Source: Devosia sp. MC521
GTDB lineage: Bacteria > Pseudomonadota > Alphaproteobacteria > Rhizobiales > Devosiaceae
DNA: 64,000 nucleotides
NCBI RefSeq assembly: GCF_014127105.1
Contig: NZ_CP059902.1
Coordinates: forward strand, 467,001-531,000
Reading direction: 5' to 3'
Shown: positions 1 to 64,000 of the stretch, one piece after another
Layout: the number at the start of each line of letters is the position of its first letter
Numbering within the stretch: position 1 is the first letter of the stretch
Notes under the pieces: model-generated
Told to the model about the DNA's origin: nothing
Seen by the model: the letters and a program-made list of their open reading frames with translations, nothing else
The model's database searches: none
Made by a program: the position numbers and the translations under genes

Positions 1-1071
1 GAGCTGTCGGGTGCGCCACTCGAAACCATTCACCAGACCGCCGATGAACTGGCGCAACACATGGCCATTTCCAAAAAGGTGGCCGGTGAGCTGGGCATTC
101 ACTTCCTCGGCCTCGGCGTAACCCCACTGTGGTCCGTCGAGCAGATCAAGGCCATGCCAAAGTCGCGCTACGGCATCATGACCGACTATATGGGCCGCAC
201 GGGCACGCTCGGGACATCGATGATGTACCGCTCGGCCACAGTGCAGACCAATCTCGATTTTTCGAGCGAAGCCGACATGGTCAAGAAGCTGCGCGTCTCG
301 GTTGCGCTGCAGCCGATTGCGACCGCGCTCTTTGCCAATTCGCCCTTCGTCGATGGCAAGGACAGTGGCTTCCTCAGCTTCCGCAGCCACATCTGGCTCA
401 ACACCGATAATGACCGCACCGGCATGCTCCCCTTCGCCTTTGAAGAAGGCTTTGGGTTCGAGCAATATGCCGATTATGCGCTCGACGTCCCGATGTACTT
501 CGTCATTCGCGACGGCAAGTACATCAATGTTGCGGGCGAAAGCTTCCGCGCTTTCCTCGATGGTGCGCTGCCGCAGCTGCCGGGCGAAAAGCCAACCATT
601 GGCGATTGGGAAGATCACCTCTCGACCATTTTCCCCGAAGTGCGGATGAAGCAGTTCCTCGAAATGCGCGGCGCTGACATGGGCGACGAACGCCATGTGG
701 TGGCGCTCTCCGCCTTCTGGACGGGCCTGCTTTATGACGAAACCTCGCTCGAAGCCGCGTGGGAGCTGGTCAAAAACTGGACGCATGAAGAGCGCGAATA
801 TCTGCGCTCCGAAGTCCCGCGTCTGGGGCTGAACACGCCGTTTGATCGCTCAACCCTGTTCGATATCGCAGCACAAGCTGTGGGCATCGCTTCGGCGGGA
901 CTTGCGCGCCGCAATCGTCTCAACGCCAAGGGCGAAGACGAAAGCATCCACATTGCACCGCTCGAAGAAACCGTACGCAGCGGAAAGAGCCCGGCCGAAG
1001 TGTGGCTCGACCGCTTCCACAACGAATGGAACGGCGACATCACCCCCATCTTCAAGGCCGCTGAGCTTTAG
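1..1071 (+). CDS. gshA: Glutamate-cysteine ligase, 3' part (5' end outside window)
   Basis: Catalyses the first, ATP-dependent step of glutathione synthesis, joining glutamate to cysteine in the cytosol. The reading frame is open from base 1, so the gene starts upstream; 356 codons of the C-terminal part are visible. Residues such as YGIMTDYMG, GTSMMYRSATVQ, NTDNDRTGMLPF and YALDVPMYF are typical of the plant/alphaproteobacterial GCS2-type ligase, which is usually about 450 residues, so roughly the first hundred are missing. The ATG at 61 is internal, because the frame upstream encodes matching sequence. The TAG stop lies inside a perfect inverted repeat (1063-1092). purD follows on the same strand after 64 bases. 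Confidence 0.9.
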   Translation, partial: ELSGAPLETIHQTADELAQHMAISKKVAGELGIHFLGLGVTPLWSVEQIKAMPKSRYGIMTDYMGRTGTLGTSMMYRSATVQTNLDFSSEADMVKKLRVSVALQPIATALFANSPFVDGKDSGFLSFRSHIWLNTDNDRTGMLPFAFEEGFGFEQYADYALDVPMYFVIRDGKYINVAGESFRAFLDGALPQLPGEKPTIGDWEDHLSTIFPEVRMKQFLEMRGADMGDERHVVALSAFWTGLLYDETSLEAAWELVKNWTHEEREYLRSEVPRLGLNTPFDRSTLFDIAAQAVGIASAGLARRNRLNAKGEDESIHIAPLEETVRSGKSPAEVWLDRFHNEWNGDITPIFKAAEL

Positions 1072-1092
1072 GAAGCTCTTGCCCTAAAGCTC
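1063..1092 (+). terminator. Inverted repeat over the gshA stop codon
   Basis: GAGCTTTAGG (1063-1072) and CCTAAAGCTC (1083-1092) are perfect 10-bp complements around a 10-base spacer. The gshA TAG stop (1069-1071) lies in the left arm. No T-run follows, so an intrinsic terminator is uncertain; it may instead protect the 3' end of the mRNA. Confidence 0.45.
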
Positions 1093-1135
1093 CGTCTCGT
1101 CCATACGCCTCCATACATTAGCGATGGAGGCGAGT

Positions 1136-2410
1136 ATGCGCGTTTTGGTCATTGGTTCCGGTGGTCGTGAACATGCGCTCGCTTGGAAGATCGCGCAGTC
1201 GCCAGAGGTCGAGGCGGTCTTTGTTGCGCCGGGCAATGGCGGAACAGATGGCGTCGCCACCAATCTTTCCATCGACGTCACCGACCATGCCGCGGTCATC
1301 GCTGCGGCCAAAGACCAAAACATTGATTTCGTCGTCGTCGGCCCCGACGCACAAGTGGTCGCCGGTCTCGGCGACGATGTGCGCGCCGCGGGGATCGCCT
1401 GCTTCTGCCCCTCGAAAGAAGCGGGCCAGCTCGAAGGCTCTAAGGGTTTTACCAAAGCCCTCTGCGACGAGTTCGATATTCCCACCGCTGGCTATGCCCG
1501 CTTTGAAGATGAAGCCAGCGCGCTGGCCTATCTCTACACCGCTGGCGCCCCCATTGTGATCAAGGCTGATGGCCTGGCCGCTGGCAAGGGCGTCACTGTC
1601 GCCATGAATGTGGAAGATGCAGAAGAAGCAGTTATTGATTGCTTCTCCGGCGCCTTTGGCGCATCGGGCGCAAGCGTCGTCATCGAAGACTTTATGGAAG
1701 GCGAGGAGGTCAGCCTCTTTGTTCTCTGCGACGGCGAAGCGATCTTGCCGCTGACCACGGCGCAGGATCACAAGCGCGCCTTTGATGGCGATGTTGGCCC
1801 GAACACGGGCGGCATGGGCGCGTATTCGCCAGCGCCCGTCATGACCCGCGAAGTTTATGACGAGGTCATGAAAACCATCATTGAGCCGACCGTACGCGGC
1901 ATGGCGCAGCGCGGCACGCCCTATGCTGGTGTGCTCTATGCCGGGTTGATGCTCACAGCCGATGGTCCCAAGCTTGTCGAATACAACGCGCGCTTTGGCG
2001 ATCCGGAAACGCAAGTGCTGATGATGCGCATGAAGAGCGACATTGTTCCGCTGCTCTACGCTGTCGCCACCGGCACACTGGCAGGCAAGGATGTCGAGTG
2101 GCACGACCAATATGCGCTGACCGTGATCATGGCGACCAAGGGCTATCCCGGCGACTATCACAAGGGCAGCGAGATCTTTGGCGCTGAAGGGCTCGACACT
2201 GACAATTTGATGGTCTTCCACGCCGGAACAAAGCGCGATGGCACCCGTTTATTGGCCAATGGGGGGCGAGTGCTCAATGTCACCGCTCTCGGTGGTACGG
2301 TGAGCGAGGCGCAGAAGCGTGCATATGCCGGTGTGGATGCCATTTCTTGGCCAGAAGGCTTCGCCCGCCGCGACATTGGCTGGCGTGAGATTGCCCGCGA
2401 AGGCAACTGA
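1136..2410 (+). CDS. purD: Phosphoribosylamine-glycine ligase
   Basis: Purine biosynthesis enzyme joining phosphoribosylamine and glycine with ATP to give GAR. The 424-residue protein has the family length. It opens with the nucleotide-binding stretch VLVIGSGGREHAL, carries ATP-grasp motifs DGLAAGKGV and GGMGAYSPAP, and ends its catalytic core with ARFGDPETQV. An upstream in-frame ATG at 1124 exists, but the ribosome binding site GGAGG (1126-1130) sits 5 bases before the ATG at 1136, so 1136 is preferred. It lies between gshA and a patatin gene, all on the plus strand. xseA, often near purD in rhizobia, is 12 kb away here. Confidence 0.95.
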   Translation: MRVLVIGSGGREHALAWKIAQSPEVEAVFVAPGNGGTDGVATNLSIDVTDHAAVIAAAKDQNIDFVVVGPDAQVVAGLGDDVRAAGIACFCPSKEAGQLEGSKGFTKALCDEFDIPTAGYARFEDEASALAYLYTAGAPIVIKADGLAAGKGVTVAMNVEDAEEAVIDCFSGAFGASGASVVIEDFMEGEEVSLFVLCDGEAILPLTTAQDHKRAFDGDVGPNTGGMGAYSPAPVMTREVYDEVMKTIIEPTVRGMAQRGTPYAGVLYAGLMLTADGPKLVEYNARFGDPETQVLMMRMKSDIVPLLYAVATGTLAGKDVEWHDQYALTVIMATKGYPGDYHKGSEIFGAEGLDTDNLMVFHAGTKRDGTRLLANGGRVLNVTALGGTVSEAQKRAYAGVDAISWPEGFARRDIGWREIAREGN

Positions 2411-2552
2411 ACCCTTTCTCAACCCGCCCTCAGTAAGCTCGGCGCGTTCGGACACGAACCGAGCGCAGACGGGTTCTGACCTCACACCTCGTCACCTTCG
2501 AGGATTGGCTTACGCCCAAGCTCTGCGCGCCGGAGAGAAGGAGCGGAGCCAA

Positions 2553-3434
2553 ATGGTGTTTTCTGGTGGCCCACGCATTGGCATTGCGCTCGGCGGTGGT
2601 TCGGCCCGTGGGCTGACGCATATTCCCTATATTGAGGCGATGGATGAGCTTGGGCTCAAACCGAGTGTCATCGCTGGCACCTCCATTGGCGCGCTCATCG
2701 GCGCTGGCTGGGCTTCGGGAATGACCGGGCAAGAGCTGCGCGAGCATTCCATCAAGGTCTTGGGAACCATGCGGATCATCGCTGGGCGCCTGTGGTCAAC
2801 CCAGGTGCGCGGATTGGGGAGCCTCTTCAAGCAAGGCATTCCCACTCAGCTCGACGGCATGCATGTCGTCGAGGCTTTCTTGCCCGAGCATTTCCCGACA
2901 AGCTTTCATGAGCTGAAAATCCCCCTGCGTGTCGTCGCCACGGATTTTCGCAGCTGGCACCAAGTGGTGTTTGCCCAGGGCCTCTTACAACCCGCAATTG
3001 CCGGATCGATTGCCATCCCCAGCCTCTTCAAGCCGGTGCTGCATGCCGGACATATGTTGGTGGATGGCGGCGTGGTCAATCCTCTGCCGCTCGACCAAGT
3101 CGATTTGGACAGCGACTTCACCATCGGCATCGATGTCGTCGGCGATCCATCCGAAGGGCTCAATCGAACCGATTTTGGCGCGATTGATATGTGGTTTGGT
3201 TCGGCCTCGATCATGATGCACTCGCTCACTGCTCATATGATCGCCGCCTATCCGCCAGACATGTATATCCGCCCCAAGGTCGCCAGCTTTGGCGCGATGG
3301 AATATTGGCGGGTGAAGGATATTCTGGCCAGCGTCGAAGGCGAGAAGGACCGCTTCAAGCGGCTGCTGGCCCAGCGCATCGAAGACTATATTCAGGGACG
3401 CTTGGAGGCGGCACAACCCGCTCCGCGCTCATAG
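2553..3434 (+). CDS. Patatin-like phospholipase (RssA type)
   Basis: Predicted serine lipid acyl hydrolase with a Ser-Asp dyad. The 293-residue protein shows the oxyanion loop GGGSARGL near the N terminus, the nucleophile elbow GTSIG, and the catalytic Asp in VDGGVVNPLP. There is no signal peptide, so a cytosolic or membrane-associated enzyme is likely. The open frame extends back to 2319, but GGAGAGAAGGAG at 2532-2543 places the start at the ATG at 2553. It converges on the next gene with one base between the two stops. Substrate cannot be read from the sequence; bacterial members are mostly uncharacterised. Confidence 0.85.
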   Translation: MVFSGGPRIGIALGGGSARGLTHIPYIEAMDELGLKPSVIAGTSIGALIGAGWASGMTGQELREHSIKVLGTMRIIAGRLWSTQVRGLGSLFKQGIPTQLDGMHVVEAFLPEHFPTSFHELKIPLRVVATDFRSWHQVVFAQGLLQPAIAGSIAIPSLFKPVLHAGHMLVDGGVVNPLPLDQVDLDSDFTIGIDVVGDPSEGLNRTDFGAIDMWFGSASIMMHSLTAHMIAAYPPDMYIRPKVASFGAMEYWRVKDILASVEGEKDRFKRLLAQRIEDYIQGRLEAAQPAPRS

Positions 3435-3435
3435 C

Positions 3436-4404
3436 CTATTGGTGCATCACCACAACTGTTCCGCGCTTCTGCTTGGATTGCGCCCGCGCATGTGCATCGG
3501 GCAATTGCGGGAACGGAACGATGGTGTCGATGAGGGGCGTAAAATGCCCCTTTTCTGCAAGCTCAGCGAGAAGGGAAATGTCTTCCACGCGCTCGGCCGC
3601 AGGCCCTGCGATCATCTTGGTGCCGTGAGGGCCGGGGACAAGCGCGGCGAGCATTTCCTTGAGCGTACCCGCGACCGACAAATAGCGCCCCTTGGGCTTG
3701 AGCAAGCGCTGGGCGGACTTGAAATCCAAGGCATCAGCGCAGTCCGCGATAATATCAAACCCCAGATTAAGACCGGCGAGCGGGGTGATTTTATAGTCGA
3801 TCACCCGGTCGAACTTCCGCTCACTGAGCAGATCGATATTGCCCGTACTGGTCACAGCGCTCACACGCGCGCCACGATGCTGGGCCAATTGCGCCAAGGC
3901 ATGGCCAACAGTGCCCGTTGCCCCAATAATCAGTATGCTCTCGCCGGGACGGAGCTTGGCCTGACGCAGAAAGTGCAGCGCCGTTGAACCGCCAAAGCAC
4001 AGCGCCGCGCCTTGTTCAAAACTCAGACCAGCGGGCAGCTTGGCGATACGGCCATTGGCGGGCATAGCGATGAACTCGGCATGAGCGCCCATCTTGCCAC
4101 CGGGGAAACCGAATACACGGTCCCCCACCTGAAAGCGGCTGACCTCTGCACCTACGGCCTCAACGACGCCTGAAAATTCCGTGCCCATAATCGGCTGGCG
4201 GGGGCCGGACCAGCCTAAGGCGAGCCGGGCCATCGTGCGCATCCCTTTGGGGATATCAAAGCCGCGCACCCGAACATCTCCCGAGTTGACGGAGCTGGCG
4301 ATGATGCGGACCAAAACCTCGTCCGAGGCCGGTTCTGGTTTGGTAACATCCTCAAGGCTCAGAACATTCGGCCCGCCGTATCGACGCGCGACATATGCCT
4401 TCAC
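3436..4404 (-). CDS. NAD(P)-dependent alcohol dehydrogenase / quinone oxidoreductase-like protein (MDR family)
   Basis: Medium-chain dehydrogenase/reductase of 322 residues. It begins with the GroES-like fold (MKAYVARRYGGPNVL, then GTEFSGVVEAVG and GDRVFGF) and has the Rossmann motif IGATGTVGHALAQLAQ about residue 150. The cysteine ligands of zinc-dependent alcohol dehydrogenases are not evident, so a zinc-free NADPH:quinone or enone reductase is more likely. The gene stands alone, convergent with the patatin gene. Substrate unknown. Confidence 0.82.
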   Translation of the reverse strand: MKAYVARRYGGPNVLSLEDVTKPEPASDEVLVRIIASSVNSGDVRVRGFDIPKGMRTMARLALGWSGPRQPIMGTEFSGVVEAVGAEVSRFQVGDRVFGFPGGKMGAHAEFIAMPANGRIAKLPAGLSFEQGAALCFGGSTALHFLRQAKLRPGESILIIGATGTVGHALAQLAQHRGARVSAVTSTGNIDLLSERKFDRVIDYKITPLAGLNLGFDIIADCADALDFKSAQRLLKPKGRYLSVAGTLKEMLAALVPGPHGTKMIAGPAAERVEDISLLAELAEKGHFTPLIDTIVPFPQLPDAHARAQSKQKRGTVVVMHQ

Positions 4405-4522
4405 ACCGCACCACCCTCAAAATGTCTTGGGATTGTTTCGCTAGTCTTATTCTATATTTTCCGGCGTGAAATCAGAATTTACTGCCAAAGAGCAGAGCTC
4501 GCAGCCTAACGCGATGATTCAA

Positions 4523-4981
4523 CTACGAAGTACGTAGTTTTCGAAAGAAGCTTATCAACATATTTTCTGCGCGCTCCGCCGATAGGCCCGAAATAACTTC
4601 GGGTCTATGGTGGCAGGTTGGCTGATCAAAGAGGCGTACGCCGTTTTCGACAGCACCGGCCTTCACATCCTCAGCCGCATAATAGACGCGCCGCACTCGG
4701 GCGTGGGCGATGGCCCCGGCGCACATGGCGCAGGGTTCCAGCGTCACATAGAGATCGCATCCATCGAGCCGCCCCGTGCCGCGAACAGCCAGGGCCGTGC
4801 GAATGGCCAGAAACTCGGCATGGGCTGTTGGGTCCTTCAGCGCCTGCATGCGATTGCGTTCTGCAGCCAGAATGCGCGTCCCCTCGACAACCACCGCACC
4901 GACAGGCGCTTCCCCCAGTGCTGCAGCCTCTTCGGCCAGCGACAGAGCAAGCTCCATAGGTTTTAAGGTCGTCTCAGTCAC
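4523..4981 (-). CDS. tadA: tRNA-specific adenosine deaminase
   Basis: Converts A34 to inosine in the anticodon of tRNA-Arg(ACG), allowing wobble decoding; essential in most bacteria. The 152-residue protein has the deaminase zinc site: HAE at residues 54-56 with the catalytic Glu, and PCAMC at 83-87. The listed start is a GTG overlapping the stop of the upstream hydrolase gene (GTGA). Most TadA proteins begin near the second candidate, the ATG at 4957 (MELALSLAEEA), so that start is also plausible. A small 7-bp stem (AACTACG/CGTAGTT) overlaps the stop codon. Confidence 0.92.
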   Translation of the reverse strand: MTETTLKPMELALSLAEEAAALGEAPVGAVVVEGTRILAAERNRMQALKDPTAHAEFLAIRTALAVRGTGRLDGCDLYVTLEPCAMCAGAIAHARVRRVYYAAEDVKAGAVENGVRLFDQPTCHHRPEVISGLSAERAENMLISFFRKLRTS

Positions 4982-6687
4982 TGATTGCTCGGGTGATAAT
5001 CGTCAATATTGATCGCCGCTTTGAGCGCATTGATGGACTGGGCGTCCCATCCCGGCGGATCGGTGACCGCCACCCAGGCGTCAATGTAGTCGTGCGGCGA
5101 ATAAACGTGTCCGTACCCCACGGGCGCAGTTTGCGCCAGAGCCGCATCCACCGCCAGCTGTAGGAAGGTGACGATCGGATACCAGTTCAGCGCAGGGGAA
5201 ACATCGGGCCCGGTGGGTTGGCTCAGCCAATCAGGCCGCGTCCAATCGGTGTCAAAATTGAAGAACACAATCGGATCGGAGGCGTATTGCAGGAACACAA
5301 TCCGCATCGGCCCCCATGGCGTATCGTCCCAGTCTTCGGGGCGCGATTGGTTCATGAAGCGCACGGCCGAGCTATTGCCAAACTTTGGCAGCCACTGCGG
5401 TGTCCCCGCAAGGCGGAAGTCCGTCGCATGTTTCCAGATCGGGCTCGAAAACGGTGGTCCCGCCCACAGCGCGCCATCAAACGGGTCGCCCAAAACATCA
5501 TAAACGGTCGTGGCGTTTTGTGAGGCGATTGCGCCAAGGCTGAGCCCGTGCAGATAGAGCTTGGGCCGAGAGGTTTTGGGCAGCGTCGTCCAATATTGAT
5601 AGACGGCGCTAAACAATGCACTGGCCGTTTCCGCACCATATTCGGGCTCGATTAGCAGCGAGAGCACGCTGGGGAGATAGGAATATTGCACAGCAACCGT
5701 CGCGACATCGCCGTGGAAAAGATACTCCAACGTATCAATCGCGGCAGGGTCCACCCAGCCCGTTCCCACCGGCATAGCAAGGACCAAAGCGGCGCGGTCA
5801 AAGGCTCCGATCCGCTTGAGCTCGTCGAGTGCCAATTGCACCCGCGCCTCGACATTGGGCGCTGACCGCAGACCGACATAGGTGCGCAGTGGTTCAATCG
5901 CTGGCCGGCCGGTCACTTGCGTGATGTCCTCGGCGCTCTTGTGATCCAAGAGATAGCGACGACTGTCGCGACCAATGGTTTCCCATTCAATCAGCGACTG
6001 CGGGGACCCCGTTTGATGCCACTCAGCTGGCGGCGCAGCATCGGTCGAAATCACCGCGTCGAGTTGCTCATAAAATCGCTCAGCACCGCGCAAGGCAGCG
6101 CGCCAAACCAGATTGTTGAACAGCAAAGTCACGACCAGACCGACGAGCGTGATCGACAGGACCAAGGCCACCCGCCGTGGCATGTGCGGCATCAGCCAGG
6201 ACCAGACCAGACGAATGAGTGTGACCAATGCTTTTCCAACCACCAGAAAGGCGATGGATACGGGCGCTGCGACGAGGGCGATGATGAGGGGCTGATATTC
6301 GTCCACCTCCGGCAGGCCCATGACGGCGCGGACCGAGTTCTGCCAGCCGGTCGTCCAATAGAGTGCGATCAGCACCAGCGCGATGCACCCCAGCGCAGCG
6401 GTAATACCCAAAACACGGGTGATCCGGCCGGGCGGCACTCGCAGCCCCAGAAAGCCCCAGAACCAATGGATAAGATTGCCAAAGCCATAGCCAACGGCAA
6501 AACACGCCCCCGACAGCACGCCTTGCGCAACTTCGGATCGCGGCAGCAGTGATGGTGTCAGTGAGGCGGCAAAAAACATCGCGCCGACCAACATGCCGGG
6601 CGGAGACAGGTGGACTGCCAGCGCATCCCAAAAACTATTTAACCGGCGTCCCCAGTCCGTGAACGCCCGACGCAGCCCATTGCTCAT
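4978..6687 (-). CDS. Membrane protein with C-terminal alpha/beta-hydrolase domain
   Basis: 569 residues. The N-terminal third has several hydrophobic segments (about residues 25-50, 60-80, 95-115, 130-160 and 170-200), followed by a large soluble domain with the nucleophile elbow HGLSLG near residue 383. The arrangement matches the Abhydrolase_9 family with its N-terminal membrane domain, found in actinobacteria and alphaproteobacteria. Substrate is unknown; a lipid or ester hydrolase at the inner membrane is possible. It is the first gene of a two-gene unit with tadA, the stop and start overlapping as GTGA. It diverges from mutL across 137 bases. Confidence 0.78.
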   Translation of the reverse strand: MSNGLRRAFTDWGRRLNSFWDALAVHLSPPGMLVGAMFFAASLTPSLLPRSEVAQGVLSGACFAVGYGFGNLIHWFWGFLGLRVPPGRITRVLGITAALGCIALVLIALYWTTGWQNSVRAVMGLPEVDEYQPLIIALVAAPVSIAFLVVGKALVTLIRLVWSWLMPHMPRRVALVLSITLVGLVVTLLFNNLVWRAALRGAERFYEQLDAVISTDAAPPAEWHQTGSPQSLIEWETIGRDSRRYLLDHKSAEDITQVTGRPAIEPLRTYVGLRSAPNVEARVQLALDELKRIGAFDRAALVLAMPVGTGWVDPAAIDTLEYLFHGDVATVAVQYSYLPSVLSLLIEPEYGAETASALFSAVYQYWTTLPKTSRPKLYLHGLSLGAIASQNATTVYDVLGDPFDGALWAGPPFSSPIWKHATDFRLAGTPQWLPKFGNSSAVRFMNQSRPEDWDDTPWGPMRIVFLQYASDPIVFFNFDTDWTRPDWLSQPTGPDVSPALNWYPIVTFLQLAVDAALAQTAPVGYGHVYSPHDYIDAWVAVTDPPGWDAQSINALKAAINIDDYHPSNQ

Positions 6688-6824
6688 GGGGCTAGCAGAA
6701 CCCGAGACGATGCTGGGGTCAATGCTGAAGTGGCCGACGTCGTGAACATCGATAGGCGAGGGGGCGCAGCAGGGGTCGGCAGCCGGGTCTGGCTCCCCTA
6801 TAATTGGGCTAAGGAGAATCGCTC

Positions 6825-8729
6825 TTGTCCATTCGCCAGCTACCCGAAGACCTCATCAATCGTATCGCCGCCGGTGAGGTGGTCGAACGCCCTGCAAGCG
6901 TTGTGAAGGAGTTGGTTGAAAACTCCATCGACGCTGGTTCGCGCCGCATCACTGTCACCACCGCCAATGGCGGCATGGACCTCATCCGCATCACCGATGA
7001 TGGTCATGGCATGGACAAGGCCGATTTGTTGCTGTCGGTCGAGCGGCATGCCACCTCAAAGCTGGCGAGTGACGATCTCGACGATATCTGCACCATGGGT
7101 TTCCGCGGTGAAGCGCTGGCCTCAATCGGCTCCATCGCGCGCCTCTCTGTCGCCTCGCGCCCGGCTGATGCCGAAAGTGGGCTCGAAATCGTCGTCGATA
7201 ACGGTCGACGCAGCGGCCCTGTGCCCAAGGCGATGAACCGTGGCACGGTGATCGAGGTGAAGGACATTTTCGCCAATGTCCCGGCCCGTCGCAAATTCCT
7301 CAAAACTGCCCGGTCAGAGACCGCTGCCATCACCGATGTGATGAAGCGGCTGGCCATGGCCAATCCCGAAATCCATTTCATCCTCGAGGGCGCGGATCGT
7401 CAGACGCTGAACTGGCCAGCCCTTTCCAGCGAAGGCGCGCTCGCGGGCCGTCTCAGCCAGGTGATGGGCGCCGATTTCGTTGAAAACGCTGTGCAACTGG
7501 CCTCGGCTCGCCATGGTGTGGTCGTTGCCGGCATGGCCGGTCTGCCGACCTATACGCGCGCCAATTCGCTCTCCCAATTCTACTTCGTCAACGGTCGTTC
7601 GGTGAAGGACAAGGTCTTGGTCGGTGCCGTGCGCGCCGCTTTCGCCGACTATGTCTTCCGCGATCGCTTCCCCGTCATTGCCCTCTATATCGCCATTGAT
7701 CCCGGTGAGGTGGATGTCAACGTCCACCCCGCCAAAGCCGAGCTTCGCTTCCGCGATCAAGGCGCGGTGCGCAGCGCCGTCATCAATGGCATTGGCGCGG
7801 CGCTTGCCGCAGCGGGCTTTAAAGCCTCCTCCAGCGTTGCCGATGATATTTTAGGCGCGTTCACCGCACCCGAACTCTCCGCACCCAATGCGCTGGGCGA
7901 TGGCCTTGCCGCGCCCGCTATGCCCGCCTTGGATTTTGGCGCGCGCCCCACCAATTATGCCAGCCCCGGCTTCGGTGCTGGCCGCTCCCCAGCCTATACT
8001 TATGCGGCCACCGGCGGCTCCTTCTTCCGCAAGGACGATGGTCGCGCCCCGCTCAATTATGATGGCAAACCCGGCGCTCTCTCCGGCTTCACCGCCCCCA
8101 GCGCACGCGTTGAAACGGTCGTTGCCGAGGCCCCGCCTGCCCAGGAATTTCCGCTCGGCACCGCGCGGGCGCAGATGTTTGACAATTACATCATCGCCCA
8201 AAACGACACCGGCCTCTTGCTGGTCGATCAGCACGCGGCTCACGAGCGCCTCGTTTATGAGCGCTTTAAAGCGCAAATGGCGTCCGGTCCTGTGGCGAGC
8301 CAAGCCCAGCTTATCCCGGTCATTGTCGAGCTGCCCGAGGAAGACTGCCAGCGCCTTGAAGAGGTGTCCGAACAGCTCGAAAAATTCGGGCTTTATCTCG
8401 ACCGTTTTGGCCCAAGGGCCATTGCAGTGCGCGAAACACCCGCCATTTTGGGCAATTCCGATGTCCATGGGCTGGTGCAAGATCTGGCCGATGGCCTCGC
8501 CGAATGGGAGAGCACTGCCGCTCTCACCGACCGCATGGAAGAGATCATCGCCCGCATGGCCTGCCACGGCTCAGTACGGTCCGGGCGTCGTTTGCGCGTC
8601 GATGAAATGAACGCTCTGCTGCGCGACATGGAAGCGACGCCACACTCAGGCCAGTGCATCCATGGTCGCCCGACCTATGTCGAACTCAAGAAAAACGACA
8701 TCGAACGCCTCTTCGGCCGCAGCCGATAA
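6825..8729 (+). CDS. mutL: DNA mismatch repair endonuclease MutL
   Basis: Matchmaker of methyl-independent mismatch repair, linking MutS to strand nicking. The 634-residue protein has GHL ATPase motifs ENSIDAG (32-38), DDGHGM and GFRGEALASI, a proline-rich linker (about 340-440) and the C-terminal dimerisation domain. That domain holds the endonuclease motif DQHAAHERLVYE near residue 467 plus CHGSVRSG and CIHGRPTY, so this MutL should nick DNA itself, as in bacteria without MutH. The start is a TTG preceded by AAGGAG at 6811-6816. The third motif reads CIHGRP where CPHGRP is more usual. Confidence 0.95.
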   Translation: MSIRQLPEDLINRIAAGEVVERPASVVKELVENSIDAGSRRITVTTANGGMDLIRITDDGHGMDKADLLLSVERHATSKLASDDLDDICTMGFRGEALASIGSIARLSVASRPADAESGLEIVVDNGRRSGPVPKAMNRGTVIEVKDIFANVPARRKFLKTARSETAAITDVMKRLAMANPEIHFILEGADRQTLNWPALSSEGALAGRLSQVMGADFVENAVQLASARHGVVVAGMAGLPTYTRANSLSQFYFVNGRSVKDKVLVGAVRAAFADYVFRDRFPVIALYIAIDPGEVDVNVHPAKAELRFRDQGAVRSAVINGIGAALAAAGFKASSSVADDILGAFTAPELSAPNALGDGLAAPAMPALDFGARPTNYASPGFGAGRSPAYTYAATGGSFFRKDDGRAPLNYDGKPGALSGFTAPSARVETVVAEAPPAQEFPLGTARAQMFDNYIIAQNDTGLLLVDQHAAHERLVYERFKAQMASGPVASQAQLIPVIVELPEEDCQRLEEVSEQLEKFGLYLDRFGPRAIAVRETPAILGNSDVHGLVQDLADGLAEWESTAALTDRMEEIIARMACHGSVRSGRRLRVDEMNALLRDMEATPHSGQCIHGRPTYVELKKNDIERLFGRSR

Positions 8730-8771
8730 GAAGCGTACGGCCGCTGAACCGTTCCATCCCACCAGCCGTCA

Positions 8772-8792
8772 CCCTCGGGCTCGACCCGAGGG
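8772..8792. repeat. Palindromic REP-like element, copy 1
   Basis: CCCTCGGG, a 5-base loop CTCGA, then CCCGAGGG: a perfect 8-bp stem. It lies 42 bases after the mutL stop, with no T-run after it. The arms are identical to those at 10465-10485, and both copies sit just downstream of a stop codon on either side of the 8900-10447 gene. Confidence 0.6.
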
Positions 8793-8899
8793 CTCTACAC
8801 TTCCTGCCCCAATATTCGGTGCTCCCCTCCCGCTGCTGAATTGATGCATCTATCATTCAGGCTTTATCGTTATCGCTGTAGGACATTTAGGAGCCGCGC

Positions 8900-10447
8900 A
8901 TGACTTCAGGCATTCACCACGTCACCCTGATCACCGCCGCCATACAGCCCAATGTGGATTTTTATGTCGGTTTTCTCGGGCTGAGGCTGGTGAAGCGCAC
9001 GGGCGGATATGAAGATGCCACCCAGCTCCATCTCTTTTACGGCGATTATGCCGCCAATCCCGGATCGTTGATCACTTTCCTTGCTTGGGAAGGTGGCTCT
9101 AAGGGCCAGGCTGGCGCGGGGCAGGTGAGCGAAATGGCACTTGCCGTGTCGCAAGGCTCAATTGGCTTCTGGATCGAGCGCGCGCTCTTGTTTGGCGTCA
9201 AAGTTGAAGGCACGGGCCAGGAGTTCGGCGAAACGGTTCTGCGCATGCGCGATCCGGACGGGGTGATGGTGAAACTGGTCAGCGCTGATCTGCCCGCTCT
9301 CGATATGCCTGTTGGCGATATTCCGAGCGAACACGCGGTGCGCCGCATTCGTGGCGTCACCATGCTCTCCGACGTTCAGGAAGAAACCACTGCCTTCATG
9401 AGCCAGTATTTCGGCTTCAAGACTGCCGGGCGCGAAGGCCCCATCGTGCGCATGACCTCCGACATTGGCGATGTGCTCGATATTCGTGACGCCTCTGGCT
9501 TCTGGCCCGGCGTCGCGGGTGCTGGAACCGCTGATCACGTCGCGGTCCGCGCTGTCGATGCCGACGAAGTGCTGGCGGTGGAAAAGGAGCTGCGCAAGCT
9601 CAATTCCAGCATCACCAATGTCCATGACCGCAATTATTTCACCTCGCTCTATGTGCGCGAGCCGGGCGGAACATTGATCGAAATGGCCAGCGACGGCCCC
9701 GGCTTTACCACTGACGAGAGCCTTGAAAAGCTTGGGCGAACGCTCTTTGTGCCGCCCGACACCAGTGATCCGGAAGGGGTAAAGGTCATGCTGCCCCAGT
9801 TTGGTCTGCCGGGCGAAGACCGCGTGGTCTATCGGGACCTCATCTACACCCACCGAATCTTTACCCCTGAAAATGCCGATGGCATGGCCATCGCCCTCAT
9901 GCATGGCACGGGTGGCAATGAAGCCGACCTGATGCCTTTGGCCCATCGCGCCGCCCCCGAAGCGACGCTGCTTGGCATTCGTGGTCGCAGCACGGAAAGC
10001 GGCGTGCAACGCTGGTTCCGCAGCTTTGGTCCCTCGATCTTTGATCAGCAGGATGTGCGCTTTGAATCCGGCGCGCTCGAGGCCTTCTTTGAAGAAGCCA
10101 AAAAGGCCTATGCCTTTGATGAAAAGCACTTTGTGGCTTTGGGCTATTCCAATGGCGCCAATCTTTTAAGCTCGGCTATGCTGCTCCACCCCGGCCTTGT
10201 GCAGCGTGCGGTTCTCATTCGCCCAGTCATGGTGCTCTCAGAGCTGCCAGACAGTGATTTGGCCGGTGTTTCTGTGTTGATTGTCTTGGGTGAGACCGAC
10301 GCTTTCCGCGCACAGGGCGAAAAACTGGCAAGTGTCATGATGGACCGCGGCGCGCAAGTCACCGTAAACATCGTCAACGGCGGTCATGACCTCGGGCCCG
10401 AAGACGCGCCCGCCATTAGCACTTGGCTCTCCAACACCGCCGCTTAG
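8900..10447 (+). CDS. Fused VOC ring-cleaving dioxygenase-like / alpha/beta-hydrolase protein
   Basis: 515 residues in two parts. Residues 1 to about 290 are tandem vicinal-oxygen-chelate (glyoxalase-fold) modules, starting IHHVTLITA and including MRDPDGVMVKLV, DHVAVRAVD and EPGGTLIEMA; they resemble the MhqO/PcpA-type ring-cleaving dioxygenases. His at IHH, the His of DHVA and the Glu of LIEMA are candidate metal ligands. From about residue 330, MHGTGGNE, a serine elbow GYSNGA and a late GGHDLG define a carboxylesterase/phospholipase-type hydrolase resembling MhqD. In Bacillus these are separate proteins induced by quinones. A role in aromatic or quinone detoxification is inference. Confidence 0.8.
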   Translation: MTSGIHHVTLITAAIQPNVDFYVGFLGLRLVKRTGGYEDATQLHLFYGDYAANPGSLITFLAWEGGSKGQAGAGQVSEMALAVSQGSIGFWIERALLFGVKVEGTGQEFGETVLRMRDPDGVMVKLVSADLPALDMPVGDIPSEHAVRRIRGVTMLSDVQEETTAFMSQYFGFKTAGREGPIVRMTSDIGDVLDIRDASGFWPGVAGAGTADHVAVRAVDADEVLAVEKELRKLNSSITNVHDRNYFTSLYVREPGGTLIEMASDGPGFTTDESLEKLGRTLFVPPDTSDPEGVKVMLPQFGLPGEDRVVYRDLIYTHRIFTPENADGMAIALMHGTGGNEADLMPLAHRAAPEATLLGIRGRSTESGVQRWFRSFGPSIFDQQDVRFESGALEAFFEEAKKAYAFDEKHFVALGYSNGANLLSSAMLLHPGLVQRAVLIRPVMVLSELPDSDLAGVSVLIVLGETDAFRAQGEKLASVMMDRGAQVTVNIVNGGHDLGPEDAPAISTWLSNTAA

Positions 10448-10464
10448 CCGCCCCAAGCCCGCAA

Positions 10465-10485
10465 CCCTCGGGTCACCCCCGAGGG
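10465..10485. repeat. Palindromic REP-like element, copy 2
   Basis: CCCTCGGG, loop TCACC, CCCGAGGG. It has the same 8-bp arms as copy 1 with a different loop, 18 bases after the stop of the fusion gene. Identical arms with a varied loop suggest a dispersed genomic repeat rather than a gene-specific terminator. Confidence 0.6.
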
Positions 10486-10588
10486 CTGCGGCAGAACTTC
10501 CCCCAATCCACACCCCGTCCGAAACACCCTCTTCCCTCAACCCGCCCAGCCCCTTAATACTCCGCTAACCATATTCGCAGGGGTCATC

Positions 10589-11515
10589 ATGGCTGTTTCA
10601 CCTGGCACTGTTGCCGACGCCAAGAAAAACAATTGGCTCGATCAATACGCGCCCGAACCCGTAAAACCCTATGGTCGCTTGGCGCGTTGGGATCGCCCCA
10701 TCGGTATTTGGCTTTTGTTCTGGCCCTGCGTTTGGGGTCTGGGCCTCGCCGCTGTCTATCAGCCCGAGCGCGGCTTCGATTGGTTCGCCGCCATTCTCAT
10801 GCTGATTGGTGCTGCCCTGATGCGCGGCGCGGGCTGCACCTTTAACGACATTGTTGATCGCGACATCGACGATAAGGTTGCCCGCACCCGTTCGCGCCCG
10901 ATTCCCTCGGGACAGGTCACCGCCAAACAAGCGCTGATTTTCCTCGTCGCGCAGACTTTGATCTCCGCTGTTATCCTTTTCCAGTTCAATCGCTTCACCG
11001 TTTGGGCCTGCGTTTTCTCCCTGGTTCTGGTCGCCATCTATCCCTTTATGAAGCGCGTCACCTGGTGGCCGCAGGCCTTTTTGGGCCTCGCCTTCTCCTA
11101 TGGCGCACTCGTGGGCTTTTCGAGCCAGATCGGCGGGCTCACTTTGGCACCGATACTGATGTATGCGGGCACGATTCTCTGGGTCATCGGCTATGACACC
11201 ATCTACGCCCTGCAAGATGTTGAGGACGATGCGCTGGTTGGCGTTAAATCCACGGCCCGCCTATTCGGTGCTAATGTCGGCCCTGCGGTCGCCACGCTCT
11301 ACGTTGGCGCCTTTGTTTTCTGGATCGCCGCTGCGGTTACGGCCGGGGCAGGGGTGATCTTTGCCGTCATCGCGCTCATCGGTGCGGGGCTCTTGGCGTG
11401 GCAGCTTTATACGCTCGACGCGACCAAGGCCGATAACCCGCTCGTTCGGTTTCAGAATAACCACTATGTCGGCATTGTTATTTCACTGGCGCTGCTCGCC
11501 GAGTGGGTGTGGTAA
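10589..11515 (+). CDS. ubiA: 4-hydroxybenzoate polyprenyltransferase
   Basis: Inner-membrane prenyltransferase that attaches the polyprenyl tail to 4-hydroxybenzoate in ubiquinone synthesis. The 308-residue protein is almost wholly hydrophobic, with about eight to nine membrane segments. It shows both Asp-rich Mg-diphosphate motifs: NDIVDRDID at 86-94 and the second at YALQDVEDD near residue 210. PIPSGQVT follows the first motif, as in the family. Its prenyl donor is probably the product of the polyprenyl diphosphate synthase at 62243-63256. Translation starts at an ATG after AGGGGT. A strong hairpin terminator follows at 11621-11655. Confidence 0.95.
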   Translation: MAVSPGTVADAKKNNWLDQYAPEPVKPYGRLARWDRPIGIWLLFWPCVWGLGLAAVYQPERGFDWFAAILMLIGAALMRGAGCTFNDIVDRDIDDKVARTRSRPIPSGQVTAKQALIFLVAQTLISAVILFQFNRFTVWACVFSLVLVAIYPFMKRVTWWPQAFLGLAFSYGALVGFSSQIGGLTLAPILMYAGTILWVIGYDTIYALQDVEDDALVGVKSTARLFGANVGPAVATLYVGAFVFWIAAAVTAGAGVIFAVIALIGAGLLAWQLYTLDATKADNPLVRFQNNHYVGIVISLALLAEWVW

Positions 11516-11620
11516 CGCGCCCCTATCGGCCTAAGCGCGGCCATTCCCCAGGCCATAATGTGCCGGCAAGGTGCCAAGCCTAGGCCCATTGAGGCCCATA
11601 AAAGGCCCCACCAAAATGCA

Positions 11621-11655
11621 GAAAGGGTCAGTCGCACCACCGACTGACCCTTTTC
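11621..11655. terminator. Bidirectional intrinsic terminator between ubiA and the DUF6101-like gene
   Basis: AAAGGGTCAGTCG (11622-11634) pairs with CGACTGACCCTTT (11641-11653) around a CACCAC loop. On the plus strand it ends in TTTTCT and serves ubiA. On the minus strand it follows the stop of the gene at 11685 by about 30 bases. Confidence 0.85.
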
Positions 11656-11684
11656 TATAGGTCTGCATGGGTATGGAGGTCTTC

Positions 11685-12197
11685 TTAAGCCTCAAGCTGG
11701 CCGGTCTGACGGCGGTTGAGGAAACGCGGGCGGCGGGCTGCGTCAGCGGCAAGGCGGCGGCGCGGTGCGGTCTGGCCGACCATAACGCCATCAACCTGCT
11801 GCGTGTATGGCATGTAAGAGCCATCGCCAGCCTTGATGAACAGCGGCAGGCGGAGCTTCTTGCCCCAGTTCTGCCACTCGGCAACGACGTTCAAATTGCC
11901 TTCTTCTTCAAAGACTTTGTAGTTCAGTTCATGGTCTGCGTGGACGAGTTCGATCACGCTGGTGAGCATGCCTTCGTCCGAGATTTTGGTGGCAACAGCA
12001 ACACCAACGAACTCAGTCACGGGCACTTTCACCTTAATGGCGACGCCGCTCTGTTCAAGCTGCTTGCGGACGGTAACGGTTTTCACCGGTTCGCGGTGGC
12101 CGTTGTCGTTTGCGCCTTCGAAACGCTGCCCAGCGAGTGCCGAACGGGTGAAGGTGAGCTGAACTGAGGAGCCTTCCATCGCAACGCCAAAAACCAT
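11685..12197 (-). CDS. DUF6101-like conserved alphaproteobacterial protein
   Basis: 170 residues, function unknown. The middle is a mixed beta-strand pattern; the C-terminal third has AEWQNWGKKLRLPLF followed by a basic tail (APRRRLAADAARRPRFLNRR). The WxxW..LxLPL stretch and arginine-rich end agree with what I recall of DUF6101, which lies beside ubiA in many rhizobia; the assignment rests on this memory and on position. No signal peptide or membrane segment. It is transcribed alone, divergent from the cysQ-like gene across 216 bases and convergent with ubiA. Confidence 0.6.
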   Translation of the reverse strand: MVFGVAMEGSSVQLTFTRSALAGQRFEGANDNGHREPVKTVTVRKQLEQSGVAIKVKVPVTEFVGVAVATKISDEGMLTSVIELVHADHELNYKVFEEEGNLNVVAEWQNWGKKLRLPLFIKAGDGSYMPYTQQVDGVMVGQTAPRRRLAADAARRPRFLNRRQTGQLEA

Positions 12198-12413
12198 TTT
12201 TCTGCCTTCCTGTAACTTCGAGAGCTTGTTTTTTTGTGCTCCGTTATGCCCCCAACTTAGCGCCGATGATTACCTAGGCCCTTAATCGGTTGGGTTAAGT
12301 TTATCTTGCTTTTCCGAAGGGTTAGCAGGACGTAACACCGAGTCATGACCCGTTAACTGCGCCCATTGGCAGAGCGTTTACTCTACTGTTTCCCCCCCTT
12401 GCCTTGAGCGCAC

Positions 12414-13292
12414 TTGTCCTCAGGCGGGAACGGGCCTAAAACCCCCGCAACCATGCCGGCTTATTCCAGAAGTTACAGTGATGATCTGGAGCTGCTCCGC
12501 TCCACTGCGGTCGCAGCGGGCCTCATTGCGTCCAGCTTTTTCCGTCGTGATATAAAGACTTGGACCAAAGAGAACTCCTCCCCAGTCAGCGAAGCCGACA
12601 TAATGGTCGATCGCTTCTTGGCCGCGAACCTGTTGCAGGCGCGCCCCGACTACGGCTGGCTCTCTGAGGAAACCGTCGACAATCCTAGCCGTCTCGATAG
12701 CGCCCGCTGCTTTGTGGTTGATCCCATTGATGGCACACGCGCTTTCCTGCGCGGCGAGGAATATTGGACCATTTCCATTGCGGTGGTGGAACACGGCGTT
12801 CCTGTCGCCGGCGTTGTCTATGCCCCAGCGCTCGACGAAATGTATGACGCTGTTAAAGGCGGTGGCGCGCGCATGAACGCCCGCCCATTGCAGCGCAGCC
12901 GCCGTGCGGGCGCTTTGCCGATGATCCCTGCGCCCGGTGCAGTTCATCAGGAAATTCAAGCCACTGGCCTCGATTACACGCGCGGCCCTGCTTATCCATC
13001 CTTGGCTTACCGCCTTGTGCAGGTCGCCACCGGTCGCCTGGACGCCGCTGTTTCGCGCCGCGGATCGCAAGATTGGGATATTGCCGCAGCCGCGCTAATC
13101 CTGAGCGAAGCGGGGATGGATTTTGCCGATGTCTGCCTTGGCTACCCCCAATTTAACAAACGAGATGTGCGTCACGGGGCTCTTGCGGCCCTCTCGGACA
13201 TCAGCCTAAAACCAGTTATCCACGCTGCCCTGATCAAGGTTTATGGTTGTCCAGAACCGCAGGGTTGCGAAACTGACCAACAACCAACCTGA
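12414..13292 (+). CDS. cysQ: Inositol monophosphatase-family 3'(2'),5'-bisphosphate nucleotidase
   Basis: Predicted Mg-dependent phosphatase that removes the 3' phosphate of PAP, a by-product of sulfate assimilation; inositol phosphate is an alternative substrate. Metal-site motifs are visible: WLSEE (83-87), DPIDGT (103-108) and WDIAAAALI near residue 220. Length (292) is a little over the family norm of 260-270. The listed start is a weak TTG; the ATG at 12453 (MPAYSRSYSDDL) would give a more typical N terminus, but neither has a convincing ribosome binding site. The DUF4170 gene follows 12 bases later, an order conserved in rhizobia. Confidence 0.85.
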   Translation: MSSGGNGPKTPATMPAYSRSYSDDLELLRSTAVAAGLIASSFFRRDIKTWTKENSSPVSEADIMVDRFLAANLLQARPDYGWLSEETVDNPSRLDSARCFVVDPIDGTRAFLRGEEYWTISIAVVEHGVPVAGVVYAPALDEMYDAVKGGGARMNARPLQRSRRAGALPMIPAPGAVHQEIQATGLDYTRGPAYPSLAYRLVQVATGRLDAAVSRRGSQDWDIAAAALILSEAGMDFADVCLGYPQFNKRDVRHGALAALSDISLKPVIHAALIKVYGCPEPQGCETDQQPT

Positions 13293-13304
13293 ATCGAGAA
13301 TAGA

Positions 13305-13544
13305 ATGGCTGCTACACCGGATCAGCAACTCCTCCACCTCGTTATTGGTGGCGAACTATCGAGCCTTGAGGGCGTGACCTTCACCGATCTCGATAAGGTG
13401 GATATTGTTGGCGTTTATCCCAATTACGCCGCTGCCTATGCGGTTTGGAAGCAGAAGGCACAGATGACCGTTGATAGCGCGCAGACGCGCTACTTCATTG
13501 TTCACCTGCACCGCCTGCTCAACCCAGAGCAAACTGGTCAGTAA
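13305..13544 (+). CDS. DUF4170 family protein
   Basis: 79-residue soluble protein matching DUF4170, a small alphaproteobacterial family of unknown function. Recognisable parts are LHLVIGGEL, VGVYPNYAAAYAVWKQKAQ and the end RYFIVHLHRLL. It lies 12 bases after the cysQ-like gene, so the two are probably one transcript. In rhizobia, as I recall, the next genes are waaA and lpxK on the same strand; here the neighbour is a different gene on the opposite strand. Confidence 0.82.
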   Translation: MAATPDQQLLHLVIGGELSSLEGVTFTDLDKVDIVGVYPNYAAAYAVWKQKAQMTVDSAQTRYFIVHLHRLLNPEQTGQ

Positions 13545-13547
13545 GAA

Positions 13548-14702
13548 CTAAGTCTTTGAAACTCCAAGTGAATTTAATATGGCCGTCAGGGCTCCTTGGC
13601 CGCCAATATTGTTTTGGCCAATGGCCCCGAGACGCATCCGCAACTCTGGGTTGCCGATCAGCCGGATAATGGCCGAGCCGAGTTGGTCGACATCTGCGTC
13701 CACCACAAGACGGGCATCGCCGAAAAGCTTTTGCTCATCTTCAAAGCGTGAACGCCGATCCCTTTGATTGATAAAGGTAATCGCAGGCTTGCCTAGGCCC
13801 AGCGATTGGATCGTGGCAGTCCCGGCCTGGCTCAGAACAAAGTCCGACGTGGCCAAGAGATTGCCCATCGCCCGGCCACGCGCCATATGCACGGTGATGT
13901 CACCATCGGTCAGTTGCCCGAGGTCATCGGGTTCCGAGCTTAAGTGATGCGAGCGTTGCAGACCGGCCGCTTTTGCCAGTTCGTCAATCTGCACACTACC
14001 GGCAACAGCGAGGAAAATATCCGGCATCAGCTCCGGCACAACCTGCCGCAAGCCGTTGATTTGCAGCGCGAAACTTTCAGCGGTGAGGGCGCGGCTGCCG
14101 GGCAGCAGGGTCACCGCCAAAGCGCTGCGTCGACGCGATGCCGCGTCATAGGATCCGTGCGGAATGGTATCCATCATCAGATTGCCGGGAGCGGAGGCAT
14201 TAACGCCATCCTCGCGCAACATCGCAGAAAGGTTTTCGGCGCGGCAGAACACGAGGCTACACGCCTTGGCAATGGCCTTGCGTTCAAGGCCCGAATAGAG
14301 CCGCGCCGCGCCCGTTTTATAAACGTCGATATAGACCAAGTCGCGATAGCCGGTCACGAGGCCAGCCAGCACGCCCACCATGTCTCCGACCACGATGACG
14401 CGATCATAGTTCCCGCGCATTTTTCGCAGGAATTTCAATGCTGGTGGAACGGTGAGCAGACCGCCGTTGACGATATCGCGGCGCAGTGAGCCCTTCACAT
14501 TGCGCCAGCCTTCAGAGGCCAGCGACGCGCGTGGGCCAACGACGCGGCAGATGCCGTCATAAGCCTTGCCGCTGCCAATCATAGGATAAGCATCCGCCTC
14601 AATCGAGGAGGGAAACTGGGAAATCACCTGCGCGGCAATAGCGTCTTCGCCATGCCCGTTTGAGATGATGAGGAAGCGCTGACGCGTCGCTGCCTCGCTC
14701 AA
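13548..14702 (-). CDS. Lipid-A-disaccharide-synthase-related glycosyltransferase (TIGR03492-like)
   Basis: GT-B type protein of about 384 residues. SNGHGEDAIAAQVI near the N terminus, a conserved RRDIVNGGLLTV stretch, GDMVGVLAG, LLPGSR at the start of the second domain and SQAGTATIQSLGLGKPAI agree with the LpxB-related family first described in cyanobacteria and Deinococcus, function unknown. The frame extends to 14777 (ATG) and 14753 (ATG), overlapping DUF2093 by up to 74 bases. A TTG at 14702, one base after the DUF2093 stop and 8 bases after GGCCGAGG, looks like a coupled start and is chosen here. The acceptor is probably a lipid, which is inference. Confidence 0.72.
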   Translation of the reverse strand: MSEAATRQRFLIISNGHGEDAIAAQVISQFPSSIEADAYPMIGSGKAYDGICRVVGPRASLASEGWRNVKGSLRRDIVNGGLLTVPPALKFLRKMRGNYDRVIVVGDMVGVLAGLVTGYRDLVYIDVYKTGAARLYSGLERKAIAKACSLVFCRAENLSAMLREDGVNASAPGNLMMDTIPHGSYDAASRRRSALAVTLLPGSRALTAESFALQINGLRQVVPELMPDIFLAVAGSVQIDELAKAAGLQRSHHLSSEPDDLGQLTDGDITVHMARGRAMGNLLATSDFVLSQAGTATIQSLGLGKPAITFINQRDRRSRFEDEQKLFGDARLVVDADVDQLGSAIIRLIGNPELRMRLGAIGQNNIGGQGALTAILNSLGVSKT

Positions 14703-14703
14703 C

Positions 14704-14925
14704 TCAATTGCCTCGGCCGAAACGTTCAAACGCCTCAGTGGCCGCTGCAGCATCGGCGTAAGCTTCCTGCCGATCAACGCTCCAATAGTGCAATTCGTCG
14801 AGCGGAATGGTCTTGCCGGTTATGGCGCAGCGCACGAAAGTGCCTGACTTAATAAGCTTATAGTCGCCATCACCATAAAGCAGGGTCGCTTCGCTCGGCG
14901 TGAAGCCTTTTTCGAAGATGTTCAT
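14704..14925 (-). CDS. DUF2093 family protein
   Basis: 73-residue protein matching DUF2093, a small alphaproteobacterial family of unknown function usually next to lpxK or xseA. Visible features are LLYGDGDY, a single Cys in FVRCAITGK, and HYWSVDRQEAYADAAAA. It lies between xseA (47 bases upstream) and the LpxB-like gene, whose probable TTG start follows its TGA by one base. A ribosome binding site GGAGGT lies at about 14931-14936. The three minus-strand genes probably form one operon. Confidence 0.85.
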   Translation of the reverse strand: MNIFEKGFTPSEATLLYGDGDYKLIKSGTFVRCAITGKTIPLDELHYWSVDRQEAYADAAAATEAFERFGRGN

Positions 14926-14972
14926 ATCGACCTCCTAGCCGTGTGCTGTCCTATAGCCAATTCACCGGAGCC

Positions 14973-16586
14973 TCAAAAGAGGCTTTCCTGCCCGCCCCCA
15001 TCAGGATTACGCGATGGTTTGCGTTTCGCTGGTGGCGCGCCGGAAACCGTAGCGTTCAAATCGCCATCAACGAAAGTGAGCTTGAGACTATCCCCAGGTT
15101 TAGCCCCAGTTTTGCTGGTCACAATCTGCCCGGCCTCATCTTGCACCAAGGCATAGCCACGCGCCAAAACATTCCGATAGCTCAATGTTTCCAGCAGCTT
15201 GGTCAGCTGATCGACCTGCTGGCGGCGCCCTTGGGTCAGTTGTGCGGCGGTTATGTCGAGGCGCTTTTCCAGTGGCGCCAAAAGACTCTGGGCCTGACGT
15301 AAATCGGCCCGCAACGGCTGTGGCGATAGGCGTGGCAAAACCCGTGCGAGTGCTGTGTGTTTGCGCTCAAATGCGGTTCGCGCTGCGTCCGGCAAACGCC
15401 GGGCGCGCGGATCATAGGTGAGGCGTGCGCGCTCAACCGATTTCATCAGTCCGCCTTCAGCGTGGCGGCCAAGGTTTTTGAGGCGATCGCTCAGTTCGCT
15501 ATGGCGTTGGCGAATAATGCGCGGCTGCAATGCCCCCGACGCTGTGCCAAAGGCCATGCGGCGCGACTGCACGAAATGTCGAAGCGCACCAGAGAGTTGG
15601 CTCGATGCCAGATCCAGAGACTGTCGCTGGTTTGAAATCAAATCGCTGGCGCGGGGCAGCCCCGCCGAGGCGGCGCGGAGGCGATCCTTGAGCGAGAGCA
15701 ACATGCGCCGCGCGGCCTGCCGCTGACGCCCGCCGTGGTCATCAACATAGGCAATCAGTTCGGCCCGAACCGGCACAGCGGCTTCCGCTGCAGCCGTTGG
15801 CGTGGGCGCCCGCATGTCCGAGGCATAGTCGACAAGTGTCGTATCGGTCTCGTGGCCGACAGCGGTAATAACGGGAATGTCGGAGCCCGCGACCGCGCGC
15901 ACAACCGCTTCTTCGTTAAAGCCCCAAAGATCTTCAATCGAGCCGCCCCCGCGGGCGACGATGAGCAGATCTGGCCTTGGGATAGCGCCGCCCGGTTCGA
16001 GGGCGTTAAACCCTTCAATCGCATTGACAACTTCTGGCGCGCTGGTTTCCCCCTGAACGCGCACGGGCCACACCAGCACATGGCTGGGGAAGCGGTCATC
16101 GAGGCGGTGCAAAATATCGCGGATCACCGCGCCGGTCGGTGATGTGATCACACCGATAACGCGCGGCAGATAGGGCAGGGGGCGCTTGCGCTCGCGCGCG
16201 AACAGCCCTTCTGCCAAAAGCTTTTTGCGGCGTTCTTCCAAGAGCGCCATCAGCGCGCCAGCACCAGCCGGTTCGATATTCTCGATAACGATCTGATACT
16301 TAGAAGAACGCGGGAAGGTCGTCAGGCGACCCGTCGCGATAATCTCAAGCCCTTCTTGTGGCTTGAAGCTGAGCTTGGAAAAGCTCCCCTTCCAGATCAC
16401 AGCGTCAATCGTCGCGCCTTCATCCTTAAGGGTGAAATAGGCGTGACCCGAGGAATGTTGGCCCCGGAAGCCGGAGATTTCACCGCGCACGCGGACATGA
16501 CCGAACTCGTCCTCGACCGACCGCTTTACCGCGTGGGCGATCTCGGTGACGGTAAACTCGGATGCATTGGTCAGAACCTGAGACAT
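14973..16586 (-). CDS. xseA: Exodeoxyribonuclease VII large subunit
   Basis: Large subunit of the single-strand-specific exonuclease involved in repair and recombination. The 537-residue protein starts with an OB-fold (VRGEISGFRGQHSSGHAYF), followed by the catalytic domain with GVITSPTGAVIRDI, RGGGSIEDLWGFNEE and GHETDTTLVDYASD. A long coiled-coil follows (about 290-460), then a C-terminal strand with ARGYALVQ. The end is Pro/Gly-rich (PPAKRKPSRNPDGGG). The small subunit xseB is not in this window. It heads the xseA-DUF2093-glycosyltransferase group. Confidence 0.95.
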   Translation of the reverse strand: MSQVLTNASEFTVTEIAHAVKRSVEDEFGHVRVRGEISGFRGQHSSGHAYFTLKDEGATIDAVIWKGSFSKLSFKPQEGLEIIATGRLTTFPRSSKYQIVIENIEPAGAGALMALLEERRKKLLAEGLFARERKRPLPYLPRVIGVITSPTGAVIRDILHRLDDRFPSHVLVWPVRVQGETSAPEVVNAIEGFNALEPGGAIPRPDLLIVARGGGSIEDLWGFNEEAVVRAVAGSDIPVITAVGHETDTTLVDYASDMRAPTPTAAAEAAVPVRAELIAYVDDHGGRQRQAARRMLLSLKDRLRAASAGLPRASDLISNQRQSLDLASSQLSGALRHFVQSRRMAFGTASGALQPRIIRQRHSELSDRLKNLGRHAEGGLMKSVERARLTYDPRARRLPDAARTAFERKHTALARVLPRLSPQPLRADLRQAQSLLAPLEKRLDITAAQLTQGRRQQVDQLTKLLETLSYRNVLARGYALVQDEAGQIVTSKTGAKPGDSLKLTFVDGDLNATVSGAPPAKRKPSRNPDGGGQESLF

Positions 16587-16625
16587 GTCCTCTGGTGCGA
16601 TAAAAGAGTGCGGATCGTCAAGCCG

Positions 16626-17513
16626 CTACTCGGCGGCGTCCAAGCTTTGTGGCTGATCAAGATTGCCCATGGATTGTACAATATGTTTGGCTAGGGCGTC
16701 ATAGATGCCGCCATAAGCGTGGGAGGCCCGCAGCAGGGCGATCTGCGCATCGCCAAGGTGCGGGAGGCCCTGCGCCTCGCCAACTACCCGCATACCCGGC
16801 TGCAAAGCGCTTTCCGGCAGAAAGCCGATGGCCAGATCGGAAAGAACCGCCGAGCTGATCGCTGTGGCGTTGGACGAGGTATAGGCGATGCGATAATCGA
16901 TGTTCGATCGATCGAGCGCCGCCAAGGCGTCCTTGCGCCACCGGCAAAACGATGGCCCGGAGGCGATTGCGATGGGTTCACTGGCCATGGCGCGGCCGCC
17001 GTGGCTCGCCACCCAGAACATTTTCTCGGTGCGGAACAGCTCGCCAAAGTTCTGCTGGGTGCCTTGGGTGAACACAATAAGGTCATAGCGCCCGGCCTTA
17101 AGGCCGGCGATCAGCTCTTCTGAGGCCATGCAGGCCACATCAACCGCGATCTTGGGGTGGGTGCGCTGAAAACTTGAGAGAATTACCGGCAGCAGGCGCA
17201 CCGCATAATCGTCCGGCACGCCGAAGCGGATAGAACCTGCAAGGTCCGCATCGTTGAATTGATCAAGGATTTCAGCATTGGTGCGCAGCATTTTGCGCGC
17301 CCGCTCATAGAGAATTTCCCCGTGATGGGTCATTGTGACGGTGCGGCCGTCGCGCGTGAGCAGCGGGTGGCCGAGGCGCTCTTCGAGCCGCTTAATCTGC
17401 ATGGATACTGCAGATTGTGTCTTGTTCACCCGGCGCGCCGCCTCGGTGAAACTTCCGCAATCGGCAATGGCACAGAAGCTTTGCAGCTGATCGAGGTCGA
17501 GCGGGGAAGCCAT
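16626..17513 (-). CDS. LysR-family transcriptional regulator
   Basis: 295-residue regulator. The winged helix-turn-helix spans residues 5-65 (LDQLQSFCAIADCGSFTEAARR, then QSAVSMQIKRLE and PLLTRDGR). A type-2 periplasmic-binding-like effector domain follows from about residue 92 (GSIRFGVPDDYA onward). It is transcribed away from a DUF1127 gene across 151 bases that contain a repeated ATCACAAA motif, so control of that gene or of itself is likely. The effector is unknown. Confidence 0.88.
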   Translation of the reverse strand: MASPLDLDQLQSFCAIADCGSFTEAARRVNKTQSAVSMQIKRLEERLGHPLLTRDGRTVTMTHHGEILYERARKMLRTNAEILDQFNDADLAGSIRFGVPDDYAVRLLPVILSSFQRTHPKIAVDVACMASEELIAGLKAGRYDLIVFTQGTQQNFGELFRTEKMFWVASHGGRAMASEPIAIASGPSFCRWRKDALAALDRSNIDYRIAYTSSNATAISSAVLSDLAIGFLPESALQPGMRVVGEAQGLPHLGDAQIALLRASHAYGGIYDALAKHIVQSMGNLDQPQSLDAAE

Positions 17514-17524
17514 GATTGCTTTCC

Positions 17525-17545
17525 ATCACAAATATTGATCACAAA
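17525..17545. promoter_or_regulatory. Direct repeat, candidate LysR operator
   Basis: ATCACAAA occurs at 17525-17532 and 17538-17545, 13 bases apart, starting 12 bases upstream of the LysR start codon. A further CCATCACA lies at 17590-17597. Repeats on roughly one helical turn between a LysR gene and its divergent partner suggest an autoregulatory site. Confidence 0.4.
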
Positions 17546-17560
17546 AATGAAATCTATTTG

Positions 17561-17589
17561 TTGGACGAATGGCTGTCTAGCTTCTATCT
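17561..17589 (+). promoter_or_regulatory. Candidate promoter of the DUF1127 gene
   Basis: TTGGAC (17561-17566), 17 bases, then CTATCT (17584-17589). This resembles the alphaproteobacterial housekeeping pattern (CTTGAC-N17-CTATAT) and would give a leader of about 70 bases before the start at 17665. Pattern match only. Confidence 0.35.
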
Positions 17590-17664
17590 CCATCACATCG
17601 GCGCATTTCAGCGACGGCCGCTACCTCCCGACCGGCGGCATCCTTTCGCAATTGGAGACTTTAG

Positions 17665-17928
17665 ATGGCTCTCTCGCTCCCCGGCGAGCAGTCAGTCACG
17701 GCTGGCTCGTCATACAATCCCGTCCGCATTCTCGTGCGCTGGATCAAAAATGCCGCAGCCAATCGCCGTCGCGGCGTGGCCCTGCGTGCGCTATCTGAGC
17801 TCGAACCACATCTGTTGCGTGATCTAGGGATCAGCAGGTCAGATATTACTGATGCGCATCAGGCAACCGGTGCGCGCACGCCAGCAATGGTGTTGAACGC
17901 TGCCCGCGCCCGTAGCGCGCAGCTGTAG
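17665..17928 (+). CDS. DUF1127 domain protein
   Basis: 87 residues; a variable N terminus, then the DUF1127 core with an arginine-rich helix (NRRRGVALRALSELEPHLLRDLGIS). Short proteins of this family are arginine-rich; some in Agrobacterium and Rhodobacter affect RNA turnover and phosphate or carbon metabolism, but the role of this one is unknown. It starts at an ATG after GGAGACTTTAG. It diverges from the LysR gene, a likely regulator. A strong terminator lies 109 bases past its stop, leaving a structured 3' region. Confidence 0.8.
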   Translation: MALSLPGEQSVTAGSSYNPVRILVRWIKNAAANRRRGVALRALSELEPHLLRDLGISRSDITDAHQATGARTPAMVLNAARARSAQL

Positions 17929-18003
17929 CCAAACGAGATTAGCAGGTCCTTGGATCTGCTCACGGCGTTGGTCTGGGTGATTGCCTCATCCCGGCCTACG
18001 AAA

Positions 18004-18021
18004 GGACTGGTCCTCCAGTCC
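18004..18021 (+). repeat. Hairpin in the 3' region of the DUF1127 transcript
   Basis: GGACTGG, loop TCCT, CCAGTCC: a perfect 7-bp stem, 15 bases before the terminator at 18037. Together they could form a small RNA or a protected 3' end. Confidence 0.4.
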
Positions 18022-18036
18022 CGTTTCCTGACAACT

Positions 18037-18071
18037 TGCCGGGTATCCTTTCGAGGACCCGGCATTTTTTT
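18037..18071 (+). terminator. Intrinsic terminator after the DUF1127 gene
   Basis: TGCCGGGT (18037-18044) pairs with ACCCGGCA (18057-18064), extended inward by TCC/GGA-type pairing, followed by seven T (18065-18071). A textbook rho-independent terminator on the plus strand. Confidence 0.88.
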
Positions 18072-18083
18072 GTCCGGGAATAC

Positions 18084-18116
18084 AAAAAGCGCGCTGCAGA
18101 GGTCTGCAACGCGCTC
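18084..18116 (-). terminator. Intrinsic terminator of the IalB gene
   Basis: Read on the minus strand, AGCGCGTTGCAGA and TCTGCAGCGCGCT form a 13-bp stem with one mismatch and a tight loop, followed by TTTTT. It lies about 25 bases after the IalB stop. Confidence 0.85.
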
Positions 18117-18140
18117 AATTCACAGTTTTAAATCAGTCTC

Positions 18141-18644
18141 TTAGGGAAGAGCTGCAAACCCGTCCTTAAAGCCGGCCAAGGACACCGGAATGCCCACGCC
18201 TTCTTCAGGGGTTTTGAACACGACGAAAATTGCTTCGCTGCCTTCTGACAGCGTCGAGATCAATTCGTCGTCCAGCTCAACTTCAGCGATGCAGCCGTTC
18301 GGCAAGCAGCGCACGAATGCGACGCGGCCCATGTCCGTGCCGTCAACGTTAAGGCCCAGACCATTCGGCAGGAGCACGCCGAGAGGCGCCAGAACGCGCA
18401 GCAAACGGGCTTCTCCGTCAGCAGTCTTTAAGACGATAACCGACAGGCCAACGTTGGGCTGATCTTCAGCCAAGACATTCTGAATGATGGCACATTGTTC
18501 AGCGGTCGCCCCTGGTGGGGTGTCACAGCTCAGCTGCCAGTCGCCATGTTCGGCACGAATGGTGCCTTGCGACAGCGCTGGTGAAACGCTCATGGCGGCG
18601 AGAGCCGCGCTCAGGAGACCAATCCGTTTTGCCCAGATCAACAC
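18141..18644 (-). CDS. Invasion-associated locus B (IalB) family secreted protein
   Basis: 167-residue protein with a cleavable signal peptide (about residues 1-25, ending SPALSQG), so periplasmic or secreted. The mature part has the IalB pattern: HGDWQLSC with a second Cys in AEQCAI, and a further pair in RCLPNGC, probably two disulfides. The name comes from Bartonella invasion genes, but homologues are widespread in non-pathogenic alphaproteobacteria with unknown function. The frame extends to 18758, but AGGAGAG at 18653-18659 places the start at GTG 18644 (a TTG follows directly). It diverges from the cox operon. Confidence 0.8.
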   Translation of the reverse strand: MLIWAKRIGLLSAALAAMSVSPALSQGTIRAEHGDWQLSCDTPPGATAEQCAIIQNVLAEDQPNVGLSVIVLKTADGEARLLRVLAPLGVLLPNGLGLNVDGTDMGRVAFVRCLPNGCIAEVELDDELISTLSEGSEAIFVVFKTPEEGVGIPVSLAGFKDGFAALP

Positions 18645-18798
18645 TCTATTACCTCTCCTGAGAATCGGGATTGATTTCCCAACGTGCACAGTTGCCGAAA
18701 AAGCCTCGGCGGTGTCAACCAAAGCCCCGTATTCCGGCTCTTTTTTACGGTCAAACAAGGCGAGTATGAGGCGAAAGGGTGTCCTGTCGGCACCTTTT

Positions 18799-18842
18799 GC
18801 CGCACGAGAGTTGAGTGTGGCCGCAATAGACTCTCGTGCGGC
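18799..18842. promoter_or_regulatory. Perfect 13-bp inverted repeat upstream of coxB
   Basis: GCCGCACGAGAGT (18799-18811) and ACTCTCGTGCGGC (18830-18842) are perfect complements around an 18-base spacer, ending 108 bases before the coxB start. No T-run follows, so a terminator is unlikely. It could be an operator for a dimeric regulator or a stable stem in the cox leader RNA. TATATGAT directly after the right arm could be part of a -10 element. Confidence 0.55.
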
Positions 18843-18950
18843 TATATGATTTACGGTCTTTCCAGAGTATTTCGCTCCGAGGTTGAGTCGGGGCGGCGTT
18901 AGCTATGCCGCTATTCAAACCCCCTCATTCTCGGTGATAGCCGCCAGAAC

Positions 18951-19877
18951 ATGTCGACAAGGGGGTATATGGTGACCGGGCAGTTCTTTAAAAAGATGGG
19001 TGCCGTTTCCGCGGCCGCAATGGCACTTCTGCCAGCGGTGTCGGGTGCCCAGGAGCTCGGCACGGGGCAGCCCGCCCCAGGCCAGTTTAATCTCCAGGGT
19101 TCCGTGACTCCGATCATGGACTCAATCACAGCATTCCACGATGGTGTGCTGATGTGGACGATCACGCTGATCGTTCTCTTCGTGCTTGCGCTTTTGATAA
19201 TCGTGGCTCTGCGTTTCAACGCAAAGTCAAATCCGGTTCCTGCGCGCTTCACGCACAACACGCTCATCGAAATCGTTTGGACCGTTCTACCGGTCTTGAT
19301 TCTCGTGATCATTGCGATCCCGTCCTTCGGCGTTCTCTCTGATCAGATGACCACGCCAGATGGCGACCGTAAGTATCTTGGTGCGAACGTCTTCTCCATG
19401 GGTGAAGTCGAAGTTCCAGCTGCGTCGCTGACCGTCAAGGTTTCGGGTGAGCAGTGGTACTGGAATTACGAATATGTCGATCAGGGCGTTGGCTTTGACT
19501 CGAACATGGTTCGCGATGCCGACCTTCAGGATGGTCAACCACGGCTGCTTGCTGTTGATAACAACCTGATCGTTCCAGTTGGTGCAACCGTTCGTCTGCA
19601 GGTCACTGCAAGCCCATCGGGTGTGATCCATGCTTGGGCAGTTCCGTCCTTCGGCGTTCTTATGGATGCTGTTCCGGGTCGCCTGAACGAAACTTGGTTC
19701 AATGCTCGTGAAACTGGTATGTTCTATGGTCAGTGCCGCGAACTGTGCGGTAAGGATCATGCTTACATGCCAATCGGCGTGCGCGTTGTGACCGCAGAAC
19801 AATTCGACACCTTCATTAAGGCATTCGCCGAAAGCCGTGACTACGGTGCTTCTGTAGCACTTCTGCCGGCACTGTAA
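18951..19877 (+). CDS. coxB: Cytochrome c oxidase subunit II
   Basis: Carries the CuA centre that takes electrons from cytochrome c in the aa3-type terminal oxidase. 308 residues: an N-terminal signal sequence (ending AVSGAQ), two membrane helices (about 72-95 and 104-126), then a periplasmic cupredoxin domain. The CuA ligands lie in the C262-RELC266-GKDH cluster with an upstream His in HAWAVPSFG and the later Met in YMPI. A second in-frame ATG at 18969 follows GGGGG very closely; 18951 is retained. First gene of the oxidase operon; coxA follows in 23 bases. Confidence 0.95.
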   Translation: MSTRGYMVTGQFFKKMGAVSAAAMALLPAVSGAQELGTGQPAPGQFNLQGSVTPIMDSITAFHDGVLMWTITLIVLFVLALLIIVALRFNAKSNPVPARFTHNTLIEIVWTVLPVLILVIIAIPSFGVLSDQMTTPDGDRKYLGANVFSMGEVEVPAASLTVKVSGEQWYWNYEYVDQGVGFDSNMVRDADLQDGQPRLLAVDNNLIVPVGATVRLQVTASPSGVIHAWAVPSFGVLMDAVPGRLNETWFNARETGMFYGQCRELCGKDHAYMPIGVRVVTAEQFDTFIKAFAESRDYGASVALLPAL

Positions 19878-19900
19878 TTTAGGGGTCAGAGGAAACACAC

Positions 19901-21595
19901 ATGGCAAATACTGCTCACCTCGAGGCCAATGCGACCGGGCATGATCATGCCTCGCATGACCATCACACCCCGACCGGCTGGCGCCGTTGGGTCTACTCGA
20001 CGAACCACAAAGACATCGGGATCATGTATTTGATCTTCTCGATCTTTGCTGGTGTTGTCGGTGGCCTGCTTTCGGGCGCAATGCGCGTCGAACTGCAAGA
20101 GCCTGGCATTCAGATCTTCCACGGCATGGCTGCAATGGCCTACGGCGTTGATGGCGATGCTGCCCTTGATGCTGGTAAGCACATGTTCAACGTGTTCGTT
20201 TCCGCGCACGCTCTGATCATGGTGTTCTTCACCGTTATGCCTGCGACCATGGGTGGCTTTGCCAACTATTTCGCTCCGCTGATGATCGGTGCGCCGGATA
20301 CCGCGTTCCCGCGTATCAACAACATCGCTTTCTGGCTCCTGCCTCCAGCGCTGCTGCTCACTGTTCTTTCGATGTTCTTCGAAGGTCCATCGGGCGCAAT
20401 GGGCTTCGGTGGCGGTTGGACGGCTTACCCACCACTGGCAACCTCGGGTCACCCAGGTCCTGCAACTGACTTCGTGATCTTCTCACTGCACGTTGCTGGT
20501 ATCTCCTCGATCCTTGGCGCGATCAACCTGATCACCACCATCCTGAACATGCGTGCACCGGGCATGACCCTGCACAAGATGCCACTGTTCGCTTGGTCGG
20601 TTCTCGTGACTGCGTTCCTGCTGCTGCTCGCGCTTCCAGTTCTTGCTGGCGCGATCACCATGATGCTTACCGATCGTAACTTCGGCACCTCGTTCTTCTC
20701 GCCTGAAGGCGGTGGTGATCCGGTCCTGTACCAGCACCTGTTCTGGTTCTTCGGTCACCCTGAAGTTTACATCATGATCCTGCCGGGCTTCGGCATCATC
20801 AGCCACATCGTTGCAACCTTCAGCCGCAAGCCAGTCTTTGGCTACATGGCAATGGCTTACGCTATGGTTGCTATCGGCTTCGTTGGTTTCGTTGTGTGGG
20901 CTCACCACATGTACACCACGGGTCTCAGCCTCGACGTACAGCGTTACTTCGTTGCAGCAACCATGGTTATTGCGGTTCCAACGGGTGTTAAGATCTTCTC
21001 GTGGATCGCGACAATGTGGGGTGGCTCGATCACCTTCCGTACCCCAATGCTCTGGGCAATCGGCTTCATCTTCCTGTTCACCGTTGGTGGTGTAACCGGC
21101 GTGGTGCTGTCGAACGCTGCTGCTGACCGTGCTCTGCACGACACCTACTATGTGGTTGCTCACTTCCACTACGTGCTGTCGCTGGGTGCTGTGTTCTCGA
21201 TCTTCGCTGGCTGGTACTACTGGTACCCCAAGATGTTCGGCCACATGTACTCCGAGTTCCTTGGCAAGCTGCACTTCTGGGTGATGTTCGTTGGTGTGAA
21301 CCTGATCTTCTTCCCGCAGCACTTCCTCGGCCTTGCTGGCATGCCGCGTCGTTATGTCGACTATCCGGATGCTTATGCTCTGTGGAACCGTGTCTCCTCG
21401 ATCGGCTACTACATCACCTTCGTCGCTATGGTCATCTTCTTCTACGCAATGTGGGAAGCTGCCCGTAAGAAGCGCCCAGCTGGTGATAATCCGTGGGGTG
21501 ATGGTGCAACGACCCTGGAATGGACCCTGTCCTCCCCACCGCCGTTCCACCAGTTCTCGACCCTGCCACGCATTGACAGCAAAGACGCTCACTAA
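19901..21595 (+). CDS. coxA: Cytochrome c oxidase subunit I
   Basis: Catalytic subunit of the aa3 oxidase, reducing O2 at the haem a3-CuB site and pumping protons. 564 residues with twelve membrane helices. Visible key sites: a haem a ligand in [10 protein letters not shown], the D-channel Asp in GAPDTAFPR, CuB His and cross-linked Tyr in GHPEVY (from about residue 285), the His pair in WAHHMYTTG, and haem ligands in VAHFHYVL. The N terminus before STNHKDIG is His-rich (HDHASHDHH), common in alphaproteobacterial CoxA. The codon choice (many GTT and GCT) suggests strong expression. A stable hairpin separates it from ctaB. Confidence 0.97.
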
Positions 21596-21618
21596 GCGTT
21601 CGGCATAATTAGAACTCT

Positions 21619-21644
21619 GCGGGCCGCGTTACGACGCGGTCCGC
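21619..21644 (+). other. Stable mRNA hairpin between coxA and ctaB
   Basis: GCGGGCCGCGT (21619-21629) pairs with ACGCGGTCCGC (21634-21644), one pair being G-U, closing on a TACG tetraloop. No T-run follows; the ctaB ribosome binding site (AAAGGAAAG) comes next. It may protect the coxA 3' end or lower expression of the assembly genes relative to coxBA. Confidence 0.6.
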
Positions 21645-21660
21645 TCTAAAGGAAAGTCCA

Positions 21661-22590
21661 GTGGCCTATATCGACAACAATACAAATTCGACCGTGATGG
21701 CGGGCGGAGCACGCGTAGAGGACTATATCTCGCTGCTGAAGCCGCGCGTGATGTCGCTCGTCGTATTCGTTGGTCTGGTGGGCATGCTGGTTGCTCCAGG
21801 CTCGATCCATCCCGTTGTTGGGCTGATCGCCATTGCCTGTATCGCCATTGGCGCAGGTGCCTCTGGTGCGCTTAACATGTGGTACGATAGCGATATCGAC
21901 GCCATCATGAGCCGTACCGTTAATCGTCCTATTCCAGCCGGCCGTATGCAGCGCAATGATGCGCTGACCTTCGGTGTGGTGTTGTCCGTTTTCTCGGTGA
22001 TGTTGCTGACGCTCGCGACCAATTGGTTCGCTGGAGCCTTCCTCGCCTTCACCATTTTCTTTTATGTCGTCGTCTACACGATGTGGCTCAAGCGCACGAC
22101 GCCGCAGAACATCGTTATTGGCGGCGCCGCTGGTGCCTTCCCACCAATGGTTGGCTGGGCTGCCGTGACCGGTGACGTCTCTTGGGTCAGCTTCTCGCTG
22201 TTCCTCATCATCTTCCTGTGGACCCCTCCGCATTTCTGGGCGCTGGCGCTCTACAAGCAGGGTGACTACGGCGCGGCTGGCGTTCCTATGATGCCAAACG
22301 TTGCTGGTGAAAAATCCACCCGCGTTCAGATTTTCGTCTATTCGCTGCTACTGGCGCTCTCGAGCGTTGCGCCAATCCTTCTCGGGTTCTCGAGCTGGAT
22401 TTACGGTGTGGTTGCGTCTGTTGTGGCTGTTGGCTTTGTTTGGCACGCCACCCGTCTGCTGCTGGCAAACGAAAGCGTTGAAATGCGCAAACGTGCCCGT
22501 GGTCTCTTCACCTATTCGTTGAGCTATCTGGCCATCCTCTTTTTGGCCCTGCTCGTCGATAATTTTGCTCTGCGCATGGGAGTCCTATAA
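21661..22590 (+). CDS. ctaB: Protohaem IX farnesyltransferase (haem O synthase)
   Basis: UbiA-superfamily membrane enzyme that adds farnesyl to haem b, giving haem O, the precursor of the oxidase haem A. 309 residues, about nine membrane helices. The Asp-rich site reads [22 protein letters not shown] (about residues 78-99), typical of CtaB/CyoE, and a second site [16 protein letters not shown] is present. The start is a GTG preceded by AAAGGAAAG. The next gene begins two bases after its stop. Confidence 0.95.
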
Positions 22591-22592
22591 CC

Positions 22593-22778
22593 ATGAGCAA
22601 ATTAGTAGGCGCAAAGCTTGCGCCAAACGATTTGACCGAAGAACAGATGCTCGCATTCCGCAAGCAGCGGGCCCGTCGCTCTTGGGCGCTGGCGCTGGCC
22701 TTGGCCATGTTCTGCATCACCTTCTACGTGCTGACCATCGTCAAGTTTGGTCCTGCAATCTTTGATCGGGCGCTGTAA
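22593..22778 (+). CDS. CoxF-like small membrane protein
   Basis: 61 residues with one membrane helix (about 31-53) and a charged N terminus (LTEEQMLAFRKQRARRSWAL). Proteins of this size and pattern lie between ctaB and ctaG in rhizobial oxidase operons and are annotated CoxF or as oxidase assembly proteins; the exact role is not established. Its TAA stop shares a base with the ATG of ctaG (TAATG), implying translational coupling. Confidence 0.82.
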   Translation: MSKLVGAKLAPNDLTEEQMLAFRKQRARRSWALALALAMFCITFYVLTIVKFGPAIFDRAL

Positions 22779-23341
22779 TGGCTGACGTTGCAGGTCTAAG
22801 TCACGCTCCCCAGAATCCGAAGAATAAGCGCACAGGTATTGTTCTTGCGTCGCTTGCTATCGGCATGGTGGGTCTGGCTTTTGCTTCTGTTCCGCTTTAC
22901 CAGCTGTTCTGCCAGGTCACTGGTTATGGTGGCACGACACAAAATGCCGACGGTAACCCCAAGGGTGTTATCGACCGCGCCATGAGCACGCGCTTCGACG
23001 TTAATGTTGATCGTGCTCTGCCATGGACCGTGAAAGCTGCGCCGATCTCGACCGACCAGATCGGTCAGGTTCGTACTGTGAATTACATAGCGACCAACAA
23101 TTCCGATAAGCCTACGACCGGCATGGCTGTGTTCAATGTGGCTCCGGATAAAGCTGGTATCTATTTCAATAAGATCCAGTGCTTCTGCTTCAATGAGCAG
23201 ACACTGCAGCCGGGCGAAACCGTGGAAATGCCCATCGTATTTTTCGTTGATCCCGATCTGGACGAGAACCACGAACTCGCCACGATAAAAGAGATCACAC
23301 TCTCGTATACCTTCTACGCTTCAGACAGTGAGGGAAGCTGA
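22778..23341 (+). CDS. ctaG: Cytochrome c oxidase assembly protein CtaG/Cox11
   Basis: Copper chaperone that delivers Cu to the CuB site of subunit I. 187 residues: a short cytosolic N terminus, one membrane helix (about 24-45), then a periplasmic immunoglobulin-like domain. The copper-binding motif CFCFNEQTL is intact, with the preceding KIQ, and a Cys lies at YQLFCQVTG near the helix. It overlaps the small gene upstream and precedes coxC by two bases. Confidence 0.95.
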   Translation: MADVAGLSHAPQNPKNKRTGIVLASLAIGMVGLAFASVPLYQLFCQVTGYGGTTQNADGNPKGVIDRAMSTRFDVNVDRALPWTVKAAPISTDQIGQVRTVNYIATNNSDKPTTGMAVFNVAPDKAGIYFNKIQCFCFNEQTLQPGETVEMPIVFFVDPDLDENHELATIKEITLSYTFYASDSEGS

Positions 23342-23343
23342 AC

Positions 23344-24180
23344 ATGGCCGCCATAGAAAAGAACCATGAATATCACATGGTCGAACCCAGTCCCTGGCCG
23401 TTCGTCATGTCCGCCGCAATCTTCATTATGGCGGTAGGCGCGATCTTCTGGATGCAGAATTGGACCCCATGGGTCTTCGCCATCGGCACCGCCGGTGTGC
23501 TCTACACCATGTACGCATGGTGGAGCGACGTTGTTAAGGAAGCCGAGAACGGCGTTGATCATACCCCAGTCGTGGTTATGCACCACCGCTATGGCATGAT
23601 CCTGTTCATTGCTTCGGAAGTCATGGTTTTCGCCGGTGTCTTCTGGGCATATTTCGACGGTTTCTTCCGTTACGATGATATTGAACAGTACGCTCGTGTC
23701 GCGGCAACCGGCGGTCATTGGCCACCAACCGGCATCGAACTTTTCGATCCGTTCCACCTGCCACTCTTTAACACCCTCCTGCTGCTGACCTCGGGCACCA
23801 CCGTGACCTGGGCACACCATGCGCTGCTCGAAGGTGATCGCAAGGGTCTCAAGTGGGGTCTTGCACTCACCGTCGCTCTCGGCGTTGTCTTCACTTACGT
23901 TCAGTACCTTGAATACAGCCACGCTGGCTTCTCGTTCACTGGCAACATGTACGGTTCGACCTTCGTGGCTGCGACCGGTCTGCATGGTTTCCACGTGATC
24001 GTCGGTACGGTGTTCCTGGCCGTTTGCCTGCTTCGCGCAATGAAGGGCCATTTCACCCCACAGCGTCACCTCGGCTTCGAGTTCGCTGCTTGGTACTGGC
24101 ACTTCGTGGACGTTGTTTGGCTGTTCCTCTTCGCCACCATCTATATCTGGGGTGCATGGGGCGTTGCCCTGAGCCACTAA
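23344..24180 (+). CDS. coxC: Cytochrome c oxidase subunit III
   Basis: Membrane subunit that stabilises the oxidase and supports proton uptake. 278 residues with seven membrane helices. Family stretches include YHMVEPSPWPF at the N terminus, RYGMILFIASEVMVFAG with the conserved Glu, TSGTTVTWAHHAL, and the C-terminal WYWHFVDVVWLFLF. A strong terminator follows at 24203-24229, so the main oxidase transcript probably ends here. The small DUF983 gene found after coxC in many rhizobia is absent. Confidence 0.96.
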   Translation: MAAIEKNHEYHMVEPSPWPFVMSAAIFIMAVGAIFWMQNWTPWVFAIGTAGVLYTMYAWWSDVVKEAENGVDHTPVVVMHHRYGMILFIASEVMVFAGVFWAYFDGFFRYDDIEQYARVAATGGHWPPTGIELFDPFHLPLFNTLLLLTSGTTVTWAHHALLEGDRKGLKWGLALTVALGVVFTYVQYLEYSHAGFSFTGNMYGSTFVAATGLHGFHVIVGTVFLAVCLLRAMKGHFTPQRHLGFEFAAWYWHFVDVVWLFLFATIYIWGAWGVALSH

Positions 24181-24202
24181 GCCTCGGCTTAGACATGAAT
24201 AG

Positions 24203-24229
24203 GGGCGCGGCATTGCTGCGCCCTTTTTT
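24203..24229 (+). terminator. Intrinsic terminator after coxC
   Basis: GGGCGCGGC pairs with GCTGCGCCC (one G-U pair) around an ATT loop, followed by six T (24224-24229). It lies 23 bases after coxC and 15 before the SURF1 start, so it may only partly stop transcription. Confidence 0.88.
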
Positions 24230-24243
24230 GTTGGAGATTGACG

Positions 24244-25023
24244 ATGCCATCGCCCTCAGCTGTTTTGCCAAAGCGCCGCGGTTTGAAGTTGACCGACTAT
24301 TTGTTCGCCGCGATCATGCTGGCCCTCGCGGGCACATGCGTGTTCTTGGGCGGCTGGCAGATGGACCGCTTGGCTGAGAAGGAGGCGTTGATCGCAGCTG
24401 TCGATCAGCGTTTGGATGCGGAGCCAGTCCCCGTACCGAGCGTCGACCAGTGGCAGCAGCTTGAGCCCGATGACTGGAATTTTACCCCGGTCAGCCTAAC
24501 CGGCACATTCCGCTACACGCAGACCATAACTGTCTTCACCAGCCTCACCGATCCGCGTGGTCCCTACAAGGGGCCCGGCTATTGGGTGGTCACCCCGTTT
24601 GAGTTGGTCGATGGTGGCACGGTGTTCGTCAACCGTGGCTACGTTCCACAAGAATTTCAGGAACAGGCAGCGCTTGGCGACCTGCACGGCGATGATCCGG
24701 AAACGATCACGATTGTTGGCCTCTGGCGTCAGGATGAACAGCTTGGCTGGATGACCCCAGAACCCAATACCTCAGACCGGGTCGAATGGGTTCGCAACAT
24801 CGCCCGCATGGGGACAATGGTTGATCCTGCCTTGGCTCCACTGGCGCCGTTTTACGTTGATATGCTGGCGGGTGAACCCGGCGTTCTCCCACAGGCAGGC
24901 GAGACGAAAGTCACCTTCACCAATAATCACCTTGGCTATTCCATGACTTGGTATGGTTTCGCCATCATCGCTGTTCTAATGCTGGGCTATTGGCTCTGGC
25001 GACAGGCGCGAAGAGAAGTCTGA
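24244..25023 (+). CDS. SURF1 family oxidase assembly protein
   Basis: Assists insertion of haem a into subunit I. 259 residues with the SURF1 plan: a membrane helix near each end (about 17-38 and 233-252) and a periplasmic loop between. Family sequence includes GGWQMDRL, GPGYWVVTPF and VNRGYVP at the core, and NNHLGYSMTWYGFA before the last helix. GGAG at 24233-24236 favours the ATG at 24244 over an upstream TTG at 24238. It follows the coxC terminator. Confidence 0.93.
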   Translation: MPSPSAVLPKRRGLKLTDYLFAAIMLALAGTCVFLGGWQMDRLAEKEALIAAVDQRLDAEPVPVPSVDQWQQLEPDDWNFTPVSLTGTFRYTQTITVFTSLTDPRGPYKGPGYWVVTPFELVDGGTVFVNRGYVPQEFQEQAALGDLHGDDPETITIVGLWRQDEQLGWMTPEPNTSDRVEWVRNIARMGTMVDPALAPLAPFYVDMLAGEPGVLPQAGETKVTFTNNHLGYSMTWYGFAIIAVLMLGYWLWRQARREV

Positions 25024-25101
25024 CTTTGACTGTGGCGAAAGCTTGCAGCTCTCGTCGGCTTTGACTAGGTTGCAGCAATTCTAAAAGGGCGCTTTCCCTC
25101 G

Positions 25102-26496
25102 ATGCAGTTTGTTTCTACGCGCGGCCAGGCGCCTGCGCTTGGTTTCTCCGATGCCGTTCTCGCAGGTCTTGCTTCGGACGGTGGTCTTTATGTGCCGCAA
25201 ACTTGGCCGCAGTTCACTCATGCGGAAATTGCGAGCTTTGCTGGTAAGCCTTATGCGGAGGTCGCTTATGCAGTGATCTCTCGCTTCACTAGCGATGAAA
25301 TCCCAGCCGAGACCCTAAAGCGCATCATCGAGGAAGCTTACGCCACTTTCCGCCATCCTTCGGTGGCGCCGCTCGTAGAACTTGAGCCCGGCCACTTCGT
25401 CCTCGAGCTGTTCCACGGCCCGACCTTGGCCTTCAAGGATGTGGCGATGCAGTTCCTCAGCCGCATCATGGATCATATCCTGGCCGAACGCGGCCTGCGG
25501 GCAACCATTGTCGGCGCCACTTCAGGCGACACGGGGTCAGCGGCTATTGAAGCCTTCCGTGGCCGCGACACCACTGACATCTTCATCCTGCACCCCAAGG
25601 GGCGTACGTCGGAAGTTCAGCGTCGTCAGATGACGACCGTGCTCGATTCCAACGTTCACAATATCGCGCTTGAAGGCACCTTTGACGATTGTCAGGACGC
25701 CGTCAAAGCCATGTTCAACAACCATGCTTTCCGCGATCGCGTGCGCCTGTCGGGCGTCAACTCGATCAATTGGGGCCGCATTGTTGCGCAGATCGTCTAT
25801 TACTTCACCTCGGCTGTCGCGATTGGCGCGCCGCATCGCAAGGTGAGTTTCACGGTCCCGACCGGTAATTTCGGCGACGTCTTTGCAGGCTACTGCGCCA
25901 AGCAGATGGGCCTGCCGGTCGAAAAACTGATCATCGCCACCAATGCCAACGACATCCTGCGTCGTACCCTCGATACCGGTCGCTATGAGATGAACGGCGT
26001 CGCGCCGACCATCTCGCCATCGATGGATATTCAGATTTCCTCGAACTTTGAACGTTTGCTGTTTGAAAGCGCCGGACGTGATGCTGAAGGCGTATCGCGC
26101 ATGATGGCTGGGTTGAAGCAGTCTGGCGGGTTCGATCTTCCAGCAAATGCCATTGCGGCCATCCGCAAGGACTTTGCAGCCGGGACCACCGGCGAAGCGG
26201 AAACCAGCAAGGTTATCGCGGACACGCAAGCCCAGAGTGCTTATCTTCTCGACCCTCACACGGCGGTCGCCGTTGGCGTGGCACAGGCTCAGCCAAAGTC
26301 TGAAGTGCCGATGATTTCGCTCTCGACTGCGCACCCGGCCAAGTTCCCGGCAGCAGTTGAAGCCGCATCCGGCATCAATCCTCCGCTTCCATCGTGGTTG
26401 GCGGATCTTTACGATCGTGAAGAACGGCTAACTGTCCTTGCGAATGATCAACAATTGATCGAAGATTTTATCGGCGCTCGTAGCCGCGCGAACTAA
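25102..26496 (+). CDS. thrC: Threonine synthase
   Basis: PLP enzyme making threonine from O-phosphohomoserine. 464 residues, matching the longer type found in proteobacteria. The N terminus QFVSTRGQAPALGFSDAVLAGLASDGGL is typical; the PLP lysine lies in PTLAFKDVAM; GATSGDTGSAA and the phosphate-binding PTGNFGDVFAGY are visible. SURF1 is 78 bases upstream and an M16 peptidase 41 bases downstream, an order (SURF1-thrC-M16-GNAT) I recall from rhizobia. Confidence 0.95.
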   Translation: MQFVSTRGQAPALGFSDAVLAGLASDGGLYVPQTWPQFTHAEIASFAGKPYAEVAYAVISRFTSDEIPAETLKRIIEEAYATFRHPSVAPLVELEPGHFVLELFHGPTLAFKDVAMQFLSRIMDHILAERGLRATIVGATSGDTGSAAIEAFRGRDTTDIFILHPKGRTSEVQRRQMTTVLDSNVHNIALEGTFDDCQDAVKAMFNNHAFRDRVRLSGVNSINWGRIVAQIVYYFTSAVAIGAPHRKVSFTVPTGNFGDVFAGYCAKQMGLPVEKLIIATNANDILRRTLDTGRYEMNGVAPTISPSMDIQISSNFERLLFESAGRDAEGVSRMMAGLKQSGGFDLPANAIAAIRKDFAAGTTGEAETSKVIADTQAQSAYLLDPHTAVAVGVAQAQPKSEVPMISLSTAHPAKFPAAVEAASGINPPLPSWLADLYDREERLTVLANDQQLIEDFIGARSRAN

Positions 26497-26537
26497 CAAG
26501 GGGCTGCAGCTTCGGCTGAAGGCTCAGGAGGACCAGT

Positions 26538-27800
26538 GTGAGCGTAAAATCGACTACTCTTGATAACGGCATGGTCGTGTTGACTGATGACATGCCGCAT
26601 CTGGAAAGCGCTTCTCTGGGAGTTTGGGTCCGCGCCGGTGCGCGCTCCGAGCGCAAAACCGAGCATGGTGTCTCGCACCTCTTGGAGCATATGGCTTTCA
26701 AGGGGACGCACACCCGCACTGCGCTCGAAATTGCGGAAGCAATTGAAAATGTGGGCGGCGATCTCAATGCTGCGACTTCCATTGAACACACAGGCTATTT
26801 CGCTCGCGTGCTCAAGGACGACGTCGTTCTCGCTGCCGACATCCTCTCCGACATTCTGCAGAACTCCAAGTTCGATGAAGACGAACTCGCTCGCGAAAAG
26901 CAGGTGATTGTTCAGGAGATTGGCGCTGCCCGCGACAATCCCGACGACTATGTCTTTGACATGTTCCAGCAGGCTGCTTTCCCCAATCAGCCGATTGGCC
27001 GCACCATTTTGGGCACTGCGGAATCGGTCCGGGAGTTCTCTGCCGACACGGTCCACAAGTATATGCGCCGCAACTATGTGGGCGACCACATGGTTTTGGC
27101 CGCAGCTGGCAATGTCGATCACGATGGCCTTGTCGAGGTCGCGCGCAGCCGCTTTGCTGATTTGACGCCAAATGGCGCTCCAGCGCCGCAGCGCGCCGAA
27201 TATCAGGGCGGGGAAGCGCGTGTCTCCTCGGATCACGAGCAGGCCCATATCGTTCTGGGTTTCCAGGGCCGCGCCTATAATTCTGATGGGTTCTACGCCT
27301 CGCAAGTGCTCGCTTCCATTCTCGGCGGCGGCATGAGCTCGCGTCTCTTCCAAGAGGTGCGTGAAAAGCGTGGCCTTTGCTATTCGGTCTATGCCTTCCA
27401 CTGGGCCTTCGCCGATAGCGGCGTCTTCGGCGTTGCAGCAGCAACCGGCGAAGAAGAAGTGCCCGAGCTGATCCCTGTCGTGCTCGATGAGCTTCGTCGT
27501 GCCACCGAGACCATCACCGATGAAGAAGTGATGCGCGTCCGCAATCAGATTCGCGCCGGGCTCCTCATGTCGCTCGAAAGCCCATCGGCGCGCGCTGGCC
27601 AGTTGGCCCGTCAGCAGATCCTTTGGGGCCGCACGATCCCGATGGCTGAAACAGTGGAACGCATCAACCGCATCACTGCGGCGCGCGTGCGGGAAGTGGC
27701 GGAACAAATCTTCACCACCGGTGTCCCCACACTGGCCGGCATCGGTCCGATTGATCATCTGGCCGACGTTCAAACCATTGGCGAAACCCTAAAGCGGTAA
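26538..27800 (+). CDS. M16 family zinc metallopeptidase
   Basis: Pitrilysin/processing-peptidase-like protease of 420 residues. The inverted zinc motif HLLEH (about residues 50-54) is intact, and the distant Glu of the ENVGGDLNA region fits the family. Two homologous halves are expected: the catalytic N-terminal half and a C-terminal half (about 170-400) with GGGMSSRLFQEVREKRGLCYSVYA. The start is GTG after CAGGAGGA. No signal peptide, so cytosolic. Substrate unknown; such single-domain enzymes resemble mitochondrial processing peptidase beta. Confidence 0.92.
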   Translation: MSVKSTTLDNGMVVLTDDMPHLESASLGVWVRAGARSERKTEHGVSHLLEHMAFKGTHTRTALEIAEAIENVGGDLNAATSIEHTGYFARVLKDDVVLAADILSDILQNSKFDEDELAREKQVIVQEIGAARDNPDDYVFDMFQQAAFPNQPIGRTILGTAESVREFSADTVHKYMRRNYVGDHMVLAAAGNVDHDGLVEVARSRFADLTPNGAPAPQRAEYQGGEARVSSDHEQAHIVLGFQGRAYNSDGFYASQVLASILGGGMSSRLFQEVREKRGLCYSVYAFHWAFADSGVFGVAAATGEEEVPELIPVVLDELRRATETITDEEVMRVRNQIRAGLLMSLESPSARAGQLARQQILWGRTIPMAETVERINRITAARVREVAEQIFTTGVPTLAGIGPIDHLADVQTIGETLKR

Positions 27801-27805
27801 TCATC

Positions 27806-28426
27806 ATGCTCTGGCCTTGGTCATCTCCAGCATCGCTGGTTGTGTTAAAGGCCGGAGACATTACCCTCCGCTTGCCCGCTATGCGCGACTACGATCAGTG
27901 GGCAACGCTGCGTCGGCAAAGCTATGATTTCCTCCGTCCCTATGAACCCCGCTGGTCTGAAAAGGATTTGGCGCGACGTATCTACGCCCATCGCGTCAAG
28001 CGCGCGCGCATCGAGGCGGAAGAAGGCACGGACTATACGTTCTTCGTTTTCCTCCACGACGGACAAAAGGATATCCTCGTTGGCGGTGTGACGCTTTCCA
28101 ACATCCGCCGCCGTGCCGCTCAGTTCGCCAATCTTGGCTATTGGATGGGCCAACGCTATGCGGGGCAGGGGATTATGAGTCGTGCCGTCGCACTCCTCAT
28201 ACCCTTCGCCTTTGAGACGCTGGATTTACACCGCCTCCACGCGGCCTTCATTCCGAACAACCGCGCGTCCCGCCGTGTTCTCGAAAAGAATGGTTTCAAG
28301 GAAGAGGGGTTTGCCGACCACTATTTGCAGATCGACGGGCGTTGGGCCGACCATATTTTAATGGGGCTTTCGCGCGAGCGCTGGATGATGTTGTCTTGGC
28401 AAAAATCAACGCAGCGCTACGTCTGA
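27806..28426 (+). CDS. GNAT N-acetyltransferase (RimJ/RimL type)
   Basis: 206-residue acetyltransferase beginning 6 bases after the M16 peptidase stop, so probably co-transcribed. The acetyl-CoA loop reads GQRYAGQGIMSRAV, followed by HRLHAAFIPNNRASRRVLEKNGF, typical of the RimJ/RimL subfamily that acetylates ribosomal-protein N termini or other amines. The actual target is unknown. The N-terminal TLRLPAMRDYDQWATLR is also standard. Confidence 0.88.
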   Translation: MLWPWSSPASLVVLKAGDITLRLPAMRDYDQWATLRRQSYDFLRPYEPRWSEKDLARRIYAHRVKRARIEAEEGTDYTFFVFLHDGQKDILVGGVTLSNIRRRAAQFANLGYWMGQRYAGQGIMSRAVALLIPFAFETLDLHRLHAAFIPNNRASRRVLEKNGFKEEGFADHYLQIDGRWADHILMGLSRERWMMLSWQKSTQRYV

Positions 28427-28443
28427 TCCACATGTTGCTTCCT

Positions 28444-28469
28444 CGCGACAATGTCAGAAGCTTGTCGCG
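28444..28469. repeat. Inverted repeat upstream of the GGDEF/EAL gene
   Basis: CGCGACAA (28444-28451) and TTGTCGCG (28462-28469) are perfect 8-bp complements with a 10-base spacer, 18 bases after the GNAT stop and 130 bases before the next start. No T-run follows. An operator or a weak terminator hairpin is possible. Confidence 0.35.
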
Positions 28470-28598
28470 TCATGGTTTCTCCCGTACCAAGTTAATCGAT
28501 CCTCTGGAGGATGAACCGACCAAGCTGTGTCAGAGATTGTTTTCACGATCTGCGACCGTTGCCATAATGAAGCCTAGCGCAGGATTTAACTGCCTCTA

Positions 28599-31478
28599 AT
28601 GCGTCATCTGTTTGCACTCGCGACCGTGTTCGCGCTCGCTCTGTTTAGCCTAGCGCCAGCGCAAGGTTTTGAAGTCATTTCCGTCCCCGAGGACGTTAAG
28701 GCTGTGAATTTGTCGGATGTTGTCGAAATTGTTCCCGGTCAGGATGGCCGTGTGCAGCTTTCGACCGCGCCGGACAGCAGCGGCATCATCCGGCGCATTG
28801 AGGTGTTGGCCAACGAGCTGGGCACCAATCCAAGCTTTGCCTTGTTCGCCTTGCGCAACGACAGCGATCAGCAGATCGAACGCTTGTTGGTTTCCCCTTA
28901 TTACCGCCTGCCTGATTCTGGGGTGCTGACACCCGATTTGGGGCAAAGCCGCATCACCACCGTCACGCCAAGCTCTGGCATCCGCCCAGAACGCGTCGTC
29001 GACCCGGAAGCGGACGTATTTGAGGTGACGCTCGACCCGGGCGCCACCATGACCGTGATCGCTGAGCTGAGCGGCGCCAGCCTGCCAGAGCTGTACCTCT
29101 GGGAGCCGAACGCCTACCGCGACTACGTGAACTCGTTCACCCTGTTCCGTGGCGTGGTCCTCGGCGTTGCCTCGCTCGCAGCGGTGTTTCTCACCATCAT
29201 GTTCGTGGTCAAGGGACGCGGCGTATTCCCGGTCACTGCCGCGTTTGCATGGGCGGTATTGATCTACCTGCTGATCGATTTTGGCATCCTCGGGCGCATT
29301 CTCAACCTGCCTGCTGACGGCGTTCAACCATGGCGTGCGGCGGCGGAGGCGCTCTTAGCGACAACCCTTGCCGGGTTCTTGTTTATCTATCTCAATCTAC
29401 ACCGCTGGCATCTGCGCTTCGTCCATTTGGCGATGGGGCTCGCCGCGCTGTTTCTCGCTCTCTTTGCCTTCGCTTTCTTCCAGCCCGCCATTGCCGCAAC
29501 CATTGCGCGTGTGGTTCTGGCCATGCTCGGCGTTTCTGGCTTCTTCTTGATCCTGATGCTGGCTTTGCGCGGCTATGACCGCGCTGTGCTGCTGGTCCCC
29601 ACGTGGATTATCTTTATCGCCCTGCTGTTCTATTCTTGGCTCGTTATCTCGGGTCAGGTGACCAATGATATTGCCCAGCCAGCCGTAGCTGGCGGCTTGG
29701 TGCTCATTGTCATGCTCTTGGGCTTTACGGCGGTCCAACACGCTTTCTCTGAAGGTCAGGTGACCATTGGCACCCTGTCCGAAGTGGAGCGCCGTGCGCT
29801 CGCCCTCACGGGTTCGGGCGACTTCGTCTTTGATTGGAATATCGAGCGCGACCGCGTCACCGTCAGTGATGAACTGGCGACGCGCCTCGGCGAAAAGCGC
29901 GGTGCGTTGCGCGGCGCCATCAAGCGCTGGCTCGACCGTGTGCATCCCGAAGACCGCGATCGCTTCCGTACCGCTTTCGATACGCTGGTTGAGCTGCGCC
30001 GCGGCAAGGTTTCCGCCGATATGCGGATTGCCGGTCACGATGGCAATTTCCGTACCTTCCGCATGCGCGTAAAGCCCGTTCTGGGTGGCGACGGCCAGGT
30101 CAACCGTATCGTCGGTACGTTGCAGGATGTCACTGAAGATCGTGCTGCGCGCGAACGTCTCTTGCATGACGCTGTGCACGATAGCCTGACTGGCCTGCCA
30201 AACCGTCAGTTGTTCTTGGATCGCCTGGATCGCGCACTGGTCCGTGCCCGCGCGCCGGGTGGGATCAAGCCGGCCGTGTTCCTTATCGACATTGATCGGT
30301 TCATGGAGCTTGAGGAGCGCATTGGCCACTCCGCAGCAGATTCGGTGCTGCTGGCCATTTCGCGCCGTATCTCGCGTCTGATGCGCCCGCTTGATACGCT
30401 TGCCCGCGTGACCGGCGATCAGTTCGCCGTCATCTTGGCGTCGGAACAGGCGGCCGCAAAAATCGCTGAAACGGCTGAGCAGATCCGTAAGGCTCTCAAG
30501 CAGCCTTTCAACTTTGGTGATCGTGATTTGATGCTGACCGCCTCTATTGGCGTCACCATCTACGACAGCAACCCGTCCACGCCTCAGGATGTGCTGCGCG
30601 ACGCCGAACTGGCGATGTATTACGCAAAGCGTCTGGGCGGCGATCGTATCGAAGCCTATCGCGCTTCGGCCCGCTCCATTGCCTCGTACAACAAGGCCAG
30701 TGAAGAAGACCTCGAACGCGGTCTCAAGCTGGGCGAGCTGCAGGTTCAGTTCCAGCCGATCATGGACATCCATTCCGGCCAACTTGCCGGGTGTGAAGCG
30801 CTGATGCGCTGGAACCATCCAACCCGTGGCATCGTCACGCCCGATGAGTTCGTGCCTTTGGCCGAGCGCTCTGGTCAGATCAGCCGTCTGGGTCGCCTCG
30901 CCTTTGAACAGGCCGCAGCTCAAGCCCGTGAGTGGATGACGACGATTGGCTTGCCCGAGAATTTCTTCATCTCGGTTAACCTCTCGCCGTCCCAGCTCGC
31001 CAACGACAATATCCTCAACGATATGCGCAGCCTCTTGGCGCAAGATCGCGACTTGGCGAATTACCTCAAGCTCGAAATCACCGAAAGTCAGGTGATGACC
31101 AATCCTGAGCACTCAGCCTTCATGCTCGAAGCGCTGCGCAATCTGGGACTTGGCATCGCGCTCGATGATTTCGGTACGGGTCACTCCTCGTTTAGCTATC
31201 TGCACCGCTTCCCAATCGACACCATCAAAATCCCAGCGAACTTTATCCGCTTGGGCACGGATTCCGGCATTGCCAACACGCAGGCGCCGATCATCCGCGC
31301 CATCGTCAGCATGGCGACTGATCTTGATTTGATGGTGATCGCTGAAGGCGTTGAGACGCTGGACGAGATCGAGCGCTTGCGTCAGCTCAACTGCCGCTAT
31401 GCGCAGGGCTTTGCGTTCTCGGGCGCTATCAGTGGCGTTGAACTGGGTAAGAAACTCGCAGCACAACTCGGGCGCTAA
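28599..31478 (+). CDS. Membrane c-di-GMP phosphodiesterase (7TMR-DISM-like, PAS, degenerate GGDEF, EAL)
   Basis: 959 residues. Order: signal peptide (1-23); periplasmic beta-rich domain (about 24-175); seven membrane helices (about 180-390), like 7TMR-DISM receptors; PAS domain (about 395-510); GGDEF (about 520-690); EAL (about 705-950). The GGDEF signature is degenerate (TGDQF), so no cyclase activity is expected. The EAL domain keeps CEALMRW, VNLSPSQ, LEITES, DDFGTGHSS, the Lys in TIKIP, AEGVET and the Gln of YAQGF, so it should hydrolyse c-di-GMP. KID at the last strand is KIP here. Its stop codon lies in the loop of a hairpin. Confidence 0.9.
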   Translation: MRHLFALATVFALALFSLAPAQGFEVISVPEDVKAVNLSDVVEIVPGQDGRVQLSTAPDSSGIIRRIEVLANELGTNPSFALFALRNDSDQQIERLLVSPYYRLPDSGVLTPDLGQSRITTVTPSSGIRPERVVDPEADVFEVTLDPGATMTVIAELSGASLPELYLWEPNAYRDYVNSFTLFRGVVLGVASLAAVFLTIMFVVKGRGVFPVTAAFAWAVLIYLLIDFGILGRILNLPADGVQPWRAAAEALLATTLAGFLFIYLNLHRWHLRFVHLAMGLAALFLALFAFAFFQPAIAATIARVVLAMLGVSGFFLILMLALRGYDRAVLLVPTWIIFIALLFYSWLVISGQVTNDIAQPAVAGGLVLIVMLLGFTAVQHAFSEGQVTIGTLSEVERRALALTGSGDFVFDWNIERDRVTVSDELATRLGEKRGALRGAIKRWLDRVHPEDRDRFRTAFDTLVELRRGKVSADMRIAGHDGNFRTFRMRVKPVLGGDGQVNRIVGTLQDVTEDRAARERLLHDAVHDSLTGLPNRQLFLDRLDRALVRARAPGGIKPAVFLIDIDRFMELEERIGHSAADSVLLAISRRISRLMRPLDTLARVTGDQFAVILASEQAAAKIAETAEQIRKALKQPFNFGDRDLMLTASIGVTIYDSNPSTPQDVLRDAELAMYYAKRLGGDRIEAYRASARSIASYNKASEEDLERGLKLGELQVQFQPIMDIHSGQLAGCEALMRWNHPTRGIVTPDEFVPLAERSGQISRLGRLAFEQAAAQAREWMTTIGLPENFFISVNLSPSQLANDNILNDMRSLLAQDRDLANYLKLEITESQVMTNPEHSAFMLEALRNLGLGIALDDFGTGHSSFSYLHRFPIDTIKIPANFIRLGTDSGIANTQAPIIRAIVSMATDLDLMVIAEGVETLDEIERLRQLNCRYAQGFAFSGAISGVELGKKLAAQLGR

Positions 31479-31488
31479 GCCCGAGTTT
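31465..31488. terminator. Hairpin over the stop codon of the GGDEF/EAL gene
   Basis: AACTCGGGC (31465-31473) pairs perfectly with GCCCGAGTT (31479-31487). The 5-base loop GCTAA contains the TAA stop. A short TTT run follows on the plus strand, and the YqgE gene converges 7 bases further, so it may act both ways. Confidence 0.65.
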
Positions 31489-31494
31489 GTCGCC

Positions 31495-32070
31495 TTAGCC
31501 GTGCCCGACGGCTGAGCTTAGCGAGGCGGGCGTGATCCGCAGGCTATCAAGCGCGTGCTGATAGCGCTTTTCTGGTGGGACATCGAATAGCAGAGCCCGG
31601 TCATAGGGAATGGTCAGCCAGCCATTGGCGGCGATTTCATCTTCCAATTGGCCGGGGCTCCAGCCGCAACACCCCAGAGCAAACAGCGAGCGCTGCGGAG
31701 CCGGGCCATAGGCCATGGCGCGCATCACATCCAAGGTTGCCGTTAGCCCAACGCCATCGTTCACCTTATAGGTATTGCCGCTGGTGTAATCGCCGGTGTG
31801 CAGCACAAACCCGCGTCCCTTTTCGACCGGTCCGCCACGCAGGACAATGCGCTCGCCGTTTGAGTCTGGCAGGCGCTTGGTCGATTGCGGGGCGCTCAGG
31901 TCCAATTCGTCGAGCACGTCAGCAAAGGTCATGGTCTCAAGTGGTTGGTTGACCACGAGCCCCATCGCGCCCTCGTCGCCGTGTCCGACGACAAAGATGA
32001 CGCTTTCCGTAAAATTTTCATCGTCCATGTCAGGCATGGCGATGAGGAAGTGACCTTCGAGCGAATTCAT
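31495..32070 (-). CDS. YqgE/AlgH family protein (DUF179)
   Basis: 191 residues matching the UPF0301 (YqgE/AlgH) family, near the usual length. Typical parts are LEGHFLIAMPDMDD..F, GAMGLVVNQPL, LRGGPVEKGRGFVLH and GCCGWSPGQLEDEI. The family was named for an alginate regulator in Pseudomonas, but its biochemical role is unsettled. It converges on the GGDEF/EAL gene and diverges from the DsbD-like gene. Confidence 0.93.
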   Translation of the reverse strand: MNSLEGHFLIAMPDMDDENFTESVIFVVGHGDEGAMGLVVNQPLETMTFADVLDELDLSAPQSTKRLPDSNGERIVLRGGPVEKGRGFVLHTGDYTSGNTYKVNDGVGLTATLDVMRAMAYGPAPQRSLFALGCCGWSPGQLEDEIAANGWLTIPYDRALLFDVPPEKRYQHALDSLRITPASLSSAVGHG

Positions 32071-32186
32071 ATGACTATTCTAGAATGCTAGAGCCTGAGT
32101 GCCAAGCGCGGCATACGCTAAACTGCTCATCATGCTCGCTTACATCATGCCTTTGTTTTTCCATGTTATCTGTGTTCCAATGGGTC

Positions 32187-32993
32187 ATGCGCTCAATTGT
32201 TTCCCTCATTTTTTTACTGTCAGCCGCGCCAGTTATTGGCGCAGAGACCCCTTGGGTCGAGATCGCGCCTGCGGTTGAAGTGCGTCTCATTAGCGATGGG
32301 AATGTTGATTCTGAGGGTAAGACTTGGGCCGGTTTAGAGCTGAAAATGCCGCCGACCACGAACACCTATTGGCGCGTTCCAGGGCAGGCGGGTTTTGCCG
32401 CGCAGTTTGATTTTGGGAAAAGTGAGGGGGTTACGGACGTCGCCGTCCACTGGCCCTATCCAGAGCGCAAACGCATCGGCAGCCTTCTCGATTATGTGTA
32501 TCACGGTGACGTCATCCTCCCCTTTGAGGTGGATGTGTCCGACCCGTCGGGCACCCTCAAGCTCGATGCCGTTCTCGGTATCTGCGAAGAAATTTGCATT
32601 CCCGCGCAAGTTAATTTTGAGCTCGACCTTAATACGCATCAAGCTGACCGCGCCAATGCTTCACGCCTGAAGCAGGCCTTGGCAGATGTCCCAATCGCGT
32701 GGGACCAAGACAGTCCTGCCTATGGGGCATTGGGTTTGAACGCAGATGGCAAGAGCGTCTGGGTTCGCGACCTCTCAGCAGAAATCGATCCGGACAGCGT
32801 CATCATCGATATGGGCCCCTCCGGTCCAGTATTTGGTGCGCCGCAAAAAAGCCTTGGGGAGCCCCTAGTCCTGCTTCCCATATTGAACAAAACCGACAAT
32901 AGTGCCTTGGAAGGTCAGACTGTGGAGATCACATTCATGACCGATCAGGGAGCCTATGCGGTTCGCGGGATGATTGAGCCAGCCACCGACTAA
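32187..32993 (+). CDS. Periplasmic DsbD alpha-domain-like protein
   Basis: About 268 residues with a signal peptide (MRSIVSLIFLLSAAPVIGAE), so periplasmic. It corresponds only to the N-terminal, immunoglobulin-like domain of DsbD (TYWRVPGQAGFAAQFDF, then YHGDVILPFEVDV) and ends without the membrane and thioredoxin domains. Two cysteines in GICEEICIPA form the likely redox pair. A role in passing electrons to periplasmic thiols or cytochrome maturation is inferred. The frame extends to 32085, but that leader is not signal-like; the ATG at 32187 directly precedes the signal peptide. It diverges from yqgE. Confidence 0.78.
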   Translation: MRSIVSLIFLLSAAPVIGAETPWVEIAPAVEVRLISDGNVDSEGKTWAGLELKMPPTTNTYWRVPGQAGFAAQFDFGKSEGVTDVAVHWPYPERKRIGSLLDYVYHGDVILPFEVDVSDPSGTLKLDAVLGICEEICIPAQVNFELDLNTHQADRANASRLKQALADVPIAWDQDSPAYGALGLNADGKSVWVRDLSAEIDPDSVIIDMGPSGPVFGAPQKSLGEPLVLLPILNKTDNSALEGQTVEITFMTDQGAYAVRGMIEPATD

Positions 32994-33106
32994 TGCTGCA
33001 TGCTGTTGTTGCAGCCTTTGACTTGCTTGTGATCCTAGAAGCGCATATCGGATGACTAGTATTTGAGGTAGGGCGGCGTATCCGCCAAATAGGGGCCAAT
33101 CCAACG

Positions 33107-33595
33107 ATGATTGAACGCGGCAATCCGATCCCTTCAGTTGGGATCAAGTTGGTAACGGCAGAAGGCACCACCGATGTCGATAGCGCTGCAGCGCTCGGCG
33201 AAGGCTTGGTCGTTCTGTTCTCAGTCCCCGGTGCATTTACCCCAACCTGCCACGTCAATCATCTGCCCGGCTTCCTTGCCAATGCTGAAAAGCTTCGCGC
33301 GGCCGGTGTGACCAAGATTGTTTGCGCCGCAGCCAATGATGCTCATGTCATGAAGGCTTGGGCCGAAGCGTCCAACGCGCTCAATGAAATTACCTTCATC
33401 GCCGATGGCAATGCGGACTTTGCGAGCGCTCTCGGGCTTGATCGCGATTTCAGCGCCTTTGGCATGGGTCATCGCTATGCGCGCGCCGCTATGATTATTC
33501 GCGATGGTGTCGTTGATGCCGTGTTTGTCGAGGATGCGCCTGGCGTTAATGCCAGCGGTGCCCCGGCTATTTTAACTGCGCTCAACGCAGCCTGA
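33107..33595 (+). CDS. Peroxiredoxin (Prx5-type)
   Basis: Thiol peroxidase of 162 residues reducing H2O2 and organic peroxides. The peroxidatic Cys lies in the canonical PGAFTPTCH (about residues 40-48), and a second Cys in IVCAAANDAHVM may resolve it. The ending GVNASGAPAIL is typical of the Prx5/AhpE-like branch. The ATG follows a purine-poor leader; no strong ribosome binding site is seen. Electron donor unknown, probably glutathione/glutaredoxin or thioredoxin. Confidence 0.92.
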   Translation: MIERGNPIPSVGIKLVTAEGTTDVDSAAALGEGLVVLFSVPGAFTPTCHVNHLPGFLANAEKLRAAGVTKIVCAAANDAHVMKAWAEASNALNEITFIADGNADFASALGLDRDFSAFGMGHRYARAAMIIRDGVVDAVFVEDAPGVNASGAPAILTALNAA

Positions 33596-33615
33596 GCTTC
33601 TGGAGACAGCTTTAG

Positions 33616-34200
33616 ATGATGAACTCCCTAGTCTCCACGCTCCGCATTGGCTCCGCACTTGGCTTTGCTACGCTTCTGGCTGGCTGCTCGATGGGCAGCA
33701 TGTTCGGTGGCGGCTCGTCGTCCAATGCTGGTCTACAAAACGCGACAGCAGCGCCAATTGCCGTTGCCAGCGCACAGACCAACGCCTTGCCAGTCATCGC
33801 TACGGAATGCCCTGCCATTAAGGTCCGTCTCGGCGGCGAGGCCATGTATTTTTATGGCGGCGGTCGCACCGGCGACGCCCGCGCGCTCCAGTATCAGGGC
33901 GTGATCGACCAAGCGACGCGCAACTGCGTGGTCTCCAACGGTCAGATCACCGTCAACATGGGCGTCAGCGGTCGTATTCTGCTCGGTCCTTCCGGCAAGC
34001 AGACCTCGGTCAACGCACCGATCCGTTTTGCGGTCGAACGTGACGGTCAGGCGATCTTCTCGGAAAAATACAACGTACCCGTGGCACTGACGCCTCCGGC
34101 TCAAATGTCGGAATTCGTCAAGGTCGTCGAAAACGTCAAGATCCCATACCTGGGCGGCGAAAGCATCACCATCTGGGTCGGCTTCGACCCACGCGGCTAA
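33616..34200 (+). CDS. Conserved hypothetical lipoprotein
   Basis: 194 residues beginning with a lipoprotein signal: MMNSLVSTLRI, a hydrophobic stretch, and the lipobox LLAGC at about residues 20-24. A Gly/Ser-rich linker (MGSMFGGGSSSNAG) then leads to a beta-rich domain (about 60-190) with two further cysteines (ATECPA and TRNCVV) that could pair. I do not recognise a characterised family; similar lipoproteins occur in Hyphomicrobiales. It lies 20 bases after the peroxiredoxin and ends at a strong bidirectional terminator. Confidence 0.75.
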   Translation: MMNSLVSTLRIGSALGFATLLAGCSMGSMFGGGSSSNAGLQNATAAPIAVASAQTNALPVIATECPAIKVRLGGEAMYFYGGGRTGDARALQYQGVIDQATRNCVVSNGQITVNMGVSGRILLGPSGKQTSVNAPIRFAVERDGQAIFSEKYNVPVALTPPAQMSEFVKVVENVKIPYLGGESITIWVGFDPRG

Positions 34201-34253
34201 GACCCTCGCCTAAGCGCTCTGCGCGACAGGCAGGAGCTTCTGACATGATATAA

Positions 34254-34281
34254 AAAAGGCCCGGATCGCTCCGGGCCTTTT
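34254..34281. terminator. Bidirectional terminator between the lipoprotein gene and gcvPB
   Basis: AAAAGGCCCGGA (34254-34265) and TCCGGGCCTTTT (34270-34281) form a perfect 12-bp stem with a TCGC loop. The T-rich flank on each strand makes it work for both the lipoprotein gene and the gcv operon ending at 34284. Confidence 0.9.
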
Positions 34282-34283
34282 CT

Positions 34284-35828
34284 TTATTCAGCGGCCTTTG
34301 GCATTTCGGCTGCTCGTTCCCACTTGAGGATCGGCTGACGCGCCGCACGCGTTTCATCGAGACGTCGACGCGGTGCCTTCATCGGTGCGCCGGTGAATCG
34401 AGCGGCATTGCCAGATTTTGCCTCGGTGGCCAGCTCCGCCATGACATCGCAGAAGCGGTCCAAGGTCTGCTTGCTTTCGCTTTCTGTCGGCTCGATCAGC
34501 ATCGCCCCGTGCACAACCAGAGGGAAGTACATGGTCATTGGGTGGAAGCCCTCGTCGATCAGTGCCTTGGCAAAATCGAGCGTGGTGACGCCGGTGTCCT
34601 TGAGGAAGCTGTCGTTAAACAGGGCTTCGTGCATCGTCGGGTAGTCCGGGAAGGGCACCGAGAACAGATGCTGAAGCCGCGCCTTGACGTAGTTCGCGTT
34701 GAGGACAGCGTCTTCTGCCGCCTGCGCCAGTCCGTCAGCGCCATGGCTGAGCATATAGGTCAGCGCCCGCACATACATGCCCATCTGCCCGTGGAAGGCC
34801 GTTACGCGGCCCAGAGCTTGGTTCTCGACATGCTCGACCAGTTCCAGCCCCTGAGCGCCCTTGCGGACAAACGGCACGGGTGCGAAAGGCGCCAGCGCTT
34901 CGGACAGGACCACAGGGCCTGCGCCCGGTCCGCCCCCGCCATGTGGCGTCGAGAAGGTCTTGTGCAAGTTGATGTGCATGGCGTCGATGCCGAGATCGCC
35001 CGGACGCACCACGCCCATAATGGCGTTAAAGTTCGCGCCATCACAGTAGAAATACGCCCCTGCATCGTGGATCGCCTTGGCGATCTCGATCACCTGCGGC
35101 TCGAACAGCCCGCAGGTATTGGGGTTGGTCAGCATGATCGCAGCGACGTCTGGCGCAATTGCAGTCTTCACCGCTTCCACGTCTACGGTGCCGTCTGCCT
35201 TGGCTGGCACTGGCTTAACCGTATAGCCGAGGAAGGCCGCCGTGGCCGGATTGGTGCCATGCGCACTTTCCGGAACCAGAACGACGTTCCGGTGGCTTTC
35301 GCCCTTGGCGTCCTGCGCAGCCTTGATGGCCATCATGCCCAGGAGTTCGCCATGCGCACCCGCCTTGGGCGATAGCGCGACAGCGGCCGTGTTGGTCAAG
35401 GTCATCAGCCAGTGGCTGAGTTCATTCATTAGTTCCAGCGCGCCCTGAACCGTCGAGACAGGTTGCAGCGGGTGAATGTCCGAAAAGCCCGGCAAGCGTG
35501 CTGTCTTTTCGTTCAGCCGCGGATTGTGCTTCATCGTGCATGAGCCGAGCGGGTACATGCCGCTATCGATCGAGTGATTGAGCCGCGACAGGCGCACATA
35601 ATGGCGCATGGCTTCCGGTTCAGTCAGCCCCGCGAGATCGAGCTTGGTTTTGCGTTCAAACCCGCCCAGACGCCCGTTAGTGATTTCAACATCAGGCAGA
35701 TCAACGCCGGAATGTTCGGTATCGCCAATTTCAAACAGCAGCGGCTCATCGGGCAGCAGTGCCGAACCTGATGCGCCAGTACTGGCAGTGCCCACACCGG
35801 TCGGGCGGCCTTGCGTATTCATGCTCAT
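34284..35828 (-). CDS. gcvPB: Glycine dehydrogenase (decarboxylating) subunit 2
   Basis: Larger half of a split P-protein, the PLP enzyme that decarboxylates glycine in the cleavage system. 514 residues, slightly longer than many GcvPB. The PLP lysine lies in NLHKTFSTPHGGGGPGAGP (about residue 280), and GSCTMKHNPRL is typical. The start overlaps the gcvPA stop (ATGA, 35825-35828). An extra N-terminal segment (to about residue 25) is Thr/Ser-rich and poorly conserved. Last gene of gcvT-H-PA-PB. Confidence 0.95.
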   Translation of the reverse strand: MSMNTQGRPTGVGTASTGASGSALLPDEPLLFEIGDTEHSGVDLPDVEITNGRLGGFERKTKLDLAGLTEPEAMRHYVRLSRLNHSIDSGMYPLGSCTMKHNPRLNEKTARLPGFSDIHPLQPVSTVQGALELMNELSHWLMTLTNTAAVALSPKAGAHGELLGMMAIKAAQDAKGESHRNVVLVPESAHGTNPATAAFLGYTVKPVPAKADGTVDVEAVKTAIAPDVAAIMLTNPNTCGLFEPQVIEIAKAIHDAGAYFYCDGANFNAIMGVVRPGDLGIDAMHINLHKTFSTPHGGGGPGAGPVVLSEALAPFAPVPFVRKGAQGLELVEHVENQALGRVTAFHGQMGMYVRALTYMLSHGADGLAQAAEDAVLNANYVKARLQHLFSVPFPDYPTMHEALFNDSFLKDTGVTTLDFAKALIDEGFHPMTMYFPLVVHGAMLIEPTESESKQTLDRFCDVMAELATEAKSGNAARFTGAPMKAPRRRLDETRAARQPILKWERAAEMPKAAE

Positions 35829-37168
35829 GCCAATACCTCCGAAAGCGCCGCTGTCAGGGCTGCAATATCGCTCTCCGTTGTCAGCTCGGTTGCAGCGAGG
35901 ATGATGAGGTTTTCAACGTCTGGATCGTTTGGCAGCAGGCGGCTTGCCGGAACCCCAGCCAAAATGCCCTTGCGCGCCAGTGCTTCCACCACCTGATCAG
36001 CAGGCTTGCCCGTGCGGATGGTCATTTCATTAAAGAACGTTTTGTTCAAAACGCTGACGCCCGTAACGCTCGCCAGTGCGTCGGCAAGCTTGATGGCGTT
36101 CGCGTGGTTGAGCCGCGCGAGGCGCACAAAGCCCGCTTCGCCGAGCAGTGCCATGTGGATGGAGAAGGCGAGGGCACAGAGCCCCGAGTTGGTGCAGATA
36201 TTGCTCGTCGCCTTTTCGCGGCGGATATGCTGCTCGCGGGTCGAAAGGGTCAGCACAAATCCGCGGTTCCCGTCGGCATCGACCGTCTCACCGCACAAAC
36301 GTCCAGGCATTTGCCGGATGTATTCCTTCTTGCAGGCCATCAGCCCGAGGTACGGTCCGCCAAAGTTCAGAGCGTTGCCAATCGATTGCCCTTCGCACAC
36401 GACAATGTCTGCCCCAAGCGCACCAGGAGCCTCGAGAAGGCCCAAGGACACGACTTCAGTGACAACCACAATGAGCAGCGCCCCAAAAGCGTGAGCGGCG
36501 TCCGCTGCGGCTTTAAGATTGCGCAGGTGGCCATAGAAATCCGGGGTCTGGATGACGATGGCGGCAGTGTTGCCGTCGATCTGCTCCAGAATGTCTCCCT
36601 GTCCCTCGGGGGAAGGGGAGAGGCAGACGAGATCGGGATCATCCTTGAGATAGGCTTTTACCACATCGCGATAATGCGGATGGAGGCCGCCCGAGAGCAG
36701 AACGCGGTTTTTGCGGGTGATGCGGCGCGCCATCAGCACCGCTTCGGCTGTTCCGGTCGATCCGTCATAGAGCGAAGCGTTGGCCACATCCATGCCGGTG
36801 ATCTTGGCCACCTGCGTCTGGAATTCGAAGAGCATCTGCAATGTGCCCTGCGAGATTTCCGGCTGATAAGGCGTATAGGCCGTCAGCCATTCTGAACGCT
36901 GGATAAGGTGGTCCACGGTCGCTGGAATATGGTGCCGGTAAGCGCCAGCGCCAACGAAGAATGGTCCATTGCCTGCAGCATGGTTCTTGTTCGCCAGCGC
37001 CCGCATATGCGCTTCAACCAGGAACTCAGGACTATGGGCTGGCAGATCAAGGGTGAAACTCTTGAGTGCGGAGTTTGGCACGGCGCTGAACAGCGCCTCA
37101 ACATTGGCCGCGCCAATGGTGCCGAGCATGTCGGCACGTTCGTGGGCAGAGTGGGGAAGATATCGCAT
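35825..37168 (-). CDS. gcvPA: Glycine dehydrogenase (decarboxylating) subunit 1
   Basis: Smaller half of the split P-protein, 447 residues, the normal GcvPA length. The start MRYLPHSAHERADML at 37168 is characteristic; the frame runs back to 37261 into sequence that does not look coding. Other landmarks are GAGAYRHHIPATVD, TAYTPYQPEISQGTLQ and YDGSTGTAEAV. It begins 9 bases after gcvH and overlaps gcvPB by four bases. It must act as a heterotetramer with GcvPB. Confidence 0.95.
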   Translation of the reverse strand: MRYLPHSAHERADMLGTIGAANVEALFSAVPNSALKSFTLDLPAHSPEFLVEAHMRALANKNHAAGNGPFFVGAGAYRHHIPATVDHLIQRSEWLTAYTPYQPEISQGTLQMLFEFQTQVAKITGMDVANASLYDGSTGTAEAVLMARRITRKNRVLLSGGLHPHYRDVVKAYLKDDPDLVCLSPSPEGQGDILEQIDGNTAAIVIQTPDFYGHLRNLKAAADAAHAFGALLIVVVTEVVSLGLLEAPGALGADIVVCEGQSIGNALNFGGPYLGLMACKKEYIRQMPGRLCGETVDADGNRGFVLTLSTREQHIRREKATSNICTNSGLCALAFSIHMALLGEAGFVRLARLNHANAIKLADALASVTGVSVLNKTFFNEMTIRTGKPADQVVEALARKGILAGVPASRLLPNDPDVENLIILAATELTTESDIAALTAALSEVLA

Positions 37169-37176
37169 CGAGGGTC

Positions 37177-37542
37177 TTACTTCGTCATATCTGCGTAGGC
37201 AGCGGCATCGAGCAAGCCATCCAGCTCGCCGGCATCGGCGATCTCGATCTTGTAGATCCAACCGGCATTTTCCGGATCGGTGTTGATCAAGCCTGGCTCG
37301 CCGCTCAGCGCTTCATTGACTTCGGTAACGGTGCCCGCAACTGGAGCGTAGATTTCCGATGCCGCTTTGACCGATTCAACCACGGCTGCTTCATCGCCCT
37401 TCTTGAGGACTTTGCCGACGCTTGGCAGCTCGACGAAAACAATGTCGCCAAGCGCGTCTTGAGCGTATGGCGTGATGCCGACAACGCCCGTGGTGCCTTC
37501 AACGCGGATATATTCGTGGTCCTGGGTAAACTTGGTGGTCAT
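37177..37542 (-). CDS. gcvH: Glycine cleavage system H protein
   Basis: Lipoyl carrier of the glycine cleavage system, shuttling the aminomethyl group from P to T protein. 121 residues. The lipoylated Lys lies in AVVESVKAASEIYAPV (about residue 62); the N terminus KFTQDHEYIRVEG and the C-terminal NTDPENAGWIYKIEI are typical. It starts 8 bases after the gcvT stop. Confidence 0.96.
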   Translation of the reverse strand: MTTKFTQDHEYIRVEGTTGVVGITPYAQDALGDIVFVELPSVGKVLKKGDEAAVVESVKAASEIYAPVAGTVTEVNEALSGEPGLINTDPENAGWIYKIEIADAGELDGLLDAAAYADMTK

Positions 37543-37550
37543 CTGGGGCC

Positions 37551-38714
37551 TCAGATCGATTTGCGGAAATAACGGTGTGGGACGAATGGCGTCTCAACAA
37601 CTTCGGCGGCTTGCGCTCGGTTGCGGACGAGAACCTGTAATTTGGTGCCGGTGGCGACGTGTTCTGGGCTGACAAAGCCCAGAGCTATGGCCTTGTTCAG
37701 CGATGGCGCAAAGCCGCCACTGGTGACGACACCGATGACAGTGCCTGCGCTATCGGTAATGTCAGCGCCTTCGCGCGCAGGGGCGCCCTCGATGATCATG
37801 CCAACGCGCTTGCGGCTCAGCTGGCCATCGCGCTCTGCCAGAATGCGCTGCGCACCCGGAAAATCAGCGGCTTCCCGACGGCGCTTCGATACGGCAAAGC
37901 CTAATCCTGCTTCGATGGGGGAGATCGTTTCGTTGAGGTCATGCCCATAAAGCGGCAGGCCAGCTTCGAGGCGAAGACTGTCCCGAGCACCAAGACCGAT
38001 GGGTTTGACCCGATCATCTGTGAGAAGGGCATCCCAGAAATCTTCGGCATGTGCTGCGGGGGTGAGAATTTCAAAACCGTCTTCGCCGGTATATCCAGCG
38101 CGCGCTATGGTCACCGGAATTGTGTTCCAGCTCATATTGGCGTGGGTCATAAACCCAAGTTGGACCGCGTCCGGGATAAGACCGGCAATAACGTTTACCG
38201 CTTCAGGGCCTTGCAGTGCGAGAAGGGCGTTGTCATGATCCGCGCGTACAAGAACGGCGCTGTCGCGCAGTGCCTTCTCGATCAGCGCGAAGTCGCCATC
38301 CTTGGTCCCGGCGTTGACCACCACATAAAGCACACCGGCCTCATCAGGCGACCGGGCGATCATCAGATCGTCTATAATGCCGCCCTGTTCATTGAGCAGG
38401 AGTGAATAGCGGATTTGCCCGGGTTTGAGACTGGCAATGTCCCCGCAAATGAGAGGTTCGATCAGCGCGGAAACTGCGGCGTGATCGGCTTCGGCGTCGC
38501 CGCTTGGCGCGTTTAGACGGACAAAGCTCGGTCCCATATGGCTGACGTCGAACAGGCCGGCATTGTCGCGGGTCCACTTGTGCTCGTTCATTATCCCACT
38601 GGGATATTGCACGGGTAGGGCATAGCCCCCGAACGGGACGATGCGGCCGCTCGCAGCGACGTGTTTTTCGTAAAGCGGGGTCTGATGTAGGTCTTCTGGG
38701 CCTGAAGATGCCAT
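37551..38714 (-). CDS. gcvT: Glycine cleavage system aminomethyltransferase (T protein)
   Basis: Transfers the methylene carbon from aminomethyl-H-protein to tetrahydrofolate and releases ammonia. 387 residues. Landmarks: TPLYEKHVAASGRIVPFGGY, DVSHMGPSFVRL, the ALQGPEA stretch, ARAGYTGEDGFEI, and the C-terminal SGGFAPSLNKAIALGFV. The ATG at 38714 is chosen; a TTG two codons earlier is possible. First gene of the operon, about 54 bases downstream of a tandem glycine riboswitch, so its expression should respond to glycine. Confidence 0.95.
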   Translation of the reverse strand: MASSGPEDLHQTPLYEKHVAASGRIVPFGGYALPVQYPSGIMNEHKWTRDNAGLFDVSHMGPSFVRLNAPSGDAEADHAAVSALIEPLICGDIASLKPGQIRYSLLLNEQGGIIDDLMIARSPDEAGVLYVVVNAGTKDGDFALIEKALRDSAVLVRADHDNALLALQGPEAVNVIAGLIPDAVQLGFMTHANMSWNTIPVTIARAGYTGEDGFEILTPAAHAEDFWDALLTDDRVKPIGLGARDSLRLEAGLPLYGHDLNETISPIEAGLGFAVSKRRREAADFPGAQRILAERDGQLSRKRVGMIIEGAPAREGADITDSAGTVIGVVTSGGFAPSLNKAIALGFVSPEHVATGTKLQVLVRNRAQAAEVVETPFVPHRYFRKSI

Positions 38715-38767
38715 GAACAACTCGGGTTAGAGGTCAGCACGATGTCCTCCGCTGTCGCGGAGTGCGT

Positions 38768-38942
38768 GCCCCCTCTGTCCTTGCCCTGAGAGATTTCCTG
38801 GCTGAGCGCCAGTTGCTCCTTCGGTGGAATTGGCTCGGCCAATTCGCTTTCCAGAGTGTTCGTTTAACTGCGGTCCGTTTGCCTGAGAGTTTCCGGGGCG
38901 GTTGCTCCTTCGGCGCTGGCAGTAGCCAGTCTCTCCCGCAGT
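38768..38942 (-). promoter_or_regulatory. Tandem glycine riboswitch upstream of gcvT
   Basis: Two aptamers are visible on the minus strand. Aptamer 1 (about 38942-38868) starts GCGGGAGAGACTGG, contains CGCCGAAGGAGCAA and ends AACTCTCAGGCAAACGGACCGC. Aptamer 2 (about 38860-38768) repeats the plan: ACACTCTGGAAAGC, CACCGAAGGAGCAA, then ATCTCTCAGGGCAAGGACAGAGGGGG. These match the conserved gcvT RNA element. In known cases glycine binding turns on expression of the cleavage genes. The space to gcvT is short, and I see no clear terminator in it, so translational control is possible. Confidence 0.95.
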
Positions 38943-39160
38943 TGCCCGGACCATGCGCGAGTTTTGCGCCTGCGTCAATTCGGCATGGTCGTTTTTGGTC
39001 CGGATCGCGAGGTGTGGCTGGTAAGTGCCCCACCCAACCTCGCCTGAACGACGGAGGAGGGGCATTCCGGTGCTCGTGGCAGCCTTTGCGCGCACTCGGT
39101 CCAATCGCTCCCCTTTTCAGGGGGAAGCTAGGAGGGGGTATTCGTCACCGAAGCGCCAAA
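38943..39160. other. Non-coding stretch with REP-like G/C runs between the gcv riboswitch and the atp terminator
   Basis: No open frame here looks coding. It should hold the promoter of the gcv operon. Purine/pyrimidine runs such as GACGGAGGAGGGGC (39049-39063) and CCCCTTTTCAGGGGG (39110-39124), followed by TAGGAGGGGG, resemble dispersed intergenic repeats seen in many Hyphomicrobiales. CCCCTTTTCAGGGG can form a short stem. Confidence 0.35.
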
Positions 39161-39162
39161 AC

Positions 39163-39193
39163 AAAAAAAGGCGGACATTGCTGCCCGCCTTTA
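39163..39193 (-). terminator. Intrinsic terminator of the F0 ATP synthase operon
   Basis: On the minus strand AAAGGCGG and CCGCCTTT pair around a loop that itself contains a short GCAGCAATGT segment, followed by a run of T (TTTTTTTG). It lies 24 bases after the atpF stop. Confidence 0.88.
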
Positions 39194-39216
39194 AATTCGG
39201 TTGTCTAATATCAGAC

Positions 39217-39705
39217 TTAGTTGAGCTTGGTGCTCACGTCCGCGATAGCTGCGTCGATGATCTTGCCGCCATTGCGGTTCATTTCATCGGAGAGCACAAC
39301 GCGGGCGGCTTCCACTGCCAGATCTGCAGAGCGCGCGCGGACTTCCGCGATTGCCTGCGATTCTGCCTGGGCGATCTTGTCTTCCACAGCCTTGGTGCGG
39401 CGGGTTACGAGCTCTTCCAGCGAAGCCTTGGCTTCAACAGTCAGGCGGTTCGCTTCTTCCTGAGCCGAAGCGATGATGTCCTGAGCGTCCTTCTCAGCAG
39501 CAATACGCTTCTGTTCGTATTCAACGAGCAGGGCAGCTGCGTCCTGGCGGAGGCGCTTGGCTTCCGACAGATCGGTTTCGATCTTGGCGATCTGCTTATC
39601 GAGCATGCCGCCGATGATGCGTGGCAGGCCGAGGTAAACCAGCAGGCCAATGAAGATCACGAGGCCTACGAGGGCGAAAAAGCTATTGTCCATCCAGTAT
39701 GGCAT
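39217..39705 (-). CDS. atpF: ATP synthase F0 subunit b
   Basis: Peripheral stalk subunit: one N-terminal membrane helix (about residues 5-28, FFALVGLVIFIGLLVYLGLP) and a long charged coiled-coil that reaches the F1 head. 162 residues from the ATG at 39705, which has AAGGG about 10 bases before it; a TTG at 39714 overlapping the upstream stop (TTGA) is the alternative. Last gene of the F0 operon, paired with the divergent b' subunit as in other alphaproteobacteria. F1 genes are not in this window. Confidence 0.93.
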   Translation of the reverse strand: MPYWMDNSFFALVGLVIFIGLLVYLGLPRIIGGMLDKQIAKIETDLSEAKRLRQDAAALLVEYEQKRIAAEKDAQDIIASAQEEANRLTVEAKASLEELVTRRTKAVEDKIAQAESQAIAEVRARSADLAVEAARVVLSDEMNRNGGKIIDAAIADVSTKLN

Positions 39706-39710
39706 GGCGA

Positions 39711-40307
39711 TCAACCCTTCACCTTAGCAACGGCAGCGCGAATGCTGTCGGCAGAAACGTCGCCAACGATCTGGCTAACGACAGCCTGTGCGGTGTCGGC
39801 AGCAATTTCATCAACGTTAGTGAGTGCGGCAGCCTTGGTCGCTGCGATACGCGCTTCAGCTTCGGTGACCTTGGCGGTCAGTTCTGCTTCTGCAGCGGTA
39901 CGCTTTGCAGTGATGTCGGCATTGATTGCGTCGCGTGTCTGGGCAGCGATCGCCTGAGCCTTAGACTTGGCTTCGGCAAGTGCCTTTTCATACGATGCGA
40001 TTGCAGCGTCGGTCTTCTGACGGTCGGCGTCGGCAGCAGCGAGGTCCGCTGCGATCGTCGCCTGGCGTGTCTCGATGGTCTTACCGACCTTCGGGAGTGC
40101 CAGCTTGCTCATCAGGAGGTAGAGCGCTGCGAAACAGATTGCGAGCCAGAGCAACTGGCTGGGGAAGGTAGCCGGATCGAATGGCGGGAACACGTCTGAG
40201 TGACCGTCACCATGCGAAACAGTTGCATGAGTGTCTGAGTGGTCAGCGTGGACCGCGGTGTCGTCGGTCGGCGTTGCCGCTTCTTGAGCGTAGGCTTGCG
40301 TTACCAT
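39711..40307 (-). CDS. atpF2: ATP synthase F0 subunit b'
   Basis: Second stalk subunit forming a b/b' heterodimer, as in photosynthetic bacteria and alphaproteobacteria. 198 residues: an N-terminal extension rich in Asp and His (THADHSDTHATVSHGDGHSD region), the family stretch FPPFDPATFPSQLLWLAICFAALYLL with the membrane helix, then a long Ala/Lys/Glu coiled-coil. It follows atpE after about 100 bases and ends next to the atpF start. Confidence 0.93.
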   Translation of the reverse strand: MVTQAYAQEAATPTDDTAVHADHSDTHATVSHGDGHSDVFPPFDPATFPSQLLWLAICFAALYLLMSKLALPKVGKTIETRQATIAADLAAADADRQKTDAAIASYEKALAEAKSKAQAIAAQTRDAINADITAKRTAAEAELTAKVTEAEARIAATKAAALTNVDEIAADTAQAVVSQIVGDVSADSIRAAVAKVKG

Positions 40308-40408
40308 CTGGTCGGTGTCCCGTTAATTCCGGTCATCCGGCGTGAGGCCAGATAAAGCGCAGCCGGACAAAATATCCGGCTGCGGAATTGATCGCTTAAA
40401 GTTGCTAA

Positions 40409-40636
40409 TTAAGCAACGAACAGCAGGATCAGAGCGACCAGGAACGAGAAGATGCCCAATGCTTCGGTCATAGCCATACCGAAAATCAGGTTACCGGTCT
40501 GGCTTGGAGCAGCAGACGGGTTGCGCAGTGCGCCCGAGAGGAAGTTCGAGAAGATGTTCGACACGCCGAGGGCGGCACCAGCCATACCCAGGGTTGCGAT
40601 ACCGGCGCCGATCATCTTTGCGGCTTCAACGTCCAT
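40409..40636 (-). CDS. atpE: ATP synthase F0 subunit c
   Basis: Proteolipid forming the proton-driven rotor ring. 75 residues, two membrane helices joined by the polar loop RNPSAAPSQ. The proton-carrying carboxylate is the Glu in [10 protein letters not shown] (about residue 57). The frame extends to 40696, but [12 protein letters not shown] from the ATG at 40636, preceded by GAAAGGACAAA, is the true start. Confidence 0.96.
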
Positions 40637-40700
40637 TTGTTTGTCCTTTCGAGGGTCAAAGTTTACCGGCGAAAAGCCGCCGTTTGAGAGACTCAACGTC

Positions 40701-41471
40701 TTAGTGTGATGGGTGAACCGCGTCGTTGAGGTACATCGAAGTCAGAACTGCAAACACATAGGCCTGCACGACTGCGACGAGGAGTTCGAGTGCTGTGATT
40801 GCAACCGTCATGATGAGCGGCAGCAGTGCACCCAGCCAGCCGAGAGCGCCAAGGGCACCAAGGCTAACTACGAAACCAGAGAAAACCTTCAGGGTGATGT
40901 GACCGGCAAGGATATTGCCGAACAAACGAACCGAAAGGCTGATTGGGCGCGAGAGGAACGAAATGATCTCGATCGGCACCACAATCGGCAGAACGTAGCC
41001 GGGAACACCCGACGGTACGAACAGCTTGAGGAACTTAAAGCCGTGACGGAAGAAACCGTACACGATCACAACACCGATCACGAGGAACGCCAAAGCGGCA
41101 GTAACGATGATGTGGGAGGTTGTGGTGAAGAAGTATGGGAACATGCCGAGGAGGTTACCCACGAGCACGAAACCAAAGAGCGAGAATACGAACGGGAAGA
41201 ACTTCATGCCTTCCGTGCCCGCTGAACTTCGCAACATATTGGCGACGAAACTATATAGAAGTTCGCCGGCCATCTGGAACCGGTTTGGTACCATCGCCGC
41301 ACGCGATGAGGAGAGAACCATGAAACCAGTCAGGATCACCACCGTAACGGCCATAAACAGGGCCGAATTGGTGAACGAGAGATTCAGTGCGGTACCAGCG
41401 GCCTCATCTCCGACATGAATCGGAATCAGATCGGTGATGACAAACTGGTGGATCGGGTCAGTACCGGCCAT
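40701..41471 (-). CDS. atpB: ATP synthase F0 subunit a
   Basis: Static proton channel of F0. 256 residues with five to six membrane helices. The essential Arg lies in [14 protein letters not shown] (about residues 177-190), and the last helices end [16 protein letters not shown]. The N terminus DPIHQFVI is typical of alphaproteobacteria. It starts 8 bases after atpI and is followed by atpE. Confidence 0.95.
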
Positions 41472-41479
41472 GGAGCCCT

Positions 41480-41872
41480 CTAAGCGTCATCTTTATCGTC
41501 GCGCTTCGCGTCAGCAGGGCCTTCATTGGTCCCAACCGTCGAAGCGGCATTCATTTCGTTCGCTGTACGAACGACATTTTTGACGCCTGCTGCAAAGCCT
41601 ACGATCAATAAAATGATCATGGCCCAAGGCGTCGTTCCTAAACCAAGGTCGATGAGATAACCCATTACGGCTCCCACCAAAATTGCCGCTACGAACTCGG
41701 AGCCCATGCGCATGCCGCGGGCCATTCCATTCGCATCTGCTGAAGCGCCACCAGCAACGTTACCGTTCGCTAGATCGCGCTCCTTCTTGGCCGAAGCGAT
41801 GCGTGATGCAAGATCGCGCGTCGCGTCGCGGGCACTTTTCGGCTGACCTTGGTCGTCCGGAGGTATGTTCAT
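41480..41872 (-). CDS. atpI: ATP synthase assembly protein AtpI
   Basis: Small membrane protein encoded first in the F0 operon, thought to help c-ring assembly or Mg uptake. 130 residues: a hydrophilic N terminus ([16 protein letters not shown]), then two helices (about 66-85 and 88-108) with [23 protein letters not shown], and an acidic tail. The frame runs back to 42067, but GGGAG at 41879-41883 precedes the ATG at 41872. A 12-bp palindrome (ATTCTTAAGAAT, 42074-42085) lies upstream near the smc 3' end. Confidence 0.9.
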
Positions 41873-42095
41873 CCGCAACTCCCTATAGTCGGCTTTTCCG
41901 GAGGATTTCCGGTCGCCCTTTAAGTCGCGCGCAACATAGTGGTGGCCCCGAAACGTGTCAAGGCGCGCTGCGACTGTGTAAGTTATTGTTGTCGCGCCTG
42001 AATTTTGAATGTTTGAGGGGTGCGGCATGCTGTCCTGCGCGCAAGAGTGGCGAAGTGGTGGCGGCACGTGAAGATTCTTAAGAATTACCGAGAGC

Positions 42096-45000
42096 CTAGG
42101 CGGTCTCTAGGTAGCTTTCCGCGGTTTGCAGATCGACAGAAACGAGCTGGCTGACCCCGCGTTCTGACATCGTGACCCCGAAAAGCCGATCCATCCGTGC
42201 CATGGTTATTGGATTATGGGTAATCACCATAAAGCGAGTTTGGGTCCGGTGTCGCATCGAGTCGAGTAAATTGCAGAATCGCTCGACATTGGCGTCATCG
42301 AGTGGCGCATCCACTTCGTCGAGCACGCAGATGGGGGCGGGGTTGGTCAGGAACACCGCAAAAATGAGGCTCATGGCGGTTAGCGCCTGCTCACCCCCAG
42401 AGAGAAGCGTCATGGTTTGAGGCTTCTTGCCCGGTGGTCGGGCAATAATTTCGAGACCTGCTTCGAGCGGGTCATCGCTTTCCACAAAGGTCAGCTCTGC
42501 CGTGCCGCCGCCGAACAGCGTGGTGAAGAGCTCTTGGAAATGCGCATTGACCTTGCCGAAGGCCTCATTGAGCCGCGCGCGCCCTTCGCGATTGAGATTG
42601 CCGATGGCCACACGCAGTTTGGCGATCGCCTCAATGATATCGTCGCGGTCTCGCACCATGGTGTCGAGCTTTTCTTGAATCTCCTCGGCTTCTTTCTCTG
42701 CCGATAGGTTCACCCCACCCAAACGCTCGCGTTCGGCCTTGAGCCGCTCGAGCTTGTGTTCGGTTGGTTGCTCCGCGGGCAGCGGTTCTTCCGGGCGAAT
42801 GCCTGATGCTTCCAGCGTGCGGCTTGCCGGAATGCCGAGGTTCTCTTCGGTCTGCCGCTCAATCTGCAGGCGCTGGCTGATGATCCCCTTGAGCCGCTCT
42901 TCGACGCGGGTAAGCTCAATGCGGACATTATTGAGAGCATCGTTTGCGGCCTTGACCGCTCGGTCGGTCTCCCGCCACGCGGTTTGTGCATTATTCAATC
43001 GTTCGACGGCGGCTTGGTGATCCTCGCTGGCGATGTCGATTTGCTCATCGAGCTGGGCTTTGCGTTCGTCAAACCCGTCTGGCGAATCTGCCATATCGGC
43101 GAGTTGGTCCTGCACATCGGCGGTGCGGTCATCAAGTGTCGCCAATTGATTGCGCGCGCCATCAAGGCGGCGCTGCCAGGAGGCCATGTCTCGCGTCAAC
43201 TGCTCAAGGCGCGTCGTACGCAGGCGCTTGGTTGATTCGAGCGTGTTGAGGCTGAGGCGCGCCGCATCGGCTTTTTCGCGCAGAACAACGACATGGCTTT
43301 GTGTCGCCTGAGCCGCCGCAGCCATCGTGTCTTCATCGGCCAGATCTGCCAAAGCGTCGAGCGCGGCCTGTTCGGCCATTTCCGCGTCACCCACACTGCT
43401 CGCCACGCGGAGTTTTGCATCTTCCAGCGTCGATTTGCGAGTGGTGAGATCGGAAAGAGCGCGCTGGGCTTTGTCGAGTTCAGCCTGCGCCGTGGCGATA
43501 GCGTGTTGCGCAGTGCGCCACGCTTCCCGACATTGCCGTTCGCTGCCCCGTGCTCCGTCAAGCGCTGTCGCGTGAGCATCGACCTCGCGCTTCCAGGCAT
43601 TGCGTTCGCCCTTTGCGCGAATGATGTCTTCATCCAGCTCAACGAGGCGGTTCTTTTGCGCCAGACGCAGCGCCGCTGCACTCGGTGCATCAGCTGCAGC
43701 AATCAAACCATCCCAGCGCCAAACAGCCCCTTCAAGTGTCACCAGTCGCTGCCCGGGCTTAAGGGCTCGGATTAGGCTTGGGCCGTCTGCCGCATCAATA
43801 AGACCAATCTGGTCAAGACGACGCTTGAGTTGCGGCGTGCCCGAAACATAGCGCGATAAGGGCTCTGCCCCTTGCGGCAGGTTCGGATCTTCACTGCGGT
43901 CTAGGGCTGGGGACCAATGGATCGGCGCGTCACTGTCCGATGAAGCTTCGAGATCATCGCCCAATGCCGCGCCGAGCGCAGTTTCATACCCCGGCTCAAC
44001 CTGCAGCTCATCGACGATAGCGGGCCACGTCCCCGTGCCCGTCACCAGCATTTTATTGAGCGTCGCCGCTTCCGCCTCAAGGCTCGTCACCAGCGTTTCC
44101 AGCTCGCCAAGGCGCGGTCGCGCGCCATCGAGCTTTTCTTGCGCGAGGTGAACCTTGGCTTCCGCCTCCAGCGCATTGGCCTCAGCGATTTCGGCTGCCT
44201 CTTGCGCACCCTCTAAAATATCGCGTCGTGCCGAAACGGTCTGGTCCGCGTTGAGTGCATCGATCACACGCTGATAGTCGCTTTCCAGATCGGCCAACTG
44301 CTGGGCGAGGCTGCGTTTGCGCGTCATGGCCTCTTGGGCATTGCGCTGCGTTTGGCTGCGCATTGCGCGCAATTGCGCCAAAGCTTCGGTTGCCTGCCGG
44401 GCCGCAGCGTCCGCTTGCGTGACCGCGGCTTGCGCCAACTCAGCCTCTTGGCGGGCGGTTACGCTCTCGTCCTGCGATCCTTCAAGTTCATATTCGAGAT
44501 CAGCGCGCTCATTATTATAGGCGTCTATCGCTGCTTCGCATTCCGCAACCAGCGCACGCTCACGTTGGCCATCGGCTGCGATCTGCTGCAGCCGGTTTTG
44601 CAGCTCAACACGCCGCTGGCTCATGCGCCGTGCTTCTTCGGCCAATTGCTCTGCTAAAATCGTATAGCGTTGCAGCACCGCTCCGGTCACAGCTTCCCGC
44701 TCCCGCAGCGGGGCAACTGCGGCTTCGGCCAGTTCGGCGGCCTTTTGGGCCTGGTGTTCGGCGTGGGTGGCATCCGCCAGTTGACGAATGATCACCGCCT
44801 GCGCTGCTTCAGTTTCTTTCTCGGCGACGCGCGCCGCAACCCAGCGGATATGAAAGAGTGTCGCCTCCGTGCGCCGAATATCCCCTGACAGGGCGCGATA
44901 CCGCGTGGCCAGACGCGCCTGCCGCTTGAGGGTTTCAAGCTGGCTTTCGATCTGCGCGACCACATCGTCAACGCGCTCAAGGTTGGTTTCAGCCGCCCGA

Positions 45001-45551
45001 AGCCGGATTTCCGCCTCGCGCCGCCGCGAATGCAGGCCCGAAATCCCCGCCGCTTCTTCAAGCAGTGCTCGGCGCGCCGTGGGTTTGGCCGAGATAAGTT
45101 CGCCGATCTGTCCCTGCCGCACCATAGAAGGAGAGTGCGCACCCGTGGAGGCGTCAGCGAACAGCATCTGCACGTCACGTGCCCGCACTTCTTTCCCGTT
45201 CACCCGATAGACAGAGCCGGCTTCGCGCTCAATCCGGCGCGTCACTTCCAAAACATCGGCTGAGTTCAGCGCTGCTGGCGCGCTGCGGTCGGTATTATCC
45301 AGCACCAGCGTCACTTCGGCAGAATTGCGCGCCGAGCGATTGCCCGAGCCGGAAAAGATAACGTCGTCCATGCCCGAGGCGCGCATGGCCTTGTATGAGC
45401 TCTCGCCCATCACCCAGCGCATCGCTTCGACGAGGTTCGATTTCCCGCAGCCATTGGGGCCGACAATGCCTGTCAGGCCTGGCTCCATGACGAGCACGCT
45501 TTCATCGGGGAAGGATTTAAAGCCGTGAAGCTTGAGCCGCTGAAATTTCAT
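42096..45551 (-). CDS. smc: Chromosome segregation protein SMC
   Basis: Condensin ATPase that organises and segregates the chromosome. 1151 residues, the usual length. Walker A GPNGCGKS at 31-38; coiled-coil (about 170-500); hinge (about 515-650); returning coiled-coil; ABC signature LLSGGEQ and Walker B ICVLDEVDAPLDD near the C terminus. The frame extends to a TTG at 45566; the ATG at 45551 (MKFQRLKLHGFKSF) matches the family. No obvious ribosome binding site; the dsbA terminator stem lies just upstream. scpA and scpB are not in the window. Confidence 0.96.
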   Translation of the reverse strand: MKFQRLKLHGFKSFPDESVLVMEPGLTGIVGPNGCGKSNLVEAMRWVMGESSYKAMRASGMDDVIFSGSGNRSARNSAEVTLVLDNTDRSAPAALNSADVLEVTRRIEREAGSVYRVNGKEVRARDVQMLFADASTGAHSPSMVRQGQIGELISAKPTARRALLEEAAGISGLHSRRREAEIRLRAAETNLERVDDVVAQIESQLETLKRQARLATRYRALSGDIRRTEATLFHIRWVAARVAEKETEAAQAVIIRQLADATHAEHQAQKAAELAEAAVAPLREREAVTGAVLQRYTILAEQLAEEARRMSQRRVELQNRLQQIAADGQRERALVAECEAAIDAYNNERADLEYELEGSQDESVTARQEAELAQAAVTQADAAARQATEALAQLRAMRSQTQRNAQEAMTRKRSLAQQLADLESDYQRVIDALNADQTVSARRDILEGAQEAAEIAEANALEAEAKVHLAQEKLDGARPRLGELETLVTSLEAEAATLNKMLVTGTGTWPAIVDELQVEPGYETALGAALGDDLEASSDSDAPIHWSPALDRSEDPNLPQGAEPLSRYVSGTPQLKRRLDQIGLIDAADGPSLIRALKPGQRLVTLEGAVWRWDGLIAAADAPSAAALRLAQKNRLVELDEDIIRAKGERNAWKREVDAHATALDGARGSERQCREAWRTAQHAIATAQAELDKAQRALSDLTTRKSTLEDAKLRVASSVGDAEMAEQAALDALADLADEDTMAAAAQATQSHVVVLREKADAARLSLNTLESTKRLRTTRLEQLTRDMASWQRRLDGARNQLATLDDRTADVQDQLADMADSPDGFDERKAQLDEQIDIASEDHQAAVERLNNAQTAWRETDRAVKAANDALNNVRIELTRVEERLKGIISQRLQIERQTEENLGIPASRTLEASGIRPEEPLPAEQPTEHKLERLKAERERLGGVNLSAEKEAEEIQEKLDTMVRDRDDIIEAIAKLRVAIGNLNREGRARLNEAFGKVNAHFQELFTTLFGGGTAELTFVESDDPLEAGLEIIARPPGKKPQTMTLLSGGEQALTAMSLIFAVFLTNPAPICVLDEVDAPLDDANVERFCNLLDSMRHRTQTRFMVITHNPITMARMDRLFGVTMSERGVSQLVSVDLQTAESYLETA

Positions 45552-45569
45552 GACGGCGCGCGGCAACGC

Positions 45570-45597
45570 AAAAGAGGGCGCGCTATGCGCACCCTCT
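45570..45597 (-). terminator. Terminator of the DsbA-like gene, just upstream of smc
   Basis: On the minus strand AGAGGG-GCGC pairs with GCGC-CCCTCT across one mismatch and an ATA loop, then TTTT. It ends about 20 bases before the smc ATG, so any read-through transcript would carry this stem near the smc start. Confidence 0.75.
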
Positions 45598-45638
45598 CAA
45601 ATCTTATGTCTGCGCTAAATTGCTCAGACAGGGCCGAA

Positions 45639-46313
45639 TTACTGCGCCGCTGGAGCGACGAAGTCGGCAGGGACCAGCGGGTCGATGGCTTCAGCCAGCT
45701 GTTCGAGCGACTTACCGCCAGAAAGCGTCTTGCCGTTGACGTAGAAGGTCGGGGTCCCGGAAAGGCCAAACTCATTCACTGCTTGTTCGCGCTGCGCTTC
45801 GATACCAGTGAAGATAGCCTGATTCGTCAGAGCAGCGTTGAAGCTCTCTTCGGTGAAGCCCAACTGCAGCGCGACAGCGTAGATCGCGTCGCGTGGCTTA
45901 TCCGACATGCTCCATTCGTTCATGGTCTTGAAGTAGGTCGCGATGACATTGTGGTAGTTGTCTTCGCCAGCAGCTTCAGCAAGCAGGAAGATGGCCGCGT
46001 CGATTGCGTTACGCGCAAACGGACGGACGATGAATTTCACCTTGCCGGTTTCGATATACTGTTCCTTGAACGGGCCATAAACGTTGTTATGGAACGCCGC
46101 ACAGTGCGGGCAAGTTGGCGATGCATATTCAATCACGGTGACAGGCGCGTCGGCATTGCCTTCGAACTTGTCAGCAATGTCGCCAGCAGGAGCCATAAGC
46201 TTGGCAACATCGACCATATCACCATCAGCAGCCTGTGCTGCGGAAATGCCAGCAACGCTTACCGCCGACGCGGCAGCTGCAAGAATGAGTGTATCGCGGC
46301 GATTGAACTTCAC
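45639..46313 (-). CDS. DsbA-family periplasmic thiol-disulfide protein
   Basis: 224 residues. A twin-Arg-like N terminus (KFNRRDTLILAAAASAVSVAG, ending AAQAAD) directs export. The thioredoxin-fold active site is CPHC (68-71) in YASPTCPHCAAFHNN; the cis-Pro loop GLSGTPTFYVNG is present. This is the Thioredoxin_4/BdbD-like type common in alphaproteobacteria, probably a disulfide oxidase. The order smc-dsbA-DUF721-mutY is, as I recall, conserved in rhizobia. Confidence 0.9.
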   Translation of the reverse strand: MKFNRRDTLILAAAASAVSVAGISAAQAADGDMVDVAKLMAPAGDIADKFEGNADAPVTVIEYASPTCPHCAAFHNNVYGPFKEQYIETGKVKFIVRPFARNAIDAAIFLLAEAAGEDNYHNVIATYFKTMNEWSMSDKPRDAIYAVALQLGFTEESFNAALTNQAIFTGIEAQREQAVNEFGLSGTPTFYVNGKTLSGGKSLEQLAEAIDPLVPADFVAPAAQ

Positions 46314-46399
46314 GTTTAGCTCCTAATTCCAATTTTGCGGACACTACACTGGAGAAAAGTGTCGGCAAGAGGGCTTTGACATCAACAGGCGTTGATCGC

Positions 46400-46915
46400 C
46401 TATGTTTTCCGTTTCGTTTCAGCCCTGCGTGCGAGCGCTAGGCCAAGGGTTGTGAGCGACTGACGCAAGCTGTCGTCTTCGATTGTCTCAGTCAACTTGC
46501 CTACTTTTGCCAAGCTTTCTGGGCTCGGTTCGTAGGCCTTATCGGTCTTTGGACCTGAATTGGTGATGAACGGTTCTGCCGAAAGGCGCACCTGGTCCAC
46601 CAGTACATATCCAAAATAAAGGTTCACCGCCTTGGCGATGTTGGCCGCCTCATGCTGGGCAAACAATGCAGTGCCCGGCGCGCAGCGGATATAAAGAGTA
46701 GCGCCTTCAGCGCTATTGGCAATTTTGGGCCAGCTCAGCTTGTGTGGCTGGGTTGTTTCGTCAAAGGGGCGCGGCGCGATATTGCGCCACTGGGTAAGAA
46801 TATCCCGACCGGCAAAGCCGCGCTTGCGCAGCACGGGGTCGAGCGCGCCCGACAGAGCGTCCGCCACCGAGGTCGCCCTATTGCGCCGCTTATATTCGGG
46901 TAGTTTGTCTGCCAT
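46400..46915 (-). CDS. DciA-like protein (DUF721)
   Basis: 171 residues with the DUF721 domain in the first 110 residues (RATSVADALSGALDPVLRKRGF, then LTQWRNIAP and LYIRCAPGTALFAQHEAANIAKAVN). DUF721/DciA proteins load the replicative helicase DnaB in bacteria that lack DnaC; the alphaproteobacterial members are shorter in evidence but similar in fold. A disordered charged tail follows. It diverges from mutY and lies upstream of the DsbA-like gene. Confidence 0.8.
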   Translation of the reverse strand: MADKLPEYKRRNRATSVADALSGALDPVLRKRGFAGRDILTQWRNIAPRPFDETTQPHKLSWPKIANSAEGATLYIRCAPGTALFAQHEAANIAKAVNLYFGYVLVDQVRLSAEPFITNSGPKTDKAYEPSPESLAKVGKLTETIEDDSLRQSLTTLGLALARRAETKRKT

Positions 46916-47009
46916 GCCCCAAATATGGTCACGGACGGCACCCAGACAAGTGAATTCGCGGTAATGCTACGGGGCTTGCCAGAAAACTGTGCCCGGCATA
47001 GGTCACCTT

Positions 47010-48071
47010 ATGCCCCTTTCTGCCCCCCATCCCATCGATTCAGACGGCGTTCTGCGCTGGTACGACACTCATGCGCGCGATCTGCCTTGGCGCGTTTCGC
47101 CCGAAGCGCGCAAACAGGGGATAAAGCCGGATCCCTACCGGATCTGGCTCAGCGAGGTCATGCTGCAGCAGACAACTGTTGCAGCGGTAAAAGCCTATTT
47201 CACCCGCTTCATCAGCCTTTGGCCAAGCGTGCATGATCTGGCGGCAGCCCCGCTCGACAGCGTGCTGCGCGAATGGGCGGGCTTGGGATATTATGCCCGG
47301 GCGCGAAATCTTCACGCCTGTGCGGTCGCGGTGGTCGCCGAGCATGGCGGCACATTTCCGCAAACCTCCATCGCTCTCCAGGGCCTACCCGGCATTGGCG
47401 CCTACACCAGCGCGGCGATCGCTGCCATTTGCTTTGATGAAGAGATCGCCGTGCTCGATGGCAATCTCGACCGTGTCTTGGCTCGCTACTACGCTCTCGA
47501 TATTCCGGTCCGCGACGCCAAACCCGAGCTCCGCTCTGCCTTGCAGCTTGCTGTTCCCTCGCGCGCTGGCGACTTTGCTCAGGCCATGATGGATTTGGGG
47601 GCCACGATTTGCGCGCCCCGCACTGCATCCTGCCTGATTTGTCCTTTGCATGATGGCTGCGAAGCCCGCCAAGAGGGCCAGCCGCTGGTCTATCCCGTCA
47701 AACCGGTCAAAGCCGAAAAGCCTGTCCGCAAGGGCCATGCTTTTGTCATGCTCGATAGTGCAGGCGATGTTTATCTGCGCACCCGTCCGAGCAAGGGACT
47801 GCTCGCCAGCATGACCGAAGTGCCGACGTCTGTTTGGGGCGATAGTCTGGGCGAGCCGCTATATCCCGTCTCCGCCGATTGGCGCCCGCGCGGGCAAATC
47901 GTCCATGTCTTCACCCACTTCCGGCTGGAGCTGGAAGTCTGGTCTGCTGTTGTGCCGAGTGACGCATTGTCCGAAGGCTGGTGGGCAGAGCCTCAGGGGC
48001 TCAGGGGCGAGGCCTTGCCGACGCTTTTCCGCAAAGTTCTGGCGGCTGCAGGTTTTGAGAACGCCGTCTAA
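47010..48071 (+). CDS. mutY: A/G-specific adenine glycosylase
   Basis: Removes adenine paired with 8-oxoguanine. 353 residues. Helix-hairpin-helix and catalytic Asp: LPGIGAYTSAAIAAICFDEEIAVLDGN, with the catalytic Glu in WLSEVMLQQT. Fe-S cysteines follow the C-x6-C-x2-C-x5-C pattern in CAPRTASCLICPLHDGC. The C-terminal NUDIX-like domain (about 225-350) reads 8-oxoG. The ATG at 47010 is preferred to the GTG at 46989. It converges on the GNAT gene with a four-base overlap of the stops. Confidence 0.95.
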   Translation: MPLSAPHPIDSDGVLRWYDTHARDLPWRVSPEARKQGIKPDPYRIWLSEVMLQQTTVAAVKAYFTRFISLWPSVHDLAAAPLDSVLREWAGLGYYARARNLHACAVAVVAEHGGTFPQTSIALQGLPGIGAYTSAAIAAICFDEEIAVLDGNLDRVLARYYALDIPVRDAKPELRSALQLAVPSRAGDFAQAMMDLGATICAPRTASCLICPLHDGCEARQEGQPLVYPVKPVKAEKPVRKGHAFVMLDSAGDVYLRTRPSKGLLASMTEVPTSVWGDSLGEPLYPVSADWRPRGQIVHVFTHFRLELEVWSAVVPSDALSEGWWAEPQGLRGEALPTLFRKVLAAAGFENAV

Positions 48072-48559
48072 AGCCAGAGCAAGCCCATTGGGACGACATC
48101 GTCCCAAGCGTTCTGAATGCACACGGCCTTGCGCCTTAATCCCTCACGCTCAAATCCGAAGCGCTCATAAAGGGCAATGGCCTTCGTATTGCTGGCATAA
48201 ACCTCAAGCTCAATCCGCTTGAAGCCTTCTTCTTTTGCCGCTGCGAGTGCCGATTTCATGAGCGCGCTCCCAACGCCTCTCCCCCGAAAACCACTCATGA
48301 CGCCCATGCCGAGGCTGCCAACATGCCTCGCCATATCGGGTTCGCGGCAGATATCGCACCAGCCGATGACCACATCTTGGTTCACCGCAACCAAATGTGG
48401 GTTCCGCCTTTCAATGTTGTGGGCGACGAAGTTTCGGGTGCGTTCGATGGGCGGCGCATCGGTCATACGCAGATATTTCTGCTCCCGAGCTACAGCGCCC
48501 AGCACAGCATTATACCCCGCTGCATCGCCCAAGGTGATGGCGCGAATAGTGACCACCAT
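48068..48559 (-). CDS. GNAT family N-acetyltransferase
   Basis: 163-residue acetyltransferase. The acetyl-CoA binding loop reads GFRGRGVGSALM, followed by ELEVYASNTKAIALYERFGFEREGLRRKA. The substrate is unknown. The gene overlaps the end of mutY on the other strand by four bases, and lies downstream of ccrM with a terminator between. Confidence 0.85.
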   Translation of the reverse strand: MVVTIRAITLGDAAGYNAVLGAVAREQKYLRMTDAPPIERTRNFVAHNIERRNPHLVAVNQDVVIGWCDICREPDMARHVGSLGMGVMSGFRGRGVGSALMKSALAAAKEEGFKRIELEVYASNTKAIALYERFGFEREGLRRKAVCIQNAWDDVVPMGLLWL

Positions 48560-48577
48560 GTCTCATCCCCCAGCAAC

Positions 48578-48604
48578 AAAAAGGCCGCTGGCGAACCAGC
48601 GGCC
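48578..48604 (-). terminator. Intrinsic terminator of ccrM
   Basis: On the minus strand GGCCGCTGG, loop TTCG, CCAGCGGCC, then TTTTT: a perfect 9-bp stem with a stable TTCG tetraloop, 36 bases after the ccrM stop. Confidence 0.92.
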
Positions 48605-48639
48605 ATATAGTAGCCTGACGAATGCTTTGGAGGTCAACC

Positions 48640-49801
<1,162 letters not shown>

Positions 49802-49847
49802 CAAGCCCGTTATAGCGTGCTGAAGTTAATGGAGCGTTCTTAATGGG

Positions 49848-49862
49848 TTAGCGAGGAGTTAA
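49848..49862 (+). promoter_or_regulatory. CtrA-like box upstream of ccrM
   Basis: TTAG-CGAGGAG-TTAA matches the CtrA half-site pattern TTAA-N7-TTAA with one mismatch, about 72 bases before the ccrM start and over the rnhB stop. A further TTAA at 49826-49829 lies nearby. CtrA activates ccrM in Caulobacter, which makes this site plausible. Confidence 0.45.
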
Positions 49863-50551
49863 TTCTCCAATTCTCTCGCATTACCTGCCGCAAGCAGGGC
49901 CGCTATTGGGGCGAATTCACTGCGGTGGTGGCGACATGGGCCGTTTAATTTCAAGGCCTTCATATGCGCAGCGGTGCCATATCCCTTGTGGCAGTAAAAG
50001 CCAAAATGGGGCGCGTCAGCATCCATAATGGCACACATGCGGTCGCGCGTGACCTTGGCGACAATAGATGCCGCCGCAATCGACACGCTGCGCCCGTCGC
50101 CACCGACCAGAGCAATTCCGGGACAGGGCAGGGCCGGTGGCACATCGCGCCCATCGATAAGCGCGCGGTCGGCCTTTTGCGGAAGGGCTGCAACGGCCTT
50201 GGCCATAGCCGCAAGCGTCGCCCCACGAATGTTGAGGGTTTCAATGTCTGTCGGCGGCGCGCTCACGATAGCGACGTCGGCGCAGGCCATGATCTCTTCA
50301 TAAAGCGCCTCGCGCTTGGCCTCGGTTAGCTTCTTACTGTCGTTGAGCCCTTGCGGGATGCGGTTGGGGTCCAGGCGAACAGCCGCAACCACCACGGGCC
50401 CTGCAAGGGGACCTCGTCCTGCCTCATCGACACCGGCAACATAAAGTGCGCCGCGATCGAGCAGCATGGTCTCATGGCTAAAGTCCGGCCCGGCAGCGGG
50501 GGCGGTGAAAAGATCTGCTGGAGCTGTGTGAAGATCTTTTCGCTTTGCCAT
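49859..50551 (-). CDS. rnhB: Ribonuclease HII
   Basis: Removes ribonucleotides and RNA primers from RNA-DNA hybrids. 230 residues. The catalytic Asp-Glu pair lies in VDEAGRGPLAGPV (about residues 41-53); the third Asp in LIDGRDVP and the late ASIVAKVTRDR stretch with its Asp in MDADAP complete the site. The N terminus (about 1-35) is an extra segment not part of the fold. It precedes ccrM on the same strand, 82 bases apart, an order I recall from other Hyphomicrobiales. Confidence 0.95.
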   Translation of the reverse strand: MAKRKDLHTAPADLFTAPAAGPDFSHETMLLDRGALYVAGVDEAGRGPLAGPVVVAAVRLDPNRIPQGLNDSKKLTEAKREALYEEIMACADVAIVSAPPTDIETLNIRGATLAAMAKAVAALPQKADRALIDGRDVPPALPCPGIALVGGDGRSVSIAAASIVAKVTRDRMCAIMDADAPHFGFYCHKGYGTAAHMKALKLNGPCRHHRSEFAPIAALLAAGNARELEN

Positions 50552-50643
50552 AGGGATACCTCAAACCAAGCCGATTGTTGGTATCGGCAAGCCCAGCAGG
50601 TTGATACAAGAGTCTGGTTGAGGAGCAAAGGAGAGGAGTTCAC

Positions 50644-51225
50644 GTGCGTCGATCTGGTTTCGCTCTTGTCCCATTGCTGTTTTGCGTCTCAGCCGCCGCT
50701 CAGCCGTTTCAGCATTCGTCGGGCGAGTATCGCGAATACAATCGCGATTGGCTCGCTGCCTGTCCCAATTTCATCGATGAAGAAGCGAACTCCTGGTACG
50801 GCTACTCGTGCTTTGCGAGTACCGCGAGCCAAGAGATGAATTCGGCAAACCTGCCCGTCTATAAGCTGACAATGGTGCTCAACCGCTTAGATGGCGCGAC
50901 CGATATCGCCATCACTGTCGCTGCCGACAAGCTGAGCTATGACCAGTCGCGACCCATACAGCTCAAGTTCACCAACCTCCCGCCGATTGCGCTGAAGATG
51001 GGTACCTCGTTGGAAATCCGAGACAACACCATCAATCAGTTCTTTATCGCTGATGAAGCGCTGTCTGCGACAGTTTTGGAGCACATGAAAGAGCGCAACG
51101 CGCTCATCCTCTCGGTGCCGGTCGTCGGCCAGATACGCCCGGTCGAAACGCGCCTTTCGACACAAGGCGTCCTAGCTTCGCTGGACTTTATGTCTACGCA
51201 CGCGCGCAAGGTCGCCCAATACTAA
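50644..51225 (+). CDS. Secreted protein of unknown function
   Basis: 193 residues with a signal peptide (RRSGFALVPLLFCVSAAAQ, about 1-20), so periplasmic. Two cysteines (residues 40 and 56, in WLAACPNF and GYSCFAS) probably form a disulfide; the rest is predicted beta-rich. The overall plan distantly recalls IalB-type proteins (similar size, early Cys pair), but I cannot claim homology. The start is GTG after AAGGAGAGGAG. It diverges from rnhB and is followed by the HAD phosphatase gene after about 60 bases. Confidence 0.65.
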   Translation: MRRSGFALVPLLFCVSAAAQPFQHSSGEYREYNRDWLAACPNFIDEEANSWYGYSCFASTASQEMNSANLPVYKLTMVLNRLDGATDIAITVAADKLSYDQSRPIQLKFTNLPPIALKMGTSLEIRDNTINQFFIADEALSATVLEHMKERNALILSVPVVGQIRPVETRLSTQGVLASLDFMSTHARKVAQY

Positions 51226-51286
51226 GTCCAGAGATGACGCCTCTGTTGCCATGTGCTAACCGAGCCTCGCAATTGAAGGCTTGGAT

Positions 51287-51964
51287 ATGACCCTTAATCT
51301 CGGCGCTGGCTTACTGTTTGATATTGATGGCACTTTGATGGAGAGCGATCCGATCCATCTCGCGGCTTTTAATCAGGTGTTTGGCCCTTATGGGCATGTC
51401 ATTGACCACGAGATCTACGCCAAACATATTCAAGGCTTCGCCAATGAAGCCATCGCTGCCCATTTCATTCCCGGCGAAAGCCTCGAGCGCCGTAAGCAAA
51501 TTCTCGACGGCAAGGAAGCGCTGTTCCGCGAATTGGTCGCGACTTCGATTGAGCCGCTCGCGGGCTTGATGGATCTACTCGAATGGGCACGCAGTCACGC
51601 CATTCCCATGGCCGCTGTTACCAATGCCCCAATGGCCAATGCCGACCTCATCATCGATGGCATCAAGGCGCGGTCGTATTTTTCGCACATCATCTCAGCC
51701 GATGATCTGGCGCAGGGTAAGCCGCACCCACTGCCTTACCTGACAGGCCTTAGCCACCTCAACGCGGTGGCGGCCAACAGCGTCGCATTCGAGGACTCTC
51801 GCACCGGCATAGCCTCGGCCACAGGTGCAGGCATTACCACAATTGGCCTCGCCACCGGCATTTCCGAAAGCGAACTGCGCAAAGCAGGCGCGACCCTTGC
51901 CACGCCGGACTACACCAATCCCGCCGTACTCGATCTGATCAAATCAAAAGTGCTAGCCGCTTAG
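51287..51964 (+). CDS. HAD-superfamily hydrolase (phosphoglycolate phosphatase / beta-phosphoglucomutase-like)
   Basis: 225 residues. Motif I FDIDGTLMESDP with the nucleophilic Asp near the N terminus, motif II AVTNAP, the Lys in GKPHPLPYL, and motif IV VAFEDSRTGIASATGAG. A helical cap lies between motifs I and II. This is subfamily IA, close to sugar-phosphate phosphatases or beta-phosphoglucomutase; the substrate is not evident. GAAGG precedes the ATG at 51287; the open frame also offers a TTG at 51281. Convergent with the radical SAM gene, stops overlapping by four bases. Confidence 0.88.
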   Translation: MTLNLGAGLLFDIDGTLMESDPIHLAAFNQVFGPYGHVIDHEIYAKHIQGFANEAIAAHFIPGESLERRKQILDGKEALFRELVATSIEPLAGLMDLLEWARSHAIPMAAVTNAPMANADLIIDGIKARSYFSHIISADDLAQGKPHPLPYLTGLSHLNAVAANSVAFEDSRTGIASATGAGITTIGLATGISESELRKAGATLATPDYTNPAVLDLIKSKVLAA

Positions 51965-53109
51965 AAAAGGCTCAGCTGATTGGTTTCGAGCTTGGGCGCC
52001 ACGAAAAGATCATTGCGCAGTGGTGGCAGCTTGGCGTCGAGCCCATAGCGCTCCCGGGCCTTTTCAAAGCGCTGGCTCAGCAGCGTGGCATATGGGCCTT
52101 CGCCGGTCATGCGCGTACCAAAGCGCGAGTCATAATCTTTCCCCGCGTGCGTATCGCGCACCAGCGAAAGCACATGCCGTACGCGGTCAGGGAAGTGGCG
52201 CAACAGCCATTCGCGGAACACATCGCGCACCTCGCCGGGCAGGCGCAGCAAGATCATCTGCGCGCTGATCGCTCCTTGCGCCTTGCCCGCATCGAGAATG
52301 CGCTCCAATTCCATATCATTGATCGCCGGGATCATGGGCGACGCAAAAATTGCGGTCGGTATCCCGGCCTCACTCAACCCCTTTATGGCCTCAAGCCGAC
52401 GGGCAGGCGATGAGGCGCGCGGCTCCATCTTGCGGCTCAGCTTGTGATCCATCGACGTCACCGAAATCGCAACTTTGGCCAGTCCAAGCTTTGCCAATTT
52501 CTCCAGTAGATCGAGATCGCGCAGAATAAGGGCCGATTTTGTGGTGATCATCACCGGATGCTTGGTCTCCAGCATCACCTCCAAAATCCCACGGGTCAGC
52601 TGGTGCTTGCGCTCGGCTGGCTGGTAGGGGTCGGTATTGGTGCCCATGGCAATTGGCTTTGGACGATAATTCTTGGCGGCGAACTCGGCCTTGAGCGTCT
52701 CAACCGCATTGGTCTTCACATAAATATCGCGCTCAAAATCAATCCCGGCCGAATGCCCGAGATAGGCGTGGCTTGGCCGCGCAAAGCAATAAGAGCATCC
52801 ATGCTCGCAACCGCGATAAGCATTGATGGACCGCTCAAAGGCGATATCGGGACTGTCGTTGCTGGTAATGATCGATTTGGCGCGTTCGGTGTGTTCCACC
52901 GTTTCGAACACCGGCATGGGCTCTACATTGTCCCAACCATCGTCAAAACTTTCGCGCTGGAACGCTTCAAATCGGCCACTGGCATTGGACTGCGCACCGC
53001 GCCCGCGAATACGATCCGGGTTGACCAGTTCGCGGCGCGTCAGGTCTGCATCCCTGCTGCGGCTAAGACGTTCCAATGCTTCGAAAGAGGGGGCCTGATA
53101 AAGCGCCAT
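51961..53109 (-). CDS. PA0069-family radical SAM protein
   Basis: 382 residues. The Fe-S/SAM motif is CEHGCSYC (C101, C105, C108), spaced C-x3-C-x2-C. Other landmarks are NAYRGCEHG, GTNTDPYQPAERKHQLTRGIL and VTSMDHKLSRKMEPRASSPARRLEAI, typical of the SPL-like/PA0069 group related to spore photoproduct lyase, function unknown. The frame extends to 53169, but GGAG near 53116-53119 favours the ATG at 53109. Confidence 0.88.
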   Translation of the reverse strand: MALYQAPSFEALERLSRSRDADLTRRELVNPDRIRGRGAQSNASGRFEAFQRESFDDGWDNVEPMPVFETVEHTERAKSIITSNDSPDIAFERSINAYRGCEHGCSYCFARPSHAYLGHSAGIDFERDIYVKTNAVETLKAEFAAKNYRPKPIAMGTNTDPYQPAERKHQLTRGILEVMLETKHPVMITTKSALILRDLDLLEKLAKLGLAKVAISVTSMDHKLSRKMEPRASSPARRLEAIKGLSEAGIPTAIFASPMIPAINDMELERILDAGKAQGAISAQMILLRLPGEVRDVFREWLLRHFPDRVRHVLSLVRDTHAGKDYDSRFGTRMTGEGPYATLLSQRFEKARERYGLDAKLPPLRNDLFVAPKLETNQLSLF

Positions 53110-53462
53110 CTGGTGTCTCCAGCTCAAACCCGACGGAAGAATCGCGCTCTTCAGCCGACATCTTCTCATTAGGTTAATTAGGAGAACGTAACAAGAACAA
53201 ATAAGTTCCGCGAGGTGTCTTTGTGCGTCATATGGTCAAGGCTGCCATGCACTTCAAGACTTTACGAAGGGAGGCAAGGGGCATAGAGAACTTGGCTCTG
53301 TCTTGCTCACTCGCAGTTCTCCAAGACGCCCAAGGCGCGTTGGATGCCCTAGTGTCATCCTACTGACATGACCTGACACCGAAATTAGACACTGCATCGC
53401 AACTGAACCAGAGCGGCCTCCCGTCGTCGGTTCTGTTTGCGCTTATTTTTTGAGGTAATACG
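53110..53462. other. 353-base intergenic stretch upstream of the DHA2 exporter
   Basis: No recognised gene. It should hold promoters for both flanking genes. A 44-codon frame at 53232-53366 (MVKAAMHFKTLRREA...) has a weak ribosome binding site (GAGGTG) and no familiar match. TGTCA-N6-TGACA (53353-53368) is followed by TGACAC (53374-53379) and TAGACAC (53387-53393): repeated TGACA units 70-110 bases before the exporter start, a possible operator. No regulator gene lies next to the exporter. Confidence 0.4.
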
Positions 53463-54968
53463 ATGTCGCAAGCGACGATGGACGGAGCCGTTAAGGCTGC
53501 GCCACACCAGCCGGAAGATGCGGCGCGCAATAATCTGGTCATAGCCCTTTTGCTGGTGTCGGCCTTTGTCATGTTCTTGAACGAGACCATCATGAGCGTT
53601 GCCATTCCGCAGCTCATGATTGATCTCAACATCACGGCTGGTTCTGCCCAGTGGCTGACGACAGCATTTTTGCTGACTATGGCCATCGTGATCCCGATCA
53701 CCGGCTATTTGCTCCAGCGCTTCCACACGCGTCCGATTTTCACGGCGTCGATCTCGATTTTCTCGGTCGGCACTTTGATTTGTGCGATTGCGCCAGGCAT
53801 TGAGTTGCTGATTGTCGGTCGTGTCGTGCAGGCCGTTGGCACCGCGATCATGATGCCGCTGCTGATGACCACCGTTATGTCGCTGGTTCCTGCAAATGGT
53901 CGTGGCAAGGTGATGGGCAATATCTCCATCGTTATGTCGGTGGCGCCTGCCATTGGCCCGACCATTGGTGGTTTCATCCTCGCCCACTTCGCGTGGCGCT
54001 ATATGTTCTACTTCACCCTGCCGATTGCGATTGTTACGCTGGTCGTCGGCTACCTCAAGGTTCAGAACGTTTCCGAACCACGCAAGACCCCGCTCGACGT
54101 CATCTCGGTGATCCTGTCGGCTCTCGGTTTTGGTGGTCTGGTCTTCGGTCTCTCCAGTTTGGGCGGTGGCGGTCATGGCGGTAGTGTTGAACACGCCGCC
54201 GAGCAGGGCGCGTCGATGCCGGCTTGGGTTCCAGTGGTCGTCGGCGTTGTCGCTATGGCCATTTTCGTCTGGCGCCAGATCCAGCTCCAGAAGTCCGACA
54301 AGGCTCTGCTTGATCTGCGCGTTCTGACCCACGGCAATTACTCTGTCTCGCTGGTCACCGCCTCTTTGGCGATGGTGGCGCTGCTCGGTTCCTCGATCAT
54401 GCTGCCGCTCTACACCCAGCAGGTTCTCGGTCTTGATACGCTGCAGACCGGCATGCTGATGCTGCCCGGTGGTCTGATCATGGGCGTTCTCGCGCCGCTC
54501 GTTGGTCGCCTCTATGACCAATACGGTCCGCGTCCGCTGATGGTGCCGGGTGTCTTCGCCGTTTCCGCTGTCATGTGGTTCTTCAGCTTCGTCGGTACCG
54601 ATACCCCGGTCTGGCTGGTTGTCGCCGCCCACATCATCATGAGCATTGGTCTGGCGTTTGTCTTCACCCCAATGTTCACCGCCGCAATGGGTTCTGTTCC
54701 TAAGCCGCTCTACTCGCACGCCAGTGCGACCCTGAGCTCGGTGCAGCAGGTTGCTGGTGCCGCCGGTATCGCGCTCTTCGTGGCGCTGATGAGCCTGACC
54801 TCTGCCGCACAAATGGCTGAGGGCATTGCCCCGGTAGAAGCTATGGCCGCAGGCGTTCGAGCCAGCTTCATCTGCGGTGGCATTGCCACCGTGCTGATGC
54901 TGATTGCCGCTTGGTTTGTCAAAAAGCCGGAAGGCGAAGGTCCGGGCGAAGGTTTCGCTGGCCACTAA
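53463..54968 (+). CDS. DHA2-family MFS multidrug exporter (EmrB/QacA type)
   Basis: Proton-driven drug/H+ antiporter, 501 residues with about fourteen membrane helices. Family motifs include FLNETIMSVAIPQLM in helix 1, WLTTAFLLTMAIVIPITGYL (motif D1/A region), GRVVQAVGTAIMMPLL (motif B with Arg) and GPTIGGFI (motif C, the antiporter signature). A Gly/His-rich loop (LGGGGHGGSVEHAA) lies mid-protein. No EmrA-type partner is adjacent, so it probably acts alone. Terminator at 54977-55004. Substrate unknown. Confidence 0.9.
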   Translation: MSQATMDGAVKAAPHQPEDAARNNLVIALLLVSAFVMFLNETIMSVAIPQLMIDLNITAGSAQWLTTAFLLTMAIVIPITGYLLQRFHTRPIFTASISIFSVGTLICAIAPGIELLIVGRVVQAVGTAIMMPLLMTTVMSLVPANGRGKVMGNISIVMSVAPAIGPTIGGFILAHFAWRYMFYFTLPIAIVTLVVGYLKVQNVSEPRKTPLDVISVILSALGFGGLVFGLSSLGGGGHGGSVEHAAEQGASMPAWVPVVVGVVAMAIFVWRQIQLQKSDKALLDLRVLTHGNYSVSLVTASLAMVALLGSSIMLPLYTQQVLGLDTLQTGMLMLPGGLIMGVLAPLVGRLYDQYGPRPLMVPGVFAVSAVMWFFSFVGTDTPVWLVVAAHIIMSIGLAFVFTPMFTAAMGSVPKPLYSHASATLSSVQQVAGAAGIALFVALMSLTSAAQMAEGIAPVEAMAAGVRASFICGGIATVLMLIAAWFVKKPEGEGPGEGFAGH

Positions 54969-54976
54969 TGAAAAAG

Positions 54977-55004
54977 AAACGGCGCCCTCAGGCGCCGTTT
55001 TTTT
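54977..55004 (+). terminator. Intrinsic terminator after the DHA2 exporter
   Basis: AACGGCGCC, loop CTCA, GGCGCCGTT, then a run of T to 55004. A perfect 9-bp stem starting 9 bases after the stop. The A-rich left flank could let it also stop moaB transcription from the other side. Confidence 0.92.
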
Positions 55005-55010
55005 ATGCTG

Positions 55011-55547
55011 TTATCGTTCCGAGAGCCGGGGCATCAGCTCGACGAAGTTGCACGGCTTGTGCCGGTAATCGAGCTGGTGAGTGAGAATACCCTCCCACGC
55101 ATCGCGGCAGGCGCCGCGCGAACCCGGTAGGCAGAACACAAAGGTCTCGCCAATCAACCCCGCAGTCGCCCGCGATTGGATCGAGCTCGTGCCCACCGTG
55201 GTGGCCGAATATTGGTGAAAGAGCACGGAGAACCCCTCCATGCGCTTATCGAACAAAGGCTCGATTGCCTCTGGGGTCACATCGCGCCCCGAAAACCCGG
55301 TGCCGCCGGTGGTCAGGACCACGTCAACATCGGGGTTGGCGACAAAGCCCTGTACCACGGCGCGGATCTTTTGAATGTCGTCGCGCACTACCACGCGCTC
55401 AAAGCAGATGTGGCCATCCGCTTCGAGCAGTGACTTTAACAGCGCGCCGCCAGTGTCAGTTTCCAGAGTACGTGTATCGGAAACCGCCACGACTGCTATG
55501 GTAAGGGGACGAAACGCCCGATCGTCAAACCTTGCTGCCTTGAACAT
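55011..55547 (-). CDS. moaB: Molybdenum cofactor biosynthesis protein B
   Basis: MPT adenylyltransferase-like protein of 178 residues. The MoCF_biosynth core is clear: AVVAVSDTRT, DTGGALLKSLL, VVLTTGGTGFSGRDVTPEAI and TSSIQSRATAGL. GGAG 6 bases upstream supports the ATG at 55547 (MFKAARFDD), which overlaps the 3' end of the MFS gene by 23 bases; the frame extends to 55643 within that gene. No other moa genes are in the window. Confidence 0.9.
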   Translation of the reverse strand: MFKAARFDDRAFRPLTIAVVAVSDTRTLETDTGGALLKSLLEADGHICFERVVVRDDIQKIRAVVQGFVANPDVDVVLTTGGTGFSGRDVTPEAIEPLFDKRMEGFSVLFHQYSATTVGTSSIQSRATAGLIGETFVFCLPGSRGACRDAWEGILTHQLDYRHKPCNFVELMPRLSER

Positions 55548-56844
55548 AGCCGTCTCCATTCGTGTTCCGCAGTTCCTCTGGCACAGCTTCTTCGCTCGCA
55601 ACAGAAAAATCCTGCGACGCTTCGATGTCACTGCGCGGATCAAGGTTCACCGTTTCTGGCGTCTCAGTCCCCATTGGTTTGAACGGCGCGCGTTCCGACG
55701 CATCTTTCGATTTGCGGGCGCGCATACGCAGCAGTGCAAAAGTGGCGACCAGCGCGTGGAAGGTTGCCGTCACCATAAACAGCGCCATCGGCGCAATTTG
55801 CCCCATCAGGATCGACGCGGCCGTCGGGCCAATGGCAAGGCCGATCCCGTGGATCAGCAACATGCCACCTGCCACCTTGGCGAATTGCCCATCGACAGCA
55901 AAGTCGTTCGCATGGGCCACCGAGATCGGATAAAGCGGGTTCGCCGCCAGCCCATAAAGGCCAAATAGCGCGAACATCAGGAAGCCTGGCCCAGGGTTAA
56001 AGAGGACAACCAGCAGCCCCACGGCCGCTGCGCCAAAACCGAGGCCTGCCATAACCTTGCGGCGGTCGATCTTATCGGACAAGCGTCCAAAGGGGATCTG
56101 TCCGATAGCGCCAGCAATAGCGGCAATGGCAAACAGCAGCGCAATGCCGCTGGCGTCCATCCCCTGCTCAAAGCCGTACACCGGCGCGAGCGTGCCGAAC
56201 GCACCATTGGCCATGCCACAGCAGAGCGCGGCAACAGCCGCCACCGGCGATGTCTTGATCAACAGGGGCAGGTCGAGCTTGGCCGAGGTCAGAGGACGCG
56301 GCTGTGGGCTCGACGTCATGGCGGTTGGCAAAACCGCGCAGATAAAGCTGATCGCGCCGATAATGAAGGGGATATAGCCCGCAGTGCCCGTCACCGACAT
56401 GGCCAATTGGCCCATGGTCGAGGCGGTCATATTGATGGTGGTGTAAATCGAGAAGATGGTGCCGCGGCTGCGATTGTCAGCCACTTCATTGAGCCAGCTC
56501 TCGACGATCATTGCCGCGCCGGCAAAACAGAAGCCAGAGAGCGCGCGCAACACGATCCAGCTGACATCGTTGATCATCAAGAGATTGAGCAGTATCGTGA
56601 TCGTGCCGATCGCCGCCATCACCGAAAAGGCGCGAATATGCCCGACCTTGCGCACCACAAAGGGCACAAAGATAGAGCCTGCCACAAAGCCGATCGACCA
56701 GCCCGTGCCGATCAGACCCAGCGAAAACAGTGAGAAGCCTTCTTCTGCGCCACGGACGGAAAGCAAAAGCCCCTGCAGGCCGCCGCCGAACATCAGGAGT
56801 GCCGAGCCGAGGAACAGGGCGTAAATTTTAATGACGGAAGCCAT
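55525..56844 (-). CDS. MFS transporter (YcaD-like)
   Basis: 439 residues with twelve membrane helices in the first 390 or so, then a cytosolic tail with charged and Ser/Glu-rich sequence ending TNGDGYVQGSKV. Helix 1 is YALFLGSALLMFGGGLQGLLL, and GLIGTGWSIGFVAGSIFVP and IPFGRLSDKIDRRKVM (the repeated motif A) are visible. This resembles the YcaD group of uncharacterised transporters. The frame extends to 57108; the start MASVIKIYALFLG at 56844 begins the first helix. It overlaps moaB at its 3' end. Confidence 0.85.
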   Translation of the reverse strand: MASVIKIYALFLGSALLMFGGGLQGLLLSVRGAEEGFSLFSLGLIGTGWSIGFVAGSIFVPFVVRKVGHIRAFSVMAAIGTITILLNLLMINDVSWIVLRALSGFCFAGAAMIVESWLNEVADNRSRGTIFSIYTTINMTASTMGQLAMSVTGTAGYIPFIIGAISFICAVLPTAMTSSPQPRPLTSAKLDLPLLIKTSPVAAVAALCCGMANGAFGTLAPVYGFEQGMDASGIALLFAIAAIAGAIGQIPFGRLSDKIDRRKVMAGLGFGAAAVGLLVVLFNPGPGFLMFALFGLYGLAANPLYPISVAHANDFAVDGQFAKVAGGMLLIHGIGLAIGPTAASILMGQIAPMALFMVTATFHALVATFALLRMRARKSKDASERAPFKPMGTETPETVNLDPRSDIEASQDFSVASEEAVPEELRNTNGDGYVQGSKV

Positions 56845-56957
56845 GCCGCAAAACGTACCCGCTAAATTATTCTGGTCTTCAACCAGTCCAATATGACCGT
56901 AACGCGACACACCGCGAACAGTCCGGGGATTATCTTTGAGCAAGTACGAACACAGAC

Positions 56958-57776
56958 TTAAGGCAGAGACAATTCTGCCATTCTTGATCTGAAACTTAAG
57001 AGGTCGCGCCAAGCCTGCTGCTTGGCAGCCGGGTTGCGCAACAGATAACCGGGCGGCAACGTCGCAATCGCTGGCACCGTATGGTTGCCAATGCTCACAT
57101 CCTGCCACTTGCCGCGCATCTTGATGATGCTGCTGGTGGACTGGAATACAGTCTGCGTCGCCATCTGGCCCATCGTCATCACGAGGCGCGGCCCGATCAG
57201 CTCAACATGGCGGTGCAGGAAGGGCAGGCACAAAGAAAGCTCTTCTGGCGTCGGCGCGCGATTACCGGGCGGACGCCACGGAATGGTGTTGAGCGCATAA
57301 ACGCTGTCCCAATCGAGCCCGATGGAGGCGAGCATCCGCGTCAGCAAATCCGCAGTTCGCCCCGCGAAAGGACGCCCTTCACGGTCTTCATCTGCCCCAG
57401 GAGGATCGCCGATAATAACGATCTTGGCCTCAGGATTGCCTTCGCCGAACACCAATTGTGTGGCGCGAAATTTGAGGCCACACCCGTCATAGCTTTCGAG
57501 GGTTGCCTTAAGCGCCTCTAAGGTTGGGGCTTCTGCGGCCAATCTTTGGGCTTCACCCGGGTCGCCACCGATTGGTCCCGCGAGCGGCGGCGGGGCTGCA
57601 GGCTGGGACGCCTGTTGCATCGACTGTACGGCGGCGCGTGGCGCGGCAGCCTGTTGTGTCTTCTGCGCAAACCGATCAATTGCGTCCTCACCCACGGCGA
57701 GGTCGACCCCGGCTGCTCGATACCATTCGAGAACCGAGAGCAATTCGTCGTTGTTGAGTTGCTGATCTTGAGACAT
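56958..57776 (-). CDS. Family-4-like uracil-DNA glycosylase with altered motifs
   Basis: 272 residues: a low-complexity Ala/Pro/Gln segment (about 30-75), then the UDG domain. The fold is recognisable from LVFGEGNPEAKIVIIG, GRPFAGRTADLL, WRPPGNRAPTPEE and YLLRNPAAKQQAWRDL. Key residues differ from canonical family 4: motif 1 reads GDPPG not GEAPG; motif 2 reads LPPGYLL where LHPAYLL is usual, losing the His. Of the four Fe-S cysteines only those in DGCGLK and LSLCLPF remain. Activity on uracil is therefore doubtful. MSQDQQLNN (ATG at 57776) is the start. It diverges from the ETF-QO gene. Confidence 0.78.
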   Translation of the reverse strand: MSQDQQLNNDELLSVLEWYRAAGVDLAVGEDAIDRFAQKTQQAAAPRAAVQSMQQASQPAAPPPLAGPIGGDPGEAQRLAAEAPTLEALKATLESYDGCGLKFRATQLVFGEGNPEAKIVIIGDPPGADEDREGRPFAGRTADLLTRMLASIGLDWDSVYALNTIPWRPPGNRAPTPEELSLCLPFLHRHVELIGPRLVMTMGQMATQTVFQSTSSIIKMRGKWQDVSIGNHTVPAIATLPPGYLLRNPAAKQQAWRDLLSFRSRMAELSLP

Positions 57777-57843
57777 TGCCCCTGTTATGTCACACCCCAA
57801 CGGGTGCGAACAGTCGCGCGCGGGCCCCAAAGGTAGAATCCAC

Positions 57844-59487
57844 ATGGCTGAAGCCGGCAATAGAGAGATACTGTCCACAGATGTGCTGATTGTCGGGGCC
57901 GGTCCTTCCGGGCTTGCCGCTGCAATTCGCCTCAAACAGCGTTTCCCTGACATTGCCGTGACCGTGGTGGAAAAAGCCGCCGAAATCGGTGGACACATTA
58001 TTTCCGGAGCCGTCATGGATCCGGTCGGCCTCGACGCGCTGATCCCCGACTGGCGGCTCAAAGGCGCGCCCGTCGGCCCCGATGTGACCAGCGATTCCTA
58101 CCATTTCCTGACAAAAACCGGTGATTTCCCGCTCCCGCACGCACTCGTGCCGCCGCAACTCAAAACCAAGGATGGCGTGATCATCAGCCTTGGCCGCTTG
58201 GTGCAGTGGCTGGGGGAACAAGCTACTGAATTGGGCGTCGATATCTTCCCGATGACTGCTGCGGTCGACGTGTTGCAATCAGAGAACGGCCCGGTGCGTG
58301 GCATCATCACCGGCGATCTTGGGCGCGACCGCGACGGCAATCCCAAGGATGGTTTTGCCGAAGGCATTGCGCTCGAGGCCAAATATACGCTGATCGCCGA
58401 AGGCGCGCGCGGCTCGCTCGCCAAACACGTGATCGCCGATTTTGACCTCGCGAAAATCCCACAGCACTATGGCCTCGGCATCAAGGAAGTTTGGCAGGTG
58501 TCGCCAGACAAACACCAGCCGGGCAGGGTGGATCATTACCTCGGCTTCCCGCTCGGCAATGACACCAATGGCGGTGGCTTCGTTTATCACGCCGAAGACA
58601 ACAAGCTCTATGTCGGCCACGTCACCTATCTCGACTATGCCGAACCCAGCCTTTCGCCCTTTGACGAGTTCCAGGCTTTTAAAACCCACCCCTCCATCGC
58701 CAGCCTCCTAGAGGGCGGCGAGCGTCTATCCTACGGCGCGCGCACCATTGCGGCGGGTGGCTGGCAATCCATACCGAGCCTCGCTTTCCCCGGCGGTGGC
58801 CTCATCGGCTGCGCGGCCGGTTTTATGAATGCCCCGCGCTTGAAAGCCATTCACAACGCCATTCTGTCCGGTATTGGTGCCGCCGACGCGGTCGGCGCTG
58901 CGCTCGCCTCTGGGCGCGCCCATGATCGGATCGAGGATTTCGGCAAGTCGATCATGCGCACCGGTATCGCCAAAGAACTGCAAGGCGTCGCCAACGCCAA
59001 ACCCCTTTGGAGCAAGCTCGGCACCATCTTTGGTTCGCTGGCGATCGGCACCGATCTTTGGTTTTCAACCATTTTCAAGGCCTCCCCGCTCAAGCTGGCG
59101 GGCGTGCCAACGCGCGACGCCGAAAAGCTCAAGCGCAAATCGGGCCCCGGCAAAACCTATCCGCGCCCCGATGGCAAAATCACCTTTGACCGCAGTTCAT
59201 CGGTGTTTCTGGCCAATCTCGCCCACGACGAAGACCAGCCTGTCCACCTCAGGCTGGCCGACCCAACCATTCCCGTCCGCGAAAACCTGCCAAAATTTGG
59301 CGAGCCTGCGCCGCTCTATTGCCCTGCTGGCGTTTATGAGATGAGCGAAGACGGTGGCGCGCCGGTGTTCCGCATTCATGCCGCTAACTGCGTGCATTGC
59401 AAAACCTGCGATATCAAAGATCCGGCCCAGAACATCACATGGGTCCCACCTGAGGGTGGCAGCGGTCCAAACTATAGCGGTATGTAA
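57844..59487 (+). CDS. Electron transfer flavoprotein-ubiquinone oxidoreductase
   Basis: Passes electrons from ETF, reduced by acyl-CoA and amino-acid dehydrogenases, to ubiquinone at the membrane. 547 residues, the family length. FAD site VGAGPSGLAAAIRL (residues 17-30); HIISGAVMDPVGL; ubiquinone-binding helix region; C-terminal 4Fe-4S site with an early Cys in LYCPAGVYE and the cluster CVHCKTCDIKDP, ending GGSGPNYSGM. The ATG at 57844 is chosen; the frame reaches 57787. Confidence 0.95.
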   Translation: MAEAGNREILSTDVLIVGAGPSGLAAAIRLKQRFPDIAVTVVEKAAEIGGHIISGAVMDPVGLDALIPDWRLKGAPVGPDVTSDSYHFLTKTGDFPLPHALVPPQLKTKDGVIISLGRLVQWLGEQATELGVDIFPMTAAVDVLQSENGPVRGIITGDLGRDRDGNPKDGFAEGIALEAKYTLIAEGARGSLAKHVIADFDLAKIPQHYGLGIKEVWQVSPDKHQPGRVDHYLGFPLGNDTNGGGFVYHAEDNKLYVGHVTYLDYAEPSLSPFDEFQAFKTHPSIASLLEGGERLSYGARTIAAGGWQSIPSLAFPGGGLIGCAAGFMNAPRLKAIHNAILSGIGAADAVGAALASGRAHDRIEDFGKSIMRTGIAKELQGVANAKPLWSKLGTIFGSLAIGTDLWFSTIFKASPLKLAGVPTRDAEKLKRKSGPGKTYPRPDGKITFDRSSSVFLANLAHDEDQPVHLRLADPTIPVRENLPKFGEPAPLYCPAGVYEMSEDGGAPVFRIHAANCVHCKTCDIKDPAQNITWVPPEGGSGPNYSGM

Positions 59488-59583
59488 TTTTTCTTGGGGT
59501 ACAGCTGCCCTTGCGGCGCAGTCCTAAAACGGACAATCTTTGCCGCCAAAGCTGCCATTGTGGCCAACGGAGAGTTCAGAACA

Positions 59584-61311
59584 GTGAATTTCCTATCGCA
59601 TCGTTGGGCGAAACGCCTGATTGTCACTGCATCCGTCGCGCTCTTGGCATCGCCGATTGCAGCGCAAACAAGCTTTGATCTGTCAAACGTCGCGCGCAAT
59701 ATCATCAATCTCGTACGCCCTTCGGTGTCCGGCGCCTATCTGGCTGGCAATCAGTCGCTCGCCGAACTGAGCACCGAAGACGCCGCTCGCTTTTATCAGG
59801 ACGCGGCTGAGGCTGATTGGGACAACAACATGCTCGTGGAGCGCGCCTTTATCGCGCTCGCTGCAGATGGTCAGATCGGCAAAGCTGCCTCAACGGCGCG
59901 CCGCTCGCTTGAGCTCGATCGCAACAATGATTTGGCCAAGCTGATTGTTGCCACCGAAGCCCTCAAAGAGCGTCGGTATAGCTCGGTTGAACGTCAGCTT
60001 GAGAACGTTACCCCCGGCAGTTTTTCGGGCATCACCGCTTATATCCTGCGCGCTTGGGCCCTGGTTGGCGACAACAAGGGCGCTGAAGCCGACACGCTGA
60101 TGAAGGATCTCGGCGAAAGCGGGCTGGAAGACTTTCTCGTTTTCCATCGCGCATTGATGGCCGAAACCTCCGGCAATCAAAAGCTTGCTCTCCAGCTGGC
60201 TGAGCGCGCCTATGATGTTGAGCCCTATGTTGCGCGCATCGCCGAAGTTTACGCGCGCCTGCTGGCGAACAATGGTCGCTTTGACGAAGCCACAGACGTG
60301 CTCGATGAATATGAAGCGCAAGGCATTTCGCATCCGCTCATCACCAGCGTCCGCGAAGCCGTCGATCAACAGCGCAAGCCAGGGGCCTTTGCCACCAATG
60401 TGCAAATCGGCGCTGCTGAAATGTTTCACGGCATTGGCATAGCGCTGACCCGTGATCGCAGCTTTGATCTCGCCCTTCTGTTCATGCGCTTGGGCACATA
60501 TCTCGACCCATCTGCTGATGTGATTTCACTGGCGGTGGGGCAGATTCTCGACGTCGCCGGTCAGCATGAAGATGCCAACGGTATTTACGACGCCATCCCT
60601 GCGACCTCAGCGATGAAGGCGACGGCCGTCGTGCGCATTGCTCAGAATCTCGACAATATGGGCGACCGCGAGGAAGCCATTCGTCGTCTCACCAATATCG
60701 TCGCAATCAATCCTGAGGACATCGAAGCGGTCGCGGCGCTGGGTGATCTCCTGCGAACCGACGAGCAATACCTCGAAGCGGCAGACGCTTACACTAAGGC
60801 GCTCGACATCACCGGTGGCGAGCAGGCCTCCGATTGGCGCTATTATTATGTTCGCGGCATTGCCTATGAACGCGCCAAGGAATGGCCAAAGGCCGAAGCT
60901 GATTTCCTCCGCGCCCTCGAGCTTAATCCCGACCAGCCTCAGGTCCTCAACTACCTCGGCTATTCCTGGATCGACATGGATATGCATCTTGATCGCGCTC
61001 TGGGCATGATCGAGAAGGCCGTCGAACAGCAACCGCAGGATGGCTACATCATCGATTCCTTGGGCTGGGCCTTCTACAAGCTCGGACGTCTCGATGAGGC
61101 GGTGGAAACACTCGAACGCTCGGTTATGCTCCTGCCCAACGATCCAGAAATCAATGATCACCTCGGTGACGCTTACTGGAAAATTGGCCGCAAGAACGAA
61201 GCGCGCTTCCAGTGGACGATTGCCAAATCGGTGGACGACATTGGCGTTGTCACAAAACGCGTGGACCCGAAACTGGCTGATGGCCTGACCCCAGCGAACG
61301 AAACCAAGTAA
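59584..61311 (+). CDS. Secreted tetratricopeptide repeat protein
   Basis: 575 residues. A signal peptide (RLIVTASVALLASPIAAQ, about 10-27) directs it to the periplasm. The remainder is helical repeats; clear TPR units occur from about residue 360 to 560 (for example AIRRLTNIVAINPEDIEAVAALG, DWRYYYVRGIAYERAKEWPKAEADFLRALELNPDQP, YIIDSLGWAFYKLGRLDEAVETLERSVMLLP). Such proteins are common in alphaproteobacteria without assigned function. GGAG near 59570 supports the GTG at 59584. ispE follows within 11 bases, so the two are probably co-transcribed. Confidence 0.83.
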   Translation: MNFLSHRWAKRLIVTASVALLASPIAAQTSFDLSNVARNIINLVRPSVSGAYLAGNQSLAELSTEDAARFYQDAAEADWDNNMLVERAFIALAADGQIGKAASTARRSLELDRNNDLAKLIVATEALKERRYSSVERQLENVTPGSFSGITAYILRAWALVGDNKGAEADTLMKDLGESGLEDFLVFHRALMAETSGNQKLALQLAERAYDVEPYVARIAEVYARLLANNGRFDEATDVLDEYEAQGISHPLITSVREAVDQQRKPGAFATNVQIGAAEMFHGIGIALTRDRSFDLALLFMRLGTYLDPSADVISLAVGQILDVAGQHEDANGIYDAIPATSAMKATAVVRIAQNLDNMGDREEAIRRLTNIVAINPEDIEAVAALGDLLRTDEQYLEAADAYTKALDITGGEQASDWRYYYVRGIAYERAKEWPKAEADFLRALELNPDQPQVLNYLGYSWIDMDMHLDRALGMIEKAVEQQPQDGYIIDSLGWAFYKLGRLDEAVETLERSVMLLPNDPEINDHLGDAYWKIGRKNEARFQWTIAKSVDDIGVVTKRVDPKLADGLTPANETK

Positions 61312-61321
61312 GCGCGCGTTG

Positions 61322-62200
61322 ATGGTCGTTTATCAGCAGGATGCCCCAGCCAAGATCAATCTTGCGCTGCACATCACCCGTCGGCGCGAAGACGGCTATC
61401 ATGAGCTGGAAAGCCTGATCGTCTTCGCGGGTGTGGGTGACGACCTCGATGGTGAAGCTGCGGAAGCGGATAGTCTGACCATCAGCGGCCCCTTCGCCGC
61501 GGGGCTTGATGCAGGGCCATCCAATCTCGTGCTCAAGGCGGTTGCGGCTTTCCGCAATCGCTGGCCCCGCCTCGCCCCGCAGGGGCTAAAGCTTCACCTC
61601 ACCAAAAACCTGCCGGTCGCTTCTGGCATCGGCGGTGGCTCGGCCGACGCTGCCGCCGCGCTGCGCATTCTGCTTGATATCGCGCCTGAGCACCCGCCCA
61701 TGGGCGAGTTAATGGACCTCGCGACAACATTGGGCGCTGATGTCCCGTGTTGCCTTGTGTCACGCCCACTCGTTGCGCGTGGCATTGGCGAAATCCTCTC
61801 GCCCTTGCCAGATTTCCCCAAGCTCTACATCGTGCTGGTCAATCCACTGATCGGCGTTGTTACCGCAGACGTATTCCGTCGCCTGCGCAGCCACGACAAT
61901 TATCCTTTGCCTCAATTTCCCGAACTGCTCACGCGCCCGGCGCAATTGGGCCTTTGGCTGGCAGAAACGCGCAACGATCTTGAGCCGCCCGCGGTCAAGC
62001 TCGTGCCCGAAATTGGTATTTTGGTGGATGAGCTAGCGGAAACGCACGGCTGTATTCTCGCCCGCATGTCAGGCTCAGGCGCCACCTGCTTTGCGCTCTT
62101 TGGCGCCGAGGGGCAGGCGCATGAAGCCGCGGCCCAAATGGGCCGCCTGCACCCCGATTATTGGGTTGCTGCAGCGCCGCTTCTGCAGCCAAGCAGCTAA
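61322..62200 (+). CDS. ispE: 4-diphosphocytidyl-2-C-methyl-D-erythritol kinase
   Basis: GHMP kinase of the non-mevalonate isoprenoid pathway, supplying IPP and DMAPP for polyprenyl chains. 292 residues. AKINLALHITRRREDGYHEL at the N terminus, ATP loop ASGIGGGSADAAAALRIL, and the C-terminal SGSGATCFALFG are diagnostic. The ATG at 61322 follows the TPR gene closely. The polyprenyl synthase that uses this pathway's products lies convergent just downstream. Confidence 0.95.
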   Translation: MVVYQQDAPAKINLALHITRRREDGYHELESLIVFAGVGDDLDGEAAEADSLTISGPFAAGLDAGPSNLVLKAVAAFRNRWPRLAPQGLKLHLTKNLPVASGIGGGSADAAAALRILLDIAPEHPPMGELMDLATTLGADVPCCLVSRPLVARGIGEILSPLPDFPKLYIVLVNPLIGVVTADVFRRLRSHDNYPLPQFPELLTRPAQLGLWLAETRNDLEPPAVKLVPEIGILVDELAETHGCILARMSGSGATCFALFGAEGQAHEAAAQMGRLHPDYWVAAAPLLQPSS

Positions 62201-62213
62201 TCGCCGCTTGGCT
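62187..62213. terminator. Inverted repeat over the ispE stop
   Basis: AGCCAAGC (62187-62194) pairs perfectly with GCTTGGCT (62206-62213). The loop holds the ispE TAA (62198-62200). No T-run. It lies between two convergent genes and may be a weak bidirectional terminator. Confidence 0.45.
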
Positions 62214-62242
62214 CAAATCTTTGCGGAAAACTTGATCTGCGC

Positions 62243-63256
62243 TTAGGCCGCGCGGCCAATCGAATGCACGACAACGTCGGCCAGAATGGTCTTCATCTCG
62301 CTGTCGGGCAGGGCGTCGAGAGCCGCGATAGCCGCCTGCGCATGCGCTTGAGCTTTTTCGAGAGTCTTGGTCAGCGTGTCATAGCGATTGAAGATCGCCA
62401 CAACCTGCGCCACTTCCAAATCACTCGCATCCATATTGCCCAGCGCCGACGCAATGAGCGCGCGTTCGCTTTCGGTCGCCGATTGCAGCGCCAGAATAAC
62501 CGGCAGCGTCATCTTGCCTTCGCGCAGATCGTCGCCGACATTCTTTCCGAGCGAAGCGGCCTGGCCACCATAGTCCAGCGCATCGTCAACGAGCTGGAAA
62601 GCGTTGCCCAACTCAAGCCCATAATGCTTGAGCGCATCACGCCCAGCCTGATCGGCACCACCAGACAATGCACCCACTTCACACGCTGCTTCAAACAGCA
62701 CAGCTGTCTTGGCGCGGATCACGGCCGCATAGTCTTCCGGCGTGGTCGTCAGGTCGCCAGTCTTGGAGAGCTGGAACACTTCGCCTTCCGCCATAATCGC
62801 AGAAGCCGAGGACAGCACGCCAAGCGCTTCAATATTGTTGGTTTCCACCATCATCATGAAAGCCTGCCCAAGCAGGAAGTCACCGACAAGAATGGAAGCC
62901 TTATTGCCCCACACCATGCGGGCCGCAGGCTTGCCGCGACGCATGTCGCTCTCGTCCACCACGTCGTCATGCAACAGAGTTGCATTGTGCATGAACTCAA
63001 CTGCCGCAGCGAAATTCACCGCATAAGGCGTTTTCCGCCCAAACAGAATTGAGGCTGCGACCGTCAGCATGGGGCGCAAGCGTTTGCCGCCACTGTCGAT
63101 GAGGTAGCGGGCCAGCTCGGGCACCATGTCCACATGGGAGTGTGCGCGAGACAAAATCATCTCGTTAACGAGGGCCATATCGTCAGCGGTCGCGGCCATA
63201 AGCCGTTCAACCGGGTTCATCGCTGGCGCTTCTTTGGTCTGGGGCAGAACCGACAC
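62243..63256 (-). CDS. ispB: Long-chain polyprenyl diphosphate synthase (ubiquinone side chain)
   Basis: Condenses IPP units to a C45-C50 chain for ubiquinone. About 337 residues. First Asp-rich motif HDDVVDESDMRRG (about residue 90), second LVDDALDYGG (about 218), and GGKRLRPML before the first. In alphaproteobacteria the product is usually decaprenyl, for Q10; chain length cannot be read here. The frame extends to an ATG at 63340, but that N terminus is not family-like; a GTG at 63256 with AAGGA 10 bases before it, or the ATG at 63220, is more likely. Confidence 0.92.
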   Translation of the reverse strand: MSVLPQTKEAPAMNPVERLMAATADDMALVNEMILSRAHSHVDMVPELARYLIDSGGKRLRPMLTVAASILFGRKTPYAVNFAAAVEFMHNATLLHDDVVDESDMRRGKPAARMVWGNKASILVGDFLLGQAFMMMVETNNIEALGVLSSASAIMAEGEVFQLSKTGDLTTTPEDYAAVIRAKTAVLFEAACEVGALSGGADQAGRDALKHYGLELGNAFQLVDDALDYGGQAASLGKNVGDDLREGKMTLPVILALQSATESERALIASALGNMDASDLEVAQVVAIFNRYDTLTKTLEKAQAHAQAAIAALDALPDSEMKTILADVVVHSIGRAA

Positions 63257-63349
63257 CGTCGTAAAGTCCTTGTCGCCTTGGTGGCAAATCGGGTTGAGAC
63301 TGTCGCGCACTCCCATATAGGATAACGCGAAGTAAGCCATCCGGATGCG

Positions 63350-64000
63350 ATGTCCCTAGACCAGCCCACCGACTTTGTAAAACATCAAACACTAACGCGC
63401 GACGCCTTTTTGGGTGGACGCCTCACTCTGTCTCAACCTCAAAAAGGCTTTAGGGCCGGGCTAGACAGCGTTTTGCTTGGCGCCTCCGTCCCTAAGCACA
63501 CCGCGCATCTGCTCGATTTGGGGGCTGGTGTCGGCACTGCCGGGCTCGTTGCCATGAGCCTCGATCGCACCCATCAACTCACTCTAGGCGAACGCGATTC
63601 GGAAATTGCCCTGATTGCGGAGGCCAATATTCGCGAAAACGGCTTTGCCGAGCGCGCTCGGGTCATCACAGCCGATATCACCTCACCCACAGCGCGCCGC
63701 GAAGCAGGATTCCCCGAAAACGCCTTTGATTGTGTTATCGCGAACCCGCCCTATTTTGACGCAGGGCGTGGCACGGCCGCATCGGGTGCCTACCGGCAAG
63801 GCGCACGACACATGGCCCATTCAGAGCTTGAACTCTGGGGCAAGGCCGCAGCCGGTGCCGCGCGGGCCTCGGGCCTCGCGATCTTTGTGTATCCAGCAAC
63901 CGGTCTTGCGGCTCTCATTGCCGCCTTCGATCAGCGCTTTGGTGCTATCGAAATTCTGCCCCTTGCGCCGCGGCCCGGCCAGCCTGCCTCACGTGTTCTT
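63350..64000 (+). CDS. tRNA1(Val) N6-adenine methyltransferase-like protein, 5' part
   Basis: Runs off the window end; 217 codons are visible. AdoMet motif I LLDLGAGVGTAGL (about residues 51-63), then the adenine/amino methyltransferase signature NPPYF with the preceding DCVIA. FLGGRLTLSQPQKGFRAGLDSVLLGA at the start resembles the YfiC/TrmN6 family, which methylates A37 of tRNA-Val. RNA- or protein-glutamine methyltransferases are alternatives. The ATG at 63350 is divergent from the polyprenyl synthase. Confidence 0.8.
   Translation, partial: MSLDQPTDFVKHQTLTRDAFLGGRLTLSQPQKGFRAGLDSVLLGASVPKHTAHLLDLGAGVGTAGLVAMSLDRTHQLTLGERDSEIALIAEANIRENGFAERARVITADITSPTARREAGFPENAFDCVIANPPYFDAGRGTAASGAYRQGARHMAHSELELWGKAAAGAARASGLAIFVYPATGLAALIAAFDQRFGAIEILPLAPRPGQPASRVL

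Follow-up and report, generated by a model that had tools for sequence, protein, structure and literature searches.

A TIGR03492-type glycosyltransferase in the waaA-lpxK slot of Devosia sp. MC521 and an apparently Kdo-free lipid A gene set in Devosiaceae

The window, a stretch of 64,000 nucleotides from Devosia sp. MC521 (contig NZ_CP059902.1, positions 467,001 to 531,000), carries a gene for a TIGR03492-type glycosyltransferase (GT) at the place where related families of the order keep waaA and lpxK. The host genome has the gene set of the Kdo-free lipid A pathway type, lpxACDB without lpxK, waaA and kdsA, and GT and WaaA were found together in none of 101 genomes of the family Devosiaceae. 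We put at about even the chance that GT starts the LPS core in the place of Kdo, by attaching the first core sugar to lipid A that has neither Kdo nor a 4'-phosphate. The features of the window relevant to this proposal are as follows.

12414..13292, plus strand: inositol-monophosphatase family (IMPase/CysQ-like) gene, left neighbour of the slot (PF00459, 144 bits)
13305..13544, plus strand: DUF4170 gene, convergent with GT, marking one edge of the ancestral waaA-lpxK slot (PF13773, 72.9 bits)
13548..14702, minus strand: TIGR03492-type GT-B glycosyltransferase (GT), 384 aa (TIGR03492, 165.5 bits; AlphaFold2 pLDDT 90.8; GT-B structural neighbours)
14704..14925, minus strand: DUF2093 gene, upstream of GT on the same strand (PF09866, 82 bits)
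14973..16586, minus strand: xseA, exodeoxyribonuclease VII large subunit, right neighbour of the slot (TIGR00237, 448.9 bits)

The interval 13548-14925 consists of two minus-strand genes, DUF2093 and an intact GT, whose likely TTG start, assigned by choice, lies one base past the DUF2093 stop. The CysQ-like gene at 12414-13292 matched TIGR01331 with 119.7 bits, below the cut-off of 228.8 for that model. xseA served as the synteny anchor in the slot comparison. The host genome is a single contig of 3.78 Mb and 99.94 % complete.

Ten genomes from ten other families of the order, drawn from 79 WaaA-positive genomes and read around the WaaA match, were compared with this locus. All ten contained a DUF4170-DUF374-waaA-lpxK run towards a convergent DUF2093 gene, with CysQ seen in eight loci and xseA in three, and the order around waaA and lpxK that the preliminary description gave for rhizobia is therefore correct. 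The window slot has the same borders; DUF374-waaA-lpxK is gone and GT has been added on the DUF2093 strand. Among the order loci, L004, L006 and others have WaaA inside open frames of approximately 690 aa; the frame at L004 also matches the DUF374 protein that some Devosiaceae encode next to DUF4170, and looks like a fusion of DUF374 with WaaA.

Profile searches of the host genome placed LpxA, LpxC, LpxD and FabZ over their equivalog cut-offs, and an lpxD-fabZ-lpxA-lpxB cluster is present. The host LpxB passed the Pfam LpxB cut-off and scored below that of TIGR00215 (178.9 vs 190.25 bits). No match to waaA (PF04413), lpxK, kdsA or lpxI was obtained in the whole 3.78-Mb genome. Since lpxA, lpxC, lpxD and lpxB are kept while waaA, lpxK, kdsA and lpxI are unmatched, lipid A is not replaced; what is missing is the Kdo and 4'-kinase half of the pathway. 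The preliminary description had noted the absence of waaA and lpxK from the slot, which now extends to the whole genome and to kdsA, and a search for a complete lpx/waaA set elsewhere in the genome found none. Its suggestion that Kdo/lipid A assembly may have been replaced fits the missing Kdo and 4'-kinase genes but not lipid A itself.

Total loss of lipid A was ruled out at the level of the family as well, as LpxC and LpxB were each found in 100 of the 101 Devosiaceae genomes, the one exception for LpxB being a genome 71 % complete. LpxK did not exceed its cut-off in any of the 101 genomes, three matches with scores of approximately 20 bits staying below it. WaaA was present in 13 genomes and KdsA in the same 13, and GT was present in 67 (E 1e-15). 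LpxI occurs in 56 of the 101 genomes and in 13 of the 16 genera of the family; within the window's genus (g1) it was unmatched in the host and in 35 of the 40 genomes sampled.

The absence of any overlap between GT and WaaA gives a hypergeometric p of 1.1e-7 if the genomes are taken as independent, which, being related, they are not. A quick XseA+CysQ tree was made of 96 family genomes, 65 with GT, 13 with Kdo genes and 18 with neither; some of its branches are long, including those of G003 and G032. The Kdo state takes 3 changes on this tree, against 10 for the GT state and 6 for the state with neither. Since the genomes are related and the Kdo state needs only these 3 changes, the exclusion amounts to approximately three independent events and not to 101.

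Neither GT nor WaaA was found in 21 of the 101 genomes, a count made at E 1e-15, at which a very diverged GT in those genomes could escape, and in 16 of the 91 genomes with at least 90 % completeness and at most 5 % contamination. All 21 carry lpxC, so the step proposed for GT is not universally needed. In the order sample waaA was found in 79 of 101 genomes and an over-cut-off lpxK also in 79 of 101. Outside the family 18 of 97 order genomes are without WaaA, in families such as f5, f14, f22, f36 and f38 (G104, G113, G121, G135, G137), and 17 of these are also without an over-cut-off LpxK (G106 has one). A full-length TIGR03492 match was found in none of the 18; 18 weak matches in the order search (E > 1e-9, partial; that of G010 lies inside its LpxB) were left uncounted as GTs. 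Going by these 17 order genomes, the loss of Kdo would therefore not require GT.

xseA was found in 96 of the 101 family genomes, and the five without an xseA match (G008, G031, G048, G065 and G077) are outside the slot comparison and the tree. The slot was complete from DUF2093 to DUF4170 in 82 of the 96, the other 14 being cut by contig ends or missing a border match. GT alone occupied 46 of the complete slots, GT with DUF374 13, a Kdo island 6 and DUF374 alone 1; the remaining 16 had no recognised gene, i.e. no tblastn match to the query set used, in gaps of 22-1207 bases. The Kdo island comprises KdsA, KdsB, KdsD, WaaA and an ArnT/PMT-type gene. Its proteins were annotated in one genome, G032, whose island (locus L070) also encodes an LpxL-type acyltransferase and an O-antigen-ligase-type protein. 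In six more Kdo-positive genomes (G038, G047, G066, G071, G073, G075) the slot is cut by a contig end or split, and the pieces fit an island there. The slot is not the only place for Kdo genes, since the thirteenth Kdo-positive genome, G003, has only DUF374 in it and KdsA on another contig.

GT matched TIGR03492 over model positions 1-392 of 396 (NCBIfam profile search, E 1.5e-48), which agrees with the earlier assignment of an LpxB-related, TIGR03492-like glycosyltransferase to the slot on the opposite strand. Running the model, as had been proposed, thus gave a full-length match, but its 165.5 bits remain below the curated cut-off of 219.2, a cut-off passed in none of the 101 Devosiaceae genomes. 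In the Pfam search GT matched no family, and neither PF02684 nor TIGR00215 (LpxB; E 0.001) nor PF04413 was matched in the Pfam and NCBIfam searches. A weak profile match to LpxB (5w8s, E 0.0018) covers a stretch with an LPGSR motif. An alignment of 42 GT sequences, at least nine of them over the TIGR03492 cut-off, has 26 invariant positions, among them N15, G16, G18 and E19, and the N-terminal SNGHGED-type motif of the relatives is present in GT.

The AlphaFold2 model built on this alignment is confident (pLDDT 90.8, pTM 0.88). Its Foldseek neighbours are GT-B nucleotide-sugar enzymes, among them MurG, UDP-GlcNAc 2-epimerases and LpxB (5w8n, 5w8x), none of them close, with TM by query length of 0.35-0.59 among the 50 matches listed. 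The two predicted Rossmann-like domains and the UDP-sugar-enzyme neighbours of the model identify GT as a predicted GT-B glycosyltransferase. A replacement of LpxB by GT was ruled out since a separate LpxB is encoded in the genome.

GT is conserved within the family, as its presence in 67 of the 101 genomes shows. The dN/dS values of the window GT against seven relatives were 0.15-0.27, rough ratios because dS exceeded 1 in all seven pairs, and GT was matched in 40 of the 40 genomes of g1. In one of these, G099 (locus L228; a one-contig genome), it is split into two frames as two adjacent pieces, through decay or sequencing error. Two genomes of genus g7, G006 and G018 (L092, L093), carry GT in two tandem copies. 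D. riboflavina also has GT (locus L145).

A scan of genome contigs yielded 348 relatives of GT. Among the best 80, 64 were 42-82 % identical and came mostly from contigs titled Devosia, and 16 were 31-34 % identical and belonged to other groups, by which a restriction of the family to cyanobacteria and Deinococcus was ruled out. Ten of the 16 were scanned against NCBIfam; all ten matched TIGR03492, nine of them over the cut-off. Within flanks of at most 6 kb a side, several much shorter, LptF/G was found near 9 of the 16 distant loci, LpxB near 5, a second LpxB-like gene near 10 and none of these near 5. Some flank queries were taken from L180, L186, L188 and L189, and these loci match by construction. 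Pfam families at L188 were LpxB, an ABC exporter, an LptA-like protein and LptF/G, and those at L186 and L189 LptF/G and an ABC exporter. The second, weakly LpxB-like protein is a repeated neighbour of TIGR03492 genes, at 10 of the 16 loci (L180, L186, L188 and L189 included), and was met in Bacillota, Deltaproteobacteria and Alphaproteobacteria.

The same flank queries found neither LptF/G nor LpxB in ten rhizobial waaA loci, where ABC exporters were matched in four and LptB-like ABC proteins in two. A tblastn search of the 16 distant stretches with alphaproteobacterial WaaA, LpxK, KdsA, KdsB and KdsD queries found none of these genes. In the rhizobial controls the WaaA and LpxK queries matched at all ten loci, while the Kds queries were without a positive control. 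Negativicutes and Halanaerobiales are described in one source as having lpx clusters that include lpxK, waaA and kdsABCD (PMC5007114).

In the control genome of S. elongatus LpxC, LpxB and TIGR03492 were matched and WaaA and LpxK were not, whereas in the control Deinobacterium TIGR03492 was matched and LpxC and LpxB were not. The KdsA profile was matched in nine controls including S. elongatus, four of them over the cut-off, with S. elongatus perhaps below it. DR_1225 of Deinococcus is presumably a TIGR03492 member too. The preliminary description had linked the family to cyanobacteria and Deinococcus; S. elongatus and Deinobacterium do match, but the family is wider and reaches other phyla, its carriers including Bacillota, Aminicenantes and Paracoccaceae. 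Taken as a whole, the observation made there is confirmed and its interpretation partly supported.

In the mechanism that we propose, LpxB would make the acylated glucosamine disaccharide, to which neither a 4'-phosphate nor Kdo would be added. GT, acting in the cytoplasm, would then glycosylate the free 6' or 4' hydroxyl of this disaccharide from a nucleotide donor, the sugar probably being a hexose or hexuronic acid, and the product would be exported via MsbA and Lpt. The GT step would be the one that cyanobacteria need for a Kdo-free, phosphate-free LPS. The lpx gene content of the host, the slot and the fact that GT never accompanies WaaA or KdsA in the 101 genomes argue for this proposal, as does the frequent position of distant GT relatives beside lpx and lpt genes. 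By analogy, the lipid A reported for Synechococcus, whose 6' position, the usual site of Kdo, bears glucose and whose 4' position bears GalA (PMC4515613), is the kind of product that might be expected.

Several results speak against a core-sugar function of GT: the 21 lpxC-carrying family genomes with neither GT nor WaaA, the 17 of 97 order genomes that are without WaaA, over-cut-off LpxK and full-length GT, the presence of S. elongatus among the controls matching the KdsA profile, the 5 of 16 distant loci with no LPS gene nearby, and Deinobacterium, which indicates that the family can act on another lipid. Transfer of the substrate by homology is also weak, because the Devosiaceae GTs branch far from the other members and score below the TIGR03492 cut-off.

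The main rival explanation, which we regard as rather unlikely, is that GT makes a separate membrane glycolipid compensating for a truncated LPS and leaves lipid A untouched, the product being, for example, a phosphoglycolipid like that of Deinococcus or a diacylglycerol with a glycosyl or glucuronosyl group. Such an activity would suit Deinobacterium, with its TIGR03492 protein and no LpxC or LpxB match, and would be in line with the large glycolipid of Devosia nitraria reported as unidentified (PMC5644702). Against it stand the relatives of GT near LpxB, MsbA-like and LptF/G genes in several phyla, the mutual exclusion of GT and Kdo genes in the Devosiaceae sample, and the weak relationship of GT to LpxB.

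It is quite improbable that GT is a passenger, i.e. that waaA-lpxK was lost for unrelated reasons and GT came to lie in the gap by chance with a function unconnected with the lost genes. The 16 of 82 slots without a recognised gene and genome G035, in which the slot has no recognised gene and GT lies elsewhere in the genome, speak for a passenger; however, the Kdo island fills the same slot in the WaaA-positive, GT-less genomes of genus g12, and the retention of GT throughout g1 (split in G099) together with a dN/dS well below 1 argues against this view. An action of GT at the disaccharide-forming stage, bypassing the missing LpxI/LpxK and giving a modified or longer lipid A backbone, e.g. with a third sugar, is likewise quite improbable: LpxI is indeed unmatched in the host and most of its genus, and TIGR03492 is described as LpxB-related and lies beside LpxB and the second LpxB-like protein in Bacillota, but LpxB is present in every family genome except the incomplete one, GT-less genomes manage, and LpxI presence does not track GT absence, several genomes (G002, G004, G005) having both.

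The history of the slot can be outlined from the trees and from protein identities. WaaA of four islands was 27-33 % identical to ten outgroup WaaA proteins, which are 42-54 % identical among themselves, and the Kdo island was therefore probably acquired from outside. In the GT tree a single branch (100/100) unites the 26 Devosiaceae-type GTs and sets them apart from the 16 relatives belonging to other groups. Four of those 16 are alphaproteobacterial; three of the four cluster and one stands alone. The simplest history would be an ancestral loss of waaA-lpxK and kdsA followed by gain of GT in the gap, after which a few lineages would have swapped GT for the foreign Kdo island and others lost it without replacement, e.g. 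most sampled genomes of g16.

A broader view, which we offer tentatively and hold to be possible though doubtful, is that cyanobacteria, some lpx-bearing Bacillota and other phyla share a widespread LPS route independent of Kdo, in which TIGR03492-type enzymes are the transferases that initiate the core. Devosiaceae would have switched to this route after the loss of waaA-lpxK and kdsA, and individual lineages would later have lost GT at one conserved locus or replaced it there by a Kdo island gained through horizontal transfer. If the proposal is true, an alphaproteobacterial family lives on LPS that is made with no canonical 4'-kinase and in most cases with no Kdo, the natural exchange at one locus indicates the substituting enzyme, and a definite candidate is at hand for the enzyme that adds the first core sugar in cyanobacteria and in other bacteria whose pathway ends with lpxACDB. 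The data suggest that Devosia-type bacteria build their outer surface by a different route. Searches of the open part of PubMed Central turned up nothing on Kdo loss in Devosia, on TIGR03492 or on a locus alternating between GT, a Kdo island and nothing recognised.

GT can be compared with three enzyme systems. It shares with TIGR03492 ('lipid-A-disaccharide synthase-related protein', NCBIfam hypoth_equivalog) a whole-length profile match and the 26 invariant positions, and differs in its score below the cut-off and in the separate branch of the 26 Devosiaceae-type sequences. With LpxB (GT19, lipid-A-disaccharide synthase) it has in common the predicted GT-B fold and the weak 5w8s match, whereas it matches no LpxB family and a true LpxB is encoded separately in the same genome. 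WaaA/KdtA with LpxK, which add Kdo to lipid IVA, take the same genomic slot as GT, which would act at the same stage, when the lipid A disaccharide receives its first core sugar; unlike WaaA, GT has no PF04413 match, and the host genome has no KdsA match.

At the level of the pathway, Kdo-free lipid A is already known from cyanobacteria, for which Opiyo et al. (PMC3087551) report lpxA, lpxC, lpxD and lpxB only. The predicted Kdo-free lipid A of Devosiaceae is apparently secondary, as it looks like a loss within an alphaproteobacterial order. With the Kdo-free, phosphate-free LPS of cyanobacteria it shares the lpxACDB set, as far as tested, and a TIGR03492 protein, as found in the S. elongatus control.
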